Shown in pieces: positions 1-64,000 of a stretch of DNA of 64,000 nt. Source of the stretch: Streptomyces albidoflavus (lineage in GTDB: Bacteria; Actinomycetota; Actinomycetes; Streptomycetales; Streptomycetaceae); assembly GCF_000719955.1 (NCBI RefSeq), contig NZ_JOII01000022.1, positions 92,716 to 156,715 of the forward strand, written 5' to 3'. Numbering within the stretch: position 1 is the stretch's first letter; each line of letters opens with the position of its first letter. Under the pieces are notes generated by a model. The model had not been told where the DNA came from, did not search any database, and saw nothing but the letters and a program-made list of their open reading frames with translations. The position numbers and the translations under genes are program-made.

Positions 1-998
1 GGGTTGGCCGGCGAGGGCACATCCCCGGTGAGGATGATCCGCTCCCGGCGTTCGCGGGCGCCGGGGTCGGGGACGGGGACGGCGGAGAGCAGGGCCTGGG
101 TGTAGGGGTGGGTGGGGTGCTGGTAGATCTCCTCGTCGGTGCCGGTCTCGACGATCTTGCCGAGGTACATGACGGCGACCCGGTCGGAGATGTGCCGCAC
201 GATGGAGAGGTCGTGCGCGATGAAGACGTAGGAGAGGTCGAACTGGTCCTGGAGGTGTTCCAGGAGGTTGACGACCTGGGCCTGGACGGAGACGTCGAGG
301 GCGGAGACCGGCTCGTCGGCGACGATGATCTCGGGGCGCAGGGCGAGGCCCCGGGCGATGCCGATGCGCTGGCGCTGACCGCCGGAGAACTGGTGCGGGT
401 ACCGGTTGATGTACTCCGGGTTGAGCCCCACCACGTCGAGGAGTTCCTGCACCCGCTTGCGGCGCGAGCCCTTGGGCGCGACCTCGGGGTGGATCTCGTA
501 CGGCTCGCCGATGATGTCGCCGACCGTCATGCGCGGGTTGAGCGAGGTGTACGGGTCCTGGAAGACCATCTGGATGTTGCGGCGGACCGCCTTCAGGGCG
601 CGGCCCGAGAGGCGGGAGACGTCCTCGCCCTTGTAGCGGATCTCCCCGCCGGTGGGGCGCTCCAGGTGGACGAGCATCCGGGCCACCGTCGACTTGCCGC
701 AGCCGGACTCGCCGACGATGCCGAGGGTCTCGCCCTGGTGCAGGTCGAAGGAGACCCCGTCGACCGCCTTGACCGCGCCGACCTGGCGGCGGAAGACGAT
801 GCCCTGGGTCAGGGGGAAGTGCTTGACCAGGTGGTGGACCTCCAGGATGGGTTCGCCCGCCGCGCGGGTGGACTCCAGGCGGGAGCGGGTCAGCAGGTCC
901 TCGGTGGACGGCGGCTGGTTGCCGGGGGTCTGGTCGTCGCGGGTGGCGCCGGTGTTCCCCTCGCCCTCACCGGGGCCGGGCCGCTCATCGGGCTCCAT
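1..998 (-). CDS. oligopeptide ABC transporter ATP-binding protein (OppF/DppF type), C-terminus beyond window
   Basis: This is the second ATPase of the downstream oligopeptide operon, and its C-terminal end is cut by the window edge. An acidic N-terminal linker of about 45 residues precedes the ABC core. Visible motifs are Walker [10 protein letters not shown], the Q-loop [17 protein letters not shown], signature [17 protein letters not shown], Walker [15 protein letters not shown] and the switch histidine in [14 protein letters not shown]. The oligopeptide-type C-terminal segment ([16 protein letters not shown]) is present up to the edge. The ATG at 998 overlaps the end of the preceding ATPase gene by 14 nt, suggesting translational coupling. 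It closely resembles the paralogue at 5713-6861. It would energise import of peptides bound by the lipoprotein at 3874-5505. The family is certain; the substrate is not. Confidence 0.93.
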
Positions 999-1867
999 CG
1001 AGCGTCTCCTTCCAGAAGTGGCAGGCGCTCCGGCGGCGCGGGTCGACCTCGTAGAGCGGCGGCTCGTCGGTGGTGCAGACCGGCTGGGCCAGCGGGCAGC
1101 GCGGGTGGAAGGCGCAGCCGGGCGGGATGGCCAGCAGGTTGGGCGGCAGCCCCTTGATCGCGTACAGCTCCTGGCCCTTCTGGTCCAGGCGCGGGATGGA
1201 GTCGAGCAGTCCGCGGGTGTACGGGTGGGCGGGGGCCCGGTAGATGTCGTGGACGGGGGCGGTCTCGACGATCCGGCCCGCGTACATCACCGCGATCTTG
1301 TCGGCGACGTCGGCGACGACACCGAGGTCGTGGGTGATGAGGATGAGCCCCATGCTCCAGCGCCATCGCCATGGCGATCATGATGCGCTGGCGCATGCCG
1401 CCGGAGAACTGGTGCGGGTACTGGTCGACGCGTGCGGTGGCGGCCGGGATGCGGACCCGGTCCATCAGCTCGACCGCCCGCGCCTTGGCGTCCTTGCGGG
1501 ACATGCCGCGGTGGACGGTGAACATCTCGCCGAGCTGCTCGCCGACGGTGAGCACCGGGTTGAGCGAGGAGAGCGCGTCCTGGAAGATCATCGCCATCTC
1601 CGCGCCGCGCACCTTGCGCCGCCGGTCCTCCTTGAGGGTCAGCAGGTCGCGCCCCTCGAAGATGATCTCCCCGCCCGTGATGTGCCCGGGCGGGGTGTCG
1701 AGGATGCCCATGATCGCCTGGGCGGTGACGGACTTGCCGGAGCCGGATTCGCCGAGCACCGCCAGGGTCTCCCCCGCGTCGACGGAGTAGGAGACGCCGT
1801 TGACGGCCTTGGCGACGCCTTCCCTGGTGTGGAACTCCACCTGGAGGTCGCGCACGTCGAGCAACAT
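985..1867 (-). pseudogene. oligopeptide ABC transporter ATP-binding protein (OppD/DppD type), Walker B missing and frameshifted
   Basis: The first ATPase gene of the second operon is broken as read. From ATG 1867 it encodes the Walker [10 protein letters not shown]-loop [13 protein letters not shown] and signature [18 protein letters not shown]. At about 1354 the frame then fails. The adjacent frame picks up [19 protein letters not shown], the switch-His region, and runs to the stop at 985. About 33 residues normally found between these parts (Walker B, D-loop) are absent, and the missing length is not a multiple of three. Continuing in the first frame gives an arginine/proline-rich nonsense tail. 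The gap ends exactly at a 100-bp stretch (1256-1355) identical to 7140-7239 in the paralogue, which is also missing this segment. A repeat-collapse assembly error is the leading explanation; a genuine deletion would inactivate the transporter. Confidence 0.85.
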
Positions 1868-1880
1868 CGGCAGCAGCTCC

Positions 1881-2867
1881 TCAGCGCAGCTTGGGGTCGA
1901 GGGCGTCGCGGACGGCGTCGCCGAGCATGATGAAGGCCAGCACGGTGATGGCGAGCGCCCCGGCCGGCCAGAGCAGCATGTGCGGGGCGTTGCGGACGTT
2001 GGCGGAGGCGTCCGAGATGTCGATGCCCCAGGAGACCGTGGGCGGCCTGAGCCCGACGCCGAGGAAGGAGAGCGTCGCCTCCAGCGCGATGTACGTCCCC
2101 AGCGCGATGGTGGCGACGACGATGACCGGGGCGACGGCGTTCGGGGTGATGTGGCGCAGCAGCATCCGGGTGTTGGAGGCGCCCAGGGCCCGTGCCGCCT
2201 GCACGTAGTCGTTCTGCTTGGCGGTGATGACCGAGCCGCGGGCGATGCGGGAGATCTGCGGCCAGCCCAGCAGCACCATGAAGCCGATGACCGGCCAGAT
2301 GGTGGTGGAGGTGACCACGGAGAGCAGGACGAGCCCGCCGAGGACCACCGGGATGGCGAAGAACATGTCGGTGACCCGGGAGAGGATCGCGTCCCAGACC
2401 CCGCCGAAGAACCCGGCCAGCCCGCCGAGGACGCTGCCGAGGACGGCGACACCGAGGGTGGCGAGGACACCGACCGCCACCGAGGTGCGGGCGCCGTAGA
2501 CGGTACGGGTGTACACGTCGCAGCCCTGCTGGTTGAAGCCGAAGGGGTGGCCCGGCTGGGAGCCCTGCTGGGACTTGGCCAGGTCGCAGGAGAGCGGGTT
2601 GCCGGAGGCGATCAGCGAGGGCCAGATCGAGATGACCACCAGGAAGAGGATGATCAGCGAGGAGATCAGGAAGACCGGGTTGCGGCGCAGGTCGCGCCAG
2701 GCGTCCGACCACAGGGAGCGGGGCTTGGTGTCGGGCCCGCCGCCCTGCGGGTCCTGTCCCTCCAGGCTGATGCCCTCGCTCATCGCCATGTCGGTGGCGG
2801 CGCCCGCCCCGGCCGCCGAGATGGCCGACTTGTCGTCCGGGAGGCCCGGCTGCTGCGGGTCAGGCAT
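1881..2867 (-). CDS. oligopeptide ABC transporter permease (OppC/DppC type)
   Basis: 328-aa inner-membrane permease of the second peptide operon. About 60 hydrophilic residues precede the OppC N-terminal helix (PVFLISSLIILFLVVISIW). The binding-protein-dependent transport domain follows, with roughly five more membrane spans and the EAA loop (ARALGASNTRMLLRHITPNAVAPV). A DPKLR ending is typical for the family. The start overlaps the end of the OppB-type gene by 8 nt, and the stop lies 13 nt upstream of the ATPase start, consistent with one transcript. It should pair with the 2860-3783 product to form the channel. Confidence 0.93.
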   Translation of the reverse strand: MPDPQQPGLPDDKSAISAAGAGAATDMAMSEGISLEGQDPQGGGPDTKPRSLWSDAWRDLRRNPVFLISSLIILFLVVISIWPSLIASGNPLSCDLAKSQQGSQPGHPFGFNQQGCDVYTRTVYGARTSVAVGVLATLGVAVLGSVLGGLAGFFGGVWDAILSRVTDMFFAIPVVLGGLVLLSVVTSTTIWPVIGFMVLLGWPQISRIARGSVITAKQNDYVQAARALGASNTRMLLRHITPNAVAPVIVVATIALGTYIALEATLSFLGVGLRPPTVSWGIDISDASANVRNAPHMLLWPAGALAITVLAFIMLGDAVRDALDPKLR

Positions 2868-3783
2868 AGCGAATCCTCGGGTCGAGTACGGCGTAGAGGA
2901 GGTCGACGATGAGGTTGGCGACGAGGAAGACCAGGACCAGCACGGTGACGAAGCCGACCACCGTCTGCGTGTTCTGCCGCAGGATGCCCTGGTAGAGCTG
3001 GAAGCCGACGCCGTGGATGTTGAAGATCCGCTCGGTCACGATGGCGCCGCCCATCAGCGCCCCGATGTCGGTCCCGATGAAGGTGACGACGGGGATCAGC
3101 GAGTTGCGCAGCAGGTGCCGGGTGATGACACGGCGCCGGGGCAGCCCCTTGGCGATCGCGGTACGGACGTAGTCGGCGCGCCGGTTCTCGGCGATGGAGG
3201 TCCGGGTGAGCCGGGTGACGTACGCCAGCGAGACCGAGGCGAGGACGAGGCCGGGGACGAAGAGTTCGCCGAAGGTGGCCTCGGAGGAGACGGCCGGCTT
3301 GATCCAGCCCCACTTGACGCCGAGGAGCAGCTGCACGAGCAGGCCGGTGACGAAGGTGGGGACGGAGATCACCACGAGGGTGAGGATGAGGACACCGGTG
3401 TCGACGGGCCGGCCGCGGCGCAGCCCGGTGACGACGCCGAGGGTGATCCCGATGACGATCTCCAGGACGATCGCCACGATGGTCAGCCGGATCGTCACGG
3501 GGAAGGCCGAGCCCATGAGTTCGGTGACCTTCTGGCCGTTGAACGCCGTCCCGAAGTCCCCGGTGAAGACGTTCCCCATGTACGTCAGGTACTGCTGCCA
3601 CACGGGCTTGTCGAGGCCGAGGTCGGTGCGGAGCCGCTGGGCGGTGGCGGGGTCGCACTGCCGGTCGCCGCAGAGTCCGGCGACCGGGTCGCCCATCACG
3701 TTGACCATCAGGAAGATCAGCAGCGTGGCGCCGATGAAGACGGGGATCATCTGCAGCAGGCGCCGGATCACATAACGTCCCAT
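2860..3783 (-). CDS. oligopeptide ABC transporter permease (OppB/DppB type)
   Basis: 307-aa permease starting MGRYVIRRLLQMIPVFIGAT, the classic OppB/DppB N-terminal span. It has a periplasmic-type loop holding a CGDRQCDPATAQRL segment, then five further spans. The EAA loop is seen at TAIAKGLPRRRVITRHLLRNSLIPV, and the end is LYAVLDPRIRYA. The length is normal for the family. It is separated from the SBP gene by 90 nt containing a perfect inverted repeat, as in the sister operon. It forms the translocation pore with the 1881-2867 product. Confidence 0.94.
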   Translation of the reverse strand: MGRYVIRRLLQMIPVFIGATLLIFLMVNVMGDPVAGLCGDRQCDPATAQRLRTDLGLDKPVWQQYLTYMGNVFTGDFGTAFNGQKVTELMGSAFPVTIRLTIVAIVLEIVIGITLGVVTGLRRGRPVDTGVLILTLVVISVPTFVTGLLVQLLLGVKWGWIKPAVSSEATFGELFVPGLVLASVSLAYVTRLTRTSIAENRRADYVRTAIAKGLPRRRVITRHLLRNSLIPVVTFIGTDIGALMGGAIVTERIFNIHGVGFQLYQGILRQNTQTVVGFVTVLVLVFLVANLIVDLLYAVLDPRIRYA

Positions 3784-3825
3784 GGACGGCTCCGGGTTCG
3801 GATCGGGCGGCGGGCGGATACGGGG

Positions 3826-3867
3826 CGCCCGGCCCGGTGCCGCGCGGGGCGGCGGCCGGGCCGGGCG
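3826..3867 (-). terminator. intergenic hairpin between SBP and first permease gene
   Basis: Perfect 12-bp arms (CGCCCGGCCCGG at 3826-3837, complement at 3856-3867) lie 7 nt past the SBP stop and about 40 nt before the permease start. There is no T-tract. A likely role is partial termination or 3' mRNA stabilisation so that the binding protein is made in excess over the membrane subunits. The sister operon has a hairpin in the same place. Confidence 0.6.
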
Positions 3868-3873
3868 GGGGGC

Positions 3874-5505
3874 TCAGCCGACCTTGATCTCGTTGTAGAC
3901 GGGGACGCTGAAGGGGTTCAGCTCGACGTTGGAGATGCGGTCGGAGTAGCCCGCGCTGCCGTTCTGGTACCAGAGCGGGATGGCGCCCATCTCGTCCCGC
4001 AGCACCTCCTCGGCCTGCTGGAACTTCTCCACCGCCTTGGCCGTGTCCGACTCGGCGTTGGCGTCGTCGACCAGCTTGTCGAACTTCTCGTTGGACCACT
4101 CGCCGTCGTTGGAGGAGGCGTCGGTGTAGTAGAGCGGCTGGAGGAAGTTCTGGATCAGCGGGTAGTCCATCTGCCAGCCGGCGCGGAACGGGCCGGGCAT
4201 CTTCCGCTCGCCGATCTTGTTGCGGAAGTCGGCGAAGGTGCCGGTGGGGTCGCCGACGCAGGCGCGGTCCTGGCCCAGCGCGTTGTTGATGCTGTTGCAG
4301 ACCGCGTCGACCCACTCCTTGTGGCTCCCGGTGTCGGCGTTGTAGCCGAGCCGCATGGTGCCGCCGGGGATGCCGCCGCCCTCCTCGACCAGCCGCTTGG
4401 CCTCCGCCGGGTCGTACTCGCAGGCGTCGCCGCAGAGCCCCGCCTTGTATCCGCCGTCCTCGCCGAGGACCGGGGAGGTCCAGTCGGTGGCCGGGGTGCG
4501 GGTGTTCTGGAAGATGGTCTTGGTGATCTGCTCGCGGTTGATCGCCCGGGAGATGCCGGTCCGCAGCTTGGCGCCGTCGGGGGTGTTCCACTCCTTGTCG
4601 TAGAAGGGGAACGACAGGGTCTGGATGATGCCGGCGGGGGTGTTGAGGTACCGGTCGCCGAGGTCGCTCTGGGCGTTCTTGATCTGGTTGGCCGGGATGT
4701 CGTCGACCAGGTCGAGGTTGCCCGCGGTCAGGTCGGTGTAGGCGGTGTTGTTGTCGGTGTAGACCTTGAGGTCGACGCCGCCGTTCTGCGCCTTGTCGTC
4801 GCCCGGGTAGTCGTTCCAGGTCCGCAGGGACATCTGGGAGCCCTTGGCGTAGTTGTCCACCTGGTAGGGGCCGTTGCCGACCGGCTTGGCGAGCCAGCTG
4901 TCGTGGTCCTCGAAGAAGGCGGTGGGCAGCGGGGCGAAGGCGGCGTAGCCGAGCGTCTCGGGCCAGGTGGAGAACTTCTGGTTGAGCTTGACGGTGAAGG
5001 TGCGCTCGCCGGTGACCTTCAGCCCGGAGAGGGTGCGCGCGGTGGCGTCGCCCTCCTCGGGGTGCACCTCGTCGTAGCCGTCGATGTAGCCGAAGAAGTA
5101 GGCGTTCTTCTGGTTGTTGTCCAGGTGGGCGCCGTAGTTCCAGGCGTCGACGAAGGACTTGGCGGTCACCTTCTCGCCGTTGGAGAAGGTCCAGCCATCC
5201 TTGACGGTGATCCGGTAGTTGACCGAGTCGTCGGTCTCGATCTTCTCGGCGAGGGCGTCCTCGGCGGCACCGGTCTTGGGGTTGTACCGCTTGAGGCCCC
5301 GGAAGATCATGTCGAGGACCTTGCCGCCCTGGACCTCGTTGGTGTTGGCCGGCTCCAGCGGGTTCTGCGGGTCCCCCCAGGAGGAACTCACGATCCCGGA
5401 ACCGTCTCCTCCACCGCCCCCGTTCCCGCCCCCGCCGCACCCCGTCGCGGCGAGCGTGACGGCGACGGCGACAGCGGTCCACCTGGCGTGTGTGGCTCCG
5501 CGCAT
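3874..5505 (-). CDS. oligopeptide ABC transporter substrate-binding lipoprotein (SBP family 5)
   Basis: 543-aa extracellular peptide-binding lipoprotein, first gene of the second operon. The ATG at 5505 is chosen because AGGGAGG sits just upstream and a lipoprotein signal follows (VAVAVTLAATGC, lipobox Cys near residue 22, then a Gly-rich linker). The SBP family-5 core is clear: LEPANTNEVQGGKVLDMIFRG, GWTFSNGEKVTAKSFVDAWN, PVGNGPYQV and ISRAINREQI. A reading frame extending upstream to 5637 is not credible as coding. This order (SBP first, then two permeases and two ATPases) differs from the bldK operon of S. coelicolor as I recall it, so I do not assign a bld name. Confidence 0.93.
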   Translation of the reverse strand: MRGATHARWTAVAVAVTLAATGCGGGGNGGGGGDGSGIVSSSWGDPQNPLEPANTNEVQGGKVLDMIFRGLKRYNPKTGAAEDALAEKIETDDSVNYRITVKDGWTFSNGEKVTAKSFVDAWNYGAHLDNNQKNAYFFGYIDGYDEVHPEEGDATARTLSGLKVTGERTFTVKLNQKFSTWPETLGYAAFAPLPTAFFEDHDSWLAKPVGNGPYQVDNYAKGSQMSLRTWNDYPGDDKAQNGGVDLKVYTDNNTAYTDLTAGNLDLVDDIPANQIKNAQSDLGDRYLNTPAGIIQTLSFPFYDKEWNTPDGAKLRTGISRAINREQITKTIFQNTRTPATDWTSPVLGEDGGYKAGLCGDACEYDPAEAKRLVEEGGGIPGGTMRLGYNADTGSHKEWVDAVCNSINNALGQDRACVGDPTGTFADFRNKIGERKMPGPFRAGWQMDYPLIQNFLQPLYYTDASSNDGEWSNEKFDKLVDDANAESDTAKAVEKFQQAEEVLRDEMGAIPLWYQNGSAGYSDRISNVELNPFSVPVYNEIKVG

Positions 5506-5640
5506 GAGGTGCCTCCCTGTGGGTTCCCGTGCCTGATGCACTCCGGCCCCCATACCACCGCGAACCCGCCCGTACCGCACGCGCACCGCGACCGTCCGGG
5601 GGAGGCCGGGCGGTCCGGGCTCCCCCGGACGGCGCACGAC

Positions 5641-5683
5641 GAGGGGCGCCCCCGGCCGCGTAATACGGCCGGGGGCGCCCCTC
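5641..5683 (-). terminator. strong intrinsic-type hairpin between the two oligopeptide operons
   Basis: A perfect 18-bp stem, GAGGGGCGCCCCCGGCCG at 5641-5658 with its complement at 5666-5683, has a 7-nt loop CGTAATA. It lies 30 nt past the stop of the upstream operon's last ATPase and about 135 nt before the second SBP start. It therefore separates the two operons. No U-tract is present, as is usual in Streptomyces. Being perfectly symmetric it could work in both directions. Confidence 0.85.
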
Positions 5684-5712
5684 GGTTCTGCCAGGAGACC
5701 TGGTCCGCCGCC

Positions 5713-6861
5713 TCAGGCGGCGTGGACCACGTCCTTCTCCTCGGCGAAGTGGCACGCCGACTCGTGCGCGGCCGGGGTGTCCTTGCCGGTGAAGCGCTGC
5801 GGCACGGCCAGCAGCGGCTCCTCGGTGGCGCACCGCTCCTCGGCCTTCCAGCAGCGGGTGCGGAAGCGGCAGCCCGACGGCGGGTTGGCCGGCGAGGGCA
5901 CGTCCCCGGTGAGGATGATCCGCTCGCGCCCCTCGCGGGAGGCGGGGTCCGGCACCGGCACCGCGGAGAGCAGCGCCTGCGTGTACGGGTGGGTGGGGTG
6001 GTCGTAGATCTGCTCGTCGGAGCCGATCTCGGCCATCTTGCCCAGGTACATCACGCCGACCCGGTCGGAGATGTGCCGCACGATGGAGAGGTCGTGCGCG
6101 ATGAAGAGGTAGGAGAGGTTGAACTCGTCCTGGAGCTTCTCCATCAGGTTGACGACCTGCGCCTGCACCGACACGTCGAGCGCGGAGACCGGCTCGTCGC
6201 AAACGATGATCTCCGGGTTGAGCGCGAGGCCGCGGGCGATGCCGATGCGCTGGCGCTGACCGCCGGAGAACTGGTGCGGGTACCGGTTGATGTACTCCGG
6301 GTTGAGCCCGACCACGTCGAGCAGTTCCTGCACCCGGCGCCGGCGGTCGCCCTTCGGTGCCACCTCGGGGTGGATCTCGAAGGGCTCGCCGATGATGTCG
6401 CCGACCGTCATGCGCGGGTTGAGCGAGGTGTAGGGGTCCTGGAACACCATCTGGATGTTCCGGCGGACCGCCTTCAGCGCCCGGCCCGACAGCTTGGTGA
6501 TGTCGGTGCCCTTGTAGAAGACCTCACCGGAGGTGGCGGTCTCCAGGGTCATCAGCAGCTTGGCGACGGTGGACTTGCCACAGCCGGACTCGCCGACGAT
6601 GCCGAGGGTCTCGCCCTGGTACAGGTCGAAGGAGATCCCGTCGACGGCCTTGACCGCGCCGATCTGCTTCTTGAAGAGGATGCCCTGGGTCAGCGGGAAG
6701 TGCTTGACCAGGTTCCGCACCTGGAGGATGGGCTCGCCGCGCTCCACCGGGGCGGTGATGGCCGCGATGGCCTCGTCCTTGGTGGGGTCGGCGACCACGT
6801 CCACGTCGGAGACGTTCGGGGTGGCCTCGGCGGCCGGCTCGTTCTTGGCCAGGTCAGCCAT
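5713..6861 (-). CDS. oligopeptide ABC transporter ATP-binding protein (OppF/DppF type)
   Basis: 382-aa ATPase, last gene of the first peptide operon. All nucleotide-binding motifs are intact: [56 protein letters not shown] and [13 protein letters not shown]. The C-terminal oligopeptide/dipeptide domain has a cysteine cluster ([21 protein letters not shown]), the usual Fe-S-like motif of Opp/Dpp ATPases. The start overlaps the preceding ATPase by 8 nt and a terminator hairpin follows. The core is nearly the same as the copy at 1-998, pointing to an operon duplication in which the ATPases stayed most alike. Confidence 0.95.
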
Positions 6862-7777
6862 GGATCGTCTCCTTCCAGAAGTGGCAGGCGCTGCCGCGGC
6901 CGGGCAGGTCCGTACCGTCCTGCTCGGTGACGGGGGCCAGGGTGGGCACCTCGGTGCGGCAGATGTCCTGCGCCATCGGGCAGCGCGGGTTGAAGGCGCA
7001 GCCGGAGGGGATACGCGTCAGGTTGGGCGGCAGGCCCTTGATCGCGTACAGCTCCTGGCCCTTCTGGTCCAGGCGCGGGATGGAGTCGAGCAGACCCCGG
7101 GTGTAGGGGTGCGCCGGGCGGGCGTACAGCTCGTGGACCGGGGCGGTCTCGACGATCCGGCCCGCGTACATCACCGCGATCTTGTCGGCGACGTCGGCGA
7201 CGACACCGAGGTCGTGGGTGATGAGGATGAGCCCCATGCGCATACCGCCGGAGAACTGGTGCGGGTAGTCGTTGACCCGCTCCTTGGCGGCGGGGATCTT
7301 CACCCGCTCCATCAGCTCGATGGCCTTGGCCTTGGCCTCCTTCTTGGAGAGGCCCTGGTGGACGCGGAACATCTCGCCGAGCTGGTAGCCGACGGAGAGC
7401 ACCGGGTTGAGCGAGGAGAGCGCGTCCTGGAAGATCATGGCGATCTTCTGGCCGCGGATCTTCCGCCGCTCCTCCTTGCCCATGGTGAGCATGTCCTGGC
7501 CGCGGAAGAGCACCTCGCCCTGCGGGATGCGGCCGGGCGGCATGTCGAGGATGCCCATGATGGCCTGGGCGGTCACGGACTTGCCGGAGCCGGACTCGCC
7601 GAGGACGGCGAGGGTCTCGCCGGCGTCGACGGTGTAGTTGACCCCGTTGACGGCCTTGGCGACGCCGTCCCGGGTGTGGAACTCCACGTGCAGGTCACGG
7701 ACTTCGAGCAGGTGGCCGTCGTAGTCGGCGGCCGCTCGCGGTCCGGGGACCGTCGCGGTCTTGGCGGTGGTGGTCAC
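6854..7777 (-). CDS. oligopeptide ABC transporter ATP-binding protein (OppD/DppD type) with internal in-frame loss of Walker B
   Basis: 307 aa as read, about 40-45 residues short for the family. Walker A (GESGSGKS), the Q-loop ([13 protein letters not shown]) and the start of the signature (FSGGMR) are present. The chain then jumps directly to [13 protein letters not shown], omitting the rest of the signature, Walker B, the D-loop and the following helix. The frame survives. The C-terminal oligopeptide region with [14 protein letters not shown] is normal. A protein without Walker B could not hydrolyse ATP. The junction at about 7237/7238 abuts a 100-bp block identical to the paralogue at 985-1867, so a collapsed repeat in assembly is suspected. 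Confidence 0.85.
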
Positions 7778-7788
7778 GTACGCCTCCC

Positions 7789-8757
7789 TCAGCGCATCTT
7801 GGGATCGAGGGCGTTGCGGACCGCATCGCCGAACATGAGGAACGACAGCACCGTGATCGCGACCATGACGGACGGGATCATCAGGACGAACGGCGCGTTA
7901 CGCAGCTGGTCCTTGCCGGAGGCGACGTCGATACCCCACGAGACCGTCGGCTCGGCGAGGCCGATACCGAGGTACGAGAGGGTGGCCTCGGCACCGATGT
8001 AGCCACCGAGCGCGATGGTGGCGACCACGATGATCGGGGCCATGGCGTTGGGCAGGATGTGCTTGAACATGATCCGGCTGGTGGAGGCACCCAGAGCCCG
8101 GGCCGCCACCACGTAGTCGGACTGCTTGATCGTGATCACCGCGCCACGGGCGACACGGGCGATCTGCGTCCAGCCGAGGAAGGCCAGGGCCAGGATGACC
8201 ACCCAGACCGCGCGCTCCTCGAAGGTGGTCAGGATGACCATGGCGCCGACGATGAACGGCACACCGAAGAAGACGTCGGTGAGGCGGGAGAGCAGGCTGT
8301 CCACCCAGCCGCCGAAGTAGCCGGCGACCATGCCGACGATGGTGCCGATGATCGTCACCGCGAGGGTGACGACGACGCCGACGGCGATCGAGGCGCGGGC
8401 CCCGTGGACCACCCGGGCGTAGATGGAGCGGCCCTGGAGGTCGTAGCCGAACCAGTCGGCCTGGAAGAAGTGCGTCCAGTTCGGATGCTGGAGGAAGTGG
8501 TTCTTCAAGTCCGAGTCGCGAGGCGAGGCGCCGGTGAACAGCCCCGGCCAGATCGCCATGACGATCAGGAAGAGGATCATCAGGGCGGAGACCACGAAGA
8601 GCGGGCTGCGCCGCAGGTCGTGCCAGGCGTCCGACCAGAGCGAACGCGGCTTGCCGGGCGCGGGACCGGCGTCCAGCGTCAGCGGGACCTCGGTGGAGGA
8701 AGGCATCACGGCCTTCTCCTCGGTCTTCTTTTCCATGTCTGCGGTCTTGTCAGGCAT
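7789..8757 (-). CDS. oligopeptide ABC transporter permease (OppC/DppC type)
   Basis: 322-aa permease. A charged N-terminus (about 45 residues) leads to the OppC N-terminal span (LFVVSALMILFLIVMAIWPG) and then the transport domain with the EAA loop ARALGASTSRIMFKHILPNAMAPI. The end is RNALDPKMR. It overlaps the OppB-type gene by 8 nt and precedes the ATPase gene by 11 nt. It is the partner of the 8750-9679 product and a paralogue of 1881-2867. Confidence 0.94.
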   Translation of the reverse strand: MPDKTADMEKKTEEKAVMPSSTEVPLTLDAGPAPGKPRSLWSDAWHDLRRSPLFVVSALMILFLIVMAIWPGLFTGASPRDSDLKNHFLQHPNWTHFFQADWFGYDLQGRSIYARVVHGARASIAVGVVVTLAVTIIGTIVGMVAGYFGGWVDSLLSRLTDVFFGVPFIVGAMVILTTFEERAVWVVILALAFLGWTQIARVARGAVITIKQSDYVVAARALGASTSRIMFKHILPNAMAPIIVVATIALGGYIGAEATLSYLGIGLAEPTVSWGIDVASGKDQLRNAPFVLMIPSVMVAITVLSFLMFGDAVRNALDPKMR

Positions 8758-9679
8758 ACCGGATCCTCGGGTCCAGGACCGCGTAAAGCAGGTCGACGAT
8801 CAGGCTGGCGAGGAGGTAGACGATCACGATGATGGTGACGACACCGACGACGGTCGCGCCCTCGCGGCGGCCCAGGGCTTCGTAGATGAGTCCGCCGACG
8901 CCCTTGATGTTGAAGATGCCCTCGGTGACGATCGCGCCGCCCATCAGGGAGCCGATGTCGGTGCCGAGGAAGGTGACCACCGGGATGAGCGAGTTGCGCA
9001 TCAGGTGGATGCCCACGATCCGGCGCCTCGGCAGGCCCTTGGCGGTCGCCGTCCGCATGTAGTCGGCCCGCAGGTTCTCCGCGATGGAGGTCCGGGTGAG
9101 CCGCGCGACGTAGGCGAGGGAGAGCGAGGCCAGCACCATGGCGGGCATCAGCATCTCGTTCCAGGAGGGTTCGAGGCCGACGTTGGGCGGCACCAGACCC
9201 ATCTTGAACGAGAAGACGAACTGCGCCGTGTAACCGGTCACGAAGGACGGGACGGCGATGAGCAGCAGGGTGAGCCCGAGCAGGCCGCGGTCGCGGATCG
9301 AGTTGGGCTTCAGGCCGGCAATGACGCCGAGCAGGATGCCGGCGACCACGATGAAGGTGAACGCGAAGAGCGCCAGCTGGATCGTGACCGGGTAGGCGTC
9401 GAGGATGACCTCGGAGATGGGGCGCTGGCTCGCGATCTGCGTGCCGAAGTCGCCCTGGAAGACGTTCCCGATGTAGGAGACGTACTGCACCAGGATCGGC
9501 CTGTCGAGGCCGAGTTCGGCCTTGAGCGCGGCGATCTGTGCCTGGTCGACGGCCTGCTCTCCGGCCAGCGCTCTCACGGGGTCGCCGGGCAGCGCGAACA
9601 TCATCAGGAAGATCAGCAAGGTTGACCCGATGAAGACCGGGATCATCTGGAGCAGTCGTCGTGCGACATAACGCCCCAT
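8750..9679 (-). CDS. oligopeptide ABC transporter permease (OppB/DppB type)
   Basis: 309-aa permease beginning MGRYVARRLLQMIPVFIGST. The loop ALPGDPVRALAGEQAVDQAQ carries the GDP motif common to OppB, and the EAA loop is TATAKGLPRRRIVGIHLMRNS. It ends in the same LYAVLDPRIRYA as its paralogue at 2860-3783. The 138-nt gap to the SBP gene contains a hairpin. It forms half of the membrane channel of the first peptide importer. Confidence 0.94.
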   Translation of the reverse strand: MGRYVARRLLQMIPVFIGSTLLIFLMMFALPGDPVRALAGEQAVDQAQIAALKAELGLDRPILVQYVSYIGNVFQGDFGTQIASQRPISEVILDAYPVTIQLALFAFTFIVVAGILLGVIAGLKPNSIRDRGLLGLTLLLIAVPSFVTGYTAQFVFSFKMGLVPPNVGLEPSWNEMLMPAMVLASLSLAYVARLTRTSIAENLRADYMRTATAKGLPRRRIVGIHLMRNSLIPVVTFLGTDIGSLMGGAIVTEGIFNIKGVGGLIYEALGRREGATVVGVVTIIVIVYLLASLIVDLLYAVLDPRIRYA

Positions 9680-9707
9680 GGGGTGCCTCCGTGTGGATAA
9701 CTGCGGG

Positions 9708-9745
9708 CCGGGGGCCGTCCCCGCCTGTGCGGGAACGGCCCCCGG
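9708..9745 (-). terminator. hairpin between SBP and first permease gene of the first peptide operon
   Basis: Outer arms CCGGGGGCCGT (9708-9718) and its complement (9735-9745) pair perfectly. An inner CCCGC/GCGGG pair extends the stem around a CTGT loop. It lies between the SBP stop and the permease start, mirroring the hairpin at 3826-3867. Likely role: attenuation, or protection of the SBP message. Confidence 0.6.
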
Positions 9746-9817
9746 TCCCCCCGGCGCCGGGTCAGCGGCCCGGTGCCGGGGTGATGGCCGAAGTGGGGAA
9801 TTGGCCCGTGGGCGCGC

Positions 9818-11440
9818 TTACTTGACCGTGACCTCGGTGACCTCGAAGTCACCGTGGAAGTCGACCTTGACGTTGTCGACGTCCTTGCCGTGGCCACCGT
9901 TGATCTGGTACGTCCAGAGCGGGATGGCGGGCATCTTCTCGACCAGGACCTTCTCGGCCTCCTGGTAGAGCTTGATGGACTCCTCCAGCGTCTTGGCGTT
10001 GTCGCCCTTCTTGAACAGCTCGTCGACCTCCTTGTCGGAGAATCGTCCGTTGTTCGCCTCGGCCGTGGTGCCGTACAGCTCACGCATGAAGTTGACGTTC
10101 AGCGGGTAGTCGGCGACCCAGCCACCGCGGTAGAACGACTTGACCTCGTCGTTGTCGCGGGCCTCGAGGTCGGTGGCGAAGTCAGGCTTGGCGTCGCCGA
10201 GGCACTCGACCCCGGTGGCGTTGCGGATGGACTCGCAGACCGCGGTCACCCACTCCTTGTGCCCACCGTCGGTGTTGTACTGGATGAAGATCTTGTTGTC
10301 CGGCACACCACCGCCTTCCTTGATGAGCTTCTTCGCCTCGTCCGGGTTGTAGTCGAACACCTCGGTGTCGAGGTCCTGGTTGCCCTTGACCTGCGGCGGG
10401 GTGAAGCTCTTCGCCGGCTTGCGGGTGTTGTTCAGGACGGTCTTGGTGATCGTCTCGCGGTCGATCGCCATCGACAGGCCCTGCATGACCTTGGGGTCGA
10501 CGTCCTTCCACTGCTTGGTGTAGAAGGCGGGGACGATCGACTGGACGGCCGCGTACTCCTGCTCGACGGCGCCGTCACCGAGGTCCGACTTGTACTTCGG
10601 CAGGTCCTTCGGGCCGACCTGGCGGATCATGTCCAGGTTGCCGGAGAGGACGTCCTGGTAGGCGGCCTCGACGGTGGCGTAGTTCTTGAACTGCACACCC
10701 TTGTTCTTGGCCTTGTTCGGACCGGTGTAGTCCTCGTTGGCCTTGACCTGGATGAGCTTCTTGTGGGTCCACTTCTCGAAGGAGTAGGGACCGTTGCCGA
10801 TGGGCTTCTGGCCGAAGGCCTTCGGGTCGTCGAAGAAGGCCTTGGGCAGCGGGGCCCAGGTGGCGTAGCCGAGCTTGTACTCGAAGTACGGGACCGACTT
10901 GTCGAGCTCGATGGTGAAGGTGGTGTCGTCCACGGCCTTCAGGCCGGACATCTCCTTGGCCTTCGCCTTGGCGCCCTCACCCTCGGGGTGGACGTCCTCG
11001 TAGCCCTTGATGTCCTCGAACCAGAACGCGTTCTGCATCTTGTTGTCGATGTTCGCGGACCAGTTCCACGCATCGATGTAGGACTGGGAGGTGACGGGGG
11101 TGCCGTCGTGGAACTTCCAGCCCTTCTTCAGCTTCACCGTCCAGGTCTTCGAGTCCTTGGTCTCGATCGACTCGGCGTTGGTGTAGACGATGTTGCCGTC
11201 GGCGTCGAAGTCCAGGAGCTGGGTGAAGAGCGACTGGATGACGTACGAGCCGAGGCTCTCGTTGGTGTCGGCCGGGATCAGGGCCTTCTGCGGCTCGCCG
11301 ACGTCGATCGAGACGTAGCCGGCGGGCTTGCCGGACGCCTTCGGCTTGTCGCCACCGTCGTCGTTGCCACCGCAGGCGGTCGCGGCCAGGGCGACGACTA
11401 TCGCACCCGCGACCCACTTGGCGCTCTTGGCACCACGCAT
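9818..11440 (-). CDS. oligopeptide ABC transporter substrate-binding lipoprotein (SBP family 5)
   Basis: 540-aa lipoprotein, first gene of the first peptide operon. The ATG at 11440 is preceded by GGAGGAACCC. The signal is KWVAGAIVVALAATAC with the lipobox Cys near residue 23, then an acidic/Lys linker. Core SBP_bac_5 features include SIETKDSKTWTVKLKKGW, FHDGTPVTSQSYIDAWN, PIGNGPYSFEKW and MAIDRETITKTV. Overall similarity to the second SBP (3874-5505) is clear but moderate, while the ATPases are much closer, suggesting divergence in ligand preference. Expressed from the promoter region upstream of 11440. Confidence 0.94.
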   Translation of the reverse strand: MRGAKSAKWVAGAIVVALAATACGGNDDGGDKPKASGKPAGYVSIDVGEPQKALIPADTNESLGSYVIQSLFTQLLDFDADGNIVYTNAESIETKDSKTWTVKLKKGWKFHDGTPVTSQSYIDAWNWSANIDNKMQNAFWFEDIKGYEDVHPEGEGAKAKAKEMSGLKAVDDTTFTIELDKSVPYFEYKLGYATWAPLPKAFFDDPKAFGQKPIGNGPYSFEKWTHKKLIQVKANEDYTGPNKAKNKGVQFKNYATVEAAYQDVLSGNLDMIRQVGPKDLPKYKSDLGDGAVEQEYAAVQSIVPAFYTKQWKDVDPKVMQGLSMAIDRETITKTVLNNTRKPAKSFTPPQVKGNQDLDTEVFDYNPDEAKKLIKEGGGVPDNKIFIQYNTDGGHKEWVTAVCESIRNATGVECLGDAKPDFATDLEARDNDEVKSFYRGGWVADYPLNVNFMRELYGTTAEANNGRFSDKEVDELFKKGDNAKTLEESIKLYQEAEKVLVEKMPAIPLWTYQINGGHGKDVDNVKVDFHGDFEVTEVTVK

Positions 11441-11892
11441 GGGTTCCTCCTCATGAGTCCACTTGTTCACTGCAAGAGAGGGCACAGGACGATCCGCCGA
11501 CACCCCTGACGGCGAAGATCGAGTGCCCCAGTGTGCTCGTGAGTCGGCGCTCCCCACAGCGCGTGACCCATTGACCCGAGCTCTACGCGCTCAACTATTA
11601 GCCATGGTGTTCGGCCCGACCACACCCTTTTGGTCTCGGTTCGATCACACCTGACACTCACATCTTCCAAAATCCGGACAAACCGATCCGAGATAGATGG
11701 TTGCGAAACGGACTCGTTACACATCTATCGGGCGCGGCCGTCCGTATACCGGACACTCCGCCCCCGAAAACCGGTTGCCCGGCCTCCCCTCCCGGACCGC
11801 CGCGGAAAGGGGCTGTGAGCATCTTTCAGCCCCCGGGCGCCGAGCGCATCCGGTTCGGCCAACTTCCGTCAACTCCGCAGCGCCAAAAGGCC
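11441..11892 (-). promoter_or_regulatory. long upstream region of the first peptide operon with an inverted-repeat operator candidate
   Basis: About 450 nt without a credible gene, noticeably AT-richer than its surroundings around 11590-11730. A 7-bp inverted repeat, ATAGATG at 11693-11699 and CATCTAT at 11722-11728, brackets TTGCGAAACGGACTCGTTAC, which is itself partly symmetric. I read this as a probable regulator-binding site plus a long 5' leader for the SBP transcript. The exact -10/-35 elements cannot be called by eye. Confidence 0.4.
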
Positions 11893-11941
11893 GGTGCCCG
11901 GCCCCGCACCACCCGTGAGGGGGGGTACGGGGCCGGGCACC
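11893..11941 (-). terminator. terminator hairpin downstream of typA
   Basis: Perfect 14-bp arms GGTGCCCGGCCCCG (11893-11906) and complement (11928-11941) sit 20 nt past the typA stop, with a 21-nt loop. The position and stability fit the end of the typA transcript before the peptide-operon promoter region. Confidence 0.8.
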
Positions 11942-11960
11942 GTCGGGCCGGCGGCGCGGA

Positions 11961-13868
11961 TCAGCCGTGCTTGGCCTTGGAGGCGGCGCGGGCGCGGGTG
12001 CGCGCGTCCAGGTTGACCTTGCGGATGCGGACGGACTCCGGGGTCACCTCGACGCACTCGTCGTCGCGGCAGAACTCCAGGGACTGCTCCAGGGAGAGCT
12101 TGCGCGGCGGCACCAGCGACTCGGAGACGTCGGCGGTGGAGGAGCGCATGTTGGTGAGCTTCTTCTCCTTGGTGATGTTGACGTCCATGTCGTCGGCGCG
12201 GGAGTTCTCGCCGACGATCATGCCCTCGTACACCTCGGTGCCGGGCTCGACGAAGAGGACGCCGCGCTCCTGCAGGTTGGTCATCGCGAAGGCGGTGACC
12301 GAGCCGGCGCGGTCGGCGACCAGCGAGCCGTTGTTGCGGGTCTTCAGCTCGCCGAACCACGGCTCGTGGCCCTCGTGGATGGAGTGGGCGATGCCGGTGC
12401 CGCGGGTGTTGGTGAGGAACTCCGTGCGGAAGCCGATGAGGCCGCGGGAGGGAACGATGAACTCCATGCGGACCCAGCCGGAGCCGTGGTTCGACATGTT
12501 GTCCATGCGGCCCTTGCGGGTGCCCATGAGCTGCGTGACGGCGCCCATGTGCTCCTCGGGCACGTCGATGGTGATGCGCTCGATCGGCTCGTGGACCTTG
12601 CCGTCCACGTCCTTGGTGACCACCTGCGGCTTGCCGACGGTCAGCTCGTACCCCTCGCGGCGCATCTGCTCGACCAGGATGGCCAGCGCCAGCTCACCGC
12701 GGCCCTGCACCTCCCAGGCGTCGGGGCGCTCGGTGTCCAGGACGCGGAGCGAGACGTTGCCGATCAGCTCGCGCTCCAGGCGGTCCTTGACCTGGCGGGC
12801 GGTGACCTTGCGGTCCTTGACGGCCGCCTTGTTGTCGGCGCCCTTGCCGGTGCCGCCCCGGCCGACCAGCGGCGAGGTGTTGGTGCCGACGGTCATCGAG
12901 ATCGCGGGCTCGTCGACCGTGATGAGCGGCAGCGCGACCGGGTTCTCCGGGTCGGCCAGCGTCTCGCCGATCATGATCTCCGGGATGCCGGCGACGGCGC
13001 AGATGTCACCGGGGCCCGCCTTCTCGGCCGGCTTGCGGGTGAGCGCCTCGGTCATCATCAGCTCGGAGATGCGGACGCTGGAGATGGAGCCGTCGCGCTT
13101 GATCCAGGCGACCGTCTGGCCCTTCTTCAGCTCGCCCTGCTCGACGCGGAGCAGCGCGATACGGCCGAGGAAGTTGTCGGCGTCCAGGTTGGTGACGTGC
13201 GCCTGGAGCGGGGCGGCCTCGTCGTACTGGGGGGCCGGGACCGTCTCCAGCAGGGTGGTGAAGAACGGCTCCAAGCTGTCGCTGTCGGCCGGGACGGTGC
13301 CGTCCTCCGGCTTGGTCAGCGAGGCGACGCCGTCACGGGCGCAGGCGTAGACGATCGGGAACTCGATCTGGTCCTCGTCGGCGTCCAGGTCGAGGAAGAG
13401 GTCGTACGTCTCGTTGACGACCTCGTCGATGCGGGAGTCCGGGCGGTCCGTCTTGTTGATGCAGAGGATGACCGGCATCCGGGCGGCGAGCGCCTTGCGG
13501 AGCACGAAGCGGGTCTGCGGGAGCGGGCCCTCGGAGGCGTCCACCAGGAGCACCACGGCGTCGACCATCGAGAGACCGCGCTCGACCTCGCCACCGAAGT
13601 CGGCGTGGCCGGGGGTGTCGATGATGTTGATCGTGATCGGGTCCCCGCCGGACTTGGGGTGGTACTTCACCGCCGTGTTCTTGGCGAGGATCGTGATGCC
13701 CTTCTCACGCTCCAGGTCGTTGGAGTCCATGACCCGGTCGTCGACCGAATCCAGCTGGTGGGCGGCGAAGGCGCCCGCCTGCTTGAGCATGGCGTCGACC
13801 AGGGTGGTCTTGCCGTGGTCGACGTGGGCGACGATGGCGACGTTACGGATGTCGTGACGCGTGGGCAT
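11961..13868 (-). CDS. typA: ribosome-associated translational GTPase TypA/BipA
   Basis: 635-aa translation-factor GTPase that binds 70S ribosomes and supports growth under stress, including ribosome assembly at low temperature in other bacteria. G-domain motifs are visible: P-loop AHVDHGKT (residues 14-21), switch II DTPGHADFGGEVERGL and NKTD. The EF-G-like domains follow. The BipA-specific C-terminal part contains RKGRMDNMSNHGSGWVRMEF and PSRGLIGFRTEFLT. Length is standard. The ATG at 13868 gives MPTRHDIRNVAIVAHVDHGK. It is transcribed in the same direction as the peptide operons but is separated from them by a terminator. Confidence 0.97.
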   Translation of the reverse strand: MPTRHDIRNVAIVAHVDHGKTTLVDAMLKQAGAFAAHQLDSVDDRVMDSNDLEREKGITILAKNTAVKYHPKSGGDPITINIIDTPGHADFGGEVERGLSMVDAVVLLVDASEGPLPQTRFVLRKALAARMPVILCINKTDRPDSRIDEVVNETYDLFLDLDADEDQIEFPIVYACARDGVASLTKPEDGTVPADSDSLEPFFTTLLETVPAPQYDEAAPLQAHVTNLDADNFLGRIALLRVEQGELKKGQTVAWIKRDGSISSVRISELMMTEALTRKPAEKAGPGDICAVAGIPEIMIGETLADPENPVALPLITVDEPAISMTVGTNTSPLVGRGGTGKGADNKAAVKDRKVTARQVKDRLERELIGNVSLRVLDTERPDAWEVQGRGELALAILVEQMRREGYELTVGKPQVVTKDVDGKVHEPIERITIDVPEEHMGAVTQLMGTRKGRMDNMSNHGSGWVRMEFIVPSRGLIGFRTEFLTNTRGTGIAHSIHEGHEPWFGELKTRNNGSLVADRAGSVTAFAMTNLQERGVLFVEPGTEVYEGMIVGENSRADDMDVNITKEKKLTNMRSSTADVSESLVPPRKLSLEQSLEFCRDDECVEVTPESVRIRKVNLDARTRARAASKAKHG

Positions 13869-14051
13869 GCTGGCTAGCGCTTCTCTCGGATCGGGGAATC
13901 AGGCGTCTCGTCCTTCGTACGCCCGCCGGGCGGACCCGCCACGGCTTTGTCCCATGGTACGGGGCGCGGACAACCCCGGCCGAACACAGGGCGTCCGGGG
14001 GCCGACGGCGCCACCGCGACCAGGTCACGGACGGCACCGCCGGCGAGGCGC

Positions 14052-14777
14052 TCAGGACGTCTTCCGGTCACCCTCGGAAGCCTTCGGCTTCCCTCCGGTG
14101 TTGGCGGGGTCGTCGCCCTCGCAGGCGAGCAGGGCGGCGTCGCGAGCGGTGGGCGTCGCGTCGGTCAGGGGCTCCTGGCAGTCCAGCACGCCGGCCCCGT
14201 CGACGGTCCAGCTCTCGGCCTGCCCGTAGACGGTCCGGCCGTCCCCGCACTCCAGCCGGAACTGCCCGGTGACGCTCGTGACCTGCGCCCATTCGACGGT
14301 GCCGACCCCGTCCCCGTCGACCTCGACGCCCCCGCCGTCCAGCGCGTACGGGAGCGCGGGGTCGGCGAAGGCCAGGCCCTCCTGGCCGGCCTCCCCGTCG
14401 TCCAGCCCGGCCTCCCCGATGTGCAGAGCCAGCGAGTAGAGCGTCCGGCGGGGGTCGACCCCGGCGCCGCGCGGCGCGTCCACGGCCTTCCGGGGCCGGG
14501 CCACGGCGGCGAGCGGGGTCTCCTCGCCCTTCTCCGAGGCGCGGCTCACCCCGGTGAGCAGCGGCTCCTCGCGCACCCCGAACCAGGTGTAGGTACCGCC
14601 CTGGCAGGGCGCGGCGGAGTTCCGCGCCGTGGGCTTGGCCTCGGCGGCAGCGGTTTCCGGTGCGGTGGAGCGGCCGACGGCGAAGGAGGCGGCGCCCACC
14701 ACGAGGCAGGTGGCCACGGCGGCGACGAGGGCCCGGCGCAGGCCGGGCGGGGCGGTGGTGCGGCGGTCCTCGGACAT
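14052..14777 (-). CDS. membrane-anchored protein of unknown function
   Basis: 241 aa. The ATG at 14777 gives MSEDRRTTAPPGLRRALVAA, with one transmembrane helix or signal-anchor (ALVAAVATCLVVGAASFAVG, about residues 16-35) and then a secreted domain. The domain has a few Cys residues (AAPCQGG, LECGDG, VLDCQEP, LLACEGD) that could form two disulfides. I recognise no family. The translation ends in a Lys/Asp/Ser-rich tail. It lies downstream of a terminator and is unlinked in function to its neighbours. Confidence 0.75.
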   Translation of the reverse strand: MSEDRRTTAPPGLRRALVAAVATCLVVGAASFAVGRSTAPETAAAEAKPTARNSAAPCQGGTYTWFGVREEPLLTGVSRASEKGEETPLAAVARPRKAVDAPRGAGVDPRRTLYSLALHIGEAGLDDGEAGQEGLAFADPALPYALDGGGVEVDGDGVGTVEWAQVTSVTGQFRLECGDGRTVYGQAESWTVDGAGVLDCQEPLTDATPTARDAALLACEGDDPANTGGKPKASEGDRKTS

Positions 14778-14971
14778 GCTGTTCCCCCGTGTGACGTGTG
14801 CGAAGAGACGTCCGTGGCCCGACGCCGGTGGCGGGACACGGTCCTGCGGTGGCGCTGGTCGGTCCGCGCCCCGGGGCGCGACGCCACCGGCCCGGATCTT
14901 GGGGAATCCGGGCCGGCGGGGTGGGGTGGGGGGAATCCGTAGAGCTCGACGGGGTCGAGGGATCGACATGA

Positions 14972-15002
14972 CCTTGCCCGCCGGGTGGTCCGGCGGGCAA
15001 GG
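14972..15002 (-). terminator. terminator hairpin downstream of the orphan SBP gene
   Basis: Perfect 12-bp arms CCTTGCCCGCCG (14972-14983) and complement (14991-15002) with a 7-nt loop lie about 45 nt past the stop of the 15046-17325 gene. The surrounding 14778-15045 gap shows nothing else recognisable. Confidence 0.75.
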
Positions 15003-15045
15003 GAGTTGAGCCAGTTCTGAGGTGCGGGTCGCGTGAGGGTCCTGG

Positions 15046-17325
15046 TCAGGACCCGGGCTTGCGGTCCTGCTTGCCGGGCTTGGCGCCCTTCTTCAGGAAG
15101 CCGATGTCCTGGTAGCGCGGGGTCGCGAAGCCGAAGGCACCGGCGTTGGCGACGCTCGGCCGGGCCGCGACCAGCTCGGGGCGCTGGTAGAGCGGGATGG
15201 CCCCGGCGACCGCCCAGATACGGGCGTCCGCCTCCTTGATCAGCTTCTTGCGGGCGCCGTCGTCCAGCTCGCCGACGGCCTGGTCGAAGAGCTGGTCGAT
15301 CCGGTCGGTGCCGACCCGGGTGTAGTTCTGCGCGACGTTGAGCGAGCCGTCCGCCGCCGGGACCGGCTTGGCGTGGATGGGGCGCCCGTCGGTCGCCGGG
15401 TAGGCCGTGCCCGGCCAGGAGTAGAGCGCCATGTCGTACTGGCCGGAGGCGACGTGGTCGGTGAAGTAGCCCGAGCTGGGGACCTTCTTCATCGCCGTGG
15501 TCACCCCGATCTTCTCCAGCTGCTCCGCGATCTTGTCGGCGACCGCGCGCAACTGCTCGGACCCGGCCCCCGAGGGCACCACGAACCGCAGCGTCAGCGC
15601 CAGCCCGTCCTTGGCCAGCGGCCCCGCCGCCCCCTCGGCCCCCGGACTCTCCGACTCCTTCGGCGCCGCCGTGCCCTTGGGGGCGTACGCGCCGGGCGGG
15701 CCGCCCTGCTGGGCGTGCGCCCCCTGCTCGGTCTTGCCGTCGCCGTCCTGCCGGGCCACCACGTCGGCCTGGCGCCACAGGGCCGCGCCCTGTCCCGCCG
15801 CGACCGCGCCCGGCAGCATCGGGCCACCGCGCCCGCCGGACTTCCCGTCGTCCTCGCCGACGATGTACTCGCCGCCGTCGTCACCGGGCCGGTCCTCGTT
15901 CCCGGAGTTCCCGACGGCCTCCTCGCCCTCGGCCCCCTCGGCGGGCTCACCGGAGGCCCCGGCGTTCTTCGGCCGGGCCGCGCCCTGGCCCGGCTTCCAG
16001 CCCGCCTCGGCGAGCAGGGCGCGGGCCTCGGCGGTGTCCTGGCTGCCGAGCGCGTCGCTGGCGTCCTCGTAGGCGTCCTGCCCGGCCAGTGCCAGGTGGC
16101 TGCCGACCGGCTGGGCGGGCAGGCCGAGCGGCTTCAGCACCGTCTCGGCCAGCTCCTTGCGGTCCAGGGCGCGGGCCACGGCCCGGCGCACCCGCTCGTC
16201 GGCGAGCGGGCCGTCGGCGCCGTTCAGCGCCAGCTGGGTGAAGGAGGGCTCCAGGGCCTTGCGGACCTCGTAGGCGCCGAGGGACTTCTGCTCGGCGGCG
16301 TACGCGACGACCGCCTCGCGGGTCTGCTCGCGGGCCAGCTGCTCCGACTCGGCCGCCTCCTGCTCGGTGCCGTGGGCGACCGCCCAGGACATCAGCGCGT
16401 CCGCGGGGGTGCGCCCGGCGCCGGGACCGTGGGCGAGCGGGCCCTTGGCGCCCTTGTCGCGGCGGGCCAGCGAGATCCGCTCCGCCTCGCCCGGGGCGAC
16501 CTGCGCCAGGTCGACCCGGCCCGCGGTGAGCGCCTTGGTGCGGTTCTTCGGGGCGACCTTGCGGAAGACCAGCTGGTCGAGTTTGGGCTGGTCACCCCAC
16601 CAGCGAGGGTTGCGGACGAGGGTGATGTCGCCCGACTTCCGGTCGACCTTCTTCAGGCTGAACGGGCCCGCGGTGTTCTTCAGGGTGGTGCGCGCGCTGT
16701 CGTTGAAGGAGTCCGGGGTGCCCATGACGTCCTTCGGGTACAGCGGCGTGAAGAGGCTGCGCCACTCCGCGTACGGCTTGTCGAAGGTGACCTGCACCTC
16801 CAGGTCGTCCTTGCCCCGCTCGACCTTGGCGATCCGGTCGTACCCGGCGTTCCTGGCGGTCCAGTACGCCGGGTCCTTGCCGCGCAGGGCGCGCCACTGG
16901 GCGGCGAAGTCGGGGGCGCCGATCTCCCGGCCGTCGCTCCACACGGCCTTCTGGTTCAGCCGGTAGACGACGACCTGGCGCGGCTCGCGCTCGACCACCT
17001 CGGCGGACTCCAGGTAGTCCGGGTTGGCCTGCGGGCGGCCCTTGTCGTCCAGGGTGAACAGGGCCGGCAGGACGGCGCCGGTCACCCGGGTGGTCCCGGT
17101 GTCGGCGTCCGCCTGGTACGCGTTGAGGGTGCCCGGAACGGCGTCGATCGCCCAGGTCAGGGTGGAGCCGTTGGCGACCAGGTCGCGGGGGGTGGGTGCG
17201 AGGTCCTGGGCGGCTGCCGGAACGTTTCCTTCCTCGGACGCGCCGCACGCCGCGACGGCCGGGAGTGCGAGGACTCCGGTCGTCAGGAGCGCGACCGAAC
17301 GCCGTCTTGCGCCGTCGTGGAACAT
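15046..17325 (-). CDS. orphan SBP family-5 lipoprotein (peptide/nickel-type binding protein)
   Basis: 759 aa, larger than the roughly 540 aa usual for the family. The lipoprotein signal is RSVALLTTGVLALPAVAAC (Cys near residue 27). Core features are AVWSDGREIGAPDFAAQW, TAGPFSLKK, VARALDRKELAETVL and a late MALYSWPGTAYP segment. The extra length comes mainly from a Gly/Glu/Pro-rich low-complexity insert at about residues 455-580, carrying EGAEGEEAVGNSGNEDRPGD-like sequence, inside the second lobe. No permease or ATPase genes adjoin it. It may therefore serve a transporter encoded elsewhere or act as a sensor or scavenger. The ATG 17325 is followed by MFHDGARRRSVALL. Confidence 0.88.
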   Translation of the reverse strand: MFHDGARRRSVALLTTGVLALPAVAACGASEEGNVPAAAQDLAPTPRDLVANGSTLTWAIDAVPGTLNAYQADADTGTTRVTGAVLPALFTLDDKGRPQANPDYLESAEVVEREPRQVVVYRLNQKAVWSDGREIGAPDFAAQWRALRGKDPAYWTARNAGYDRIAKVERGKDDLEVQVTFDKPYAEWRSLFTPLYPKDVMGTPDSFNDSARTTLKNTAGPFSLKKVDRKSGDITLVRNPRWWGDQPKLDQLVFRKVAPKNRTKALTAGRVDLAQVAPGEAERISLARRDKGAKGPLAHGPGAGRTPADALMSWAVAHGTEQEAAESEQLAREQTREAVVAYAAEQKSLGAYEVRKALEPSFTQLALNGADGPLADERVRRAVARALDRKELAETVLKPLGLPAQPVGSHLALAGQDAYEDASDALGSQDTAEARALLAEAGWKPGQGAARPKNAGASGEPAEGAEGEEAVGNSGNEDRPGDDGGEYIVGEDDGKSGGRGGPMLPGAVAAGQGAALWRQADVVARQDGDGKTEQGAHAQQGGPPGAYAPKGTAAPKESESPGAEGAAGPLAKDGLALTLRFVVPSGAGSEQLRAVADKIAEQLEKIGVTTAMKKVPSSGYFTDHVASGQYDMALYSWPGTAYPATDGRPIHAKPVPAADGSLNVAQNYTRVGTDRIDQLFDQAVGELDDGARKKLIKEADARIWAVAGAIPLYQRPELVAARPSVANAGAFGFATPRYQDIGFLKKGAKPGKQDRKPGS

Positions 17326-17493
17326 GGGGCGTACCTCCGGGAGTCACCGGGATTTGATCACGTTTGGCGGTATATGGAGCTGATCACATCTATTGCCACG
17401 GAACGCCTCCGGCGCGGACCCGTCGCGCCGACACGCCGTGAAGAGGTACGGGTTCCACCCGGGCGGACGCGCCTCCCCCACCGACTGGGCCCG

Positions 17494-17640
17494 CCTCAGG
17501 CGCCGGCCGGGCTGCGGGGGGCTGGGCTGCGGCTTCTGCCGCGGGCCAGAGGTGGCCTCAAGCGCCGGCCGGGCTGGAATTTGGCCCGGCTCCGGCCTTC
17601 GGCCGCGGCTCAGAGATGGCCTCAAACGCCGGCCGGGCTG
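17494..17640 (+). repeat. three copies of the GC-rich interspersed repeat (forward orientation)
   Basis: Copies at about 17494-17514, 17554-17577 and 17615-17640 each contain GGCCTCA, then an A/G-rich position, then CGCCGGCCGGGCTG. They are the reverse complement of the units at 17804-18140. The spacer is C/G-rich and contains no gene I can support. Together the two sets form a head-to-head arrangement across about 650 nt between the orphan SBP gene and the small membrane protein gene. Confidence 0.85.
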
Positions 17641-17803
17641 GAGTTTGGCTGGGCTGACTTTGGCCGGGAGTGGGCCGGGTGGGGTGGTTCGGTGGCGCGC
17701 CTGGAGAACAGAAGGGCCCCGGTGGGCTGAGCCGTCGGGGTCCTTCGGTCGTTCGGTGGGGCTGTTGTTGTGAGGCGGGATGTCGGGGGCCCCACACCCA
17801 CTC

Positions 17804-18140
17804 CAGCCCGGCCGGCACTTGAGGCCACTCGGTAACCGGCACAGGAAGACCACCCCCGCCAAATCCCAGCCCGGCCGGCGATTGAGGCCATCTCTGACCG
17901 GCACGGTCACGACGAACCGCGCCCCCTCCAGCCCGGCCGGCGATTGAGGCCATCTCTGACCGGCACGGTCACCACGAACCGCACCCCCTCCAGCCCGGCC
18001 GGCGCTTGAGGCCATCTTTGACCGGCACGGTCACCACGAACCGCACCCCAAAACAGCCCGGCCGGCGCCTGAGGCCATCCTTGACCGGCACGGTCACCAC
18101 AGACCGCACCCCAAAACAGCCCGGCCGGCGCCTGAGGCCA
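17804..18140 (-). repeat. array of six tandem units, 62-63 bp period, of the interspersed repeat
   Basis: Six 24-nt cores begin at 17804, 17867, 17929, 17991, 18054 and 18117. Each starts CAGCCCGGCCGG and ends TTGAGGCCA or CTGAGGCCA. The roughly 38-nt inter-core sequence is itself conserved. It contains TGACCGGCACGGTCA, an inverted repeat (TGACCG/CGGTCA arms), then CACGAACCGCACCCC. Conserved spacers exclude a CRISPR array. The region 17326-18269 has no credible protein gene; the many apparent frames through it (reading ASSAGRAG or GLKRRPGW) are products of the repeat. Confidence 0.9.
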
Positions 18141-18269
18141 CGCCAGGGCGGGCGGGTTGTCCACGCACACCCCCCACGTTGAGCGGAGTTTCCCGCCTCC
18201 CCGCTCGCCAGGGCGACCCCGTCGCCCTACTCTCCGAAGGAGCGGTCAAGCGCGGCGAAGGGTGACACG

Positions 18270-18689
18270 GTGCGGGCGGACCTGATCCTGCCGATCCTGG
18301 TGCTGGCAGCCGCACTGACCGCCGCCGTGTACACGTACCGCCGGCGCAGACGCCGGGTCAGCACCCGCACCACCCCGGCGGGGACCGAGATATGGGGAGC
18401 GGGCGGCGACACCCGCACCCCGGTGCTCTCCCCGGCGGAGGCCCTGGAGCAGGCGGAGGACGCGATCCGGATCAGGGCGGCCCAGGTGGCGGCCGCCTCC
18501 CCCGACGCCCCGCCGCAGGCCCTGATCGCCGCCGAGGCGGCCCTGACGACGGCCCGCACGGAACTGGCGGAGGCCCGCCGCCAGTGGGCCAAGGGCGAGA
18601 ACCCGGCGGCCGTACGCGAGCACAGCGCGCGGGCCGACGACGCTCTCCAGGCGGAGGCCCCGGCGTTCTCCGCGCTCAGAAGAGACTGA
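18270..18689 (+). CDS. small single-pass membrane protein, unknown function
   Basis: 139 aa from GTG 18270 (GAAGGGTG upstream). One N-terminal transmembrane helix (LILPILVLAAALTAAVYTY), an Arg-rich stop-transfer (RRRRRR), then a cytoplasmic Ala/Glu/Arg-rich helical region (about residues 55-125) that could form a coiled coil. No recognised domain. It converges on the 18676-21369 gene and overlaps its last 14 nt. Confidence 0.7.
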   Translation: MRADLILPILVLAAALTAAVYTYRRRRRRVSTRTTPAGTEIWGAGGDTRTPVLSPAEALEQAEDAIRIRAAQVAAASPDAPPQALIAAEAALTTARTELAEARRQWAKGENPAAVREHSARADDALQAEAPAFSALRRD

Positions 18690-21369
18690 GCAGGGCCTCG
18701 GTCGGGTCGGGCGCCTCTCCCCCGTCGGGCAGCGCCAGCTCGAACCAGACGGTCTTGCCCCGGGGCGTACGCCGCGAGCCCCAGGAGGCGCTGAGCAGCC
18801 CGACCAGCTGGAGCCCGCGCCCGCCCTCGTCGGTGTCGCGGGCGCGCCGCCGCCGGGGCTGGACCAGCCCGGCGTCCCAGACCTCGCAGACCAGGGTGCG
18901 GTCGAGGAGCAGCCTCAGCCGGATCTCCCCCTCGCCGTACCGCAGGGCGTTGGTGACGAGTTCGCTGACGAGCAGTTCCACGGTGTCGACGAGGGCGTCG
19001 AGTCCCCAGCTCTCCAGCTGGGTGCGGGCCAGTTCGCGGGCGCGGCCGACCGACTTGGGTTCGCGCGGCAGCGTCCAGTCGCCGACGTTCTCGGCGGGGA
19101 GCCCCTGGACCCGCGCCATGAGCAGCGCGATGTCGTCCTCGCCGTGGTGGGTGTCGAGGGTGGACAGGACGTGGTCGCAGGCGTCCTCCAGGGCCATCTC
19201 GGGCCCGGTGAGGGCGGCCCGGAAGGCGCTGAGCCCGGCGTCCAGGGTCTGGTCGCGGGATTCGACGAGGCCGTCGGTGTAGAGGGCGAGCAGGGCGCCT
19301 TCGGGGATCTCCACCTCGACCTCCTCGAAGGGTTCGCCGCCGACGCCGAGCGGCAGCCCGGGCGGTACGTCGAGGAGGAGGGCGGGCTCGCCGGGCTCGC
19401 CCGGTTCGACGATGACGGGCGGCAGGTGGCCGGCGTTGGCGAAGGTGACGCGCCGGGTGACGGCGTCGTAGACCGCGTAGACGCAGGTGGCGAGGTAGAC
19501 CTCGGAGAGGTCGGCGTCACGGTTCTGCAAGGCGGCGCGGGTGGACTGCTGGGAGCCGGGGCCGTGCGCGGGGGCGCCGAGGCCGCGGGCGATCTCGTCC
19601 AGGTGGGAGAGGACCTCGGCCGGTTCGAGGTCGAGCAGGGCGAGGGTGCGTACGGCGGTGCGCAGTTCGCCCATGGCGACGGCGGCGCGCAGGCCGCGGC
19701 CCATCACGTCGCCGATGACCAGGGCGGTGCGGTGGCCGGGGAGTTCGATGACGTCGAACCAGTCGCCGCCGACCTCGGTGGCGGCGTTGCCGGGCAGGTA
19801 GCGGCAGGCGATGTCGAGCCCGGACGCCTCGGGGGCGCCGGGCGGCAGCAGGCTGCGCTGGAGGATGAGGGCGCGCTCGTGCTCGCGGCGGTAGAGGCGG
19901 GCGTTGTCGATGCAGACGGCGGTGCGCGCGGCCAGTTCGGCGGCGAGTGCCCGGTCGCGCTCGCTGAAGGGCTCGCTCCCCTTCGTCCGGGAGAACTTGA
20001 CCAGTCCGACCACGGTGTCCCGGGCGACCAGCGGCACGGCGAGGGTGGAGTGGACCAGCCCGGTGGAGCCCTCGACGTTCTGGGCGCGGGCGGTGCGCAG
20101 CGCGGTGGCGCAGGGCGAGCCGTACTCGTAGTGGTGGACGGAGTTGACGGGGACGGGGGCGGTGCCGGGGCGGCCCGCCTCGTCGCCGATGCCGGGGCTG
20201 AAGGGGGTGTCGGCGACAGCGCTGGAGAAGGCGACGCGGCGCAGGGCGCCGCCGGCGCCGCCGCCGTCGGCGGTGGACCGGCTCCACAGGCTCTGCGGGG
20301 TCTCGTCGCCCTCCAGGAGTGCCTGGTAGAGGTCGACGGAGGCGAGGTCGCAGAAGGCGGGGACGGTGACGTCGAGGAGTTCGCGGGCGGTGGTGTCCAG
20401 GTCGAGGCTGGTCCCGATGCGCGAGGCGGCGTCGTTGAGCAGGGCGAGGTTGCGCCGGGCGTGGGCGGCCTCGCGGGCGGCGGCGTCGCGGCGGGTGACG
20501 TCGGTGCCGATGGCGGCGACGCCCAAGGGGCGTCCGGCGCCGTCGTGGACGCGGTAGAGGTTGATCGACCAGTGGCGCCGTTCGCCGGGCTCGGAGTCGG
20601 CGGCGGGCCCGGTGAGCTGGAGGTCGTTGACCGGGTCGCCGGTGTCCAGGACGCGGTGGAGGGCGGCGCTGAGCCGGTCGGCCTCGCGCGGGGAGAGGTA
20701 GTCCTCGGCGGTGCGGCCGCGGTGGGTGTCGGCGGGGCCGCCGAAGACGGAGGCGAACCGCTGGTTGGCCCGCTGGATGCGCAGGTCGGTGCCGAAGAGC
20801 AGGAAGCCGATGGGAGATTGGCCGAAAATCGCCTCCGAGGCGGCCAGTCCCGACTCGATGCTCCGCAGGGTGCGGACGTCCACCACGATGCAGACGGCGG
20901 CCCGGTCCCCCGCCTCGGTACGGGTGGGCATCACGTAGATCTCGGCCAGCCCCTCGCGCACCGCGGCCGCCGGGGGGTCGTCGGGAGCGGTGCGGGGGGT
21001 GGGCGTGGTGGCCGGTTCCGTGACGGGTGCGCCGGGTGCGGCCTCGCCGGAGCGGGGCGCGGGCAGCCGGACGGGCAGGACGCCGGTCCACTCCTTGCCG
21101 TCGAGGATCTCGGCCATCTTGCGGTGGCCGCGTTCGCGCAGGTGGCCCGGGACGAAGGCGTCGATGGGGTCGCGGCCGAGCACGTCCTGGGCGCGGATGC
21201 CGAAGAGCCGCTCGGCGCGGTCGCTCCACTGGTCGACCAGCCCGTCGGGGCCGATCGAGAAGGAGGCGACCTTGATGTAGTCGTAGATCGACCCGGGTGG
21301 GCTGCTCTGCCACACGATCCGGCCCGCCGGCTCCTGGTGAGCCGTGGCCTTCGCTGGTATCTCGCTCAC
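18676..21369 (-). CDS. multidomain PAS-PAS-GAF-PP2C phosphatase with C-terminal HATPase (SpoIIE/RsbU-RsbW fusion type)
   Basis: 897 aa from GTG 21369, chosen for GGAGGGG about 8 nt upstream. Predicted order: PAS (about 33-150), second PAS (about 180-290, EAIFGQSPIGFLLFG), GAF (about 320-480), PP2C/SpoIIE phosphatase (about 495-730, EVGGDWFDVIELPG and VIGDVMGRGLRAAVAMGELR) and an anti-sigma-type HATPase (about 765-890, VSELVTNALRYG and DEGGRGLQLV). Such proteins reverse anti-anti-sigma phosphorylation and may also carry kinase activity in the same chain, linking a sensed signal to an alternative sigma factor. No sigma or anti-anti-sigma gene is adjacent; the separate HATPase protein at 21710-22276 is. 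Confidence 0.93.
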   Translation of the reverse strand: MSEIPAKATAHQEPAGRIVWQSSPPGSIYDYIKVASFSIGPDGLVDQWSDRAERLFGIRAQDVLGRDPIDAFVPGHLRERGHRKMAEILDGKEWTGVLPVRLPAPRSGEAAPGAPVTEPATTPTPRTAPDDPPAAAVREGLAEIYVMPTRTEAGDRAAVCIVVDVRTLRSIESGLAASEAIFGQSPIGFLLFGTDLRIQRANQRFASVFGGPADTHRGRTAEDYLSPREADRLSAALHRVLDTGDPVNDLQLTGPAADSEPGERRHWSINLYRVHDGAGRPLGVAAIGTDVTRRDAAAREAAHARRNLALLNDAASRIGTSLDLDTTARELLDVTVPAFCDLASVDLYQALLEGDETPQSLWSRSTADGGGAGGALRRVAFSSAVADTPFSPGIGDEAGRPGTAPVPVNSVHHYEYGSPCATALRTARAQNVEGSTGLVHSTLAVPLVARDTVVGLVKFSRTKGSEPFSERDRALAAELAARTAVCIDNARLYRREHERALILQRSLLPPGAPEASGLDIACRYLPGNAATEVGGDWFDVIELPGHRTALVIGDVMGRGLRAAVAMGELRTAVRTLALLDLEPAEVLSHLDEIARGLGAPAHGPGSQQSTRAALQNRDADLSEVYLATCVYAVYDAVTRRVTFANAGHLPPVIVEPGEPGEPALLLDVPPGLPLGVGGEPFEEVEVEIPEGALLALYTDGLVESRDQTLDAGLSAFRAALTGPEMALEDACDHVLSTLDTHHGEDDIALLMARVQGLPAENVGDWTLPREPKSVGRARELARTQLESWGLDALVDTVELLVSELVTNALRYGEGEIRLRLLLDRTLVCEVWDAGLVQPRRRRARDTDEGGRGLQLVGLLSASWGSRRTPRGKTVWFELALPDGGEAPDPTEALLSLF

Positions 21370-21709
21370 GCGAACCGTCCCCTCCAGCTCACCGCCCCCG
21401 GACCCGGTACCGGGGCAGCAGTCCGCAGTATCCAGCACTACGGCGCGGCATCACATCTCGTTCACGATCACAGCACGGTCTCGACGCTTTCAGGTCGCGG
21501 ACGACCCGCCGGGGTATTCGAGACCGGCGCACTGACACTCCTAACCATGGGGAACGCCCTCCTAACCTCGGACGGTCCACCGAGAACGAACGAGAGCGCA
21601 CGAGCCCGCACGCGGTCGACCGGACCCGACCGGTCACCGGGCGTACGGACCGGAGCTGCCCGGATGCGACCGCCGGGCGCCGGGATCCGCCCGCTTCGGC
21701 GCGGGAACG
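21370..21709. other. 340-nt gap between two signalling genes, with a phased direct repeat
   Basis: No credible gene. The main structure is CTCCTAACC repeated exactly at 21538-21546 and 21559-21567, a 21-bp phase (two helical turns). It is read as GGTTAGGAG on the minus strand, upstream of the phosphatase gene. This suggests a dimeric regulator bound to one face of the DNA, or a repeated promoter element. Confidence 0.45.
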
Positions 21710-22276
21710 TCACCCGGGAAGCGCCAGTTCGAACCAGACGGTCTTGCCCCGCCGGCCCCGCCGGGTGCCCCAGCGGCACGAGGTGCAGGCGACGAGCTGG
21801 AGACCGCGGCCGGTCTCCTCGTCGGGTCCGGCCCGGCGCTCGCGGGGCGCGTCGGGAACAGGGTCGGAGACCTCCACCAGCAGCGGCGAGCCGACTTCCT
21901 CGGGGTGGGTGAGGCGGACCCCGATGGGCCCGTGCGCGTACCGCAGCGAGTTGGTCACCAACTCGCTGACCAGCAGCGCGGTCACGTCCTCCAGGGCGTC
22001 GAGCCCCCAGGCGGCCAGCTGGCGCCGGACCACGGTCCGTGCGGTGCGCACGACCCCCGGGTCGGCGGGGAAGGTCCACGCGGCACAGTCGCCACGGGTG
22101 TCGATCACACCGATCACTTCCAAACACCGGCAGCCCTCTCCGCTGCCCGCGCGGAATGCCGCCGGGCGTGGGCGGGGGACGACTGCGGGACGAAGGGACG
22201 ACGGACACGCCGGCACTTCCCGGACGAGGAGCACCGGGCGATTGCCGTGACTATTGCCCGATCGCTCCTCGTTCAT
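21710..22276 (-). CDS. ATP-binding anti-sigma-factor-like serine kinase (RsbW/HATPase_c family)
   Basis: Up to 188 aa. The C-terminal about 130 residues form a single HATPase domain: LLVSELVTNSLRYAHGPIGV (N-box), DEETGRGLQLVACTSCRWG (G1/G2) and GKTVWFELAL. Many Streptomyces paralogues act on sigma-factor antagonists. The start is uncertain. ATG 22276 lacks an RBS and lies inside an inverted repeat (22275-22293). GTG 22108, with GGAAGTG about 6 nt upstream, gives the compact domain-only protein starting at IDTRGDC, and I consider it at least as likely. The nearby PP2C-HATPase gene suggests shared sigma-factor control. Confidence 0.85.
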   Translation of the reverse strand: MNEERSGNSHGNRPVLLVREVPACPSSLRPAVVPRPRPAAFRAGSGEGCRCLEVIGVIDTRGDCAAWTFPADPGVVRTARTVVRRQLAAWGLDALEDVTALLVSELVTNSLRYAHGPIGVRLTHPEEVGSPLLVEVSDPVPDAPRERRAGPDEETGRGLQLVACTSCRWGTRRGRRGKTVWFELALPG

Positions 22277-22293
22277 AGCGATACGTCCGCTAT
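22275..22293. promoter_or_regulatory. inverted repeat, operator or promoter element of the HATPase gene
   Basis: ATAGCG (22275-22280) and CGCTAT (22288-22293) are perfect 6-bp arms around ATACGTC, in locally AT-rich DNA. It overlaps the first possible ATG of the 21710-22276 gene, which argues that translation starts further downstream. Confidence 0.45.
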
Positions 22294-22342
22294 TCGCGCC
22301 CCGGTGTCGCCCCGTCGGCCCAGCGGAACTCCCCGGCCCGGC

Positions 22343-22780
22343 TCAGTCCAGCGCCGGGCTCTCCATCCGCCGGGCGGTCTCCATCACGGCGGGCCGGTCC
22401 TGGGGCAGCCAGTCGACGTCCCAGATCTCCTCGGCGGAGAGCCAGCGCAGCTCGTCGTGGTCCTCCAGCGGCTCGGGCTCGCCCTCCACGAGGCGGGCGG
22501 TCCACACCTTCAGGACGTATCCGGGCTTCAGCTCCCAGGTGCCGGGGATGCGCTCCACCGGTTCCGCCCGTACGCCGAGTTCCTCGCGGAGTTCCCTCAC
22601 GAGGGCCGCCTCGGGCTGTTCGCCGGGCTCGATCTTGCCGCCCGGCAGCTCCCAGCGGCCCGCAAGTTCCGGCGGGGCGCTACGGCGGGCCGCGAGCAGG
22701 CGCTCGGTCACGGGTCCGCCCCGGCCGTCGGCTCGCGCGTCCCGCAGTGCGGCGGCGACCACCACGATCTGTTCCGTCAT
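22343..22780 (-). CDS. NUDIX hydrolase (MutT-like)
   Basis: 145 aa, a single NUDIX domain. The full NUDIX box lies at residues 47-70 (GGKIEPGEQPEAALVRELRE then ELGV), matching Gx5Ex7REUxEExGU. The opening MTEQIVVVAAALRD and the WELPGG lead-in resemble 8-oxo-dGTP/CTP pyrophosphohydrolases, so nucleotide-pool cleaning is likely. The true substrate cannot be read from sequence. Preceded on the same strand by the small SPOR-like gene. Confidence 0.92.
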   Translation of the reverse strand: MTEQIVVVAAALRDARADGRGGPVTERLLAARRSAPPELAGRWELPGGKIEPGEQPEAALVRELREELGVRAEPVERIPGTWELKPGYVLKVWTARLVEGEPEPLEDHDELRWLSAEEIWDVDWLPQDRPAVMETARRMESPALD

Positions 22781-22818
22781 GCGCGGGAGCCTACGCGGCG
22801 TCCGGCCCCCGGAGGAGG

Positions 22819-22986
22819 TCAGGCGGACTGCCGCTCGACCCAGTAGTGCTGTTCGTCGCGCGAGCCCAGCGACTCGACGACCTTCTGGGCCTCGGCGCGC
22901 GTGGCACAGGCGGCCACCCGGTACCGGTTGCCGTTGGCCTCCTGCCGTATGACGTGCCAGGGGAGCGCGGTACCGCCCTCACCCAT
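22819..22986 (-). CDS. small SPOR-like protein
   Basis: 55 aa from ATG 22986 with GGAAGCGAGG upstream. The sequence WHVIRQEANGNRYRVAACAT, followed by RAEAQKVVESL, has the beta-alpha pattern of SPOR-type repeats that bind denuded peptidoglycan glycans. However, there is no signal or membrane segment, so this may only be a structural resemblance. An in-frame ATG at 23046 would add 20 residues. It lies 38 nt upstream of the NUDIX gene and may be co-transcribed with it. Confidence 0.65.
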   Translation of the reverse strand: MGEGGTALPWHVIRQEANGNRYRVAACATRAEAQKVVESLGSRDEQHYWVERQSA

Positions 22987-23289
22987 CGCACGCCTCGCTT
23001 CCTGCACCCGGCTCACTTCTCGCTCCGTTCGTCGAGGAAACCGCACTCCGCATATGCCGGAGCCTACGCCCGACCTTCACTCAACGGATACGGAATGGCA
23101 CAAAGAGGTAAGCAACCAGCCAAGCCGGAGGGGGCGCATCCGGATGGACGCGCCCCCTCGGGAACGAGTTGAGCCTTCAACCAGCAGCAGGGAAGCCCAC
23201 GTTGACGACACGGAAGCAGTTCATCCGTCAGCCCCGGCGCACGCCCCCGGCATACGCGCGCCCCCTGAGGTCCCGCCGCGGCCCGGCGC

Positions 23290-24042
23290 TCACTTGACCG
23301 GAAGGTGGTACGCCACCCGGTAGCGGTCGGCCGGGACGACCACGTCGGCGGTCTCCACCGGACGGCCCGAGGCGTAGTAGGTGCGCCGGATGGTGAGGAC
23401 GGTGTGGCCGGGGACGCCGCCGAGGGCGAGGAGTTCCTCGGCGAGGCCGGGGCGGCAGCCGACCTCCTCCGCCATGTTGTCCACGACGATGTCGATGGCG
23501 GCCATCCGCTCGACCACCCCCGAGCCGCCGAGCGGGCCCTCCTCGGGGAGCATCACCGGGGTGCGGCCGGTGAGCGCCAGCGGCTCCCAGGAGGTGGAGA
23601 GCATCATCGCCTCGCCGGCCTCGCGGAAGACGTACCGGGTGCGCATCACGCGGTCGCCGGGCTCGATGCCGAGCCGCTCGGCGACCTCGACCGAGGCGCC
23701 CTCCTGCTCGCTGCGCGACTCCCAGGTGCCGCGCACCCCGCTCAGCGCCTGCTCCTGCCGGAACGGCGTGGAGCCGCCGGGGTCGCGGTACCCGGTGCGG
23801 GCGATCCGGCGCGGCTCGGGCCGCTCGCGCACGTACGTCCCCGAGCCCGAGCGGCCCTCGACCAGCCCCTCGGCCATCAGGACCTTGCGCGCCTCCAGCG
23901 CGACCGTGTCCGAGACGCCGTACTCCTGCCGGATGCGGGCCTGCGAGGGGAGGCGGGTGTTCGGCAGAAGGGCACCGTCGACGATCTTCTTGCGGAGGTC
24001 GTCCGCCACGCGCAGATACGCAGGCCGCTCACCGAACGTCAC
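23290..24042 (-). CDS. GntR-family (HutC/UTRA subfamily) transcriptional regulator
   Basis: 250 aa. The N-terminal winged HTH (residues 5-72) reads YLRVADDLRKKIVDG, LPSQARIRQEYGVSD and GLVEGRSGSGTYVR. A linker leads to a UTRA ligand domain (about 105-245: RTRYVFREAGEAMMLSTSWE, RTYYASGRPVETADVVVPAD, YRVAYHLPV). UTRA domains sense small ligands such as sugars or amino-acid derivatives. A matching inverted-repeat operator lies just upstream, implying autoregulation. The adjacent 23000-23289 holds no gene. Confidence 0.93.
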   Translation of the reverse strand: MTFGERPAYLRVADDLRKKIVDGALLPNTRLPSQARIRQEYGVSDTVALEARKVLMAEGLVEGRSGSGTYVRERPEPRRIARTGYRDPGGSTPFRQEQALSGVRGTWESRSEQEGASVEVAERLGIEPGDRVMRTRYVFREAGEAMMLSTSWEPLALTGRTPVMLPEEGPLGGSGVVERMAAIDIVVDNMAEEVGCRPGLAEELLALGGVPGHTVLTIRRTYYASGRPVETADVVVPADRYRVAYHLPVK

Positions 24043-24081
24043 TGGCCACTCCCATCAGGTTGACAGACAGCGACAGCCTGA

Positions 24082-24107
24082 CAACCGTAGGTTGCCGCCC
24101 GCAACCT
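24082..24107. promoter_or_regulatory. probable GntR operator
   Basis: Overlapping inverted repeats CAACC-GTA-GGTTG (24082-24094) and AGGTTG-N7-CAACCT (24089-24107) lie 40-65 nt upstream of the GntR start. A conserved GGTTG half-site in three phases suits a dimeric HTH regulator. Confidence 0.55.
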
Positions 24108-24184
24108 TGGGCCAGAGATTCACCTGAAGTGACGAATTCGCGGGTGGCCGGGAACTTCGCGCCGCGTCCCCCCGCTCACCCCGC

Positions 24185-25099
24185 TCATCCCGCGAGCGGG
24201 CGCGGCAGACCCACCGGAGAGATCTCCCCCGGCGGCTCCTCCTCCCCCGCACCGGCGCCGCCGTCCCCGCCCTGGCCGGACCCCGAGCCGGACCCGGCGA
24301 GGCTGCCGGTGAGCTTCCCGCCGTCCTTGCCGAAGAGACAGCTGACCTCGCGGTCGCCGAGGGCCCAGCTCTCGGCGGTCGGCAGGTAGTAGAAGACGAA
24401 GACGTCCGGGGGCAGTTCCTCGACGGACCGGCCGGCGTAGGCGTCGACCTTGGCCGTGCAGCGGCGGTCGGCCAGGGAGTCGATCCGGTCCTCGCCCGGG
24501 TACGTCCTCGCGTCGGCCAGCTGGAAGGCCCCGAAAACCTCGCCGTCGTGCGGACGGGCGCAGTCGACCTTGTCGACGTCGTACGCCTCGCCCTCCAGTT
24601 CCCCCTCGGGGGCGTTGAAACACTCGCCGACGCGCAGTGTGAAGGCGCTGTTGCCGGACTCGCGCATCCCCTCGCGGAAACCGTCCATGAAGGAGGAGAA
24701 GCCGCCGGTGGCGAGCATCAGCGTCCACAGGGCCAGCCCGCAGGAGGAGAGGATCATGCCCGCCACCGCCATCCCCTTGCCGCGCTCCCCGCGCCGCTTG
24801 AGGCTGGGCAGCGCGAAGAGGCCGAGGATCAGGCCGACGGCCGGAACGAAGAACAGGATGCCGGTCACCAGGGAGCCGACGGCCAGACCACTGACCGGCG
24901 GCTGCGGAGCCGGGTAGCCGTATCCGTAGCCGTACCCCTGCCCCGGCTGCCCCGGATACCCGCCGTACGGGCCCGGCTGCGGCTGCTGGTACGGCCCCGG
25001 GCCGCCCTGCGGCGGTACGTACGGCGGGGGCGGCGGCGCCCCCGGTCCCGGCTGCTGGGGCTGGCCCGGCGGCATCCCCGGGGTCGGCGGTGTGGACAC
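24185..25099 (-). CDS. DUF4190/septum-formation-like membrane protein with Pro/Gly/Tyr-rich N-terminus
   Basis: 304 aa from GTG 25099, chosen for AAGGAG 4-5 nt upstream. Residues 1-80 are Pro/Gly/Gln/Tyr-rich ([15 protein letters not shown] and [11 protein letters not shown]). Two transmembrane helices follow ([20 protein letters not shown] and [20 protein letters not shown]) flanking a basic KRRGERGKG loop, the DUF4190 arrangement. The extracytoplasmic part has paired cysteines ([31 protein letters not shown]), resembling the Septum_form domain. It ends in a Gly/Ser/Glu-rich tail. Its exact role in Streptomyces is unknown. Confidence 0.82.
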
Positions 25100-25307
25100 G
25101 CTCGCTCGCTCCTTCGGTCCCCTCCCGCGGGCCGCGCGCCACCGGCGGCGAGGCGTGGCCCGCACGGCGCGCGGTGCGCGCGTCCGTGGAGCGCATCGTA
25201 TGCGGCGGGAGGGACGAAGCCCGGGGGCCAGGGGCGGATTCCGCCCCTGGCCCCCGGTCGGTACCTGTCGGTGCCGGTCAGTGCCTGTCAGTGCCCGTCA
25301 GCGCCGG

Positions 25308-26891
25308 TCAGAACTGCAGACCCCAGGAGTTGATGCGCCCGGTGTCGTACGTGGCGTTGTCGGTGACGCGCAGCTTCCAGACGCCGTTGGCGGTCTGGCC
25401 GGAGGCGTTGACCGTGTAGGTGGTCTTGATGTCGTCCGCGCTGCCGCCGGTGCCGAAGGCCTTCAGCGTGTAGACGGTGCCCGAGGGGGCGACCAGCTGG
25501 ACGCGGAGGTCACCGATGTAGGTGTGCGAGATGTCGACCTTGACGCCCAGGGTGGAGGGCGCCGCGCCGGAGACGCCGCTGACGGTCACCGGGGACTCGA
25601 CGGTGGTGTTGTCCGGCAGGGTGTAGCCGGTCTTGTTCTCGAAGAGCGGGCCGGCGGGCGGGGTGGTGCCGCCGGAGCCGACGCGCAGGAGCAGGTTGGG
25701 CGAGCCGGTGCCCGGACCGGTGACGACGCCGCTGGTGGCGTTGGCCTTCAGCGCGGCCTGGACCTGGGCCGGGGTCGCCGAGGGGTTCTCCGCCGCGTAG
25801 AGGGCGGCGGCGCCGACCACGTGCGGGGTCGCCATCGAGGTGCCGGAGATGGTGTTGGTCGCCGAGTCGCTGGTGTTCCACGAGGAGGTGATCGAGGAAC
25901 CGGGGGCGAAGATGTCGACGACCGTGCCCCAGTTGGAGAACGAGGAACGCGCGTCGGTGTTGGTGGTGGAGCCCACCGTGATCGCCTCGGTGACCCGGGC
26001 CGGGGAGACGTTGCCGGCGTTCTGGTTCTCGTTGCCCGCCGCGACGCCGTAGGTGACGCCGGAGGCGATGGAGTTGCGGACCGCCTGGTCGAGGGCGGCG
26101 TCGGCGCCGCCGCCGAGGCTCATGTTGGCGACGGCCGGCTTCACGGCGTTCTGGGTCACCCAGTCGATACCGGCGACGACCTGCGCGGTCGTCCCGGAAC
26201 CGGCGTTGTTGAGGACGCGGACGCCGACGATCTTCGCCTTCTTGGCGACGCCGTAGGCGCTGCCCGCGACGGTGCCCGCGACGTGGGTGCCGTGGCCGTT
26301 GCCGTCCTGGGCGACGTTGTCGTTGTCGACGGCGTCGTAGCCGTTGGCCGCGCGGCCGCCGAAGTCGCTGTGGCTGATCCGGACACCGGTGTCGATGATG
26401 TAGGCGGTGACGCCCTCACCGGCCTTGTCCGGGTAGGTGTACTTGCTGTCCAGCGGCAGCGACGCCTGGTCGATGCGGTCCAGGCCCCACGACGGCGGGT
26501 TGGTCTGGGTGGCGTCGATGGTGAAGGTGCGGTTCTGGATGACCGACTCGACGGCCGGGTCCGCCGCGAACTTCTCCGCCTCGGCGCGGCTCAGCTCCAC
26601 GGCGTACCCGTTGAGCGCGGCCTTGTACGTCCGCTCGATGGTGGCGCCGTACTCCTTGGCGAGCGCCTTGCTCTTCGCCGAGGTCGCCTTGCCGACCTGG
26701 TCGGCGTCGAGCGTGACGATGTAGCTGTCCTTGACGCGGTCGGGGGCGTCCGCGTTGATGATCAGGCCCGCGCCCGAGGGGTCGGGCGCGGCGCTCGCGG
26801 GGAGCGCGGCGACGCCGCCGAGGGCGAGAGCGGCCACGGCCGTCGCACTGATGGCGGCCATTCTTCGGCGGTTGTGACGGGTCACTGCCAT
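25308..26891 (-). CDS. secreted subtilisin-like serine protease (peptidase S8) with propeptide and P-domain
   Basis: 527 aa from ATG 26891 (AGGAGG upstream). Signal peptide (residues 1-35, ALALGGVAALPASA), inhibitor-I9 propeptide (about 45-125, SYIVTLDADQVG) and S8 domain (about 135-400). Catalytic residues are Asp167 in IIDTGV, His200 in NGHGTHVAG and Ser352 in SGTSMATPH; the oxyanion Asn is in AAGNEN. The proprotein-convertase P-domain (about 415-527, FENKTGYTLPDNTTVESPVT) aids stability. Exported by Sec and presumably autoprocessed. It is divergent from the GH65 gene, with 347 nt between the two starts. Confidence 0.95.
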   Translation of the reverse strand: MAVTRHNRRRMAAISATAVAALALGGVAALPASAAPDPSGAGLIINADAPDRVKDSYIVTLDADQVGKATSAKSKALAKEYGATIERTYKAALNGYAVELSRAEAEKFAADPAVESVIQNRTFTIDATQTNPPSWGLDRIDQASLPLDSKYTYPDKAGEGVTAYIIDTGVRISHSDFGGRAANGYDAVDNDNVAQDGNGHGTHVAGTVAGSAYGVAKKAKIVGVRVLNNAGSGTTAQVVAGIDWVTQNAVKPAVANMSLGGGADAALDQAVRNSIASGVTYGVAAGNENQNAGNVSPARVTEAITVGSTTNTDARSSFSNWGTVVDIFAPGSSITSSWNTSDSATNTISGTSMATPHVVGAAALYAAENPSATPAQVQAALKANATSGVVTGPGTGSPNLLLRVGSGGTTPPAGPLFENKTGYTLPDNTTVESPVTVSGVSGAAPSTLGVKVDISHTYIGDLRVQLVAPSGTVYTLKAFGTGGSADDIKTTYTVNASGQTANGVWKLRVTDNATYDTGRINSWGLQF

Positions 26892-27238
26892 CTGAGGGGT
26901 CCTCCTCGTCGATGGTGCACAGGTGGGGGCGGTGCGCGGCGGGTGCTTTGGGGCGCACCGGCCGCAGCAACGGTCAGGGTCATGACAACCCGGAGGGCGG
27001 AGTGCTGCCCGCGTCGCCGTCGAAAGATTGACCGATCCATAGGAATCCCACAAGAGGGCGACCACAGGGTTAACACTCCAGCCACACAAGGAAGTTGGCG
27101 TCCGGTCACGCTTTCTCCGCATCCTGGTGGCCGAAAGCCGGTACCCCCGCCGGGCCGCCCGCGCGCCGCTCCCCCATCCGTGGGAACCACCGCCGCGCCC
27201 ACCCCGGCGGCCCGCGCCGGGCCCGCATCGTCTCCTGG
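26892..27238. promoter_or_regulatory. divergent promoter region between subtilisin and GH65 genes
   Basis: 347 nt with no credible gene. The segment about 26990-27100 is AT-richer than the surroundings and includes GTTAACACTCC, a likely promoter area for one or both genes. No clear operator was found. Confidence 0.35.
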
Positions 27239-30004
27239 GTGAGGATCACCCGCGCGACCCGCCTGACGACGGCCCCGCTCCTCGCGGCGGCCCTCCTGAC
27301 CCCCGCTCATCCCGCGGCGGCCGCCCCCGGACCCGGCCCGTCCGAGCCCGCCGCCCGGCCCCGGTGCGCCCCCTCCCCCGGCTGGACCCCGACGGCCGGC
27401 AGCCGCGCGGAGGCCACGCCCCACGCGTACGTCGGCAACGGCTACCTCGCCACGCGTGTCCCCGCCGCCGGTGCCGGATTCCGGCCACCGGGCGAGGGCG
27501 GCGAGCCGGAGGTGAGGACGGGCTGGCCCCTCTTCACCCCGCGCTACGACGGCGCGTTCGTCTCCGGCCTCTACGCCCGGGGCCCGGAGAACACCACGGG
27601 CCGCCAGGCGGTCGCGGCCCTCCCGAACTGGACCGGCCTGGAGGTCACGGCGGGCGGCGAGACCTACGGCCCCGCCTCCCGCGTCACCGGCTACCGCCAG
27701 ACCCTCCTCCTCCGCTGCGGCCTGGTCCGCACCGCCCTCACCTGGACCGGCTCCGACGGCCGCCGCACCGACCTGGTGTACGAGGTCCTCGCCGACCGGA
27801 ACGCCCCGCACGGAGCGGCCGTCCGGCTGCGGATCACGCCGCACTGGTCGGGGACGGCCACCGTCACCGACCGGATCGACGGCCGGGCCGCGCGCCGCGT
27901 GACACAGACCGGGGGCGGCGCGGAACCCGGCGCGCCCGGCGCCATGGCGGTCTCCTTCCGCACCGAGGGCACCGGGGTGAAGGGCGCCGTCGCCTCGGTG
28001 CTGCGCACGCCCGACGGCACCGCCCGCCCCGCCGACGGGGCCCGCTCGCTGGGCGCCACCCAGTCCGCCTCCTTCCCGGTCCGCTCCGGCCGCACCTACG
28101 AGGCCGTCAAGTACGTCGGCGTGGACACCTCGCTGACCTCACGCGACCCGCGCGCCGGCGCCGTCTCCGCCGCCCGGGCCGGGGCGCGGCGGGGGTGGCG
28201 GGCCCTGTACGAGGCGCACGCCGGCGCCTGGCGCACCCTGTGGGAGTCCGGCGCCGACCTGGACACCGCCCCCGCCGACCCGCCCGGCCGGGGCGCGGCC
28301 CCCCAGCCGACCGCCCGCCAGGAGGAACTGCGGCTCTGGCTCCGCTCGGCCCGCTACGGCCTGCTCTCCTCCACCCGCCCCGGCGCCCGCGACTCCCTCG
28401 GCCCCACCGGCCTGACCAGCGACAACTACGCCGGGATGATCTTCTGGGACGCCGAGACCTGGATGTTCCCCTCCCTGCTCGCCACCGACCCCGACCTCGC
28501 CAGAACCGTCCTGGATTACCGGGTGCGCACCTCCCCCGCCGCCCGCGACAACGCCCGCAAACTCGGCTTCGAGGGCCTCTTCTTCCCCTGGACCAGCGCC
28601 TCCTCGGGCGACCTGTGGGGCGAGTGCCAGAGCTGGAACCCGCCGCACTGCGTCACCCAGAACCACCTCCAGGGCGACATCGCGCTCGCCGCCTGGCAGT
28701 ACTGGCTCGCCACCGGCGACCGGGGCTGGCTGCGCCGCGACGGGGAGCCGCTGCTGCGCGGCCTCGCGGAGTTCTGGGCCTCCCGGGTCACCGCCAACCC
28801 CGACGGCAGCTACTCGGTGAAGGGCGTCGCCGGCCCCGACGAGTACAGCAACGGCGTGGACGACGGCGTCTACACCAACGCCGTGGCCGCCACCGCCCTG
28901 CGCCACGCGGCGAGCGCCGCCGAGGAGACCGGCGCCAACGCCCCTCCCGAGTGGCGCCGCATCGCCGACGGCCTGCGCATCCCCTACGACGCCGGCCGCA
29001 AGGTCTTCCTCCAGTACGACGGCTACGAGGGCTCCCGCATCAAGCAGGCCGACGCGGTCCTCCTCGCCTACCCCCTGGACTGGCCCATGCCGGACGGCGC
29101 GGCCGCCGCCACCCTCGACTACTACGCCGCCCGCACCGACCCGGACGGGCCCGCCATGACCGACTCGGTCCACTCGGTGATCGCGGCCGGCGCCGGCGAG
29201 CCGGGCTGCGCCGCCTACACCTACCTGGAGCGCTCGGTCCGGCCCTTCACCCGCGGCCCGTACGCCCTCTTCGCCGAGGCACGGGGCGACAAGGCGGGGG
29301 CCGACGACCCGCTCTCCGGCACCCCGGCCGAGGACTTCCTCACCGGCAAGGGCGGGTTCCTCCAGTCCTTCACGCACGGCCTGACCGGGATGCGGCTGCG
29401 CGCGGCCGACCGGCTCCACCTCGACCCGGTGCTTCCGCCGCAGCTGGCGCGGGGCGCCGACGGGGCCGAGTCGGGCGGGGTGGCCGTGCGCGGGCTGCGA
29501 TGGCGCGGGCGCGCCTTCGACGTGGTGATCGGTCCCGGGACCACCGAGGTGCGGCTCACCTCGGGTGCGCCCTTCACGGTCGAGACCCCCGAAGGGCGCT
29601 CCGTCCTCTCCCCCGGTACGCCTCTCACCCTCAAGACCCGGCGCCCTGACCTGGCTCCCACCTCGGATCCGGCGCGCTGCGCCCCCGTGCGGGCCTCCTC
29701 CGAGGAGCCGGGCCTCTACGCGGAGGCGGCCGTCGACGGGGCCGGGGCCACCGTCTGGTCGCCTGCCGCCGACGCCACCAGGGCGACCCTCACCGCCGAA
29801 CTGGGCTCGCCCACGCGGGTCGCCTCGGTCACCCCGGACTGGGCGGCCGAGCCCGCCTCGTACCAGGTGGAGGTCTCGGCCGATGGCCGTAGTTGGCAGG
29901 GGGTTGGCACTGGGGTGCCGGCGCGTCAGGTGCGGCTGACCTTACGTAAGGAGCCGGGTGGGGAGCTGCCCGCGCTGCGGGAGTTGGGGGTGCGGGTGGA
30001 GTAG
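27239..30004 (+). CDS. secreted glycoside hydrolase family 65 protein (acid-trehalase-like)
   Basis: 921 aa from GTG 27239, chosen because it places a signal peptide (TTAPLLAAALLTPAHPAAAA) at the N-terminus; the RBS is weak. The GH65 N-terminal beta-domain begins around YVGNGYLATRVP. The (alpha/alpha)6 barrel has GMIFWDAETWMFPSLL and the catalytic-region motif VAGPDEYSNGVDDGVYTNA, with a probable general-acid Glu in PDEY. A C-terminal beta-sandwich resembling an F5/8-type or CBM32 module (about 800-921, ASYQVEVSADGRSW) follows. An extracellular trehalase or another alpha-glucoside hydrolase is likely. Phosphorolysis is less likely for a secreted enzyme. Confidence 0.87.
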   Translation: MRITRATRLTTAPLLAAALLTPAHPAAAAPGPGPSEPAARPRCAPSPGWTPTAGSRAEATPHAYVGNGYLATRVPAAGAGFRPPGEGGEPEVRTGWPLFTPRYDGAFVSGLYARGPENTTGRQAVAALPNWTGLEVTAGGETYGPASRVTGYRQTLLLRCGLVRTALTWTGSDGRRTDLVYEVLADRNAPHGAAVRLRITPHWSGTATVTDRIDGRAARRVTQTGGGAEPGAPGAMAVSFRTEGTGVKGAVASVLRTPDGTARPADGARSLGATQSASFPVRSGRTYEAVKYVGVDTSLTSRDPRAGAVSAARAGARRGWRALYEAHAGAWRTLWESGADLDTAPADPPGRGAAPQPTARQEELRLWLRSARYGLLSSTRPGARDSLGPTGLTSDNYAGMIFWDAETWMFPSLLATDPDLARTVLDYRVRTSPAARDNARKLGFEGLFFPWTSASSGDLWGECQSWNPPHCVTQNHLQGDIALAAWQYWLATGDRGWLRRDGEPLLRGLAEFWASRVTANPDGSYSVKGVAGPDEYSNGVDDGVYTNAVAATALRHAASAAEETGANAPPEWRRIADGLRIPYDAGRKVFLQYDGYEGSRIKQADAVLLAYPLDWPMPDGAAAATLDYYAARTDPDGPAMTDSVHSVIAAGAGEPGCAAYTYLERSVRPFTRGPYALFAEARGDKAGADDPLSGTPAEDFLTGKGGFLQSFTHGLTGMRLRAADRLHLDPVLPPQLARGADGAESGGVAVRGLRWRGRAFDVVIGPGTTEVRLTSGAPFTVETPEGRSVLSPGTPLTLKTRRPDLAPTSDPARCAPVRASSEEPGLYAEAAVDGAGATVWSPAADATRATLTAELGSPTRVASVTPDWAAEPASYQVEVSADGRSWQGVGTGVPARQVRLTLRKEPGGELPALRELGVRVE

Positions 30005-30061
30005 GGGCCTTCGGCCGGGCTGTCCTTGTGGCTGGGCTTCGTTCTGGCCGTACCGGTTCAA

Positions 30062-30087
30062 GATGGCCTCAAACGCCGGCCGGGCTG
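30062..30087 (+). repeat. single copy of the interspersed repeat
   Basis: GATGGCCTCAAACGCCGGCC followed by GGGCTG, in the forward orientation, matches 17615-17640. It lies just beyond the GH65 stop, inside the aberrant tail of the DUF402 frame. Confidence 0.85.
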
Positions 30088-30146
30088 GGGGTTCGCGGTG
30101 CGTTCGCCGTCTGGGGCGGGCGGGGCCGCACCGGGGTACCTCCTCA

Positions 30147-30199
30147 CAAACTGCATGGTGCGGGGTCAGTCGCTTCAAGGCGGCCGTGTGTGCAGTTTG
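30147..30199. repeat. 9-bp inverted repeat around 35 nt in the aberrant DUF402 tail
   Basis: CAAACTGCA (30147-30155) and TGCAGTTTG (30191-30199) are perfect complements. The arms are AT-richer than the context. It could be the scar of a small mobile element or a terminator for the DUF402 gene. Confidence 0.45.
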
Positions 30200-30739
30200 C
30201 TGCGGGGGCACCCCGGTCTCGGCCTCCTCGGCGGTCCAGAAGCGGGGGTGGCCGGTCCTGACCGCGAAGGACTCCTCGTCCTTCCAGCGCCAGTGGCGGT
30301 CTGGGCTCACCGTCAGGTCCAGCTCCAGGTCGTCCACGACGATGTCCGTGCCCTCCTCGTTGACCGCGCCCTGCTCGTCGTACCGCGTGCGCCGTTCGAA
30401 GTTGACGTACCAGCCGCCGAAAGTGCCGTCGCGGGAGAAGAACCACCAGACCGCGTACCCGGCGCCGGGCGGCTGGAGGATGAGCGCGCTCCCGTTGCGC
30501 CAGCGGTCGGGGCGCAACGGGAAGCCGCCGGGCGGCCACCGCTCGGGGTCCAGGTCCCGCAGGTGCGCCCGTCGCCCGCCCGGCAACCGGGCCCGCCACC
30601 CGGGCGAACCCGCCGCAAGCCAGAGCCACACCCCTTCCGGCCCGCGCCCGGCCACCCGCACCGGGCACCCCACGCTGACCTGCCCACCGATCCGCAGCCA
30701 CCACCACAGCACCCGGCCCCAGCGGTCCATCCGGTCCAT

Positions 30740-31094
30740 CCGCAAGCTCCCCTCCCGCACCGATCACTCGTGCGGCCAAGCATGGCGGACGCCACTGACA
30801 ATCCGTAGACCATGCCTCACTCAGGGTGATGCGCGGTCGGCTCTGGCGGGTGTTTCTCTTGGCCATCGACGGAGCCCGGACGTGGGTTGGGTCCCGGACG
30901 CGTTCTCCGGGCCGCCCCCGCACAGACCGGGGATGCAGCCGCTCTCCGGAGCTGGAGACCCCGAAGCCGACCGCGCGCTGCGGACCTTAGGTCCGGGTAC
31001 TGACAACGGGGAGGTGCGGAGGGCGTGTTCGGATGTTCCGCGCCGGTCGGGGAGGATCGGGGCCGGTGAGGAGTGGAGAGCTGGAGGTTGCCTG
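30740..31094. other. 355-nt gap upstream of SUKH-like gene
   Basis: No gene is supported. It contains the divergent leaders of the DUF402 and SUKH-like genes. Local composition is less GC-biased around 30800-30880. No clear operator or terminator was seen. Confidence 0.4.
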
Positions 31095-31610
31095 ATGGTG
31101 GAAGAGTCGTGGCTGCCCTATGACGGCGTCGCCCTCGCGCGTCTGGTGCCGGCGGGTGGCGAGGTGGTGGACGCGCTGGTCGGGCGGGGGTTGCCGGTGG
31201 ACTGCTGCCGGGTGTTCGTGCGGGATCGTGGGCGGGAGTTGGAGGTTCGGGAGCTTCCGGCGGGGCGGGCTGTGTTTCTCGGGGCGTTCGAGGACGGGGT
31301 GAACTCGTACTGGCTGGTTCTGGGGAGTGGGGCGGTCTGGATGGTGCGCGGGTACGACGACGGGGGCGGGGAGCAGGGGTACGAGCTGGTCAACTCGTCG
31401 GTTCTCGGACTGCAAAGGGTGCTGGCGGTGTGGGAGGAGTTCGTGCGGTCGGGGTGGAGTGATGAGGACGACGGTTACGAGGAGTACGTCGAGGGGGTGG
31501 TCGGGCGGGCGCGGGACGGTGATCCGGAGGCGTTCGGGGACGAGGAGGCGTGGTGGGCGCGGCATTTCGAGGAGGTGGAGTTGGGGGTGCTGGTGCCCGA
31601 GGGGGCGTAG
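31095..31610 (+). CDS. SUKH-like immunity protein (orphan)
   Basis: 171 aa from ATG 31095, with GGAGG 7 nt upstream. The pattern AVFLGAFEDGVNSYWLVLGS, then GAVWMVRGYDDGGGEQGYEL, VNSSVLGLQRVLAVWEEFV and an acidic C-terminus (WARHFEEVELGVL) resembles the SUKH-4-type immunity fold. These proteins neutralise polymorphic toxins. Codon use is less GC3-biased than its neighbours (many TTG, GTT and GGG codons), consistent with horizontal gain. No toxin gene is adjacent. It may be an orphan immunity gene, or the assignment may be wrong, since the family is very divergent. Confidence 0.6.
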   Translation: MVEESWLPYDGVALARLVPAGGEVVDALVGRGLPVDCCRVFVRDRGRELEVRELPAGRAVFLGAFEDGVNSYWLVLGSGAVWMVRGYDDGGGEQGYELVNSSVLGLQRVLAVWEEFVRSGWSDEDDGYEEYVEGVVGRARDGDPEAFGDEEAWWARHFEEVELGVLVPEGA

Positions 31611-31687
31611 GGGGGAATGGGGCAGGTCAGGGGGTACGGGGCGGGCGGGTCCCGTCGGTTGTCGGTGGGGGATGCCAGACTTTCCGG

Positions 31688-32881
31688 GTGAGCGAAGACC
31701 CGAACGGCGCCGCCTCCGCGGCTCCCGCACTCCGGCAGCGGCTGGCCCAGGTGCGGGGCGTCTCCGTACCGCCCCGGCCGCTCGACGCCCGTGCCCTGGC
31801 GGCGCTCGCCGCCAATCCGGGGTGCCACCGGCGTGCCCTGCTCGACGGTGCGGGGGTGGACAAGCCCAGACTCGCCGAGGCGCTGGGGGTGCCTTCGGGG
31901 TTCGGGCAGTCGCAGTTCGCGTTCATGCGCGGGCACGCCTTCGAGGCGCGGGTGAAGGCCGACGGGGGCGCTGAGCTGCTGCGGCTCGCCCATGCCTGCC
32001 TCGGCGGCGGGCCCGCGCCGGACGGCGGTGGCGAGGTGCCCCGCCTCGCGGCCCCCGGGCAGGCCGAGCGGGTCGCCCGGACCGAGGAGGCGCTGCGGGA
32101 GGCGGCCGGGCGGCGGGGTGGCTGGACGCTGCTGGACCACCCGATGCTCGCCCTGGAGGTGGCCGGGTCGGACGCCTTCCTGGAGCCGGACGCGATCGTG
32201 GTTCATCCCGACGGCGGCTGGTCGGTGGTGGAGATCAAGTCCTTCCCGATGCTGGACGGTTCGGCGGACGCCGCCAAGGTCGGGGCGGCCGCCCGGCAGG
32301 CCGCGGTGTACGTGCTGGCGCTGGAGGAGGCCGCCGGCCGGCTCGCGGAGCGGCTGGGCGGGACTCCGGCCGTCCGCCACCAGGTGCTGCTGGTCTGTCC
32401 CAAGGACTTCTCCAACCTCCCCACCGGCGCCGCCGTCGACGTGCGCAAGCAGCGGGCGGTGACGCGGCGCCAGCTCTCCCGGCTCACCCGGGTCGAGGAC
32501 GTGGCCGCCGCGCTGCCGCCCGGCGTCTGCTTCGACCCCGACCGGCCCCCGGACGAACTCCTGCGCGCCGTCGAGTCGGTCCCCGCCTCCTACGCCCCGG
32601 AGTGCCTCTCCGCCTGTGAACTGGCCTTCCACTGCCGTGAGCGGGCCCGCGCGGCGGGTGACGTGACCGCGCTGGGCCGCTCGGTCCGGGGTGAGCTGGG
32701 CGGGCTGACCTCGGTCGAGGAGGTCCTGACGGCCGCCGCCTCCCCGGACGGGGCCGGGGACGGGGGCGACCCGGGTACGGACGCGACGGTGGCGGCGCTG
32801 CGGAGGGCCGCCCGGCTGCGCGCCGAGGCGCTGGCCACCGCGGGCGCCGGGGCGCCGGATCGGGGGCCGGGATGCCGCTGA
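31688..32881 (+). CDS. PD-(D/E)XK (RecB/Cas4-like) nuclease with probable Fe-S cluster cysteines
   Basis: 397 aa from GTG 31688, first gene of a three-gene operon. The nuclease core is visible: MRGHAFE (residues 80-86), Asp168 in LEPDAIVVHPDGG, Glu182-x-Lys184 in VVEIKSF and Gln204 in RQAAVYVLAL. This is the D...ExK...Q pattern of RecB-type metal-dependent nucleases. Cys46 (NPGCHRR) lies before the core, and Cys306, Cys310 and Cys316 (ECLSACELAFHC) come after it. One cysteine before and three after is the layout that binds a 4Fe-4S cluster in AddB, Cas4 and Dna2, though the spacing here is C-x3-C-x5-C. It overlaps the next gene by 10 nt. The role is inferred, not shown. Confidence 0.75.
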   Translation: MSEDPNGAASAAPALRQRLAQVRGVSVPPRPLDARALAALAANPGCHRRALLDGAGVDKPRLAEALGVPSGFGQSQFAFMRGHAFEARVKADGGAELLRLAHACLGGGPAPDGGGEVPRLAAPGQAERVARTEEALREAAGRRGGWTLLDHPMLALEVAGSDAFLEPDAIVVHPDGGWSVVEIKSFPMLDGSADAAKVGAAARQAAVYVLALEEAAGRLAERLGGTPAVRHQVLLVCPKDFSNLPTGAAVDVRKQRAVTRRQLSRLTRVEDVAAALPPGVCFDPDRPPDELLRAVESVPASYAPECLSACELAFHCRERARAAGDVTALGRSVRGELGGLTSVEEVLTAAASPDGAGDGGDPGTDATVAALRRAARLRAEALATAGAGAPDRGPGCR

Positions 32882-34551
32882 TCAGCACCCTCGCCCGGCT
32901 GGAGGCGGTGCGTACGGGCCGGGCGCAGCCCGCCGCGACCGTGCTCCACCGCCACCTCTCCGCCCGCCCGCTGGTCCTCGTCCCGCTCACCACGGCCGGT
33001 GAGGCCGGAGCCCCGCTCGGCGCCCTCGTCGGCACCGACCGGGACGCGCCCCGCCTGCTGGTGGTCCCGCAACCGGCCGACCGGGAGCTGCGCTTCGCCT
33101 TCCTCGCCCGCCTCGCCTCGGTGGTCCTGCCGCACATCGAGGAGTACGCGGCCCAGGTGGAGCCCGCCGAGCGCACCGAGGCCGACCCGGAGACGGGCAA
33201 GCGCGTCAAGGTCGTCACCGAGCTGTGCGCCGACGCCCCGCAGCTCGTCGTGCCGGGGCGGGCCGGGATCGAGCTGGTGCGGCTGCTGGGGCGGGCCAAC
33301 CGCTTCCGCCGCACCGCCGAGGAGGACCCGGAGGGCCCGTATCCGGCGCCGGAGCAGGTGCCGCTGCTGGGCCGCTGGTTGACCCATCTCGGCGAGCGGG
33401 CCCGGGTGCCGGGCTCCTCGATGCTGGTCGCCATGACGGACCTGCTGGCCCGGCACTGGGCCACCGGCCAGAGCGCGCTGGAGGACCAGCACCTCGGGGC
33501 GCTGCTCGCCTGGATCGACCCGCCGTCCGGGGACGACGGCGACCGGGCCGCGCGCCACGCCGAGCTGGCCCGGGACGAGGAGGGCCAGTTGCTCTGCCCG
33601 CCCGCCGGTCCCGCCACCGACCCCGCCTTCGACAACAAGCTGCTGGCGCCCGCCGTCGAGCGGTACGACCGGGCCCGCCGCGCCCTGGCCGACGCGCAGG
33701 ACGGCGAGAGCGCCGACCGGCTGCTGGTCGCGACCACGGCGGCCGAGCGGGAGCTGCGCGCCCTGGTGGAGAGCCGCACCCGGCCGACCTGGGACGCGGT
33801 CTGGCGCGGCATCGACCTGCTGCGGGAGCTGCCCGAGGGCGCCCACGTCACCGACCGCTGGACCCGCGACCGCTGGTCCTTCACCGCGCACCGCGACCGG
33901 CTGGCCGCCGGGGAGCCGCCGCAGCCGCGCCGCGACGACGCGGTGACCGCCGCCCAGAAGCTCGCCACGCGCGAGCGGGAGCAGGCCCGGCTCGACGCCC
34001 AGGAGGCGCTGGACGATCCGCTGGTGATGGCCGGGCGGCGGCTGGCCGGGGAGGCGTTCACCGCCGAGGTGCTGGACGTACGGATGACGTACACCGAGAG
34101 CAAGCGGCCCAGTCCGCGTCCGGTGCTCACGGTCCGCACGGAGGACGCCCCGCACGCGGCGCCCGGCGCCAAGGTCTACCGCGAGCTGGACGGCCGCCCG
34201 CAGTCCGCCGAGGTGCTGGCGCCTGAGGAGGCGGCGGAGGCCCACCCGGAGGCCGGGGCGGAGTGCGCCGCCGGGGACGGCACCGGGGACGGCGCCGGGC
34301 CCGGGGAGCGGCTGCTCCTGCTGCGGGTGCTGGACCGGATGGGCCGGGGCCGCGAGCCGGAGGAGGGGTCGGTCCCGGAGAAGGGTGACCGGATCTGCTG
34401 GACCCTCTTCGAGCACGACCAGCGGGGCGGCCCCAAGCTGCCCGACCCCGAGGAGACACCGTGGACCCACGGCGGCCCGCCGGAGCCACCGGGCGCCCTG
34501 CCCGGCCCAGCGACCGCCCCCGACCCGGTGACCCCGGAGGACCTGCTGTGA
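32872..34551 (+). CDS. protein of unknown function, middle gene of nuclease-helicase operon
   Basis: 559 aa from ATG 32872, overlapping the nuclease gene by 10 nt. Recognisable families are lacking. Regions seen: an N-terminal domain with many Leu/Val strands (LVLVPLTTAGEAG, RLLVVPQPADRELRFAFLAR); a central part with GQSALEDQHLGALLAWIDPP; a helical, possibly coiled-coil segment around QKLATREREQARLDAQEAL (about residues 362-382); and a beta-rich part (FTAEVLDVRMTYTESKRPSP, LTVRTED, RLLLLRVLDRMGRG) that could be an OB-like or nucleic-acid-binding module. The C-terminus is Pro-rich. Stoichiometric coupling suggests it is a structural or DNA-binding subunit of the same complex. Confidence 0.8.
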   Translation: MPLISTLARLEAVRTGRAQPAATVLHRHLSARPLVLVPLTTAGEAGAPLGALVGTDRDAPRLLVVPQPADRELRFAFLARLASVVLPHIEEYAAQVEPAERTEADPETGKRVKVVTELCADAPQLVVPGRAGIELVRLLGRANRFRRTAEEDPEGPYPAPEQVPLLGRWLTHLGERARVPGSSMLVAMTDLLARHWATGQSALEDQHLGALLAWIDPPSGDDGDRAARHAELARDEEGQLLCPPAGPATDPAFDNKLLAPAVERYDRARRALADAQDGESADRLLVATTAAERELRALVESRTRPTWDAVWRGIDLLRELPEGAHVTDRWTRDRWSFTAHRDRLAAGEPPQPRRDDAVTAAQKLATREREQARLDAQEALDDPLVMAGRRLAGEAFTAEVLDVRMTYTESKRPSPRPVLTVRTEDAPHAAPGAKVYRELDGRPQSAEVLAPEEAAEAHPEAGAECAAGDGTGDGAGPGERLLLLRVLDRMGRGREPEEGSVPEKGDRICWTLFEHDQRGGPKLPDPEETPWTHGGPPEPPGALPGPATAPDPVTPEDLL

Positions 34552-34670
34552 CACGCCGGCCGGCGGAGACGGGGGCGGGGGCGGGGCCGGGCCAGGACGC
34601 CCCGGACGGAACGACAGGGACGACGGGAACGACAGGTACGACGAGCGTGACGAGGAAGAGCGGCGGATGA
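34548..34670 (+). other. low-complexity coupling segment between operon genes 2 and 3
   Basis: A frame of 40 codons opens with GTG overlapping the previous TGA (GTGA) and closes with TGA overlapping the next ATG (ATGA). It encodes a Gly/Thr-rich peptide containing GTTGTTGTTGTT from a tandem ACGACAGG-like repeat near 34610-34642. It may be a translated coupling leader rather than a functional peptide. The repeat could vary in length between strains. Confidence 0.35.
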
Positions 34671-36043
34671 CGGCGGTGGACGAGGCGGCGGGTGCGGGAC
34701 CGGGCGGCCGGGAGCTGTCCCCGGGCGAACAGGCGACCCTGGCCACCGAGGAGATCCTGGCGCAGACGCTGCACGGCACGGCCCGTGGGGTCGTGGTGGA
34801 CTCGCCGCCGGGTGCCGGGAAGTCGACGCTGGTGGTGCGGGCGGCCCGGGAACTGGCCGCGGCGGGGCGCCCGTTGATGATCATCGCGCAGACCAACGCG
34901 CAGGTGGACGACCTGGTGCTGCGGCTGGCGGAGAAGGACCCCGAACTGCCGGTGGGGCGGCTGCACAGCAGCGACCGGGACGCCTACGACAAGGCCCTCG
35001 ACCCACTGCCCTCGGTGCGGACCTCCACCAAGGTGAAGGAGCTGGCGGGGCTGGACGTCGTGGTCTCCACGGCGGCGAAGTGGGCACACGTCAAGGACGT
35101 CGAGCCGTGGCGGCACGCCATCGTGGACGAGGCGTACCAGATGCGCTCCGACGCGCTGCTGGCCGTCGCCGGGCTCTTCGAGCGGGCGCTGTTCGTGGGC
35201 GACCCGGGGCAGCTCGACCCGTTCGCCCTGGTCGGCGCCGAGCAGTGGGCCGGGCTCTCCTACGATCCCTCGGCGAGCGCGGTGGCGACGCTGCTGGCCC
35301 ACAATCCGGAGCTGCCCCAGTTGCGGCTGCCGGTCTCCTGGCGGCTGCCCGCGTCGGCGGCCCCGCTGGTCTCCGACGCGTTCTACCCGTTCACACCGTT
35401 CCGCAGCGGCACCGGGCCCGGGGACCGCGGCCTCAGCTTCCAGGTGGCCTCGGCCGGGACGCCGTACGACGAGGTGATCGACGAGGCGGCGCGCAGCGGC
35501 TGGGGGCTGCTGGAGCTGCCCGCGCGGCACACGCCCCGGACCGACCCGGAGGCGGTGCGGGCGGTGGCCATGGTGGTGCGGCGGCTCCTCGACCGGGAGG
35601 GGGCGGCCGTCTCGGAGACCGGGCCGGAGCCGGTGCCGCTCGGGGCGCGGCGGATCGCCGTGGGGACCGCCCACCGGGACCAGGCCGCGGCGGTGCGGGC
35701 CGAACTGGCGGCGCTCGGGGTCGAGGGGGTGGCGGTGGACACCGCCAACCGGCTCCAGGGGCGGGAGTTCGATGTGACCGTGGTGCTGCATCCGCTGTCC
35801 GGGCGGCCGGACGCCACCGCCTTCCATCTGGAGACCGGGCGGTTGTGCGTGCTGGCCTCGCGGCACCGGCACGCGTGCGTGGTGGTGTGCCGGGAGGGGG
35901 TGCAGGAGGTGCTGGACGCGCATCCCTCCACCGAGCCGGTGATGCTGGGGGTGGGGGTGCGGTTCCCTGACGGGTGGGAGGCCCATCACTCCGTGCTCGG
36001 AGTGCTGGGCGGGCACCGGGTTCGGCTGCCGGCCGGGGGGTGA
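34667..36043 (+). CDS. superfamily 1 DNA/RNA helicase (UPF1/Dna2-like AAA ATPase)
   Basis: 458 aa from ATG 34667 with GAGGAAG upstream. Helicase motifs in order: I DSPPGAGKST (45-54), Ia IIAQTNAQVDDL (72-83), II VDEAYQ (153-158), III FVGDPGQLDPF (176-186), a conserved SWRLP (224-228), V VDTANRLQGREFDVTVV (357-373) and VI LASRHRHACVVV (396-407). These place it in SF1 near UPF1/Dna2. It is compact, without the large insertions of Rep/UvrD. Lying directly after a RecB-like Fe-S nuclease gene, it could supply ATP-driven unwinding for a split Dna2-like activity. The repeat-containing 3' gap after it carries no gene. Confidence 0.88.
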   Translation: MTAVDEAAGAGPGGRELSPGEQATLATEEILAQTLHGTARGVVVDSPPGAGKSTLVVRAARELAAAGRPLMIIAQTNAQVDDLVLRLAEKDPELPVGRLHSSDRDAYDKALDPLPSVRTSTKVKELAGLDVVVSTAAKWAHVKDVEPWRHAIVDEAYQMRSDALLAVAGLFERALFVGDPGQLDPFALVGAEQWAGLSYDPSASAVATLLAHNPELPQLRLPVSWRLPASAAPLVSDAFYPFTPFRSGTGPGDRGLSFQVASAGTPYDEVIDEAARSGWGLLELPARHTPRTDPEAVRAVAMVVRRLLDREGAAVSETGPEPVPLGARRIAVGTAHRDQAAAVRAELAALGVEGVAVDTANRLQGREFDVTVVLHPLSGRPDATAFHLETGRLCVLASRHRHACVVVCREGVQEVLDAHPSTEPVMLGVGVRFPDGWEAHHSVLGVLGGHRVRLPAGG

Positions 36044-36109
36044 CCTGCGGTCGGCTTCGGGGGCTGGGCCGGTCTTCCGGGTTCCGCCGTCCACCGTGGC
36101 GGTCACTGA

Positions 36110-36162
36110 TGGCCTCAAGCGCCGGCCGGGCTGGGACGTGGCCTCAGGCGCCGGCCGGGCTG
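36110..36162 (+). repeat. two copies of the interspersed repeat downstream of the helicase gene
   Basis: Copies at 36110-36133 and 36139-36162 start TGGCCTCA and end GCCGGCCGGGCTG. They are preceded by GGCGGTCACTGA, a relic of the inter-core sequence. A partial third (CGGCCGGGCTGGA) ends near 36180. Confidence 0.85.
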
Positions 36163-36312
36163 GATTTCGGCCGGGCTGGATGTGTGACGCAGCGAGCGGA
36201 TCGGTGCTGGGGGACGGCTCGGTAAGTGATCAGTGGTGGGGATGGACGGTCCGGTGGGTGGGGACAATGGAAGGTGGTTCTGGGGCGTGGGTCCTGGGTT
36301 TGGAGGCATGTG

Positions 36313-36657
36313 ATGGCGGAGTCCGAGCGGGACGCGCCGAGGCTGCGGCCTGCGCCGTTGTTGTTCGAGCCGGCGGAGGCGGTGGGGGACCCGGAGCACT
36401 TCTTCGATCTGGAGTCGATGGAGGACCCGGGGGCCCTGCTGGACCGGGCGACCGAGCTGACGGTGGCGTTCCGGGCGGCGGCCGACCGGTCGGTGGAGTT
36501 CCAGGCGATGGCGGCGGCGCAGCTCGCGGACCCGCGGCGGTTCGACCGGCTGAGCGCGGAGGCGATCGGGGAGCGGGCGCAGTGGACCGAGGCGTACGCG
36601 CAGAAGATGATCGAGTTCGGGCGTGACCTGCTGCGGGCGCGGCCCGCCGGGGGCTGA
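36313..36657 (+). CDS. small conserved hypothetical protein
   Basis: 114 aa from ATG 36313 with GGAGG 9 nt upstream. The sequence LRPAPLLFEPAEAVGDPEHF, FDLESMEDPGALLDRATELT and a helical C-terminus suggest a soluble acidic all-alpha protein. I recall the same pattern in many streptomycetes without an assigned function. There is no membrane segment. Confidence 0.75.
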   Translation: MAESERDAPRLRPAPLLFEPAEAVGDPEHFFDLESMEDPGALLDRATELTVAFRAAADRSVEFQAMAAAQLADPRRFDRLSAEAIGERAQWTEAYAQKMIEFGRDLLRARPAGG

Positions 36658-36669
36658 GCGGGACTGTGG

Positions 36670-36688
36670 CATATGCCGACGGCGTATG
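36670..36688. promoter_or_regulatory. imperfect palindrome upstream of the prim/pol-like gene
   Basis: CATATGCC-GAC-GGCGTATG (36670-36688), 8-bp arms with one mismatch, sits about 95 nt before the next start in an AT-richer stretch. Operator candidate. Confidence 0.4.
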
Positions 36689-36780
36689 TGAGGGGGCAAG
36701 GTACCTCATGGATGTCGCCGATGTCCCGCCTTTCGGCAACTCTGTGATACCGCTTGCTCACCACCGGTAGATCTGTCGAC

Positions 36781-37509
36781 ATGAGCAGCCGACATGTCAC
36801 CGCCACCACGACCGCCCGCCACCGCCTCTCCGCCCCCGGGGGCCGGGTCTCCGGAATCCAGGACGGCCAGGACCAGTCGGCCCGCGTGACGGCGGAGGGA
36901 GCCGCGTGGCTCGCCTCGGCCGGGGCGTACCCGGGGGCGGCGGGGCCGGCGGTGCTGCGGTGCGGGATCACCTTCGACGTGGTGAACGTCCCGCCCGTCT
37001 TCGGCCACCGGATACTGGACCGCCTCTGGGAGGAGGGTCCGGGTTCGGGCCCGGCGGCGGTGCAGCGGGGCCGGTTACTCCTCTTCGCGGCGCCGGGCAC
37101 GGCCCAGCGACTGCCCGCCCTGCTGCGCTGGGAGGAGTGCGGGAGCACCGTCCCGCCCCTGCTCTGCCACGGGGCGGGCGACGCGGTGACGGTGCCCGGA
37201 CCCGACCCGGCGGGGGCGCCCGGGGCTCCCGTACCGGCGCTGCGGGCTGCGGTGGGGCATCCGCGGGACGGGGAGCGGGGGCGGGAGCACGCGGCGGGGG
37301 CGGGTGGCCCCGGCGAGTGCTCTGAGCTGCGGGGAGCCGGCGCCGGGGACCGGTGGCTGGTGGCGCCGGGGGCGCGGTACCCGTGGCTGCCGGGGGCGGA
37401 CGTGCTGCGCTGGGCGTGCGTGCGGGCGGCGCGCGGTACGCGCCCGGTATCGATTTTTCCTCCGGTCCGTCCGGGTGCTAAGGTCTACGACGTCAGCAGG
37501 CGCCGCTAG
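36781..37509 (+). CDS. prim/pol-N-terminal-like protein
   Basis: 242 aa from ATG 36781. It resembles the stand-alone 'bifunctional DNA primase/polymerase N-terminal' proteins of Streptomyces: GAAWLASAGAYPGAAGPAVL, FDVVNVPPVFGHRILDRLW, GRLLLFAAPGTAQRLPALLR and DRWLVAPGARYPWLPGADVL. I do not see the acidic triad of active AEP primases, so catalysis is doubtful. Oddly, the stop codon (37507-37509) lies inside the tRNA-Lys gene that begins at 37500, so the last codons share sequence with the tRNA acceptor stem. Confidence 0.75.
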   Translation: MSSRHVTATTTARHRLSAPGGRVSGIQDGQDQSARVTAEGAAWLASAGAYPGAAGPAVLRCGITFDVVNVPPVFGHRILDRLWEEGPGSGPAAVQRGRLLLFAAPGTAQRLPALLRWEECGSTVPPLLCHGAGDAVTVPGPDPAGAPGAPVPALRAAVGHPRDGERGREHAAGAGGPGECSELRGAGAGDRWLVAPGARYPWLPGADVLRWACVRAARGTRPVSIFPPVRPGAKVYDVSRRR

Positions 37510-37573
37510 CTCAGTTGGTTAGAGCAGCTGACTCTTAATCAGCGGGTCCGGGGTTCGAGTCCCTGGCGGCGCA
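37500..37573 (+). tRNA. tRNA-Lys (anticodon CUU), copy 1
   Basis: A 74-nt cloverleaf. Acceptor GCGCCGC pairs with GCGGCGC, D-stem GCTC/GAGC, anticodon stem GCTGA/TCAGC around loop CTCTTAA (anticodon CTT), T-arm CGGGG-TTCGAGT-CCCTG, discriminator A. No encoded CCA. Identical in the mature part to 55785-55858 and 59455-59528. Confidence 0.97.
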
Positions 37574-37580
37574 CAGACGA

Positions 37581-37616
37581 TGAGAAAGCCCCTCGCGGAA
37601 GCGGGGGGCTTTCTCA
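37581..37616 (+). terminator. terminator of tRNA-Lys copy 1
   Basis: The stem TGAGAAAGCCCC pairs with GGGGCTTTCTCA around a CGC-GGAA-GCG core, 8 nt past the tRNA. It may also serve the convergent M6 protease gene. Confidence 0.85.
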
Positions 37617-37641
37617 TGTCTCCGAGGGCTTTCGGTGCTGG

Positions 37642-38952
37642 TCAGAGCCGTGTGGTGAGGTTGACGGTCCAGCTGCCCGAGGGGGTGCGGTCCTCCACCT
37701 CGACGCGTACGCCCTCGCCGGGGGCGGTGCCGGGGACGGTGAAGGTCTCGCCCTCCTGGACGGGGGCGTCGGCGAGGTCGGGGTAGACCGAGCGGCCCCA
37801 GCAGGCAGCGGTGTCCGGGTGGGCGTCGAGGACCTCGACGGGGCCGGCGCCGGAGGGCAGGTCGGTGCGGACACGGTAGACGAGGATGCCTTCGCGGCAG
37901 ACGTCCACGTCGTTGCCCTCGGCGGTACGCGCCTCCACGGCGATGACGGTGCCGGGCCCCTCGGGGACGACCGCGAGGCGGGTGCCGGAGCCGGGCAGGG
38001 GCGCGTCGGCGGCCACGGGCTCCAGGGAGAGGCGGTGCGAGCCCTCGCCCTGGACGCAGGTGATCTGCTGGTGGCCGAGCCAGCCGAGCTTCCACTTGTG
38101 CCAGGCGAAGAGGTCCGGGCCGAGTCCGAACTGGCTGCCCATGAGGTCCCAGTCGCCGACGTGGGTGTCCCAGTCGCCCTTGTTGTCGGTGGGCCGGTGG
38201 TAGAGGTCGGGCAGGTCGAAGACGTGGCCGGTCTCGTGGGCGAGGACGTTGCGGTCGGGCGGGTGGCGTTCGAAGAGGGTGACGACGCGCCGGATCGGGG
38301 TGCCGTCGGCCTCCAGGGGGCGGCTGAAGTTGACCACCTTGGTGGCGTCGGAGTCCACGCCGGGGGCGTCCGGGTCGGCGACGAAGTACACGATGTCGTA
38401 GCGCGAGAAGTCGACGACCGGGTCGGCGGCCTTCAGGGCGTCGCGGAGGTAGGCGGAGCGGCTCGCGGCGTTCCAGTCGCGCCGTATCTCGTAGGCCGTG
38501 GAGGGCTGCGGCATGGTCAGCCACTCCTTCTGCGGGTGCGGGCGCAGGGTGAAGCGGCCGTACGAGGAGCGGTCGAAGAAGTTGGTGGCGTCGGGGAAGT
38601 AGTCGGCGGTCAGCTCGGCGGGGGTGGTGCGCGGGGTGGCGTCGGGGAACGAGAGGAAGACGAGGACGGCGTCGAGGCTGCCGAGCGGGCGCGGGTAGGC
38701 GCCGTTCCAGGTGTCGAGCCCCTCGGAGTGGTGGGCCGGGGTGCGCGGCAGGGCGCACGGGCCGCCCGGGGGCGCGGCCGAGGCGGGGCCCGCCACCAGA
38801 GAGGTCGCCACCAGGGCGAGGAGCGCCACCGCGCCGGCGCCCAGCGCACGCGGCGTGACGCGCTCCGCGCCCGCGGCCCGTGCGGCCGGCGCGTGTTCCC
38901 GCGGGTCCTCCTGACGCGGCAAGGCGGCCTCCGGGTCGGTCGGGGACGGCAC
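37642..38952 (-). CDS. secreted M6-like metalloprotease domain protein
   Basis: 436 aa from GTG 38952; the start is tentative because the RBS is weak. A hydrophobic signal segment (about residues 36-59, GAVALLALVATSLVAGPASA) follows a charged N-region. The catalytic zinc motif HETGH is at 239-243 in VLAHETGHVFDLPDLYH, preceded by VLVFLSFPDATP and ATNFFDRSSYGRF, as in immune-inhibitor-A-like M6 proteases. The conserved WDLMGSQ further on contributes the Met-turn-like segment. The C-terminal part is a beta-sandwich with RTPSGSWTVNL. Likely extracellular protein turnover. Confidence 0.88.
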   Translation of the reverse strand: MPSPTDPEAALPRQEDPREHAPAARAAGAERVTPRALGAGAVALLALVATSLVAGPASAAPPGGPCALPRTPAHHSEGLDTWNGAYPRPLGSLDAVLVFLSFPDATPRTTPAELTADYFPDATNFFDRSSYGRFTLRPHPQKEWLTMPQPSTAYEIRRDWNAASRSAYLRDALKAADPVVDFSRYDIVYFVADPDAPGVDSDATKVVNFSRPLEADGTPIRRVVTLFERHPPDRNVLAHETGHVFDLPDLYHRPTDNKGDWDTHVGDWDLMGSQFGLGPDLFAWHKWKLGWLGHQQITCVQGEGSHRLSLEPVAADAPLPGSGTRLAVVPEGPGTVIAVEARTAEGNDVDVCREGILVYRVRTDLPSGAGPVEVLDAHPDTAACWGRSVYPDLADAPVQEGETFTVPGTAPGEGVRVEVEDRTPSGSWTVNLTTRL

Positions 38953-39313
38953 ATCCCGGCCAGCCTGGTCGCTTTTCTGCCGCAACGCCTCGTTTGTCTC
39001 GCCCGGAGGAGTGATCTCCGCTCGAACTGGGCAACCCCTCGCGGGACTCGTTCGGGTGGAGGTGGTGTCCGGTGGGTGCGGCAGCCGTGCCTCGAAGGAC
39101 CGCGCGGTGGTCGTTCTGCGCACCCCCGGCGCAGGCGTGATGCGCCTGAGCGCCGGGCGCGCGCCCCCACGCGCCGTGCTGGATGCCCTCTCCACGCGGC
39201 CTCTATGATCGGCACACTTCCCCTACGAGGACGCCGGAACGCCGACGCCAGCGCGGCCGGGCCCAAGGGCCGCGCACCCGGCCGGACGCGTCCCCCTCAC
39301 GGAACGGGAGCGA
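38953..39313. other. 361-nt divergent promoter region between protease and GGDEF-EAL genes
   Basis: No gene is supported; an upstream extension of the protease frame is open but lacks coding character. The region carries the divergent leaders. No operator recognised. Confidence 0.4.
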
Positions 39314-41254
39314 GTGGTGAGCGGAACGACCGAAGGCCCGTCAGCCGCGACCGGGCAGGCACCGGCTGCGCCCCAGGAACACCGGCTCCACGAGACCAGG
39401 CCCCAGGAGCGGCCGCCGCACGACTCCCCGCCGTTCGACCCACCGGTCGCGGCCACGGGGTGCGAGCCGCGGCCGCCGGTGCCGGGCGCCCGCGCCCACT
39501 CCCCCGCCGACGTCCGCGCGGACGCCTTCCGGCGCGCCCCGATGGCGCTGGCGGTGCTGGACCGGGCGGGGCGGGTGGTGGAGGCCAACGACGCGTTCGC
39601 GGCGCTGCTGGGCACCGGTCCCGGCGCGGGCGCGCTGAGCAGGGTGGCGGCCGAGCTGCTGGGCCGGCCCGGCGACGAGACCGTACGGGCGGTGCTGGAA
39701 GGCCGGCGGGCCGGGCTCCGGCGCACCCGGCGGGTGCGGGACGCCGAGGGGCGCGCCCGGTGGTTACTGGTGGCCGTGGAGCCACCCCGGGCCGACGGGC
39801 CCGGGGGCGCGCTGCTGTCGGTGACCGACATCAGCGCCCGGCGGGAGCTGGAGGCGCGCGTGCGCGACCTGCGGATGCACGATCCGGTGACCCGGCTGCC
39901 CAACCGCGCGCTCTTCTTCGAACGGCTCGCCTCGGTCGCGGGGCCGTCCGGACCGGAGGGCGCGGCCGAGCACGGGGAGCACCCCGAGGACCGCTGGCCG
40001 CCGGAGGCCGGGCAGGCCAGGACGGGGCGGATCGGCGTCTGCTATCTCGACCTGGACGGCTTCAAGGCGGTCAACGACACCTTCGGCCACCGCACCGGCG
40101 ACCTGCTGCTGACCGCGGTCGCCGAGCGGCTGAGCCGGGTCGCCGTCGCCGGGGCGCGGGGCGGGCGTACGCCGCTGGTGGCGCGGCTCGGCGGCGACGA
40201 GTTCGCCCTGCTCGTGCCGGACTCCTCGGGGACCGAGCAGCTCACCGCGCTGGCGGCGGCGGCGCTGGTCGCGCTGGAGGAGCCGTTCGACGCGGACGGG
40301 GAGCGGCTCTCCGTGTCGGCCTCGGTCGGCGTGGTGGAGCGGCCCGCCTCCGCGACCACCGCGACCGAGCTGATGCAGGACGCCGACACCACGCTGTACT
40401 GGGCCAAGGCCGACGGCGGCGGGCGGTGGACCCTCTTCGACCCCGAGCGCAACGCCCACCGGATGACCCGCCAGGTCCTCGCGGCCGAGCTGCGGCCCGC
40501 GATCGGGCGCGGCGAGTTCGTCCTCGACTACCAGCCGCTGGTGGACCTGGCGGACGGGACGACCAGCGGGGTGGAGGCGCTGGTGCGCTGGCGCCACCCG
40601 CAGTTCGGGACGCTGCCGCCGAGCCGCTTCATCGGGCAGGCCGAGGAGGACGGCTCCGTCGTCCAGCTGGGCCGGTGGGTGCTGCGCACGGCGTGCGCGC
40701 AGGCGCGGGCCTGGCAGGTGGCGCGCCCCGGCCGCCGGGCGATCTTCGTCAGCGTCAACGTGGCCGTGCGCCAGGTCTGGGACTCCGACCTGGTGGCGGA
40801 CGTGGCGGCGGCGCTGGAGGCGACCGGGCTGCCGCCCGAACTGCTCCAGCTGGAGCTGACCGAGTCGGCGCTGATGGGCTCGGCCGGGCGGCCGCTGCGG
40901 GTCCTCCAGGCGCTCAGCGCGATGGGGGTGCGGATCGCCATCGACGACTTCGGCACGGGGTACTCCAACCTCTCGTACCTGAGCCGGCTGCCGGTCTCCG
41001 TGCTGAAGCTCGACGGGTCGTTCGTCCGCAGTTTCCGGGACGACGTGCCGCCGGGGGCGGCGGACGAGGTGGTGGTCGAGGCGATGGTCTCGCTCGCCCA
41101 CCGTCTGGGGCTGACCGTCACCGCCGAGTGCGTGGAGACGGCCCAGCAGGCGCGCCGGCTGCGCGGGATCGGGTGCGACACCGGGCAGGGGTGGCTGTGG
41201 TCGCGGCCGGTCGGGCCGGAGCGGATCGCCGGGTTGCTGCGGCAGCAGGGGTGA
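39314..41254 (+). CDS. PAS-GGDEF-EAL cyclic-di-GMP turnover protein
   Basis: 646 aa from GTG 39314 (GGGAG just upstream; GTG 39317 is equally possible). A Pro-rich N-terminus (about 1-70) is followed by PAS (about 72-180, RAPMALAVLDRAGRVVEAND), GGDEF (about 190-375, RLGGDEFALL intact, DLDGFKAVNDTFGHRTGD) and EAL (about 390-640, GVEALVRWRHP, ELTES, IDDFGTGYSNLSYL, TAECVET). Both signature motifs are intact, so both diguanylate cyclase and phosphodiesterase activity are possible. No transmembrane segment, so it is a cytoplasmic sensor. In Streptomyces c-di-GMP controls development through BldD. Confidence 0.94.
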   Translation: MVSGTTEGPSAATGQAPAAPQEHRLHETRPQERPPHDSPPFDPPVAATGCEPRPPVPGARAHSPADVRADAFRRAPMALAVLDRAGRVVEANDAFAALLGTGPGAGALSRVAAELLGRPGDETVRAVLEGRRAGLRRTRRVRDAEGRARWLLVAVEPPRADGPGGALLSVTDISARRELEARVRDLRMHDPVTRLPNRALFFERLASVAGPSGPEGAAEHGEHPEDRWPPEAGQARTGRIGVCYLDLDGFKAVNDTFGHRTGDLLLTAVAERLSRVAVAGARGGRTPLVARLGGDEFALLVPDSSGTEQLTALAAAALVALEEPFDADGERLSVSASVGVVERPASATTATELMQDADTTLYWAKADGGGRWTLFDPERNAHRMTRQVLAAELRPAIGRGEFVLDYQPLVDLADGTTSGVEALVRWRHPQFGTLPPSRFIGQAEEDGSVVQLGRWVLRTACAQARAWQVARPGRRAIFVSVNVAVRQVWDSDLVADVAAALEATGLPPELLQLELTESALMGSAGRPLRVLQALSAMGVRIAIDDFGTGYSNLSYLSRLPVSVLKLDGSFVRSFRDDVPPGAADEVVVEAMVSLAHRLGLTVTAECVETAQQARRLRGIGCDTGQGWLWSRPVGPERIAGLLRQQG

Positions 41255-41263
41255 GCCGGGCGT

Positions 41264-41875
41264 TCAGCCCGGCCTGCCGGGGGCGCGCAGCCCGGCCAGG
41301 AGGAGCTGGAGCAGGTGCTCGGCCCGCGCGGGCGCGGCCTGTTCCGTGCGGGTGAGCAACTGGTAGAGGACGGAGCCGATCAGGGCGTCGGCGACCGCCT
41401 CCAGGTCGGCGTCGGCGCGGAACTCGCCGCTCGCCACCCCGGCCCGGAGGTGGCCGACGAGGCTCTCGTACTGCCCGCGGGTGTGCTGCCGGTAGAGGCT
41501 CTCGGCGGCGTGCGGGCTCTCGGCGGCGGCCGCGGTCAGGGCGAGGACCATCGCGGCGTGGTGCGGGTCGCCCACCGAGGCGGCGTAGGCGCGGAACCAG
41601 TCGGCGAGCCGCTGGGAGCCGGTGGCGTGCGGGCCGGGCGCCGGCGAGCCGGGCACCGAGGCGAGGAAGCTGTGGAGCACCGCGTCGGCGACCAGGGCCG
41701 CCCTGGAGGGCCAGCGGCGGTAGAGCGTCGGTTTGCCGACCCCGGCGAGGGTGGCCACCTTCTCCATCGACAGCCCGGCGTACCCGTCCCGCAGGAGGAC
41801 CTGCCGGGCGGCGTCCAGCAGGGCGTCGTCCCGCGCCGCGTCCCTGGGCCGCCCGGGCCGTCGTACCTCGTCCAT
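41264..41875 (-). CDS. TetR-family transcriptional repressor
   Basis: 203 aa. The N-terminal TetR HTH (about 15-62) reads DAARQVLLRDGYAGLSMEKV, AGVGKPTLYRRWPSRAALV. A helical C-terminal ligand domain (TetR_C) follows. It is divergent from the SDR gene with 65 nt between starts, and a perfect 20-bp palindrome lies in that gap, so it very probably represses the SDR and itself. The ligand is unknown. Confidence 0.94.
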   Translation of the reverse strand: MDEVRRPGRPRDAARDDALLDAARQVLLRDGYAGLSMEKVATLAGVGKPTLYRRWPSRAALVADAVLHSFLASVPGSPAPGPHATGSQRLADWFRAYAASVGDPHHAAMVLALTAAAAESPHAAESLYRQHTRGQYESLVGHLRAGVASGEFRADADLEAVADALIGSVLYQLLTRTEQAAPARAEHLLQLLLAGLRAPGRPG

Positions 41876-41900
41876 GGCGCGATCCTACGAGTAGGCTGGC

Positions 41901-41920
41901 GTTACGGAACGTACCGTAAC
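41901..41920. promoter_or_regulatory. TetR operator palindrome
   Basis: GTTACGGAACGTACCGTAAC has 7-bp arms (GTTACGG/CCGTAAC) around AACGTA and lies midway between the divergent tetR and SDR starts. The spacing and symmetry fit a TetR dimer site. Confidence 0.8.
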
Positions 41921-41940
41921 GTTATTGAGGGGTGTGTCGT

Positions 41941-42774
41941 ATGGGCCGGAACGTGGTCGTCGTCATCGGTGTCGGAGGGATGGGCGAGGCCATCGCCCGG
42001 CGGCAGGGGCCGGGGAACAGGCTGCTGCTCGCCGACTTCGACGAGGCGACGCTCGCCGCCGTCGCGGAGCGGCTGCGCGGGCAGGGGCACGAGGTCGTCA
42101 CCCAGGCGGTGGACGTCTCCTCGGCGTCCTCGGTCACGGCGCTCGCCGAGGCGGCCGCCGGGCTGGGGCCGGTGACCCAGGTGGTGCACACGGCCGGGCT
42201 CTCCCCCGTCCAGGCGTCGCCCGCCGCCGTCCTGCGGGTGGACCTGCTCGGGACGGCGCTGGTCGTCGAGGAGTTCGGGCACGTCGTCGCCCCCGGCGGC
42301 GCCGGGGTGGTGATCGCCAGCATGGCCGGGCACATGCTGCGGACCCCGCTCACCGCCGAGCAGGAGAGCGCGCTCGCCCACACCCCGGCCGGGGAGCTGC
42401 TGCGCCTGCCCTTCGCCGACCCCGAGGCGCTGGGGCAGGGCGCCTACGGGCTGGCGAAGTACGGGAACCGGCTGCGCGTCCAGGCGGCGAGCGCCGCCTG
42501 GGGAGCGCGGGGTGCGCGGATCAACTCCGTCAGCCCGGGCGTGATCGCCACCCCGATGGGACAGCAGGAGCTGGACGGCGTCAGCGGCCGGACCATGCGC
42601 GCCATGGTCGCCGCCTCGGGCACCGGCCGGCTGGGCACGCCCGAGGACATCGCGGAGGCCGCCGCCTTCCTGCTCGGCCCCGGCGCGTCCTTCATCACCG
42701 GGAACGACCTGCTGGTCGACGGCGGCGTCGTGGCGGCCCTGCGCTCGGGGCACCTGACCCCGGCCGGCGCTTGA
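41941..42774 (+). CDS. short-chain dehydrogenase/reductase (SDR)
   Basis: 277 aa from ATG 41941 (GAGGGG upstream). The nucleotide-binding Gly motif is VIGVGGMGEAIA (residues 8-19). The catalytic pair Tyr169/Lys173 (YGLAK) has an upstream Ser in IASMAG, and RINSVSPGVIATPM plus ITGNDLLVDGG are typical of classical SDRs. An NAD(P)-dependent alcohol/ketone reaction is expected. The final codons (LTPAGA-stop) are formed by a copy of the interspersed repeat, which supplies the TGA. Confidence 0.93.
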   Translation: MGRNVVVVIGVGGMGEAIARRQGPGNRLLLADFDEATLAAVAERLRGQGHEVVTQAVDVSSASSVTALAEAAAGLGPVTQVVHTAGLSPVQASPAAVLRVDLLGTALVVEEFGHVVAPGGAGVVIASMAGHMLRTPLTAEQESALAHTPAGELLRLPFADPEALGQGAYGLAKYGNRLRVQAASAAWGARGARINSVSPGVIATPMGQQELDGVSGRTMRAMVAASGTGRLGTPEDIAEAAAFLLGPGASFITGNDLLVDGGVVAALRSGHLTPAGA

Positions 42775-42807
42775 GCCACCCTCCGAGCCCGGCCGGCGGT
42801 TGAGGCC
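42758..42807 (-). repeat. two degenerate copies of the interspersed repeat at the SDR 3' end
   Basis: The first (about 42758-42777, CCCCGGCCGGCGCTTGAGCC) overlaps the SDR stop codon. The second (42786-42807) reads AGCCCGGCCGGCGGTTGAGG. Orientation as in 17804-18140. Confidence 0.75.
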
Positions 42808-42852
42808 CCCCGGGAGGGGCAGCCGGAACCGCGCAGGCCCCGTCGGGAGTTC

Positions 42853-42869
42853 GCCCCGCGAAGCGGGGC
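42853..42869. terminator. short hairpin between convergent SDR and LLM genes
   Basis: GCCCCGC-GAA-GCGGGGC, perfect 7-bp arms with a 3-nt loop, 5 nt before the LLM stop. It could terminate either gene. Confidence 0.6.
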
Positions 42870-42874
42870 CGGGC

Positions 42875-43960
42875 TCAGCCCAGGTCGGGCATCCCGTAGG
42901 CGTCCGCGATGAGTTCGTAGGAGCGGACGCGGGCGTCCTGGGTGTGGGCGTTGGCGGTGAGCATGAGTTCGTCGGCGCCGGTGCGCTTCTGGAGGTCGTC
43001 GAGGCCGGCGCGGACCTCGTCGGGGGTGCCGTGGACGACGTTGGAGAGCCAGTCGTCGATGAAGTCCTGCTCGACGGCGGAGAAGGAGTGCGCCTCGGCC
43101 TCCTCGGGCGTCGGTACGAGCCCGGGGGCGCCCCGGCGCAGGCGGACCATGTTGAGGGCGCCGGTGAGCACCTGGCGCCGGGCCTCCTTCGCCTCGTCGG
43201 CGGCGAACGCGGAGACGCCGATCATGGCGTAGGGCGCGTCGAGGACGGCCGAGGGGCGGAACGACTCGCGGTAGAGGTCGAGCGCCGGGATGGTGTTGCG
43301 GGCCGAGAAGTGGTGGGCGAAGGAGAAGGGCAGGCCCATCATCCCGGCGAGGCGGGCGGAGAAGCCGGAGGAGCCCAGCAGCCAGATCTGCGGCCGGTGC
43401 GGGGACTGGACGCCGCCCGCGGTGGTGGCCTGCACCGGACCGGGCACCGCGTGGATACGCCGGTAGGGGTGACCGTCCGGGAAGTCGTCGTCGAGGAAGC
43501 GGATCAGCTCGGCGAGCTGCTCGGGGAAGTCGTCGGCGCCCTCGTGCAGCCGGTCGGTGCGGCGCAGGGCGGCGGCGGTGGCTCCGTCGGTACCGGGGGC
43601 GCGCCCGAGTCCGAGGTCGACGCGGCCCGGCGCCAGCGCCTCCAGGGTGCCGAACTGCTCGGCGATGACGAGCGGGGCGTGGTTGGGCAGCATCACGCCG
43701 CCGGAGCCGAGGCGTACCCGCTCGGTGTGGGCGGCGAGGTGGGCGAGGATCACCGCTGGGGAGGAGGAGGCGACGCCGGGCATGGAGTGGTGCTCGGCCA
43801 CCCAGTGGCGGGTGAAGCCCCGGCGGTCGGCGGTCCGGGCGATCCGGACCGCCGCGTGCAGGGCGTCCGTGGACGTCTGGCCGGCGCCGACGGTGGCCAG
43901 GTCCAGTACGGAGAGGGGGGTCGGGGCGGTGCCCTGGACCTTTCCTCGGATGTCGTCCAC
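42875..43960 (-). CDS. LLM-class flavin-dependent oxidoreductase (luciferase-like monooxygenase)
   Basis: 361 aa. The bacterial-luciferase TIM-barrel fold is indicated by PLSVLDLATVGAGQTSTDAL, YRRIHAVPGPVQ, WVAEHHSMPGVASSSPAVIL, RVRLGSGGVMLPNHAPLVIA, FGTLEALAPGRVDLGLGRAP and PQIWLLGSSGFSARLAGMMG. These are the hallmarks of the FMN-dependent 'LuxAB-like, MsnO8' group. The substrate is unknown. It lies downstream of the racemase-like genes on the same strand, but 99 nt separate them. Confidence 0.92.
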   Translation of the reverse strand: MDDIRGKVQGTAPTPLSVLDLATVGAGQTSTDALHAAVRIARTADRRGFTRHWVAEHHSMPGVASSSPAVILAHLAAHTERVRLGSGGVMLPNHAPLVIAEQFGTLEALAPGRVDLGLGRAPGTDGATAAALRRTDRLHEGADDFPEQLAELIRFLDDDFPDGHPYRRIHAVPGPVQATTAGGVQSPHRPQIWLLGSSGFSARLAGMMGLPFSFAHHFSARNTIPALDLYRESFRPSAVLDAPYAMIGVSAFAADEAKEARRQVLTGALNMVRLRRGAPGLVPTPEEAEAHSFSAVEQDFIDDWLSNVVHGTPDEVRAGLDDLQKRTGADELMLTANAHTQDARVRSYELIADAYGMPDLG

Positions 43961-44059
43961 GGGGGTGCCTCCTGTTGCTGGGGGTGCGAACCCCCGCTTA
44001 ACGGGAGGGTGGCTCCGTTTTATTCCCGGGCCCGCTCTCCCAGGAGACCACCGGCCCGC

Positions 44060-44791
44060 TCAGGAGACCACCTGGGGCTTCTGGAGGAAGAGGGTGCCCA
44101 GGGCGGGCTCGCGGACCCGGCGCCCCGCCAGCCGCAGCCCCTCCCAGACCGTGACCTGGTTGGCGGTGAGGACGGGCTTGCCCAGCTCCTCCTCCAGCTC
44201 CGTGAGGTACGCGGCGGTGTGCAGGGCGGTGTCCGGCAGCAGGACCGCCTCGGCGTCGGGGTGGTCGCCGGAGCGGGCCAGTTCCAGGACCTCGTCCCGG
44301 CCCCAGGTGCCGACCTCGGCGGCGGTGATGATGCCGCTCGCCTTCTCCTGGACGACCTCGGTGCCGGAGGCCTTGAGGAAGTCGGAGAAGCGGCCCGCGA
44401 CGTCGTCGGGGTAGGTCGCGGCGACCGCGACCCGGCTCGCCCCGATCTCCTTGACGGCGTGCGCGAAGGCGAAGGAGGTGCTGGAGGCGGGGAGTCCGGC
44501 GGCCTGGGCGAGGGCGCGGACCTGGTCGTGGGCGCCGTCCCAGCCGTAGACGAAGCTGCCGCTGGTGCAGGCCCAGACGACCGCCTCGGCGCCGGAGTGG
44601 CGCAGTTCCTCGACGCCCGCGCCGAGCCGGGCCGGGGAACCCATCTCCAGCAGGGCGTCGACGCGGTGGGCGTCCTCGCCGATGTCGGTGTGGATGACGT
44701 GCAGCCGGACGCTGCCGCCCATCAGCACCTCGATGCGCGGGTAGTCGTCCTCGGCGGAGTGCCCCGGGTAGAGAAAGCCGAGCGCTGTCAT
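44060..44791 (-). CDS. Asp/Glu racemase-superfamily enzyme (EutA/maleate cis-trans isomerase-like), paralogue 1
   Basis: 243 aa. The opening MTALGFLYPGHSAEDDYPRI and the first catalytic-Cys region AVVWACTSGSFVYG match the arylmalonate decarboxylase/maleate isomerase/EutA group. The partner region is VLLPDTALHTAAYLTELEEE, where the second Cys of racemases appears to be replaced. The end VLTANQVTVWEGLRLAGRRV is shared with the neighbour at 44962-45801. EutA proteins occur in ectoine-degradation loci. Transcribed with the second paralogue (170-nt gap). Confidence 0.85.
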   Translation of the reverse strand: MTALGFLYPGHSAEDDYPRIEVLMGGSVRLHVIHTDIGEDAHRVDALLEMGSPARLGAGVEELRHSGAEAVVWACTSGSFVYGWDGAHDQVRALAQAAGLPASSTSFAFAHAVKEIGASRVAVAATYPDDVAGRFSDFLKASGTEVVQEKASGIITAAEVGTWGRDEVLELARSGDHPDAEAVLLPDTALHTAAYLTELEEELGKPVLTANQVTVWEGLRLAGRRVREPALGTLFLQKPQVVS

Positions 44792-44961
44792 GTGTGCCCT
44801 TTCCCTTTCGACGTCGTCTCCGGGACCGCTGACGGTCCTCCGGTCCCCCAGACGGGCTTAACTGCTCCGATTCCCGCACATCGGGCCGCCATGTCCCGCG
44901 AGGCCCGCCCGGACGGGCCCGGTTTTTCCCGGCACGCCCGGCGGGCCTCCTTCCCCCCGCC

Positions 44962-45801
44962 CTACAGGAGCGGGGTGTCCGGCAGCACCGGGTGGTCGCT
45001 GCCGCCCTTGCGGGGAGCGGCCGGGCCGGGTGCCGTCGTGCCGAACTCGCTCGCGCCGGGGCGGGCGGACGGGTTGAGCAGCGCCTGGTACGGGCCGACC
45101 GCGCCGATGCCGAGATGGCGCAGGGCGGACCAGATGGTGACCTGGTTGGCGGAGAGCACGGGGATGCGCAGCTCCGCCTCCAGCTGGGGGATGACGTCGT
45201 AGGTGGGCAGGTTGGTGCAGCTGATGAAGAGGGCGTCGACCGGCTTGCGGCGGACGGCGCGGTGGGCCATGGCGGAGACGGACCGGTAGGGGACCTGCCA
45301 GATGTGGTGGGTCAGGCCCAGGTTGGCGCGGGCGGTGACCTCGATGCCGCCCCGGGCCAGGTACCGCTCCAGGGAGCGGGTGACCGACCGGGTGTAGGGG
45401 GTGACCAGGGCTATCCGCCGGGCGCCGAGTTCCGCGAGGGCTTCGAGGAGGGCGCCGGAGGTGGTGACGGAGGGGACCCCGCCGGCCTGGGTCATCGCCG
45501 CGCACATGGCGCGTTCACCGGTGTGGCCGCCGACGAAGCTGCCCGAGGTGCAGGCGTAGGCGAGGACCTGGGGCTCGGCGGCGCTGAGGGCGCGGACCGC
45601 CTCGTGGAGCGTGGCGTGTTCGCTGACCAGCCGGGCGAGGTCGAGGCTGACCTCGACGGGGACGTAGGGCGTCCGGGTGAGATGGAGCGAGACCTCGTCG
45701 GGTACCCATCGCCAGAGTTCCCGGTCGAGTGCGAAATCGAAGGGTGCGACCACACCGACACCGTGCTGCGGGTGCGGTCCGCCCAGAAAGGAGACGTCCA
45801 T
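44962..45801 (-). CDS. Asp/Glu racemase-superfamily enzyme (EutA/maleate cis-trans isomerase-like), paralogue 2
   Basis: 279 aa from ATG 45801. Motif YACTSGSFVGGHTGERAM holds the first Cys, and FISCTNLPTYDVIPQLEAEL holds a second Cys, so both catalytic cysteines of the superfamily are present here, unlike in paralogue 1. LSANQVTIWSALRHLGIGA is the shared C-terminal motif. A roughly 30-aa Pro/Gly-rich tail follows. It is divergent from the 2-hydroxyacid dehydrogenase gene. An AT-rich palindrome (45814-45825) sits right before its start, implying tight regulation. Confidence 0.85.
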   Translation of the reverse strand: MDVSFLGGPHPQHGVGVVAPFDFALDRELWRWVPDEVSLHLTRTPYVPVEVSLDLARLVSEHATLHEAVRALSAAEPQVLAYACTSGSFVGGHTGERAMCAAMTQAGGVPSVTTSGALLEALAELGARRIALVTPYTRSVTRSLERYLARGGIEVTARANLGLTHHIWQVPYRSVSAMAHRAVRRKPVDALFISCTNLPTYDVIPQLEAELRIPVLSANQVTIWSALRHLGIGAVGPYQALLNPSARPGASEFGTTAPGPAAPRKGGSDHPVLPDTPLL

Positions 45802-45813
45802 GAGCAGGCCCCA

Positions 45814-45825
45814 ATTTTCGAAAAT
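45814..45825. promoter_or_regulatory. AT-rich palindrome before the racemase-like gene
   Basis: ATTTTCGAAAAT is a perfect 12-bp palindrome, extended by near-symmetric CCA/TGG flanks, 13 nt upstream of ATG 45801. It stands out in >70% GC DNA. It is a candidate operator, possibly for the IclR regulator at 52664. Confidence 0.55.
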
Positions 45826-46074
45826 GGTGCTCGCGGAACCGGCCGGAGCCGGGAGGGGGGTGCGGATGCCGGCACGTGCGCCGGGACGTCGGGACAGAGC
45901 CTGAAGCGCGTGACCGGCCGAGAACTCTCCGTGACTTCGGCGATTCCCCGTGGCGAAGGGCTTCTGTTGACGACGGTAGTTTCGGGTGCCAGCGTGGTCA
46001 ATCCGCACGTCCCGGACAGCTTCGGACCGGCTTTTCCGGCCGGTACCCACCACGGAAGCGGAAGCACGTTGCCC

Positions 46075-47079
46075 ATGGGTTTCCCGCACGTATCCGACGA
46101 GGCACTTTCGCCTCACCCGACGCAGGGCCGGCCCTTCGAGCCGACCCTCCTGGTCCTCGACGCCGACCCGCCGCCACGGCTGGAATCACTCGCCGGACGG
46201 GCCCGCGTCCTGCACGCCGACGCCGCCTCGCTGGCCTCGCTGCTGCCCGAGGCGGACGTCCTGCTGGTGTGGGACTTCCTCTCCGACGCGGTCCGCGAGG
46301 CGTGGCCCGGACCGGGCGCCCGGCCCGGCTGGGTGCACACCGCGAGCGCCGGCGCGGACCGGCTGATCTGCCCGGAACTGGTCGCCTCGGACACCGTGGT
46401 GACCAACGCGCGGGGCGTCTTCGACCAGCCGATCGCCGAGTACGTGGCCGCGCTGGTGCTGGCCTTCGCCAAGGATCTGCCGCGCACGCTGGAGCTGGGG
46501 GCGGCCCGGGAGTGGCGCCACCGGGAGACCCGGCGGGTGGCCGGAACACGCGCCTGCGTCGTCGGTTCCGGCCCGATCGGCCGGGCGATCTCCCGGGTAC
46601 TGACCGCGCTCGGGGTGCACGTCTCGGTGGTCGGCCGGACGGCCCGTAACGGAATCCACGGGCAGGACGAGCTGGACGGTCTGCTCGCCGCCTCGGACTG
46701 GGTGGTCTGCGCGGCCCCGCTCACCGACGAGACGCGCGGCCTCTTCGACGCCGGCCGGTTCGCCCGGATGAGGGAGTCGGCCTGCTTCGTCAACATCGGG
46801 CGGGGCGCCCACGTCGTCGAGCCGGACCTCGCCGAGGCGCTCGCCGCCGGGCGGATCGCGGGCGCGGCGCTCGACGTCTTCGCCGAGGAACCGCTCCCCG
46901 CGACCAGCCCCCTGTGGGAGGCGCCCGGCCTGGTCGTCTCCCCGCACATGAGCGGCGACACCGTCGGCTGGCGCGACGAACTGGGCGAGCAGTTCCTGGA
47001 GCTGTACGCCCTGTGGGAGGCGGGCCGGCCACTGCGGAACGTGGTCGACAAGGAGCGCGGGTATGTCCCGGGCGCCTGA
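46075..47079 (+). CDS. D-2-hydroxyacid dehydrogenase (NAD-dependent)
   Basis: 334 aa from ATG 46075; weak RBS, start tentative. Catalytic N-terminal domain, then a Rossmann domain with the fingerprint VVGSGPIGRAISRVL. Active-site pattern: Arg in NIGRGAHVVEPDLAEAL, Glu in ALDVFAEEPLP and His in VVSPHMSGDT. It lacks the C-terminal ACT domain of SerA. It probably reduces a 2-keto acid. It precedes the amidase by 118 nt on the same strand and is presumably part of the same catabolic unit. Confidence 0.9.
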   Translation: MGFPHVSDEALSPHPTQGRPFEPTLLVLDADPPPRLESLAGRARVLHADAASLASLLPEADVLLVWDFLSDAVREAWPGPGARPGWVHTASAGADRLICPELVASDTVVTNARGVFDQPIAEYVAALVLAFAKDLPRTLELGAAREWRHRETRRVAGTRACVVGSGPIGRAISRVLTALGVHVSVVGRTARNGIHGQDELDGLLAASDWVVCAAPLTDETRGLFDAGRFARMRESACFVNIGRGAHVVEPDLAEALAAGRIAGAALDVFAEEPLPATSPLWEAPGLVVSPHMSGDTVGWRDELGEQFLELYALWEAGRPLRNVVDKERGYVPGA

Positions 47080-47197
47080 CGGGGAGAGCTTGCGGGACGG
47101 CCACCGCGCGACCGCCGCACGGACGCGCGGGACCGCCGTACGGAACTGATCGGCTGCACCCGGTCCCGCGCGGACCGGCGAACCCCAGGAGGGGCGG

Positions 47198-48685
47198 ATG
47201 ACCGACCGCATCGCACCGACCGACACCGAGGGCAACGCCGCCGCACCGTCCGCGCCCGGGGCGCAGATCCCGGCCCCCGGGACCGGGGCCTCCCCCGCCC
47301 CGGTGACCGCCACCGCCCTGCTGGCCGCCTACCGGGCGGGCACGCTCAGCCCGGTCGACGCCACCCGGGACGCCCTGGCCCGGATCGAGGCGACCGAGCC
47401 CGCGGTCAACGCCTTCGTGCGGGTGGACGCGGAGGCGGCGCTCGCCCAGGCGGAGGAGTCGGCGCGGCGCTGGGAGCGCGGGGAGCCGGCCGGGCTGCTG
47501 GACGGGGTGCCGGTGACGGTGAAGGACATCCTGCTCCAGCGCGGCGGCCCCACCTTCAAGGGGTCGCGGACCGTCCGGGCCGCGGGGCCGTGGGAGGAGG
47601 ACGCGCCCTCGGTGGCGCGGCTGCGGGAGCACGGGGCGGTCTTCCTCGGCAAGACGACGACGCCGGAGTTCGGCTGGAAGGGCGTGACCGACTCCCCGCT
47701 GAGCGGCGCGACCCGCAACCCGTACGACCCGGCGCTCACCTCCGGCGGCTCCAGCGGCGGCGGGGCCGCGGCGGTGGCGCTCGGCGCGGGCCCTCTCGCG
47801 CTCGGCACGGACGGCGGCGGGTCGGTGCGCATCCCGGCCGCCTTCTGCGGGGTCTTCGCGCTCAAGCCGACCTACGGGCGGGTCCCGCTCTACCCGGCGA
47901 GCGCCTTCGGCACGCTCGCGCACATCGGGCCGATGACGCTGGACGCGCGGGACGCGGCGCTGATGATGGACGTGATCAGCGGGTCCGACGCACGTGACTG
48001 GTCGCAGCTGGGCCCGGTCGCGGAGAGCTTCCGCACCGGCCTGGACGAGGGGGTGCGCGGCCTGCGCGTCGCCTACTCCCCCACCTTCGGCGGCCAGGTC
48101 GCCGTCGACCCGGCGGTGGCGGCGGCGGTACGGGCCGGGGTGGAGCGGCTGGCCGCGCTGGGCGCCTGGGTGAGCGAGGACGACCCGGACTTCACCGACC
48201 CGGTCGACGCCTTCCACACCCTGTGGTTCAGCGGGGCGGCGCGGGTGGTGCAGCCGCTGGGGCCCGAGGCACGGGCGCTGCTCGACCCGGGGCTGCGGGA
48301 GGTCTGCGGGCAGGGGGCGCGGTACAGCGCGCTCGACTACCTGGCGGCGGTCGACACCCGGATGGAGCTGGGCCGCCGGATGGGCCGCTTCCACGAACGG
48401 TACGACCTGCTGGTCACGCCGACGCTGCCGATCACGGCGTTCGAGGCGGGCCTGGAGGCGCCGAAGGGCTCGGGCCACCGCCGGTGGACCGGGTGGACGC
48501 CGTTCACCTACCCGTTCAACCTCACCCAGCAGCCCGCCGCCTCGGTCCCGGTCGGCACCGACGCCCGCGGCCTGCCGGTCGGCCTCCAGATCGTCGGCCC
48601 GCGCCACGCCGACGCCCTGGTCCTGCGGGCGGCGCACGCCCTGTACGCGGCGGGCGCGGCCGGAATCGCACCCCCGGCGCTCTGA
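47198..48685 (+). CDS. amidase (amidase signature family)
   Basis: 495 aa from ATG 47198 (AGGAGGGG upstream). A roughly 35-residue Pro/Ala-rich N-terminus precedes the AS fold. The Ser-cisSer-Lys triad is visible: Lys109 in VTVKD, cis-Ser in GGSSGGG (185/186) and nucleophile Ser209 in GTDGGGSVRIPAAFCG. C-terminal NLTQQPAASVPVG is typical. It hydrolyses an amide to acid plus ammonia. Next to the DUF3830, EutA-like and EhuABCD-like genes, it may open an amide or N-acyl intermediate of the imported compound. Confidence 0.94.
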   Translation: MTDRIAPTDTEGNAAAPSAPGAQIPAPGTGASPAPVTATALLAAYRAGTLSPVDATRDALARIEATEPAVNAFVRVDAEAALAQAEESARRWERGEPAGLLDGVPVTVKDILLQRGGPTFKGSRTVRAAGPWEEDAPSVARLREHGAVFLGKTTTPEFGWKGVTDSPLSGATRNPYDPALTSGGSSGGGAAAVALGAGPLALGTDGGGSVRIPAAFCGVFALKPTYGRVPLYPASAFGTLAHIGPMTLDARDAALMMDVISGSDARDWSQLGPVAESFRTGLDEGVRGLRVAYSPTFGGQVAVDPAVAAAVRAGVERLAALGAWVSEDDPDFTDPVDAFHTLWFSGAARVVQPLGPEARALLDPGLREVCGQGARYSALDYLAAVDTRMELGRRMGRFHERYDLLVTPTLPITAFEAGLEAPKGSGHRRWTGWTPFTYPFNLTQQPAASVPVGTDARGLPVGLQIVGPRHADALVLRAAHALYAAGAAGIAPPAL

Positions 48686-48751
48686 CCAGGCGTACGCCCC
48701 CGGCGAGCCGGACACTCCGTAACGCCCCTGGGCCCGGCGGAGTCTCCGGCT

Positions 48752-48770
48752 CCCGGGGCGCGTCCCCGGG
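48752..48770. terminator. hairpin between convergent amidase and DUF3830 genes
   Basis: CCCGGGG-CGCGT-CCCCGGG, perfect 7-bp arms; bidirectional candidate. Confidence 0.6.
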
Positions 48771-48775
48771 CGCGC

Positions 48776-49279
48776 TCAGGCGCGGCGGAAGCTCAGGGCT
48801 TCACCTAGCGCCCCCGCGCGCCAGAGGTCGTTGCAGGCGGCGGCCATCTCCTCCAGGCCGTCGACGACCGTGCCCCAGACGATGCCGGGGATCCAGCCCA
48901 TGTCGCCGTTGATGAGCAGGTTGTTGCGCTCGTAGAAGAGGGCGAGGTCGACGAGGGTCGCCCCGGCCCGCACATCCGCCCCGGTGGTGTCGTAGCCGTA
49001 GGCGCGGTTGCCGAGCTGGGTGCCGTTGAAGGTGAAGTAGCAGAGGTCCCCGGGGATGGGGGTGACCGTGGGGTTCTCCAGCGGGGGTTCCTGGGCGGCG
49101 AAGGGTTCGAAGAGGGCGTAGATCTCGTTGCGGGCGTACTTCGCGTGGTAGACGTCGCCGCTCAGGGGCAGTGCCTCCCACACCGCCGCGCAGGTGACCG
49201 GGGCCTTGTCGTCGAGGAGCCGTGCGGTGCAGTGGACGCCCCGCTTGGGCAGGGAGATGTCGATGAAGCGTTCGGTCAT
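48776..49279 (-). CDS. DUF3830 family protein (cyclophilin-like fold)
   Basis: 167 aa from ATG 49279. The pattern FIDISLPKRGVHCTARLLDD, TCAAVWEALPLSGDVYHAKY, PIPGDLCYF and GAIL-free beta structure fits DUF3830. That family's proteins occur beside amidases, hydroxyacid dehydrogenases and Asp/Glu racemases in catabolic islands. The biochemical role is unknown. It is divergent from the EhuB-like gene with 96 nt between starts, so the two promoters probably share control. Confidence 0.75.
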   Translation of the reverse strand: MTERFIDISLPKRGVHCTARLLDDKAPVTCAAVWEALPLSGDVYHAKYARNEIYALFEPFAAQEPPLENPTVTPIPGDLCYFTFNGTQLGNRAYGYDTTGADVRAGATLVDLALFYERNNLLINGDMGWIPGIVWGTVVDGLEEMAAACNDLWRAGALGEALSFRRA

Positions 49280-49375
49280 GCACCCATGGTGCCCACTGGT
49301 CCCCGCTGCTATCTCCCGCGACATGGGCGCAAATTCATCCGCATACCTCGCTTGAGTTCGGGTAGCCGCGCGCCC

Positions 49376-50257
49376 ATGGTTCCGAGTAGACGACGAGGCA
49401 TACGACGAAGGTCGCTCCTCGCCGGCGCGGCCGTGCTGGGCACGGCCGGGGCGGTGGGGGCGACGGGCTGCTCACGGGTGCCGGAGGGCAGCACGCTGGA
49501 GCGGCTGCGCTCCGCGGGCACGGTCCGCCTGGGCATCGCGGGCGAGGTGCCCTTCGGGTACATCGACGAGAGCGGCGAGTTCACCGGGGAGGCCCCGGAA
49601 CTCGCCAAGGTGATCTTCAAACGGCTGGGAATAGCCAACGTCCAGCCGGTGGCGACCGAGTTCGGCTCGCTCATACCGGGGCTGGGCTCCCAGCAGTTCG
49701 ACGTGGTGTCGGCCGGCATGTACATCAACAAGGAACGGTGCGGCCAGGTCCTCTTCGCCGACCCGGAGTACCAGATGCTGGACGCCTTCATCGTCCGCAA
49801 GGGCAACCCGAAGAACCTCCGGAACTACGAGGACGTCGTCAAGTCCAAGGCCAAGTTCGCCACCGGCGCCGGCTACGCCGAGATCGGCTACGCCATGGAG
49901 GCGGGGATCGCCGAGAGGGACATCGTGATCCTCCAGGACCAGGTCGCCGGCCTCAACGCCGTCGAGTCCGGCCGCGTCGACGTCTTCGCGGGGACCGCGC
50001 TGACCACCCGCTCGGTGGTGACCAAGAGCCGCAAGGCCGAGACCACGGAGCCCTTCCCGCCGAAGGTCGGCGGCAAGGAGAAGATCGACGGCGGCGGCTT
50101 CGCCTTCCGCCTCAACGACACCGAGCTGCGGGACGCGGTCAACAAGGAGCTCCACAAGATGAAGAAGAGCGGTGAGCTCTTCCGCATCCTGCGCCCCTTC
50201 GGGTTCACCAAGGACGAGATGACCACCATGACGGCGAAGGAGCTCTGCGCCGTATGA
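49376..50257 (+). CDS. ehuB: EhuB-like ectoine/hydroxyectoine (amino-acid family) ABC transporter binding protein
   Basis: 293 aa from ATG 49376. Exported through a basic N-region RRRGIRRRSLLAGAAVLG (twin-arginine-like) ending in lipobox GATGC. SBP family-3 features: VRLGIAGEVPFGYIDESGEF, EAPELAKVIFKRLG, NKERCGQVLFADPEYQM, KKSGELFRILRPFGFTKDEM and a terminal ELCA. The IFKRLG, ERC, KSGE-F and LCA segments match my memory of Rhizobium EhuB, supporting ectoine-type ligands, but other amino-acid-like ligands are possible. First gene of a four-gene coupled operon. Confidence 0.8.
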   Translation: MVPSRRRGIRRRSLLAGAAVLGTAGAVGATGCSRVPEGSTLERLRSAGTVRLGIAGEVPFGYIDESGEFTGEAPELAKVIFKRLGIANVQPVATEFGSLIPGLGSQQFDVVSAGMYINKERCGQVLFADPEYQMLDAFIVRKGNPKNLRNYEDVVKSKAKFATGAGYAEIGYAMEAGIAERDIVILQDQVAGLNAVESGRVDVFAGTALTTRSVVTKSRKAETTEPFPPKVGGKEKIDGGGFAFRLNDTELRDAVNKELHKMKKSGELFRILRPFGFTKDEMTTMTAKELCAV

Positions 50258-50991
50258 CGACCGGTCTGTGGGAAAACTGGGTCCTGCCCGGCATCTGGGT
50301 CACCGTCCAGCTGACGTTCTACAGCGCCGCCCTCGCCACCGTGGTGGCCTTCGGGGTCGGCATGGCGCGGACGCACCGCTCGAAGTTCGTGCGCTTCCTC
50401 GCCGGCTTCTACACGGAGATCTTCCGGGGCACCTCGGCACTGGTGCTGATGTTCTGGCTCTTCTTCGTGGTGCCGCCGCTCTTCGGCTGGCAGTTCGTGC
50501 CCATGTACGCCGCCGTGCTGGCCCTCGGTCTCTCCTACGGCGCGTACGGCGCCGAGGTGGTGCGGGGCGCGCTCAACTCGGTCACACCGGCTCAGCGCGA
50601 GGCGGGGGTCGCGCTCAGCTTCACGCCCTGGCAGCGGATGCGTCTCATCCTGCTGCCGCAGGCCGTGCCCGAGATGATCCCGCCCTTCAACAACCTCCTG
50701 ATCGAGCTGCTCAAGGGCACCGCGATCGTCTCGCTGCTCGGCGTGGGTGACGTCTCCTTCGCCGCCTACCTGGTGCGGCTGGCCACCCAGGAGAGCGCAC
50801 AGATCTACACGATCTCGCTGCTCATCTACTTCGTCATCGCCTTCGTGCTGACCCGGGGCATGCGCGCCCTGGAGGCCAAGACCAAGGCCGGCATCGGGCA
50901 GAAGCCCGAGAAGGGGCCGGGCCTCATGGCCAAGCTGGGCCTTCGGCAGCAGACCGAGCTTTCCGACAAGCCCGGGGGTGCCGGCATATGA
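50254..50991 (+). CDS. ehuC: EhuC-like amino-acid-type ABC transporter permease
   Basis: 245 aa; the ATG at 50254 overlaps the previous stop (ATGA). HisM/GlnP-type permease: SVTPAQREAGVALSFTPWQR is the EAA loop, LLPQAVPEMIPPFNNLLIEL the His-permease motif, and about five membrane spans are visible. The C-terminal tail of about 45 residues is hydrophilic. It forms a heterodimeric pore with the next gene product. Confidence 0.85.
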   Translation: MTTGLWENWVLPGIWVTVQLTFYSAALATVVAFGVGMARTHRSKFVRFLAGFYTEIFRGTSALVLMFWLFFVVPPLFGWQFVPMYAAVLALGLSYGAYGAEVVRGALNSVTPAQREAGVALSFTPWQRMRLILLPQAVPEMIPPFNNLLIELLKGTAIVSLLGVGDVSFAAYLVRLATQESAQIYTISLLIYFVIAFVLTRGMRALEAKTKAGIGQKPEKGPGLMAKLGLRQQTELSDKPGGAGI

Positions 50992-51638
50992 ACTGGGACT
51001 GGTCCGCTGTCACGGACTTCATGCCGCGCTTCTGGGACGGGGTGCTCGTCACCCTCCAGGCCACGGTGATCGGCTCGCTCATCTCCTTCACCCTCGGGCT
51101 CGTCTGGGCCATCGCCTTCCGGGCGCCCACGCGGTTCGTCCGCTGGCCTGTCACGATCGTCACCGAGTTCATCCGGAACACGCCGCTGCTGGTGCAGCTG
51201 TTCTTCCTCTTCTTCGTGCTGCCCGAGTGGGGCATCCAGTTCTCCGCCCTCACCACCGGCATCATCGCCATCGGCCTGCACTACTCGACGTACACCGCGC
51301 AGGTCTACCGCGCGGGCATCGACGCCGTCCCCGTCGGCCAGTGGGAGGCGGCGACCGCGCTGAGCCTGCCCGCCCGCCGCACCTGGACCGCGGTGATCCT
51401 GCCGCAGGCGATCCGCCGTGTCGTCCCGGCCCTCGGCAACTACGTCGTGTCGATGCTGAAGGACACGCCGCTGCTGGCCGGTATCGGTGTGCTGGAGATG
51501 CTCCAGCAGTCCCGTCTGGAGGGCGCCGCGACGTTCCAGTACACGGAACCGCTGACCGTCGTCGGTATCGCCTTCATCCTCATCGCCTACCCGGCGTCTC
51601 TTCTTCTGCGAGCCCTGGAGCGTCGTCTTGTCCGCTGA
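50988..51638 (+). CDS. ehuD: EhuD-like amino-acid-type ABC transporter permease
   Basis: 216 aa; ATGA overlap with the previous gene. It has the HisMQ-type EAA loop (VGQWEAATALSLPARRTWTA VILPQAIRR split by a hydrophobic turn) and spans such as FIRNTPLLVQLFFLFFVLPE. Together with EhuC-like it builds the membrane channel of the importer. Confidence 0.85.
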   Translation: MNWDWSAVTDFMPRFWDGVLVTLQATVIGSLISFTLGLVWAIAFRAPTRFVRWPVTIVTEFIRNTPLLVQLFFLFFVLPEWGIQFSALTTGIIAIGLHYSTYTAQVYRAGIDAVPVGQWEAATALSLPARRTWTAVILPQAIRRVVPALGNYVVSMLKDTPLLAGIGVLEMLQQSRLEGAATFQYTEPLTVVGIAFILIAYPASLLLRALERRLVR

Positions 51639-52443
51639 CACCACCCCCAGCAACCAGGAAGCCAACCCCCCGGTGGACGGGAAGGAGCTGATCCGCTTCG
51701 ACAAGGTCACCAAGCGGTTCGGCAGCAACACCGTCCTCGACGACCTGACCTTCGGCGTCGACTCCGGCAAGCACGTCACCCTGATCGGGCCCTCCGGTTC
51801 GGGCAAGACGACCATCCTCAGACTGCTGATGACCCTGCTCAAGCCCGACGAGGGCACGATCAGGGTCAACGGCGACTACCTCACCCACGAGGAGCGGGGC
51901 GGCAAGCTCGTCCCGGCCGGGGAGAAGCACATCCGCGAGGTGCGCAAGAACATCGGCATGGTGTTCCAGCAGTTCAACCTCTTCCCCAACATGAAGGTGC
52001 TGCGGAACATCACCGAGGCGCCCGTCACCGTGCTCGGCCTCTCCAAGGACGAGGCGGAGTCCCGCGCCCGCGACCTGCTGGAACTGGTCGGGCTCACCGA
52101 GCACCTCGACAAGTACCCCTCGCAGCTCTCCGGCGGCCAGCAGCAGCGCGTCGCCATCGCCCGCGCGCTGGCCATGCGGCCGCAGGTGCTCCTCCTCGAC
52201 GAGGTCACCTCGGCGCTCGACCCCGAGCTGGTCGCGGGCGTCCTCGACGTGCTGCGCGACATCGCGCGCAGCACCGACATCACCATGCTCTGCGTGACCC
52301 ACGAGATGAACTTCGCCCGGGACATCTCGGACCAGGTGATGATGTTCGACGAGGGCCACATCATCGAGACCGGCAGCGCCGAGAAGATCTTCGGCGACCC
52401 GGACCACGCCCGGACCCGCGAGTTCCTCAGCGCGGTCCTCTGA
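51628..52443 (+). CDS. ehuA: EhuA-like polar amino-acid ABC transporter ATP-binding protein
   Basis: 271 aa from an unusual TTG start at 51628 (GGAG 8 nt upstream), overlapping EhuD-like by 11 nt. Walker A GPSGSGKTT, Q-loop MVFQQFNLFPNM, signature LSGGQQQRVAIARAL, Walker B LLLDEVTSALDPE and switch His in CVTHEMNFARDISD are all intact. The EVTSALDP signature is typical of GlnQ/HisP ATPases. It is followed by a terminator at 52458-52496. Confidence 0.87.
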   Translation: MSADTTPSNQEANPPVDGKELIRFDKVTKRFGSNTVLDDLTFGVDSGKHVTLIGPSGSGKTTILRLLMTLLKPDEGTIRVNGDYLTHEERGGKLVPAGEKHIREVRKNIGMVFQQFNLFPNMKVLRNITEAPVTVLGLSKDEAESRARDLLELVGLTEHLDKYPSQLSGGQQQRVAIARALAMRPQVLLLDEVTSALDPELVAGVLDVLRDIARSTDITMLCVTHEMNFARDISDQVMMFDEGHIIETGSAEKIFGDPDHARTREFLSAVL

Positions 52444-52457
52444 CACCCCGCACCCCC

Positions 52458-52496
52458 CGAAGGGCCGGTACGCCACCACGGCGCACCGGCCCTTCG
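52458..52496 (+). terminator. terminator of the EhuBCDA-like operon
   Basis: Perfect 12-bp arms CGAAGGGCCGGT (52458-52469) and complement (52485-52496), 15 nt past the EhuA-like stop. Confidence 0.85.
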
Positions 52497-52663
52497 CCGT
52501 GCGCCCCCGTGCGCGCACGGGTATGCCCCTGGCAAGTGCCAGGGTGGCGCGTTCCTGACCAGCGGGACGGCCGATCGGCCAACACCCCGGCGCACAGGGG
52601 AGCTTGGCGGCTATCGTGACGACGAGCCCAGCGATCCGCGTCCGGTCCATGCAGGGGGAATCC

Positions 52664-53407
52664 GTGGCACTGACGTACGAGTCCGCCGCCCCGTACCGCT
52701 CCGTACGCAAGGCGCTGCGTGTCCTGGAGACCGTCTCCCGCCACTCCTCGGGCGTCACCGAACCGGCCATCGCCGCCGCCACCCGCCTCCCCCGCACCGA
52801 GGTCGCCGCCCTGCTGCGGATGCTCCGCGCGGAGGAGTACGTACGCCGGCTGCCCGACGGCGGGTATGTCGCCGGGGCCTACGGCGGGGAGCCGGGGCGG
52901 GTCGTGGTGCGCGGACGGCTCCAGCGGCAGCTGGAGCGACTGCGGGACACCATCGGCGCGGCCGTCTACGTCAGCCGGTACGTCGACGGGGAGATCCGGG
53001 TCACCGACGTCGCGGACGGACCCGGGGTACCGCGCGTCAACGAGTGGGTCGACTTCCGGTCGGCGGCGCACGCGAGCGCCATCGGCAAGAGCCTGCTGAG
53101 CCAGCTCGACGTCAACGGACGGCGCGACCACCTCGCCCGCCACCGTCCGGCCCGGCTCACCTCGCGGACCATCACCAGCGAACGCGCCCTCTTCACCCGC
53201 CTGGAGGCGCACGTCCCGAGCGTGCCCGTCCTCGACCTCCAGGAGTACGCCGTCGGCACCGTCTGCGCGGCCGTCCCGCTCACCGCCGGCGCCTCCGCCA
53301 ACTGCCTCGCCCTCTCCCTCCCGGTCGAGCACGCCCACCGCCTCCACGACGCCGCCCTCGCGCTCAACCGCAACGCCACCCCCGTCCTGCTCTCCCTGGC
53401 CCTGTGA
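52664..53407 (+). CDS. IclR-family transcriptional regulator
   Basis: 247 aa from GTG 52664 (AGGGGGAA 4-5 nt upstream; an ATG at 52649 would add 5 residues). The N-terminal winged HTH reads YRSVRKALRVLETVSRHSSG, ATRLPRTEVAALLRMLRAEE and YVRRLPDGGYVAG. The C-terminal effector domain has FRSAAHASAIGKSLLSQL and the conserved LTSRTITSERALFTRLEAH. It likely controls the adjacent transporter and the racemase/amidase genes. Separate transcription is suggested by the preceding terminator. Confidence 0.9.
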   Translation: MALTYESAAPYRSVRKALRVLETVSRHSSGVTEPAIAAATRLPRTEVAALLRMLRAEEYVRRLPDGGYVAGAYGGEPGRVVVRGRLQRQLERLRDTIGAAVYVSRYVDGEIRVTDVADGPGVPRVNEWVDFRSAAHASAIGKSLLSQLDVNGRRDHLARHRPARLTSRTITSERALFTRLEAHVPSVPVLDLQEYAVGTVCAAVPLTAGASANCLALSLPVEHAHRLHDAALALNRNATPVLLSLAL

Positions 53408-53419
53408 GGCGTCGGCGGG

Positions 53420-54412
53420 TCACGCGGCCTCCGGCCCGAACCGGCTCCGGTACGCCGACGGCGTGATGCCGGTCTCGCGCCGCATCAGGGTGCGCAGATG
53501 GGCGGCGGTGCCGATCCCGCTGCGCCGGGCGACCATCTCGAAGCGGGACTCGCCCCGCTCGATCAGCCGGCACGCCAGGGCGAGCCGCTCCCGGGTGAGC
53601 CAGGTCAGCGGGGTCGTGCCCAGCTGCGCCTGGAAGCGCCGGTGCAGCGTCGCCGGGCTGACCGCCGCCCGCGCCGCGAGACCGGCGACGGTGAGCGGCG
53701 CGTCCAGCCGTTCCTGGGCCCAGGCCAGCACCGGCGCCAGGGACTCGTCCGGCAGGTCGGGCATGGGGCGCTCCACGAACTGGCGCTGCCCGCCCTCCCG
53801 GTGGGCCGCGAAGACCAGCCGCCGGCTCACCGCGTTGGCGACCTCCGCGCCGTGGTCGCGGCGGACCAGGTGCAGCCCCAGATCGAGCGCGGCGGCGCTC
53901 CCCGCCGCCGTGAGGATGTCCCCGTCGTCCACGAAGAGCACCTCCGGTTCGAGCCGGACGGAGGGGAAACGGGCCCGGAAGTCGTCCGCCCACTGCCAGT
54001 GCGCGGTGGCCCGGCGTCCGTCGAGGACCCCGGCCTCGGCCAGCGTGAAGGCCCCGCTGCAGAAGCCGACCAGCCGGGCGCCCCGGGCGTGCGCCCGGCG
54101 GACGGCGTCCAGCACGGCGGGCCGCCGGGGCACCTCGGTGTCCGGACGGTTGGGGACGATCAAGGTGTCCGCCGCGTCGGCCGCCTCCAGCCCCGCGACC
54201 CCGGTGAGGGTGAAGAAGCCGTCCCGCATCAGCGTGCGGGGCTCCGGCGAGCAGAGCCGGAAGTCGTAGAGCTGCCGCCCCAGCTCCGGCCGGCGCAGCC
54301 CGAAGACCTCGGTCGCGCAGCCCAGCTCGAACGGATTCGAGTGCTCGTCCACCACCACGACGACCCGATGCGGCTCCGCCCCTTGCCGCTCCTGCGAGGA
54401 TTCTTTCGCCAT
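53420..54412 (-). CDS. GlxA-family AraC-type transcriptional regulator (DJ-1/PfpI plus HTH)
   Basis: 330 aa. The N-terminal DJ-1/PfpI-like glutamine-amidotransferase domain (about 15-190) has the nucleophile-elbow GFCSGAFTLAEAGVL, then TAHWQWADDFRARFP. The C-terminal AraC HTH pair (about 225-325) includes LAARAAVSPATLHRRFQAQL and GIGTAAHLRTLMRRETGITP. It converges on the IclR gene with 12 nt between stops. It is unrelated to the copper oxidase GlxA at 61914. Probably regulates the cupin gene divergently placed at 54465. Confidence 0.93.
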   Translation of the reverse strand: MAKESSQERQGAEPHRVVVVVDEHSNPFELGCATEVFGLRRPELGRQLYDFRLCSPEPRTLMRDGFFTLTGVAGLEAADAADTLIVPNRPDTEVPRRPAVLDAVRRAHARGARLVGFCSGAFTLAEAGVLDGRRATAHWQWADDFRARFPSVRLEPEVLFVDDGDILTAAGSAAALDLGLHLVRRDHGAEVANAVSRRLVFAAHREGGQRQFVERPMPDLPDESLAPVLAWAQERLDAPLTVAGLAARAAVSPATLHRRFQAQLGTTPLTWLTRERLALACRLIERGESRFEMVARRSGIGTAAHLRTLMRRETGITPSAYRSRFGPEAA

Positions 54413-54464
54413 GTGCGATTCCTAGCACTCACGACGCCCCGGCGGAACGCCCCAGGATGACCCC

Positions 54465-54860
54465 ATGAGCAACGACCCCGTCGCCCTCGCCCAGGCCCTG
54501 GCCTCCTTCGACGCCCTGTGGAGCCCCCGCATCGTCACCCGCGTCAACGACTACGACGTCCGCGTCGCCAAGGTCAAGGGCGAACACCTCTGGCACGCCC
54601 ACGACGACACCGACGAGTTCTTCCTCGTCCTCACCGGCGACCTCCACATCTCCCTGCGCGAGCCCGCCGGAGAACGCACCGTCCACCTCCCCCAGGGCTC
54701 CGTCTTCACCGTCCCCCGAGGCACCGCACACAAGCCCCACGCCCCCACCGGCGCCACCATCCTCCTCTTCGAACCCACCGGCACCCCCACCGTCGGCACC
54801 CACCACGACCCCGTCCCCACCCACGTCGACGCCACCACCGGCCACCCCCTGAACCTCTGA
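54465..54860 (+). CDS. cupin-domain protein
   Basis: 131 aa, a single cupin barrel. Motif 1 HAHDDTDEFFLVLTGDLHI, motif 2 LPQGSVFTVPRGTAHKPHA, with His/His/Glu and a later His available for metal. It is divergent from the GlxA-type regulator (52 nt between starts), a usual arrangement for a target gene. Function unknown. Confidence 0.9.
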   Translation: MSNDPVALAQALASFDALWSPRIVTRVNDYDVRVAKVKGEHLWHAHDDTDEFFLVLTGDLHISLREPAGERTVHLPQGSVFTVPRGTAHKPHAPTGATILLFEPTGTPTVGTHHDPVPTHVDATTGHPLNL

Positions 54861-54873
54861 GCCGCCCGACATA

Positions 54874-55146
54874 GGCCCGACCGGCCCTTGAGGCCATCAA
54901 TGACCGGCACGGCACAACGAACCCCGGCCAAAACCAGCCCGGCCGGCGCTTGAGGCCATCAGTGACCGGCACGGCACAACGAACCCCGGCCAAAAACAGC
55001 CCGGCCGGCGCTTGAGGCCATCCGTGACGGGCACCGCACAACGAAGCCCGGCCAAAAACAGCCCGGCCGGCGCTTGAGGCCACCCCACCGGGACCGGGGA
55101 ACGGCCCGCACCCCGAAAAGAACAGCCCGGCCGGCGCTTGAGGCCC
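54874..55146 (-). repeat. second array of the interspersed repeat (five units, 61-64 bp period)
   Basis: Cores at about 54874-54896 (degenerate), 54935-54958, 54997-55020, 55059-55082 and 55123-55146, each CAGCCCGGCCGG...TTGAGGCCA. The conserved inter-core sequence is TGACCGGCACGGCACAACGA then ACCCCGGCCAAAA, a variant of the first array's. The array occupies essentially all of the space between the cupin and PPOX genes (convergent ends), with no gene in it. Confidence 0.9.
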
Positions 55147-55165
55147 CGGCTGCGGCCCGGCCCCG

Positions 55166-55600
55166 CTACCCCCAGCCGAGATCGGCGGAAAGCCAGTGCT
55201 CGGGCCGCATGGCCAGAGTGAGCAGCCCGGCCGAGTCGCTCTCGGTGACCCCGCTCCCGGACACGTAGTCACCGACCCCCTCGGGGTCGAGATACCGCGA
55301 CGCCTCGGTGACCATGTCGGTCACGGTGGTCGGCGTGGCCGACACGACAGGCCCGTCCACACTGACGTACAGATACGTGGGCGCCGTCTGCTGCACCAGC
55401 AGACTGAACCGCCCCGCGGCCGAGATGAACCGGGCCTTGACGGAGTCGGCCCCCGTGATCACCCGGACCTCCCCACCGGGCACGTACCAGTACCAGAGGG
55501 GCACCGTCAGCGGCGCCCGCCCGTCCCCCCGCTCCACCGCGAGGGCGGCCACATGCCGGCCGGCGAGGAATTCCTCGCGCTCCTGTACGCCGAGTGCCAT
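55166..55600 (-). CDS. pyridoxamine-phosphate-oxidase-like (PPOX class) flavin/F420-binding protein
   Basis: 144 aa, a split-barrel flavoprotein-fold candidate. It has FLAGRHVAALAVERGDGRAP, PLWYWYVPGGEVRVITGADS and VKARFISAAGRFSLLVQQTA, the standard PPOX N-terminal half. The cofactor (FMN or F420) cannot be decided. Leads toward repeat array 2. Confidence 0.85.
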   Translation of the reverse strand: MALGVQEREEFLAGRHVAALAVERGDGRAPLTVPLWYWYVPGGEVRVITGADSVKARFISAAGRFSLLVQQTAPTYLYVSVDGPVVSATPTTVTDMVTEASRYLDPEGVGDYVSGSGVTESDSAGLLTLAMRPEHWLSADLGWG

Positions 55601-55784
55601 GGGGAGGGCTCCTTTCCTCGCGCCGCCCGGTGCGCCGCCTCCCAGGGTTGATGCCAGGCGGGGCAGCCGCTCTCGCGCCCGGACGCCGCCTCTCCCCCGA
55701 TCGGACCACCGGTCCCTGTGAGGCGGACCACGGCCGCGTGGTCGGGAGCACCCCTGGGGCCAGGTATTATTTTGTTGTCAGCAG

Positions 55785-55858
55785 GCGCCGCTAGCTCAGT
55801 TGGTTAGAGCAGCTGACTCTTAATCAGCGGGTCCGGGGTTCGAGTCCCTGGCGGCGCA
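55785..55858 (+). tRNA. tRNA-Lys (anticodon CUU), copy 2
   Basis: Same 74-nt cloverleaf as 37500-37573, with identical mature sequence and the upstream GTCAGCAG also shared. A TATTATTTT box lies about 20 nt before it, a good -10 candidate. Confidence 0.97.
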
Positions 55859-55867
55859 CAGACAAGG

Positions 55868-55897
55868 AGAAGCCCCTCGCGCGAGCGGGGGGCTTCT
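55868..55897 (+). terminator. terminator of tRNA-Lys copy 2
   Basis: AGAAGCCCC pairs with GGGGCTTCT around a CGC-GCGA-GCG core, beginning 10 nt past the tRNA. Confidence 0.85.
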
Positions 55898-56073
55898 TCC
55901 GTGTCCGGACAGCGGTGTGGCCCCGGAGAGGGCCGTCTCCGGGGCCACACCCGATCCGCGGTCCGGCCTGCTCACGGGGCGCGGCCGGGCGGCGGGGCGG
56001 GTGGCGGCGGAATGCCGCGAGAGTGGGGGGTCACCGCCGGGGTACGGCGGTGCCGACCGCTACGGGCGTCGGA

Positions 56074-56676
56074 TCAGAACTTGACGTCGGCGCAGGAGTA
56101 GAAGGCGTTGGCGGTGTCGTGGACGTCCCAGACGGCCAGGATCACGTGCTTCCCGGACTTCTGGGTGGGCATGGTGCCCTGGTGGGCGAGGGTGGCCGGG
56201 GGCTGCTGGCCGCCGTAGGGCAGGGTCAGGAAGGGCTGCGACTCCAGGGAGGCCCTGGTCAGCGGCTTGCTGGAGTCCCAGCCGTCCTTGGTGATGTAGT
56301 AGCGGAAGTCCGTGGTGCGGTGGCGGGCGGTGAACTGCCACTGGAAGGTGTAGCCCTGCCCGCCGCTGACCTGGGTGGCGGGCCAGTCGGACCCGTTCGG
56401 CGCCTTGGCGGCGTCGAGCTGCTTGAAGCCGGCGTTGCCGGCGGAGCAGAGCGAGCCGTCGGCGGGGCCGGCCGCCGGGAAGCCCTTCGGGCCCTCGACG
56501 CTCTGCGGCTCCCACTGGATCGAGCCGCAGTTGCTGACGGTGCCGTTGGCACAGAGCTTCGCGCGGCTGATGGGCTTGTCGACGTAGCCGTGGCTGCTGG
56601 CGCCGCCGGTGGAGAAGGCGAGCGCGCCGAGCGTGGCAGCGCCGACGAGGGCCGCGTATGTCTTCTTGTTTCGCAT
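56074..56676 (-). CDS. lytic polysaccharide monooxygenase, AA10 (chitin-active type)
   Basis: 200 aa. Signal peptide (1-28, VGAATLGALAFSTGGASS) cleaves before His29 of HGYVDKP, giving the N-terminal His of the copper 'histidine brace'. The second brace His is His119 in FTARHRTTDFRYY. Other AA10 features are CANGTVSNCGSIQWEPQS and VWDVHDTANAFYSCADV. Single-domain, without a separate carbohydrate-binding module. Oxidatively cleaves crystalline chitin or cellulose. A DasR-type dre site lies upstream. Confidence 0.94.
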   Translation of the reverse strand: MRNKKTYAALVGAATLGALAFSTGGASSHGYVDKPISRAKLCANGTVSNCGSIQWEPQSVEGPKGFPAAGPADGSLCSAGNAGFKQLDAAKAPNGSDWPATQVSGGQGYTFQWQFTARHRTTDFRYYITKDGWDSSKPLTRASLESQPFLTLPYGGQQPPATLAHQGTMPTQKSGKHVILAVWDVHDTANAFYSCADVKF

Positions 56677-56726
56677 GGTGCCGCTCCCTGGGGGACGTGG
56701 GGGAACTCCGGTGAGGCGTGCGCACT

Positions 56727-56742
56727 GCGGTCTAGACCAACG
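56727..56742 (-). promoter_or_regulatory. probable dre site (DasR operator)
   Basis: GGTCTAGACCA near 56729-56739 matches the core of the dre consensus (ACTGGTCTAGACCAGT) in 11 of 12 central positions. It lies about 50 nt upstream of the LPMO start. This fits N-acetylglucosamine-responsive repression. Confidence 0.75.
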
Positions 56743-56811
56743 CCGAGATTAGAGGCGCCACATCACCATGTCCATACCAATCGCGGAACTGGGACAGCAG
56801 CACCTCTGACG

Positions 56812-56858
56812 TGGTATTACCTTCCGGCCACCGCCTCACCGGCCAGTGGTCTCTACCT
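56812..56858 (-). promoter_or_regulatory. chitinase-type direct-repeat elements
   Basis: TGGTATTACCT (56812-56822) and TGGTCTCTACCT (56847-56858) resemble the 12-bp direct repeats (TGGTC-N-AGACCT-like) found at Streptomyces chitinase promoters. They lie further upstream of the LPMO gene. The 56677-57023 gap has no gene otherwise. Confidence 0.5.
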
Positions 56859-57023
56859 CCGGATCTCACCCGCCCCAGGAGTAAGCGCAGGTCAACGGGG
56901 GTCCCCCGAAATCCCCTCGCCGGGCAGCTCCCTCACAGGTACAGGGACCGGTATCGAGCGCTTTCGCCCGATCCGGCCCCTTGACGCGAACCGCCCCCCG
57001 GTTTCCGGGAGTTGCCCGTCCGC

Positions 57024-58394
57024 TCACCCTCCGGCGGTCCGCCCGGCGCAGAACGCCACGGTCAGGTCGCGCACCAGCGCCTTGTGCTCGCGGGCGTCCA
57101 GCTCGACCAGACCGCGCGCCGTCAGCCGCCGGACCGTCTCCTCCACCGCGTCGACCGCCTCCGCGAGGAGCGCGTCCCGGTGGAGGGCGTCGAGCGCGGC
57201 CAGCCGCCGCCGCCCCATCGCCTCCGCCACCTCGGGCGCGTAGGCGATCCGCACCGGCTGCACCGCGAACACCTCCAGCCCGGCCACGGCCGCCGCCCCC
57301 GCCACCAGCCCGGTCAGCTCCTCGGCCACCGCCTCGGTGTGCCGCAGCGTCGGCACCCCTGGGCGGAAGGCGTCCACCGGCCGGCGCGAGACCACCCGGG
57401 CCAGCGCCGCCTCCGCGCACTCCCCGAGGTGGCGGGCTACGTCGTCCACGGCGTGCGCGGCCCGCGCGGTGTCGGCCACCCGCCACACCACGTGCAGCAC
57501 CACCTCCACCGCCACCCCGTCGGCGTCCACGGCGGGCAGCGGCGCGCTGCGCCAGTGCCGCGGCCGCAGGTCCATCCGGCACCGGCCCGCCAGCGGATTC
57601 AGCCAGACCAGCCCGGTCCGGCGCACCGTCCCCCGGTAGCGGCCGAAGCGGCCCTGCACCCAGGCCCACCCGGTCCTCCCCCGGGCCAGCCCGCCGAGCG
57701 ACACCGCCGTCACCGCCCCGGCTCCGGCGGCCAGCACCCAGGCCACCGCCCCGCCGGACTCCGCCCCGGCCGGGGGCAGCCAGGCCACCGCCGGGAGCAG
57801 CCCGCCCCACCACAGGGCACCCCCGGCCCCGGCGGCCCCGCCCGCCGCGACGGCCACCGCGAGGGAGCCGGGGAGCGAGGGCGCCGCATGCTCGGCGGGG
57901 ACCGACTCGTCCAGGGCGGGCGGACAGAGCAGCGGGCCGCGAGGGGCGTCCGGCCCCGGGCGGTGCGCTCCGGCGGAGCCCCGGTGCGGGGCGGCCACCG
58001 TGCGGAACGCGGCCTCGGGTGCGGGCCGGGGCGCGAACGGATCGGCCGGCCGCCCGCCGTCCCGCACTCCCTCGCCCCCGTCCGCCTCCTCGCGGAAGAG
58101 GAGGTGGACGGGGATCTCCATGGTGTCGGCGTTACGGATGACGCGGACGGCCCGGCGCGGGGGCGCGGAGTTCCCCGCGTCGTCGGCGGCGGGGGCGGCC
58201 ACCGGGGCCGAGCCGGTGGCCGATCCCGTGGCGGAACCGGGTTCGGGGGCCGGCGGACCGGCGGGCGGTGCCGCCTCCGGGGACGCCGGGCGTTCCGCCG
58301 GGGCCGGGGAGGCCGGTTCGGGGAGGCCGGTGCGCGCGACGGGGTCCGCGAGGGCGGCCCGGTCGCGGCCGGTGTCACTGCTGGTGGTGCCCAT
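57024..58394 (-). CDS. SPFH/band-7 domain membrane protein with long disordered N-terminus
   Basis: 456 aa from ATG 58394 (GGAGG 5 nt upstream). Residues 1-170 are Pro/Ala/Glu-rich and apparently disordered. Two hydrophobic segments follow (about 195-215 and 225-255). Then comes an SPFH domain (about 260-440: GTVRRTGLVWLNPL, GVAVEVVLHVVWRVADTARA and a helical coiled-coil-like end). Band-7 proteins scaffold membrane microdomains. It lies 11 nt downstream of the secreted amidase gene, so both are likely on one transcript. Confidence 0.85.
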   Translation of the reverse strand: MGTTSSDTGRDRAALADPVARTGLPEPASPAPAERPASPEAAPPAGPPAPEPGSATGSATGSAPVAAPAADDAGNSAPPRRAVRVIRNADTMEIPVHLLFREEADGGEGVRDGGRPADPFAPRPAPEAAFRTVAAPHRGSAGAHRPGPDAPRGPLLCPPALDESVPAEHAAPSLPGSLAVAVAAGGAAGAGGALWWGGLLPAVAWLPPAGAESGGAVAWVLAAGAGAVTAVSLGGLARGRTGWAWVQGRFGRYRGTVRRTGLVWLNPLAGRCRMDLRPRHWRSAPLPAVDADGVAVEVVLHVVWRVADTARAAHAVDDVARHLGECAEAALARVVSRRPVDAFRPGVPTLRHTEAVAEELTGLVAGAAAVAGLEVFAVQPVRIAYAPEVAEAMGRRRLAALDALHRDALLAEAVDAVEETVRRLTARGLVELDAREHKALVRDLTVAFCAGRTAGG

Positions 58395-58405
58395 CCGTGC
58401 CTCCG

Positions 58406-59260
58406 TCAAGAGAAGAGTCGCCGCCAGGTCTCGCGGCCCGGATATCCGTCGGCGTTCCGGCCGCCGCCCTCGGCGAGACCCCGGTACCGGTACGGAAAAA
58501 ACTGCGCGCTGTTGGTCCAGTAGGCGTACGGGGTGGCCTGTTTGCGGGTGGCGGGGCGGGTCTGCTCGTACGCCGTGTACCGGGTGCGGGAGCTGTCGGT
58601 CCAGCCGCCGAACAGCGTGACGTGCGAGCCGTTCTCCGGGTCCTTCGCGTTGTGGAAGAGGAGAATGTCGCCGGGTTCCAGCTGGTCCTTGGAGATGCGT
58701 TCCGCGACGCTCGTGAGGCTTCCCGTCCATTCACTGCGGTCCAGGTTCCAGGCCATCGAGACGAATCCCGAACAGTCCTGCCGGTAACCGTCGGACCAGT
58801 ACCCGCTCATGGCGTACGGGACCTTCGCGCGAATCCATTTCTCGGCCCGGCCGATGATCGCCTCGCGCGTGGTCGGCGGGACGGCGGGCGGGCCCGCGGG
58901 CCGGCCGGGCGGGCCGTACAGCGGGGCCGGGGCGCCCTGCGGACTGCCTGGCGTCTCCGCCCTGAGCTGCGACGGAGTCCCGAGTGAGGGGGAGGGCCCG
59001 CCGGCGCGGGCGGAGGCGGGGTGCCCGCAGGCGACAGCGGCCGTGGCGACGGCCAGCACGAGGGCCCGGCGCAGCGCGTTCCCCCGCTTCTGACGTACCG
59101 CCAGGAATTCCCCGCCGGAGAGCCGGAAACGGGTGCGCCCGGCTCCGGGGCGGAATTCTTCGCGCACGAAGGCCCGCAGGCCGTTTCTCTCGCGGGCGGT
59201 GGTGAATGCGGCACACATCTGCACGGGCGTCAGTTTCGCAACCGGCGGGAAAGGGCGCAT
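58406..59260 (-). CDS. NlpC/P60-like secreted amidase-domain protein
   Basis: 284 aa from ATG 59260; RBS weak, start tentative. An internal hydrophobic segment (about residues 60-85, ALVLAVATAAVACGHPASA) could act as a signal with lipobox-like VAC. After a Pro/Gly linker comes the papain-like domain: catalytic Cys in QDCSGFVSMAWNL and catalytic His in SHVTLFGGW, with PGDILLFHN between. This suggests a peptidoglycan endopeptidase or amidase. It is co-oriented with the SPFH gene, and tRNA-Lys copy 3 lies upstream. Confidence 0.83.
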   Translation of the reverse strand: MRPFPPVAKLTPVQMCAAFTTARERNGLRAFVREEFRPGAGRTRFRLSGGEFLAVRQKRGNALRRALVLAVATAAVACGHPASARAGGPSPSLGTPSQLRAETPGSPQGAPAPLYGPPGRPAGPPAVPPTTREAIIGRAEKWIRAKVPYAMSGYWSDGYRQDCSGFVSMAWNLDRSEWTGSLTSVAERISKDQLEPGDILLFHNAKDPENGSHVTLFGGWTDSSRTRYTAYEQTRPATRKQATPYAYWTNSAQFFPYRYRGLAEGGGRNADGYPGRETWRRLFS

Positions 59261-59454
59261 GTCGGCGATCCGGCGGACGGAGCAGCTCCGGCGCCCGCCG
59301 AAAGGGGGTACTTCCGGGTCCGGCAGTCGCCGGCGGACCGGGCCCCGGCGCACCGCCACGCCCCACCTCCTGTGGCGCGGGTCACTCTCCGCCCCGGCCG
59401 GTGCGGGCGTCCGGAGCACCCTCCGGCATCGGGTAGAGTTGTGCAGGTCAGCGC

Positions 59455-59528
59455 GCGCCGCTAGCTCAGTTGGTTAGAGCAGCTGACTCTTAATCAGCGG
59501 GTCCGGGGTTCGAGTCCCTGGCGGCGCA
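59455..59528 (+). tRNA. tRNA-Lys (anticodon CUU), copy 3
   Basis: Identical mature 74 nt to copies 1 and 2. The upstream flank differs after GTCAGC. TAGAGT about 20 nt before it may be the -10. Confidence 0.97.
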
Positions 59529-59535
59529 CAGACAC

Positions 59536-59568
59536 GAAGAGGCTCCCTGCAGCGCAGGGGGCCTCTTC
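59536..59568 (+). terminator. terminator of tRNA-Lys copy 3
   Basis: GAAGAGGC pairs with GCCTCTTC around CCCTGC-AGC-GCAGGG, starting 8 nt past the tRNA. Confidence 0.85.
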
Positions 59569-59967
59569 TGTTGCGCCCGCGCCTCCCCAGGGGCGCATTC
59601 CGCCGCGAACGCGCCCCCCGCTCACCCTTCGAGCCCCGCCCCGGGGACCCTCTTGCGATCATGCGGGGAGGCGTAGAACCCTGACCTGGAGCCGCGGGCT
59701 CGGACGAGACGGGCGTCACAGGAGACCGGGGGACCGGACGGCCGTGCGGGGGGAGGCGGGGAGGGGGCCCCGTTCGAAAACGGGCGCGGCTGAGGGCATC
59801 ATGCAACCGGAAGGCCGCCCGGACTGTCTGAGGTGAGGGACACCGCACCGCACACACCCGCGAGTGCGCCTCCCAGCTGACGCGTCCGCGAGGGTTACGG
59901 GGAGACCTTCGCCGGGCGAAAGGACCAACGACCACGCGGGCGTGCCCGCGTGCGGGGGGAATGACAC
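59569..59967. other. 399-nt leader of the cslA operon
   Basis: No gene is supported. Contains the palindrome at 59769-59784 and, further on, GC-rich DNA leading to GGGGGA about 7 nt before ATG 59968. Confidence 0.5.
59769..59784. promoter_or_regulatory. palindrome in the cslA leader
   Basis: CCCGTT-CGAA-AACGGG, perfect 6-bp arms, about 185 nt before cslA. Operator candidate. Confidence 0.45.
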
Positions 59968-61917
59968 ATGACGTCGAGCCCGACGGGTGGGCGGAGCCAA
60001 TCCGACCCGTCACAGACGAGCGACCCGTCACAGACGACCCAGCTGCGGACGGTGTCGGCCCGCACGGGCGGCGCGCGGCGCATCAAGAAGACGCTGCCAC
60101 GCTACGACTACGAGCACTACAGCAGACTCGCCGGGCCGCTCACGCAGCCGGACCCGTCCAAGCCGTACAAGGTGCGCTACCGCTCGCTGCTCTCGCAGGA
60201 GCCGCACCGCATCCGCGCGGCCGCGCTGCTCTGCGCCGCTCCCCTGCTCTCGCTCACCCTCTTCGTCTGGCTGATGCAGCCCGAACACTGGACCGAGCGG
60301 GACTACCCGGCGTACGACTTCCTGCCCGCGCTGGACACGGTCATGCTCGTCTCGATCGGACTGATCGAGTTCTTCCGCTGCATGAACGTGATATCCAACG
60401 CGCACGCCACGCTCGTCGCCCGGGACCCGATACCCGTGGTGCCCGAGACGGGCACCAAGGTCGCCTTCCTCACCTCGTTCGTGCCCGGCAAGGAGCCGAT
60501 CGAGATGGTGACGAAGACCCTGGAGGCGGCGGTCAAACTGCGCCACCGGGGACTGCTCCACATCTGGCTGCTGGACGAGGGGAACGACCCCGAGGTCCGC
60601 CAGGTCTGCGAACGCCTGGGCGTGCACCACTTCTCCCGCAAGGGCGTGGCCCGCTGGAACCAGGCGAAGGGCCCGCACCGCGCCAAGACCAAGCACGGCA
60701 ACTACAACGCCTGGCTCGACGCGCACGGCGACGACTACGACTACTTCGCCTCCGTCGACACCGACCACGTGCCGCTCCCCAACTACCTGGAGCGGATGCT
60801 CGGCTTCTTCCGCGACCCGGACGTCGGCTTCGTCATCGGCCCGCAGGTCTACGGCAACTACGACACCTTCGTCACCAAGGCCGCCGAGTCGCAGCAGTTC
60901 CTCTTCCACGCGCTGATCCAGCGGGCCGGCAACCGTTACGGCGCCCCGATGTTCGTCGGCACCTCCAACGCGGTCCGCATCAAGGCGCTGAAGCAGATCG
61001 GCGGCCTGTACGACTCGATCACCGAGGACATGGCGACCGGGTTCGAGATGCACCGCGCCAAGAACCCGGAGACGGGGAAGAAGTGGCGCTCCGTCTACAC
61101 CCCGGACGTGCTGGCCGTCGGTGAGGGCCCCACCGCCTGGACCGACTTCTTCACCCAGCAGCTGCGCTGGTCGCGCGGGACGTACGAGACGATCCTCAAG
61201 CAGTACTGGAAGGGCTTCTACTCGCTGCCGCCGACGAAGCTCTTCAACTACACGATGATGATCATCTTCTACCCGATGTCGGCGCTGAACTGGATTCTGG
61301 CCGCGCTCTCCTGCGCCCTCTTCCTCGGCCTCGGCGCCTCCGGCGTCAACATCGACCCGACGATCTGGCTGATGCTCTACGGCAACGCCTCGGCGCTCCA
61401 GATCGGCCTGTACATCTGGAACCGCCGCCACAACGTCTCCCCGCACGAGCCCGAGGGCTCCGGCGGCGTGGCCGGCATGGCGATGTCGGCGATGTCGGCG
61501 CCGCTGTACGCGCGCTCCCTGATGGACTCGGTGCTGCGCCGCAAGAGCAAGTTCGTGGTGACGCCGAAGGGCGACTCCTCCAGCCCCGACACGCTCTTCG
61601 GGACCTTCCGCATCCATCTCTTCTTCATCTTCGTCTTCGCCGCCTCGGTGGTGGTGTCGTTCTTCTTCGGCAACAACCACCCCGCCATGATCGTCTGGGC
61701 CACGCTCGCGCTGATGATCACGGCCGCGCCGATCGTCGTCTGGCGCCTGTCGATGCGCCAGGAGCGCCGCGGCAGGGCCGCGCACGCGGCCGGCCGCCCC
61801 CTGCCCGCCGCCCCGCCGGGGCCGGACGGCCGCCCGCCGGAGCAGGGACAGCCCCAGCCCGGCTGGGCCGCGAACGACCAGACGATGCAGATCGCCCTCG
61901 GGGGACGTAAGAAATGA
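59968..61917 (+). CDS. cslA: cellulose-synthase-like glycosyltransferase CslA (GT2)
   Basis: 649 aa, inner-membrane processive beta-glycan synthase that makes a hyphal-tip glycan in Streptomyces. The N-terminal cytoplasmic region (with a short tandem SDPSQT repeat) precedes membrane spans at about 83-103 and 118-138. GT2 catalytic motifs: Asp in LLDEGND, VDTD (263-266), TED (352-354) and QQLRW (397-401). At least three more C-terminal spans follow, then a Pro-rich tail. It overlaps glxA by 4 nt (ATGA), the same pair as SCO2836/SCO2837 in S. coelicolor. Confidence 0.95.
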   Translation: MTSSPTGGRSQSDPSQTSDPSQTTQLRTVSARTGGARRIKKTLPRYDYEHYSRLAGPLTQPDPSKPYKVRYRSLLSQEPHRIRAAALLCAAPLLSLTLFVWLMQPEHWTERDYPAYDFLPALDTVMLVSIGLIEFFRCMNVISNAHATLVARDPIPVVPETGTKVAFLTSFVPGKEPIEMVTKTLEAAVKLRHRGLLHIWLLDEGNDPEVRQVCERLGVHHFSRKGVARWNQAKGPHRAKTKHGNYNAWLDAHGDDYDYFASVDTDHVPLPNYLERMLGFFRDPDVGFVIGPQVYGNYDTFVTKAAESQQFLFHALIQRAGNRYGAPMFVGTSNAVRIKALKQIGGLYDSITEDMATGFEMHRAKNPETGKKWRSVYTPDVLAVGEGPTAWTDFFTQQLRWSRGTYETILKQYWKGFYSLPPTKLFNYTMMIIFYPMSALNWILAALSCALFLGLGASGVNIDPTIWLMLYGNASALQIGLYIWNRRHNVSPHEPEGSGGVAGMAMSAMSAPLYARSLMDSVLRRKSKFVVTPKGDSSSPDTLFGTFRIHLFFIFVFAASVVVSFFFGNNHPAMIVWATLALMITAAPIVVWRLSMRQERRGRAAHAAGRPLPAAPPGPDGRPPEQGQPQPGWAANDQTMQIALGGRKK

Positions 61918-63857
61918 CCGACCGCTCCACCAGCCGCCGCCGGGCCCGCCGTCTCGCGATCGGGGGTGCCGTGGTCCTGGCGCTCGCGGGGATGAACGGG
62001 CCCGCGCTGTACCGTTTCGGCACCGCCCAGTACCACGAGTACAAGATCAACCAGCCGGAGTACAAGGCGGAGAACGGGCACTGGGACTTCGTCGACATCC
62101 CGGCGAAGTACCGGCTCAACACCATCCACGCGGCGCTGCTGCGGACCGGGAAGGTGCTGCTGGTCGCCGGGTCCGGGAACAACCAGGCCAACTTCGACGC
62201 GAAGAAGTTCGACACCGTCCTGTGGGACCCGGTCGAGAACACCTTCAAGAACATCCCCACGCCCAACGACCTCTTCTGCACCGGCCACACCCAGCTCGGC
62301 GACGGCAAGCTGCTGGTGGCCGGCGGCACCAAGCGGTACGAGAAGCTCAAGGGCGACGTCACCAAGGCCGGCGGCCTGATGGTGGTGCACAACGAGGACC
62401 CGGACGCGCCGAAGACCATCAAGGCCGGGACCAAGTTCACCGGCAAGGAGAACGGCAAGACCTTCGTCGCCAAGGACAACATCACCGTCGAGCGCGCCGA
62501 GAAGATCTTCGACAAGGAGACCGGCGCCTTCCTGCGGACGGAGGCGGGGCTCGGCCGGGTCTACGTCGAGGCCGAGCGCAGCGGCCGCAAGCACGAGACC
62601 GGCGCCGAGGACAACTACCGCATCCAGGGCCTCAAGGGCTCCGACACCCGCAACCTCTACGGCATCGCGCAGAAACTCGCCCTGGACAAGAAGGACTTCC
62701 AGGGGATCAAGGACACCTACGAGTTCGACCCGGTCGCGGAGAAGTACATCCCCGTCGACCCGATGAACGAGGCCCGCTGGTACCCGACCCTCACCACCCT
62801 CTCCGACGGCAAGGTCCTCAGCCTCTCCGGCCTGGACGAGATAGGCCAGCTGGTCCCGGGCAAGAACGAGGTCTACGACCCCGAGACCAAGAAGTGGACG
62901 TACGCCCAGGGCATCCGGCAGCTGCCGACCTACCCGGCGGTCTTCCTGCTCCCCGACGGCAAGCTCTTCTACTCCGGCTCCAACGCCGGGTACGGCCCGG
63001 CCGACGTCGGCCGCGACCCGGGCATCTGGAACTTCGAGACCAACACCTTCCGCAAGCTGCCGGGGCTGAGCGACCCCAAGCTGATGGAGACCTCCGCGAC
63101 GGTGCTGCTGCCCCCGGCGCAGGACGAGCGGTTCATGGTGGTCGGCGGCGGCGGGGTCGGCGAGTCCGAGCGGTCCAGCGAGAAGACCCGGATCATCGAC
63201 CTGAAGGACGACGCCCCGCGCTTCACCGACGGGCCCTCCCTCGACAAGGGCACCCGCTACCCGCAGACCTCGGTCCTCCCCGACGACAGCGTGCTGATCA
63301 CCGGCGGCTCCGAGGACTACCGCGGACGCGGCGGCTCCGACATCAAGGAGGCCCGCCTGTACGACACCGCCGAGAACACCCTGCGCCGCGTCGCCGACCC
63401 GGCGGTGGGCCGCAACTACCACTCCGGCTCGATCCTGCTCCCCGACGGCCGCGTCGTCGTCTTCGGCTCCGACCCGCTCTACGCCGACGAGGGCAACACC
63501 AAGCCGGGCACCTTCGACCAGCGCATCGAGATCTACACGCCGCCCTACCTCTACAAGGACGCGCGTCCGACGCTGAGCGGCGGCCCGGAGAAGATGGCCC
63601 GGGGTGAGAGCGCCGTCTTCGACTCGCTGCACGCCGCCTCCCTCAAGGAGGCCCGGCTGATCCGGCCGAGCGCCTCCACCCACGTCACCGACGTGGACCA
63701 GCGCTCCATCGCGCTGGACATGGAGAAGACCGACGACGGCATCGAGGTGACCATCCCGGAGAACCGCAACCTCGTCCAGGACGGCTGGTACATGCTCTTC
63801 GCCGTGGACGACGCGGGCACCCCCTCGAAGGCGGTCTGGGTCCACATCGACAGCTGA
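61914..63857 (+). CDS. glxA: galactose-oxidase-like copper radical oxidase GlxA
   Basis: 647 aa. A basic N-region and single hydrophobic segment (about 14-32) anchor or export it. The kelch-type seven-bladed propeller has the crosslink Cys122 (FCTGH), Trp289/Tyr290 (RWYPTL), Tyr502/His503 (NYHSG) and His590 (STHVTD), matching the Tyr-Cys cofactor and copper ligands known for Streptomyces GlxA. The C-terminal DUF1929 domain is included. GlxA cooperates with CslA in depositing the tip glycan and is needed for morphological development. Confidence 0.95.
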   Translation: MTDRSTSRRRARRLAIGGAVVLALAGMNGPALYRFGTAQYHEYKINQPEYKAENGHWDFVDIPAKYRLNTIHAALLRTGKVLLVAGSGNNQANFDAKKFDTVLWDPVENTFKNIPTPNDLFCTGHTQLGDGKLLVAGGTKRYEKLKGDVTKAGGLMVVHNEDPDAPKTIKAGTKFTGKENGKTFVAKDNITVERAEKIFDKETGAFLRTEAGLGRVYVEAERSGRKHETGAEDNYRIQGLKGSDTRNLYGIAQKLALDKKDFQGIKDTYEFDPVAEKYIPVDPMNEARWYPTLTTLSDGKVLSLSGLDEIGQLVPGKNEVYDPETKKWTYAQGIRQLPTYPAVFLLPDGKLFYSGSNAGYGPADVGRDPGIWNFETNTFRKLPGLSDPKLMETSATVLLPPAQDERFMVVGGGGVGESERSSEKTRIIDLKDDAPRFTDGPSLDKGTRYPQTSVLPDDSVLITGGSEDYRGRGGSDIKEARLYDTAENTLRRVADPAVGRNYHSGSILLPDGRVVVFGSDPLYADEGNTKPGTFDQRIEIYTPPYLYKDARPTLSGGPEKMARGESAVFDSLHAASLKEARLIRPSASTHVTDVDQRSIALDMEKTDDGIEVTIPENRNLVQDGWYMLFAVDDAGTPSKAVWVHIDS

Positions 63858-63911
63858 GCCGCACGGCCCAGCCGTACGCGAGAGGGCGCCCCCACCGTGA
63901 ACTTCCGTTCT

Positions 63912-64000
63912 AGTGGTCGTTGCAACACCCCAGTTGAAGGGGTGCGATGGACTTCGAGATCCGGGGGAACCGGGGGCGTCCGCAGGGGCGAAAGGCTCTG
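63912..64000 (+). mobile_element. probable IS30-family insertion sequence, left end (truncated by window)
   Basis: About 55 nt past the glxA stop the sequence switches to TAGTGGTCGTTGCAACACCC, an IS-end-like motif. CACCCC-AGTTGAA-GGGGTG then forms a small hairpin just before a transposase start. The usual csl neighbour after glxA (cslZ) is not in view, so the element may have inserted between them. Confidence 0.55.
63947..64000 (+). CDS. IS30-family transposase, N-terminal fragment (continues past window)
   Basis: 18 codons visible from ATG 63947 (AAGGGG upstream): MDFEIRGNRGRPQGRKAL. I recall MDFEIRG-R-GRP-GRKAL as the start of Streptomyces IS30-type transposases. Too short for any further check. 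Confidence 0.5.
   Translation, partial: MDFEIRGNRGRPQGRKAL

Follow-up and report, generated by a model that had tools for sequence, protein, structure and literature searches.

The window that we analysed, a 64,000-nucleotide stretch of Streptomyces albidoflavus DNA, carries three genes on the forward strand that encode a predicted Fe-S-type PD-(D/E)XK nuclease, a middle protein of no known family, and a predicted UPF1/Dna2-type helicase. The nuclease frame opens with GTG at 31688 (397 aa), the middle frame with ATG at 32872 (559 aa), and the helicase frame with ATG at 34667 (458 aa). Rechecking of start codons and lengths confirms the coordinates that a first-pass annotation of this DNA gave for this three-gene stretch; the nuclease and middle frames share 10 bp. 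The proteins closest to those of the window belong to the S. albidoflavus / S. koyangensis group, at 97-98% identity, and the nuclease and middle products are named hypothetical proteins in nearly all named matches listed. In window coordinates, the features of this trio are:

31688..32881, + strand: Fe-S-type PD-(D/E)XK nuclease subunit, 397 aa (from motifs and fold model)
31823..31825, + strand: Cys46, first Cys of the predicted Fe-S cluster (91/91)
31943..31945, + strand: Glu86 in an RGxxFE motif (91/91)
32189..32239, + strand: Asp168 and Glu182-x-Lys184, predicted catalytic (91/91 each)
32297..32311, + strand: Gln204-x3-Tyr208 motif (91/91 each)
32603..32635, + strand: Cys306-x3-Cys310-x5-Cys316, other predicted Fe-S ligands (91/91 each)
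32872..34551, + strand: middle subunit, 559 aa, no known family (Pfam, NCBIfam, PADLOC)
32962..33837, + strand: middle residues 31-322, likeness to the RNase-H-like 3'-5' exonuclease domain of family-B polymerases
34033..34413, + strand: middle residues 388-514, beta barrel like the Sen1 1B region
34667..36043, + strand: UPF1/Dna2-type superfamily 1 helicase core, 458 aa
34802..34825, + strand: Walker A SPPGAGKS, helicase residues 46-53 (alignment of 89)
35126..35143, + strand: Walker B region DEAYQM, helicase residues 154-159 (alignment of 89)

The trio travels as a unit. Among the 296 genomes sampled from the class, each of the three proteins has strong matches in 48, and it is one and the same set of 48; a middle gene broken or absent in most relatives, which that annotation had raised as counting against its reading, is not what we find. 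In all 89 loci where the three genes were detected (91 were examined) they lie on one strand, so their grouping is not a chance one, and nuclease and middle genes overlap in 78 of the 90 loci that hold both, by 10 bp in 55 and by 4 bp in 19, with middle starts taken from profile-envelope starts. By the places listed, no more than 1.5 kb separates helicase and middle gene in 45 of the 48 genomes. A contig end falls between the two in one genome (G333), and in two more (G278 and G377) the helicase is 36 and 49 kb off, so that the trio is retained even when unlinked; these two group with Micromonospora in the tree, and a Micromonospora locus (L049) likewise has no adjacent helicase. Besides L049, the exceptions among 80 named loci are two contig ends (L069, L077), a broken middle frame (L046) and a partial helicase match (L122). 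Six further class genomes have weaker helicase matches only (down to E 1e-20), one of them (G357) with a weak nuclease match as well. A phylum-wide sample of 198 genomes has the trio in all eight members of the genus, the window's own included, and in one other genome (G050), with a divergent form in another (G165).

Conservation within the nuclease is strict. Across 91 aligned nucleases (the window's and those of loci L036-L125, 90 distinct sequences), C46, C306, C310, C316, E86, D168, E182, K184, Q204 and Y208 are each present in 91/91, which bears out the whole D168/E182-x-K184/Q204 and four-cysteine set picked out earlier in the window's protein. The four cysteines span the nuclease domain, three of them near its C-terminal end, a fit to the iron-staple PD-(D/E)XK pattern, and Glu86 lies in an RGxxFE motif that we take to be motif I of the RecB family. 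A structure model (mean pLDDT 89.6) gave four Foldseek matches in the PDB at E<=0.001, to MGME1 and ACE1/Cas4; TM-scores over the whole chain were low. Weaker matches and a second look with VIA-align point to Cas4, RecE, EXO5, AddAB, AdnAB and Dna2. As modelled, the nuclease adopts a Cas4/AddB/Dna2-type, iron-staple PD-(D/E)XK fold, and a model with no D-ExK core or Fe-S fold, also raised as an outcome that would count against the first-pass reading, was not obtained. The sole Pfam match, PDDEXK_1, is below cut-off, and no system model in PADLOC-DB matched. A PDB sequence search with the nuclease profile returned no believable match; matches to two designed proteins (E 2.3e-8 and 5.7e-6) are confined to a helical stretch of 31 residues and were disregarded. 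Searches of phage records and viral contigs, made with the nuclease query only, found no relative of it.

By its sequence, the third product is an SF1B motor of the UPF1/Dna2 type. It exceeds the Pfam cut-offs for AAA_11, AAA_12, AAA_30 and Viral_helicase1, and a profile built from four divergent helicases finds Dna2 as its best PDB match (E 2.8e-13), followed by UPF1 and SMUBP-2 (2e-8). In the Walker A motif P47, P48, G49, G51 and K52 are each conserved in 89/89 sequences, and S46, A50 and S53 in 87, 87 and 85 of 89; in the Walker B region D154, E155, A156, Q158 and M159 are each found in 88/89 and Y157 in 86/89. In UPF1/Sen1-type helicases a 1B barrel and a stalk precede Walker A. Here Walker A starts at residue 46, with scant room ahead of the first RecA domain, and the protein therefore seems to be without the barrel and stalk. 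Against PADLOC the helicase gave partial matches only, up to 24.6 bits. A match to PLuB (NF040671, 55 bits against a cut-off of 999) and matches to MkoA/MkoC are taken to reflect similarity of the common helicase core, not membership of those families.

The middle protein had been described as having no recognised family, and this holds: nothing exceeds a Pfam cut-off, and NCBIfam and PADLOC give no match whatever. One Pfam hit, Caa3_CtaG, we read as noise (E 0.092), a PDB sequence search with the middle profile found no believable match, Foldseek with the middle model found nothing at E<=0.001 in the PDB and viral libraries, and a plasmid search with the divergent G165 middle protein found no match. 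The model nonetheless resembles, with modest scores, an RNase-H-like domain and a Sen1-like 1B barrel. Judged against the catalytic residues of family-B polymerase exonucleases, the modelled RNase-H-like domain is probably without the catalytic acids and has probably lost catalysis. This likeness to RNase H is structural and separate from Pfam's RNase_H_2, for which none of the three window proteins gives a match at E<=1.

What, then, do the three products resemble as a set? The nearest characterised enzyme is Bad of Geobacillus stearothermophilus, which its report (PMC7430649) describes as a single-chain bacterial DNA2-like helicase-nuclease with an Fe-S cluster, a 5'-3' motor, a preference for 5'-overhang DNA and a nuclease directed to 5' overhangs. 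Like the trio, Bad combines an Fe-S nuclease, a central domain and an SF1B helicase in that order, and according to the same report the structure and role of its central domain are unexplained (PMC7430649). Eukaryotic Dna2, as described there, is also a single chain and is without a central domain of the Bad type (PMC7430649). The trio differs in having nuclease and helicase on separate genes, three in all, and we liken it to Bad by architecture. Proteins of the TM0106 type (TIGR03491) share the order nuclease, RNase-H-like domain, UPF1-type helicase: in each of four helicase-containing examples searched, a single chain exceeds the cut-offs for RNase_H_2, AAA_11 and AAA_12, with PDDEXK_1 at E<=0.01 in three of the four and over cut-off in one. 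Their helicase is clearly homologous to that of the trio (hhalign E 1.1e-26), whereas sequence comparison of the trio nuclease and middle protein with full-length TM0106 proteins gave no significant match; TM0106 proteins further differ in being single chains and in having a recognisable RNase_H_2 domain with a DFE motif. TIGR03491 gives no match at E<=1 in the three window proteins and none at E<=0.001 in the window's own genome. It exceeds its cut-off in 99 of the 296 class genomes, in only 2 of the 48 with the trio (G050 and G430) versus 97 of the 248 others (Fisher p 2e-7; p 0.008 with Streptomyces left out). These genomes are related, so that the rarity of sharing is no more than a hint of functional replacement. 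Cas4, ACE1 and AddB match the trio nuclease in their PD-(D/E)XK core and four domain-spanning cysteines and differ from it in their partners.

We consider it reasonably likely that the trio forms a single ATP-dependent helicase-nuclease laid out like DNA2 and the bacterial DNA2-like/TM0106 proteins, split over three polypeptides in domain order. The first-pass annotation had suggested a split Dna2- or AddAB-like machine, possibly for defence, of a composition matching no named system. The Dna2-like half of that reading gains support from a gene order that equals the domain order, from a helicase profile nearest to Dna2, and from a middle model with a Sen1-like barrel. We likewise found no named system of this composition in Pfam, NCBIfam, PADLOC or the literature searched (mostly without subscription journals). 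The AddAB-like half fares poorly, and defence finds support in relatives and second copies, as discussed below.

Fusions and reduced variants reinforce the link between the subunits. Two genomes (G357 and G392) have nuclease and middle protein joined in a single chain, of 896 or 924 aa, and the next gene encodes a helicase of 501 aa. Profiles of the fused family and of nuclease plus middle can be aligned colinearly over 480 columns (probability 87.9, E 3.2e-6); most of the signal comes from the nuclease (E 1.1e-6 by itself), and the middle gives a weak match on its own (E 0.037). On two Rhodococcus plasmids, pDF02 and that of AH-ZY2, annotation lists nuclease-middle, helicase, DNA methyltransferase and DEAD/DEAH helicase genes. 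A Euzebya plasmid has a middle-like gene directly before the helicase (23.5-24 bits; E 1e-6 in a larger scan), and a Rhodococcus plasmid has a weaker middle-like match in the same place (13-14 bits; E 0.0013). Profile searches found no nuclease in the 15-kb stretches around these pairs, with a profile that is weak on fused nucleases too (7.5 bits at L217). Middle protein and helicase thus seem to stay together despite loss of the nuclease, as expected if the middle protein completes the motor. In a third plasmid helicase match (L262), the profile found no middle-like gene.

In most trio loci from beyond the Streptomycetaceae a further gene, X (~280 aa), stands directly upstream of the nuclease. 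X occurs in 25 of 104 scanned loci, namely 19 of 24 non-Streptomycetaceae trio loci (in Nocardia, Actinomadura, Amycolatopsis, Planosporangium, Thermomonospora and Nonomuraea; it is absent from L036, L046, L049, L219 and L221) and all six second or plasmid copies of the trio. It was not found in the scanned Streptomycetaceae main copies or the fused loci, nor in the window's own genome, where the search had no positive control. X has no match in Pfam (four copies searched), PADLOC (three) or NCBIfam (one). Its N-terminal stretch looks coiled-coil-like by eye.

Several trio relatives, in loci that were chosen rather than random and without a control count, have defence genes as neighbours. On a plasmid of Streptomyces sp. 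NBC_01244 (L228), divergent SbcCD genes are followed by X, nuclease, middle, helicase and JetA, JetB, JetC and JetD, the genes of Wadjet (JetA and JetD confirmed), and the WAC00288 plasmid (L229) keeps this order as far as a JetC-like gene, where the stretch ends. In G304, X and the trio precede HmaA (1291 bits) and HmaB (1033 bits) on one strand; the trio of G380 is near-identical to this one in the tree. Second copies in G182 and G424 adjoin SbcCD and a ResIII/HA helicase. HsdR is present at the Nocardia gamkensis locus (L070), together with an SMC-like gene and, divergent from it, a smaller neighbour, a pair that resembles SbcCD in position and length; an Amycolatopsis locus (L110) has a PDC-S73-like gene (451 bits); and Nocardia xishanensis (L053) has DarT nearby. 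Near the divergent trio of G165 lie Type III Mod and Res, a UvrD-type helicase and, by eye, an integrase-like gene. The fused locus of G392 reads ZacC-like gene, 510-aa unknown, nuclease-middle, helicase, Type III methylase and ResIII, and that of G357 adjoins a Type IIG/ISP restriction-modification gene. In two other loci (L111 and L119), none of the few proteins searched matched a defence gene. Genes of Hma, Wadjet and Type III restriction-modification systems thus adjoin trio relatives, on the same strand in L222, L228 and L217, and the PADLOC-DB models of these systems match neither the trio nuclease nor its middle protein. According to its report, the Bad gene similarly adjoins a Type III-like methylase in Geobacilli, and the authors proposed a role within a novel restriction enzyme (PMC7430649). 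In architecture the trio fits as a split relative of Bad, and in some lineages it shares that type of neighbour.

The Streptomyces copy itself has a different setting. The trio is near-universal in the genus, present in 26 of the 27 other Streptomyces genomes listed in the class sample and in the window's own. In a FastTree tree of 48 loci, the Streptomycetaceae main copies group into a single clade (18 rows) in which Embleya and Kitasatospora branch off first, and downstream neighbours are kept among 90 other loci: a 143-aa ORF in 53, an SCO3374-like gene in 50, an M6 protease in 46 and a GGDEF/EAL gene in 44. The single clade and conserved neighbours indicate that this copy was probably inherited vertically. 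Second copies and plasmid copies fall outside this clade, either alone or grouped with N. gamkensis and Thermomonospora (long branches flagged among them), and the X-bearing second copies look mobile. The suggestion of a defence role thus finds support in relatives and second copies, by neighbourhood, rather than in the Streptomyces copy, where none of the five window neighbours run against Pfam is a defence gene.

The architecture of the trio is well supported by the gene conservation, co-occurrence, motifs, predicted nuclease fold, fusions and contexts computed here, and from it we infer complex formation, polarity, substrate and biological role. We propose that subunit 1 would act as an iron-staple PD-(D/E)XK nuclease, subunit 2 as a scaffold made of an RNase-H-like domain (catalysis probably lost), long helices and a 1B barrel that completes the motor, and subunit 3 as an SF1B core of two RecA domains. 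If it works as Bad and DNA2 do, the complex may engage single-stranded DNA at a free 5' end or flap; helicase and middle protein would translocate 5'-to-3', unwinding the duplex, while the nuclease would cut the threaded strand. The most likely job of such a machine would be to unwind and cut foreign or broken DNA from 5' ends. In relatives, X, methylases, SNF2/ResIII translocases or Wadjet may pick the target, and the trio module would serve as the nuclease-helicase effector that attacks DNA entering the cell; the trio of Streptomycetaceae, without X, would have settled stably in the chromosome, there to guard or repair. We suggest, tentatively, that X-nuclease-middle-helicase is an undescribed effector core independently adopted by several defence systems (Type III restriction-modification-like, Hma-like and Wadjet-linked), in the class of unwinding restriction enzymes proposed for Bad, and that the Streptomyces trio is a domesticated form. 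The relatives are natural test cases for the proposal that places bacterial DNA2-like enzymes in a new class of unwinding-and-degrading restriction enzyme.

A serious if doubtful alternative is that the trio performs housekeeping DNA repair in Streptomycetaceae, acting on flaps, forks or replication intermediates, and that the defence neighbourhoods of relatives are incidental. Near-universality in the genus, the single clade with Embleya and Kitasatospora first, the conserved downstream synteny and the failure to find X in the window's own genome (again, without a positive control) speak for this alternative, but second copies are found on one strand or in one island with HmaAB, Wadjet and restriction-modification genes, and one Streptomyces genome (G415) is without the trio. 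An RNA- or R-loop-processing complex would suit the inclusion of RNA helicases among UPF1-type enzymes and the presence of Sen1 and UPF1 among the sequence and barrel matches; we regard it as unlikely, since the best helicase match is Dna2, the leading nuclease matches are DNA nucleases, and trio relatives are partnered by DNA methylases, restriction translocases and SMC complexes. Double-strand-break resection by an AddAB/AdnAB-like machine is very unlikely: the nuclease fold does match AddAB and AdnAB chains, but the trio has one AAA_11/AAA_12, UPF1/Dna2-type motor on a gene of its own rather than two UvrD-type motors, fused to nuclease, and the window's own genome holds elsewhere a separate pair of adjacent long frames, of 1221 and 1680 aa, that contain PDDEXK_1 domains and are probably AdnAB. 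That the products do not form one machine at all is highly unlikely, since, although a middle-like gene and helicase occur without a detected nuclease, the nuclease and middle genes usually overlap, fusions of the two exist and the trio is co-retained even when unlinked.

On our preferred reading of the trio as one split machine, a near-universal set of Streptomyces genes with largely 'hypothetical' products probably forms a single DNA2-type enzyme, and the way it is split hints at the part that completes the motor. Just upstream of the trio in the window lies a SUKH-4-like gene, which we considered as a further component and rejected, its ORF recurring in fewer than five loci; the gene belongs to an immunity-protein family.

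Two uncharacterised genes lie 3' of the helicase in the window, and their recurrence was counted among 90 other related loci:

36226-36657, uncharacterised gene, recurring in 53 loci, nearly all from Streptomycetaceae
36754-37509, uncharacterised gene, SCO3374-like below the cut-off, recurring in 50 loci, nearly all from Streptomycetaceae

Immediately 5' of the nuclease, a SUKH-4-like protein is encoded within the ORF at 29958-31610, which was found again in fewer than five related loci.

Genes resembling X or parts of the trio also occur in other settings. Two actinobacterial plasmids carry a helicase together with a middle-like gene (L261:5575-8134 and L263:5496-8194), with no nuclease detected; the surroundings of one pair include a PemK/MazF toxin along with a VWA-like gene, those of the other a cytosine methyltransferase. 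Genes like X, the gene of about 280 aa that directly precedes the nuclease at many trio loci outside Streptomycetaceae, are found on large linear Streptomyces plasmids (L254:7546-11551, L255:7572-11509 and L256:7574-11429). There, an HU-family gene is followed by the X-like gene and then by uncharacterised proteins of ~620-710 aa and 180-200 aa, with a nuclease-related-domain gene close by; these loci perhaps represent another system that uses X.

All four helicase-bearing TM0106-type proteins tested (L231, L233, L234 and L235), single-chain proteins of a family whose helicase part is homologous to that of the trio, contain an RNase_H_2 domain, which possibly bears on the central domain of the single-chain DNA2-like enzyme Bad, reported as unknown. 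At L217, a 510-aa protein (2307-3839) flanked by a ZacC-like helicase and a nuclease-middle fusion matched nothing in Pfam or PADLOC. The genome of the window itself encodes PDDEXK_1 proteins outside the trio, on contigs C27 and C22 (L258-L260), including neighbouring frames of 1221 and 1680 aa that may be AdnAB.
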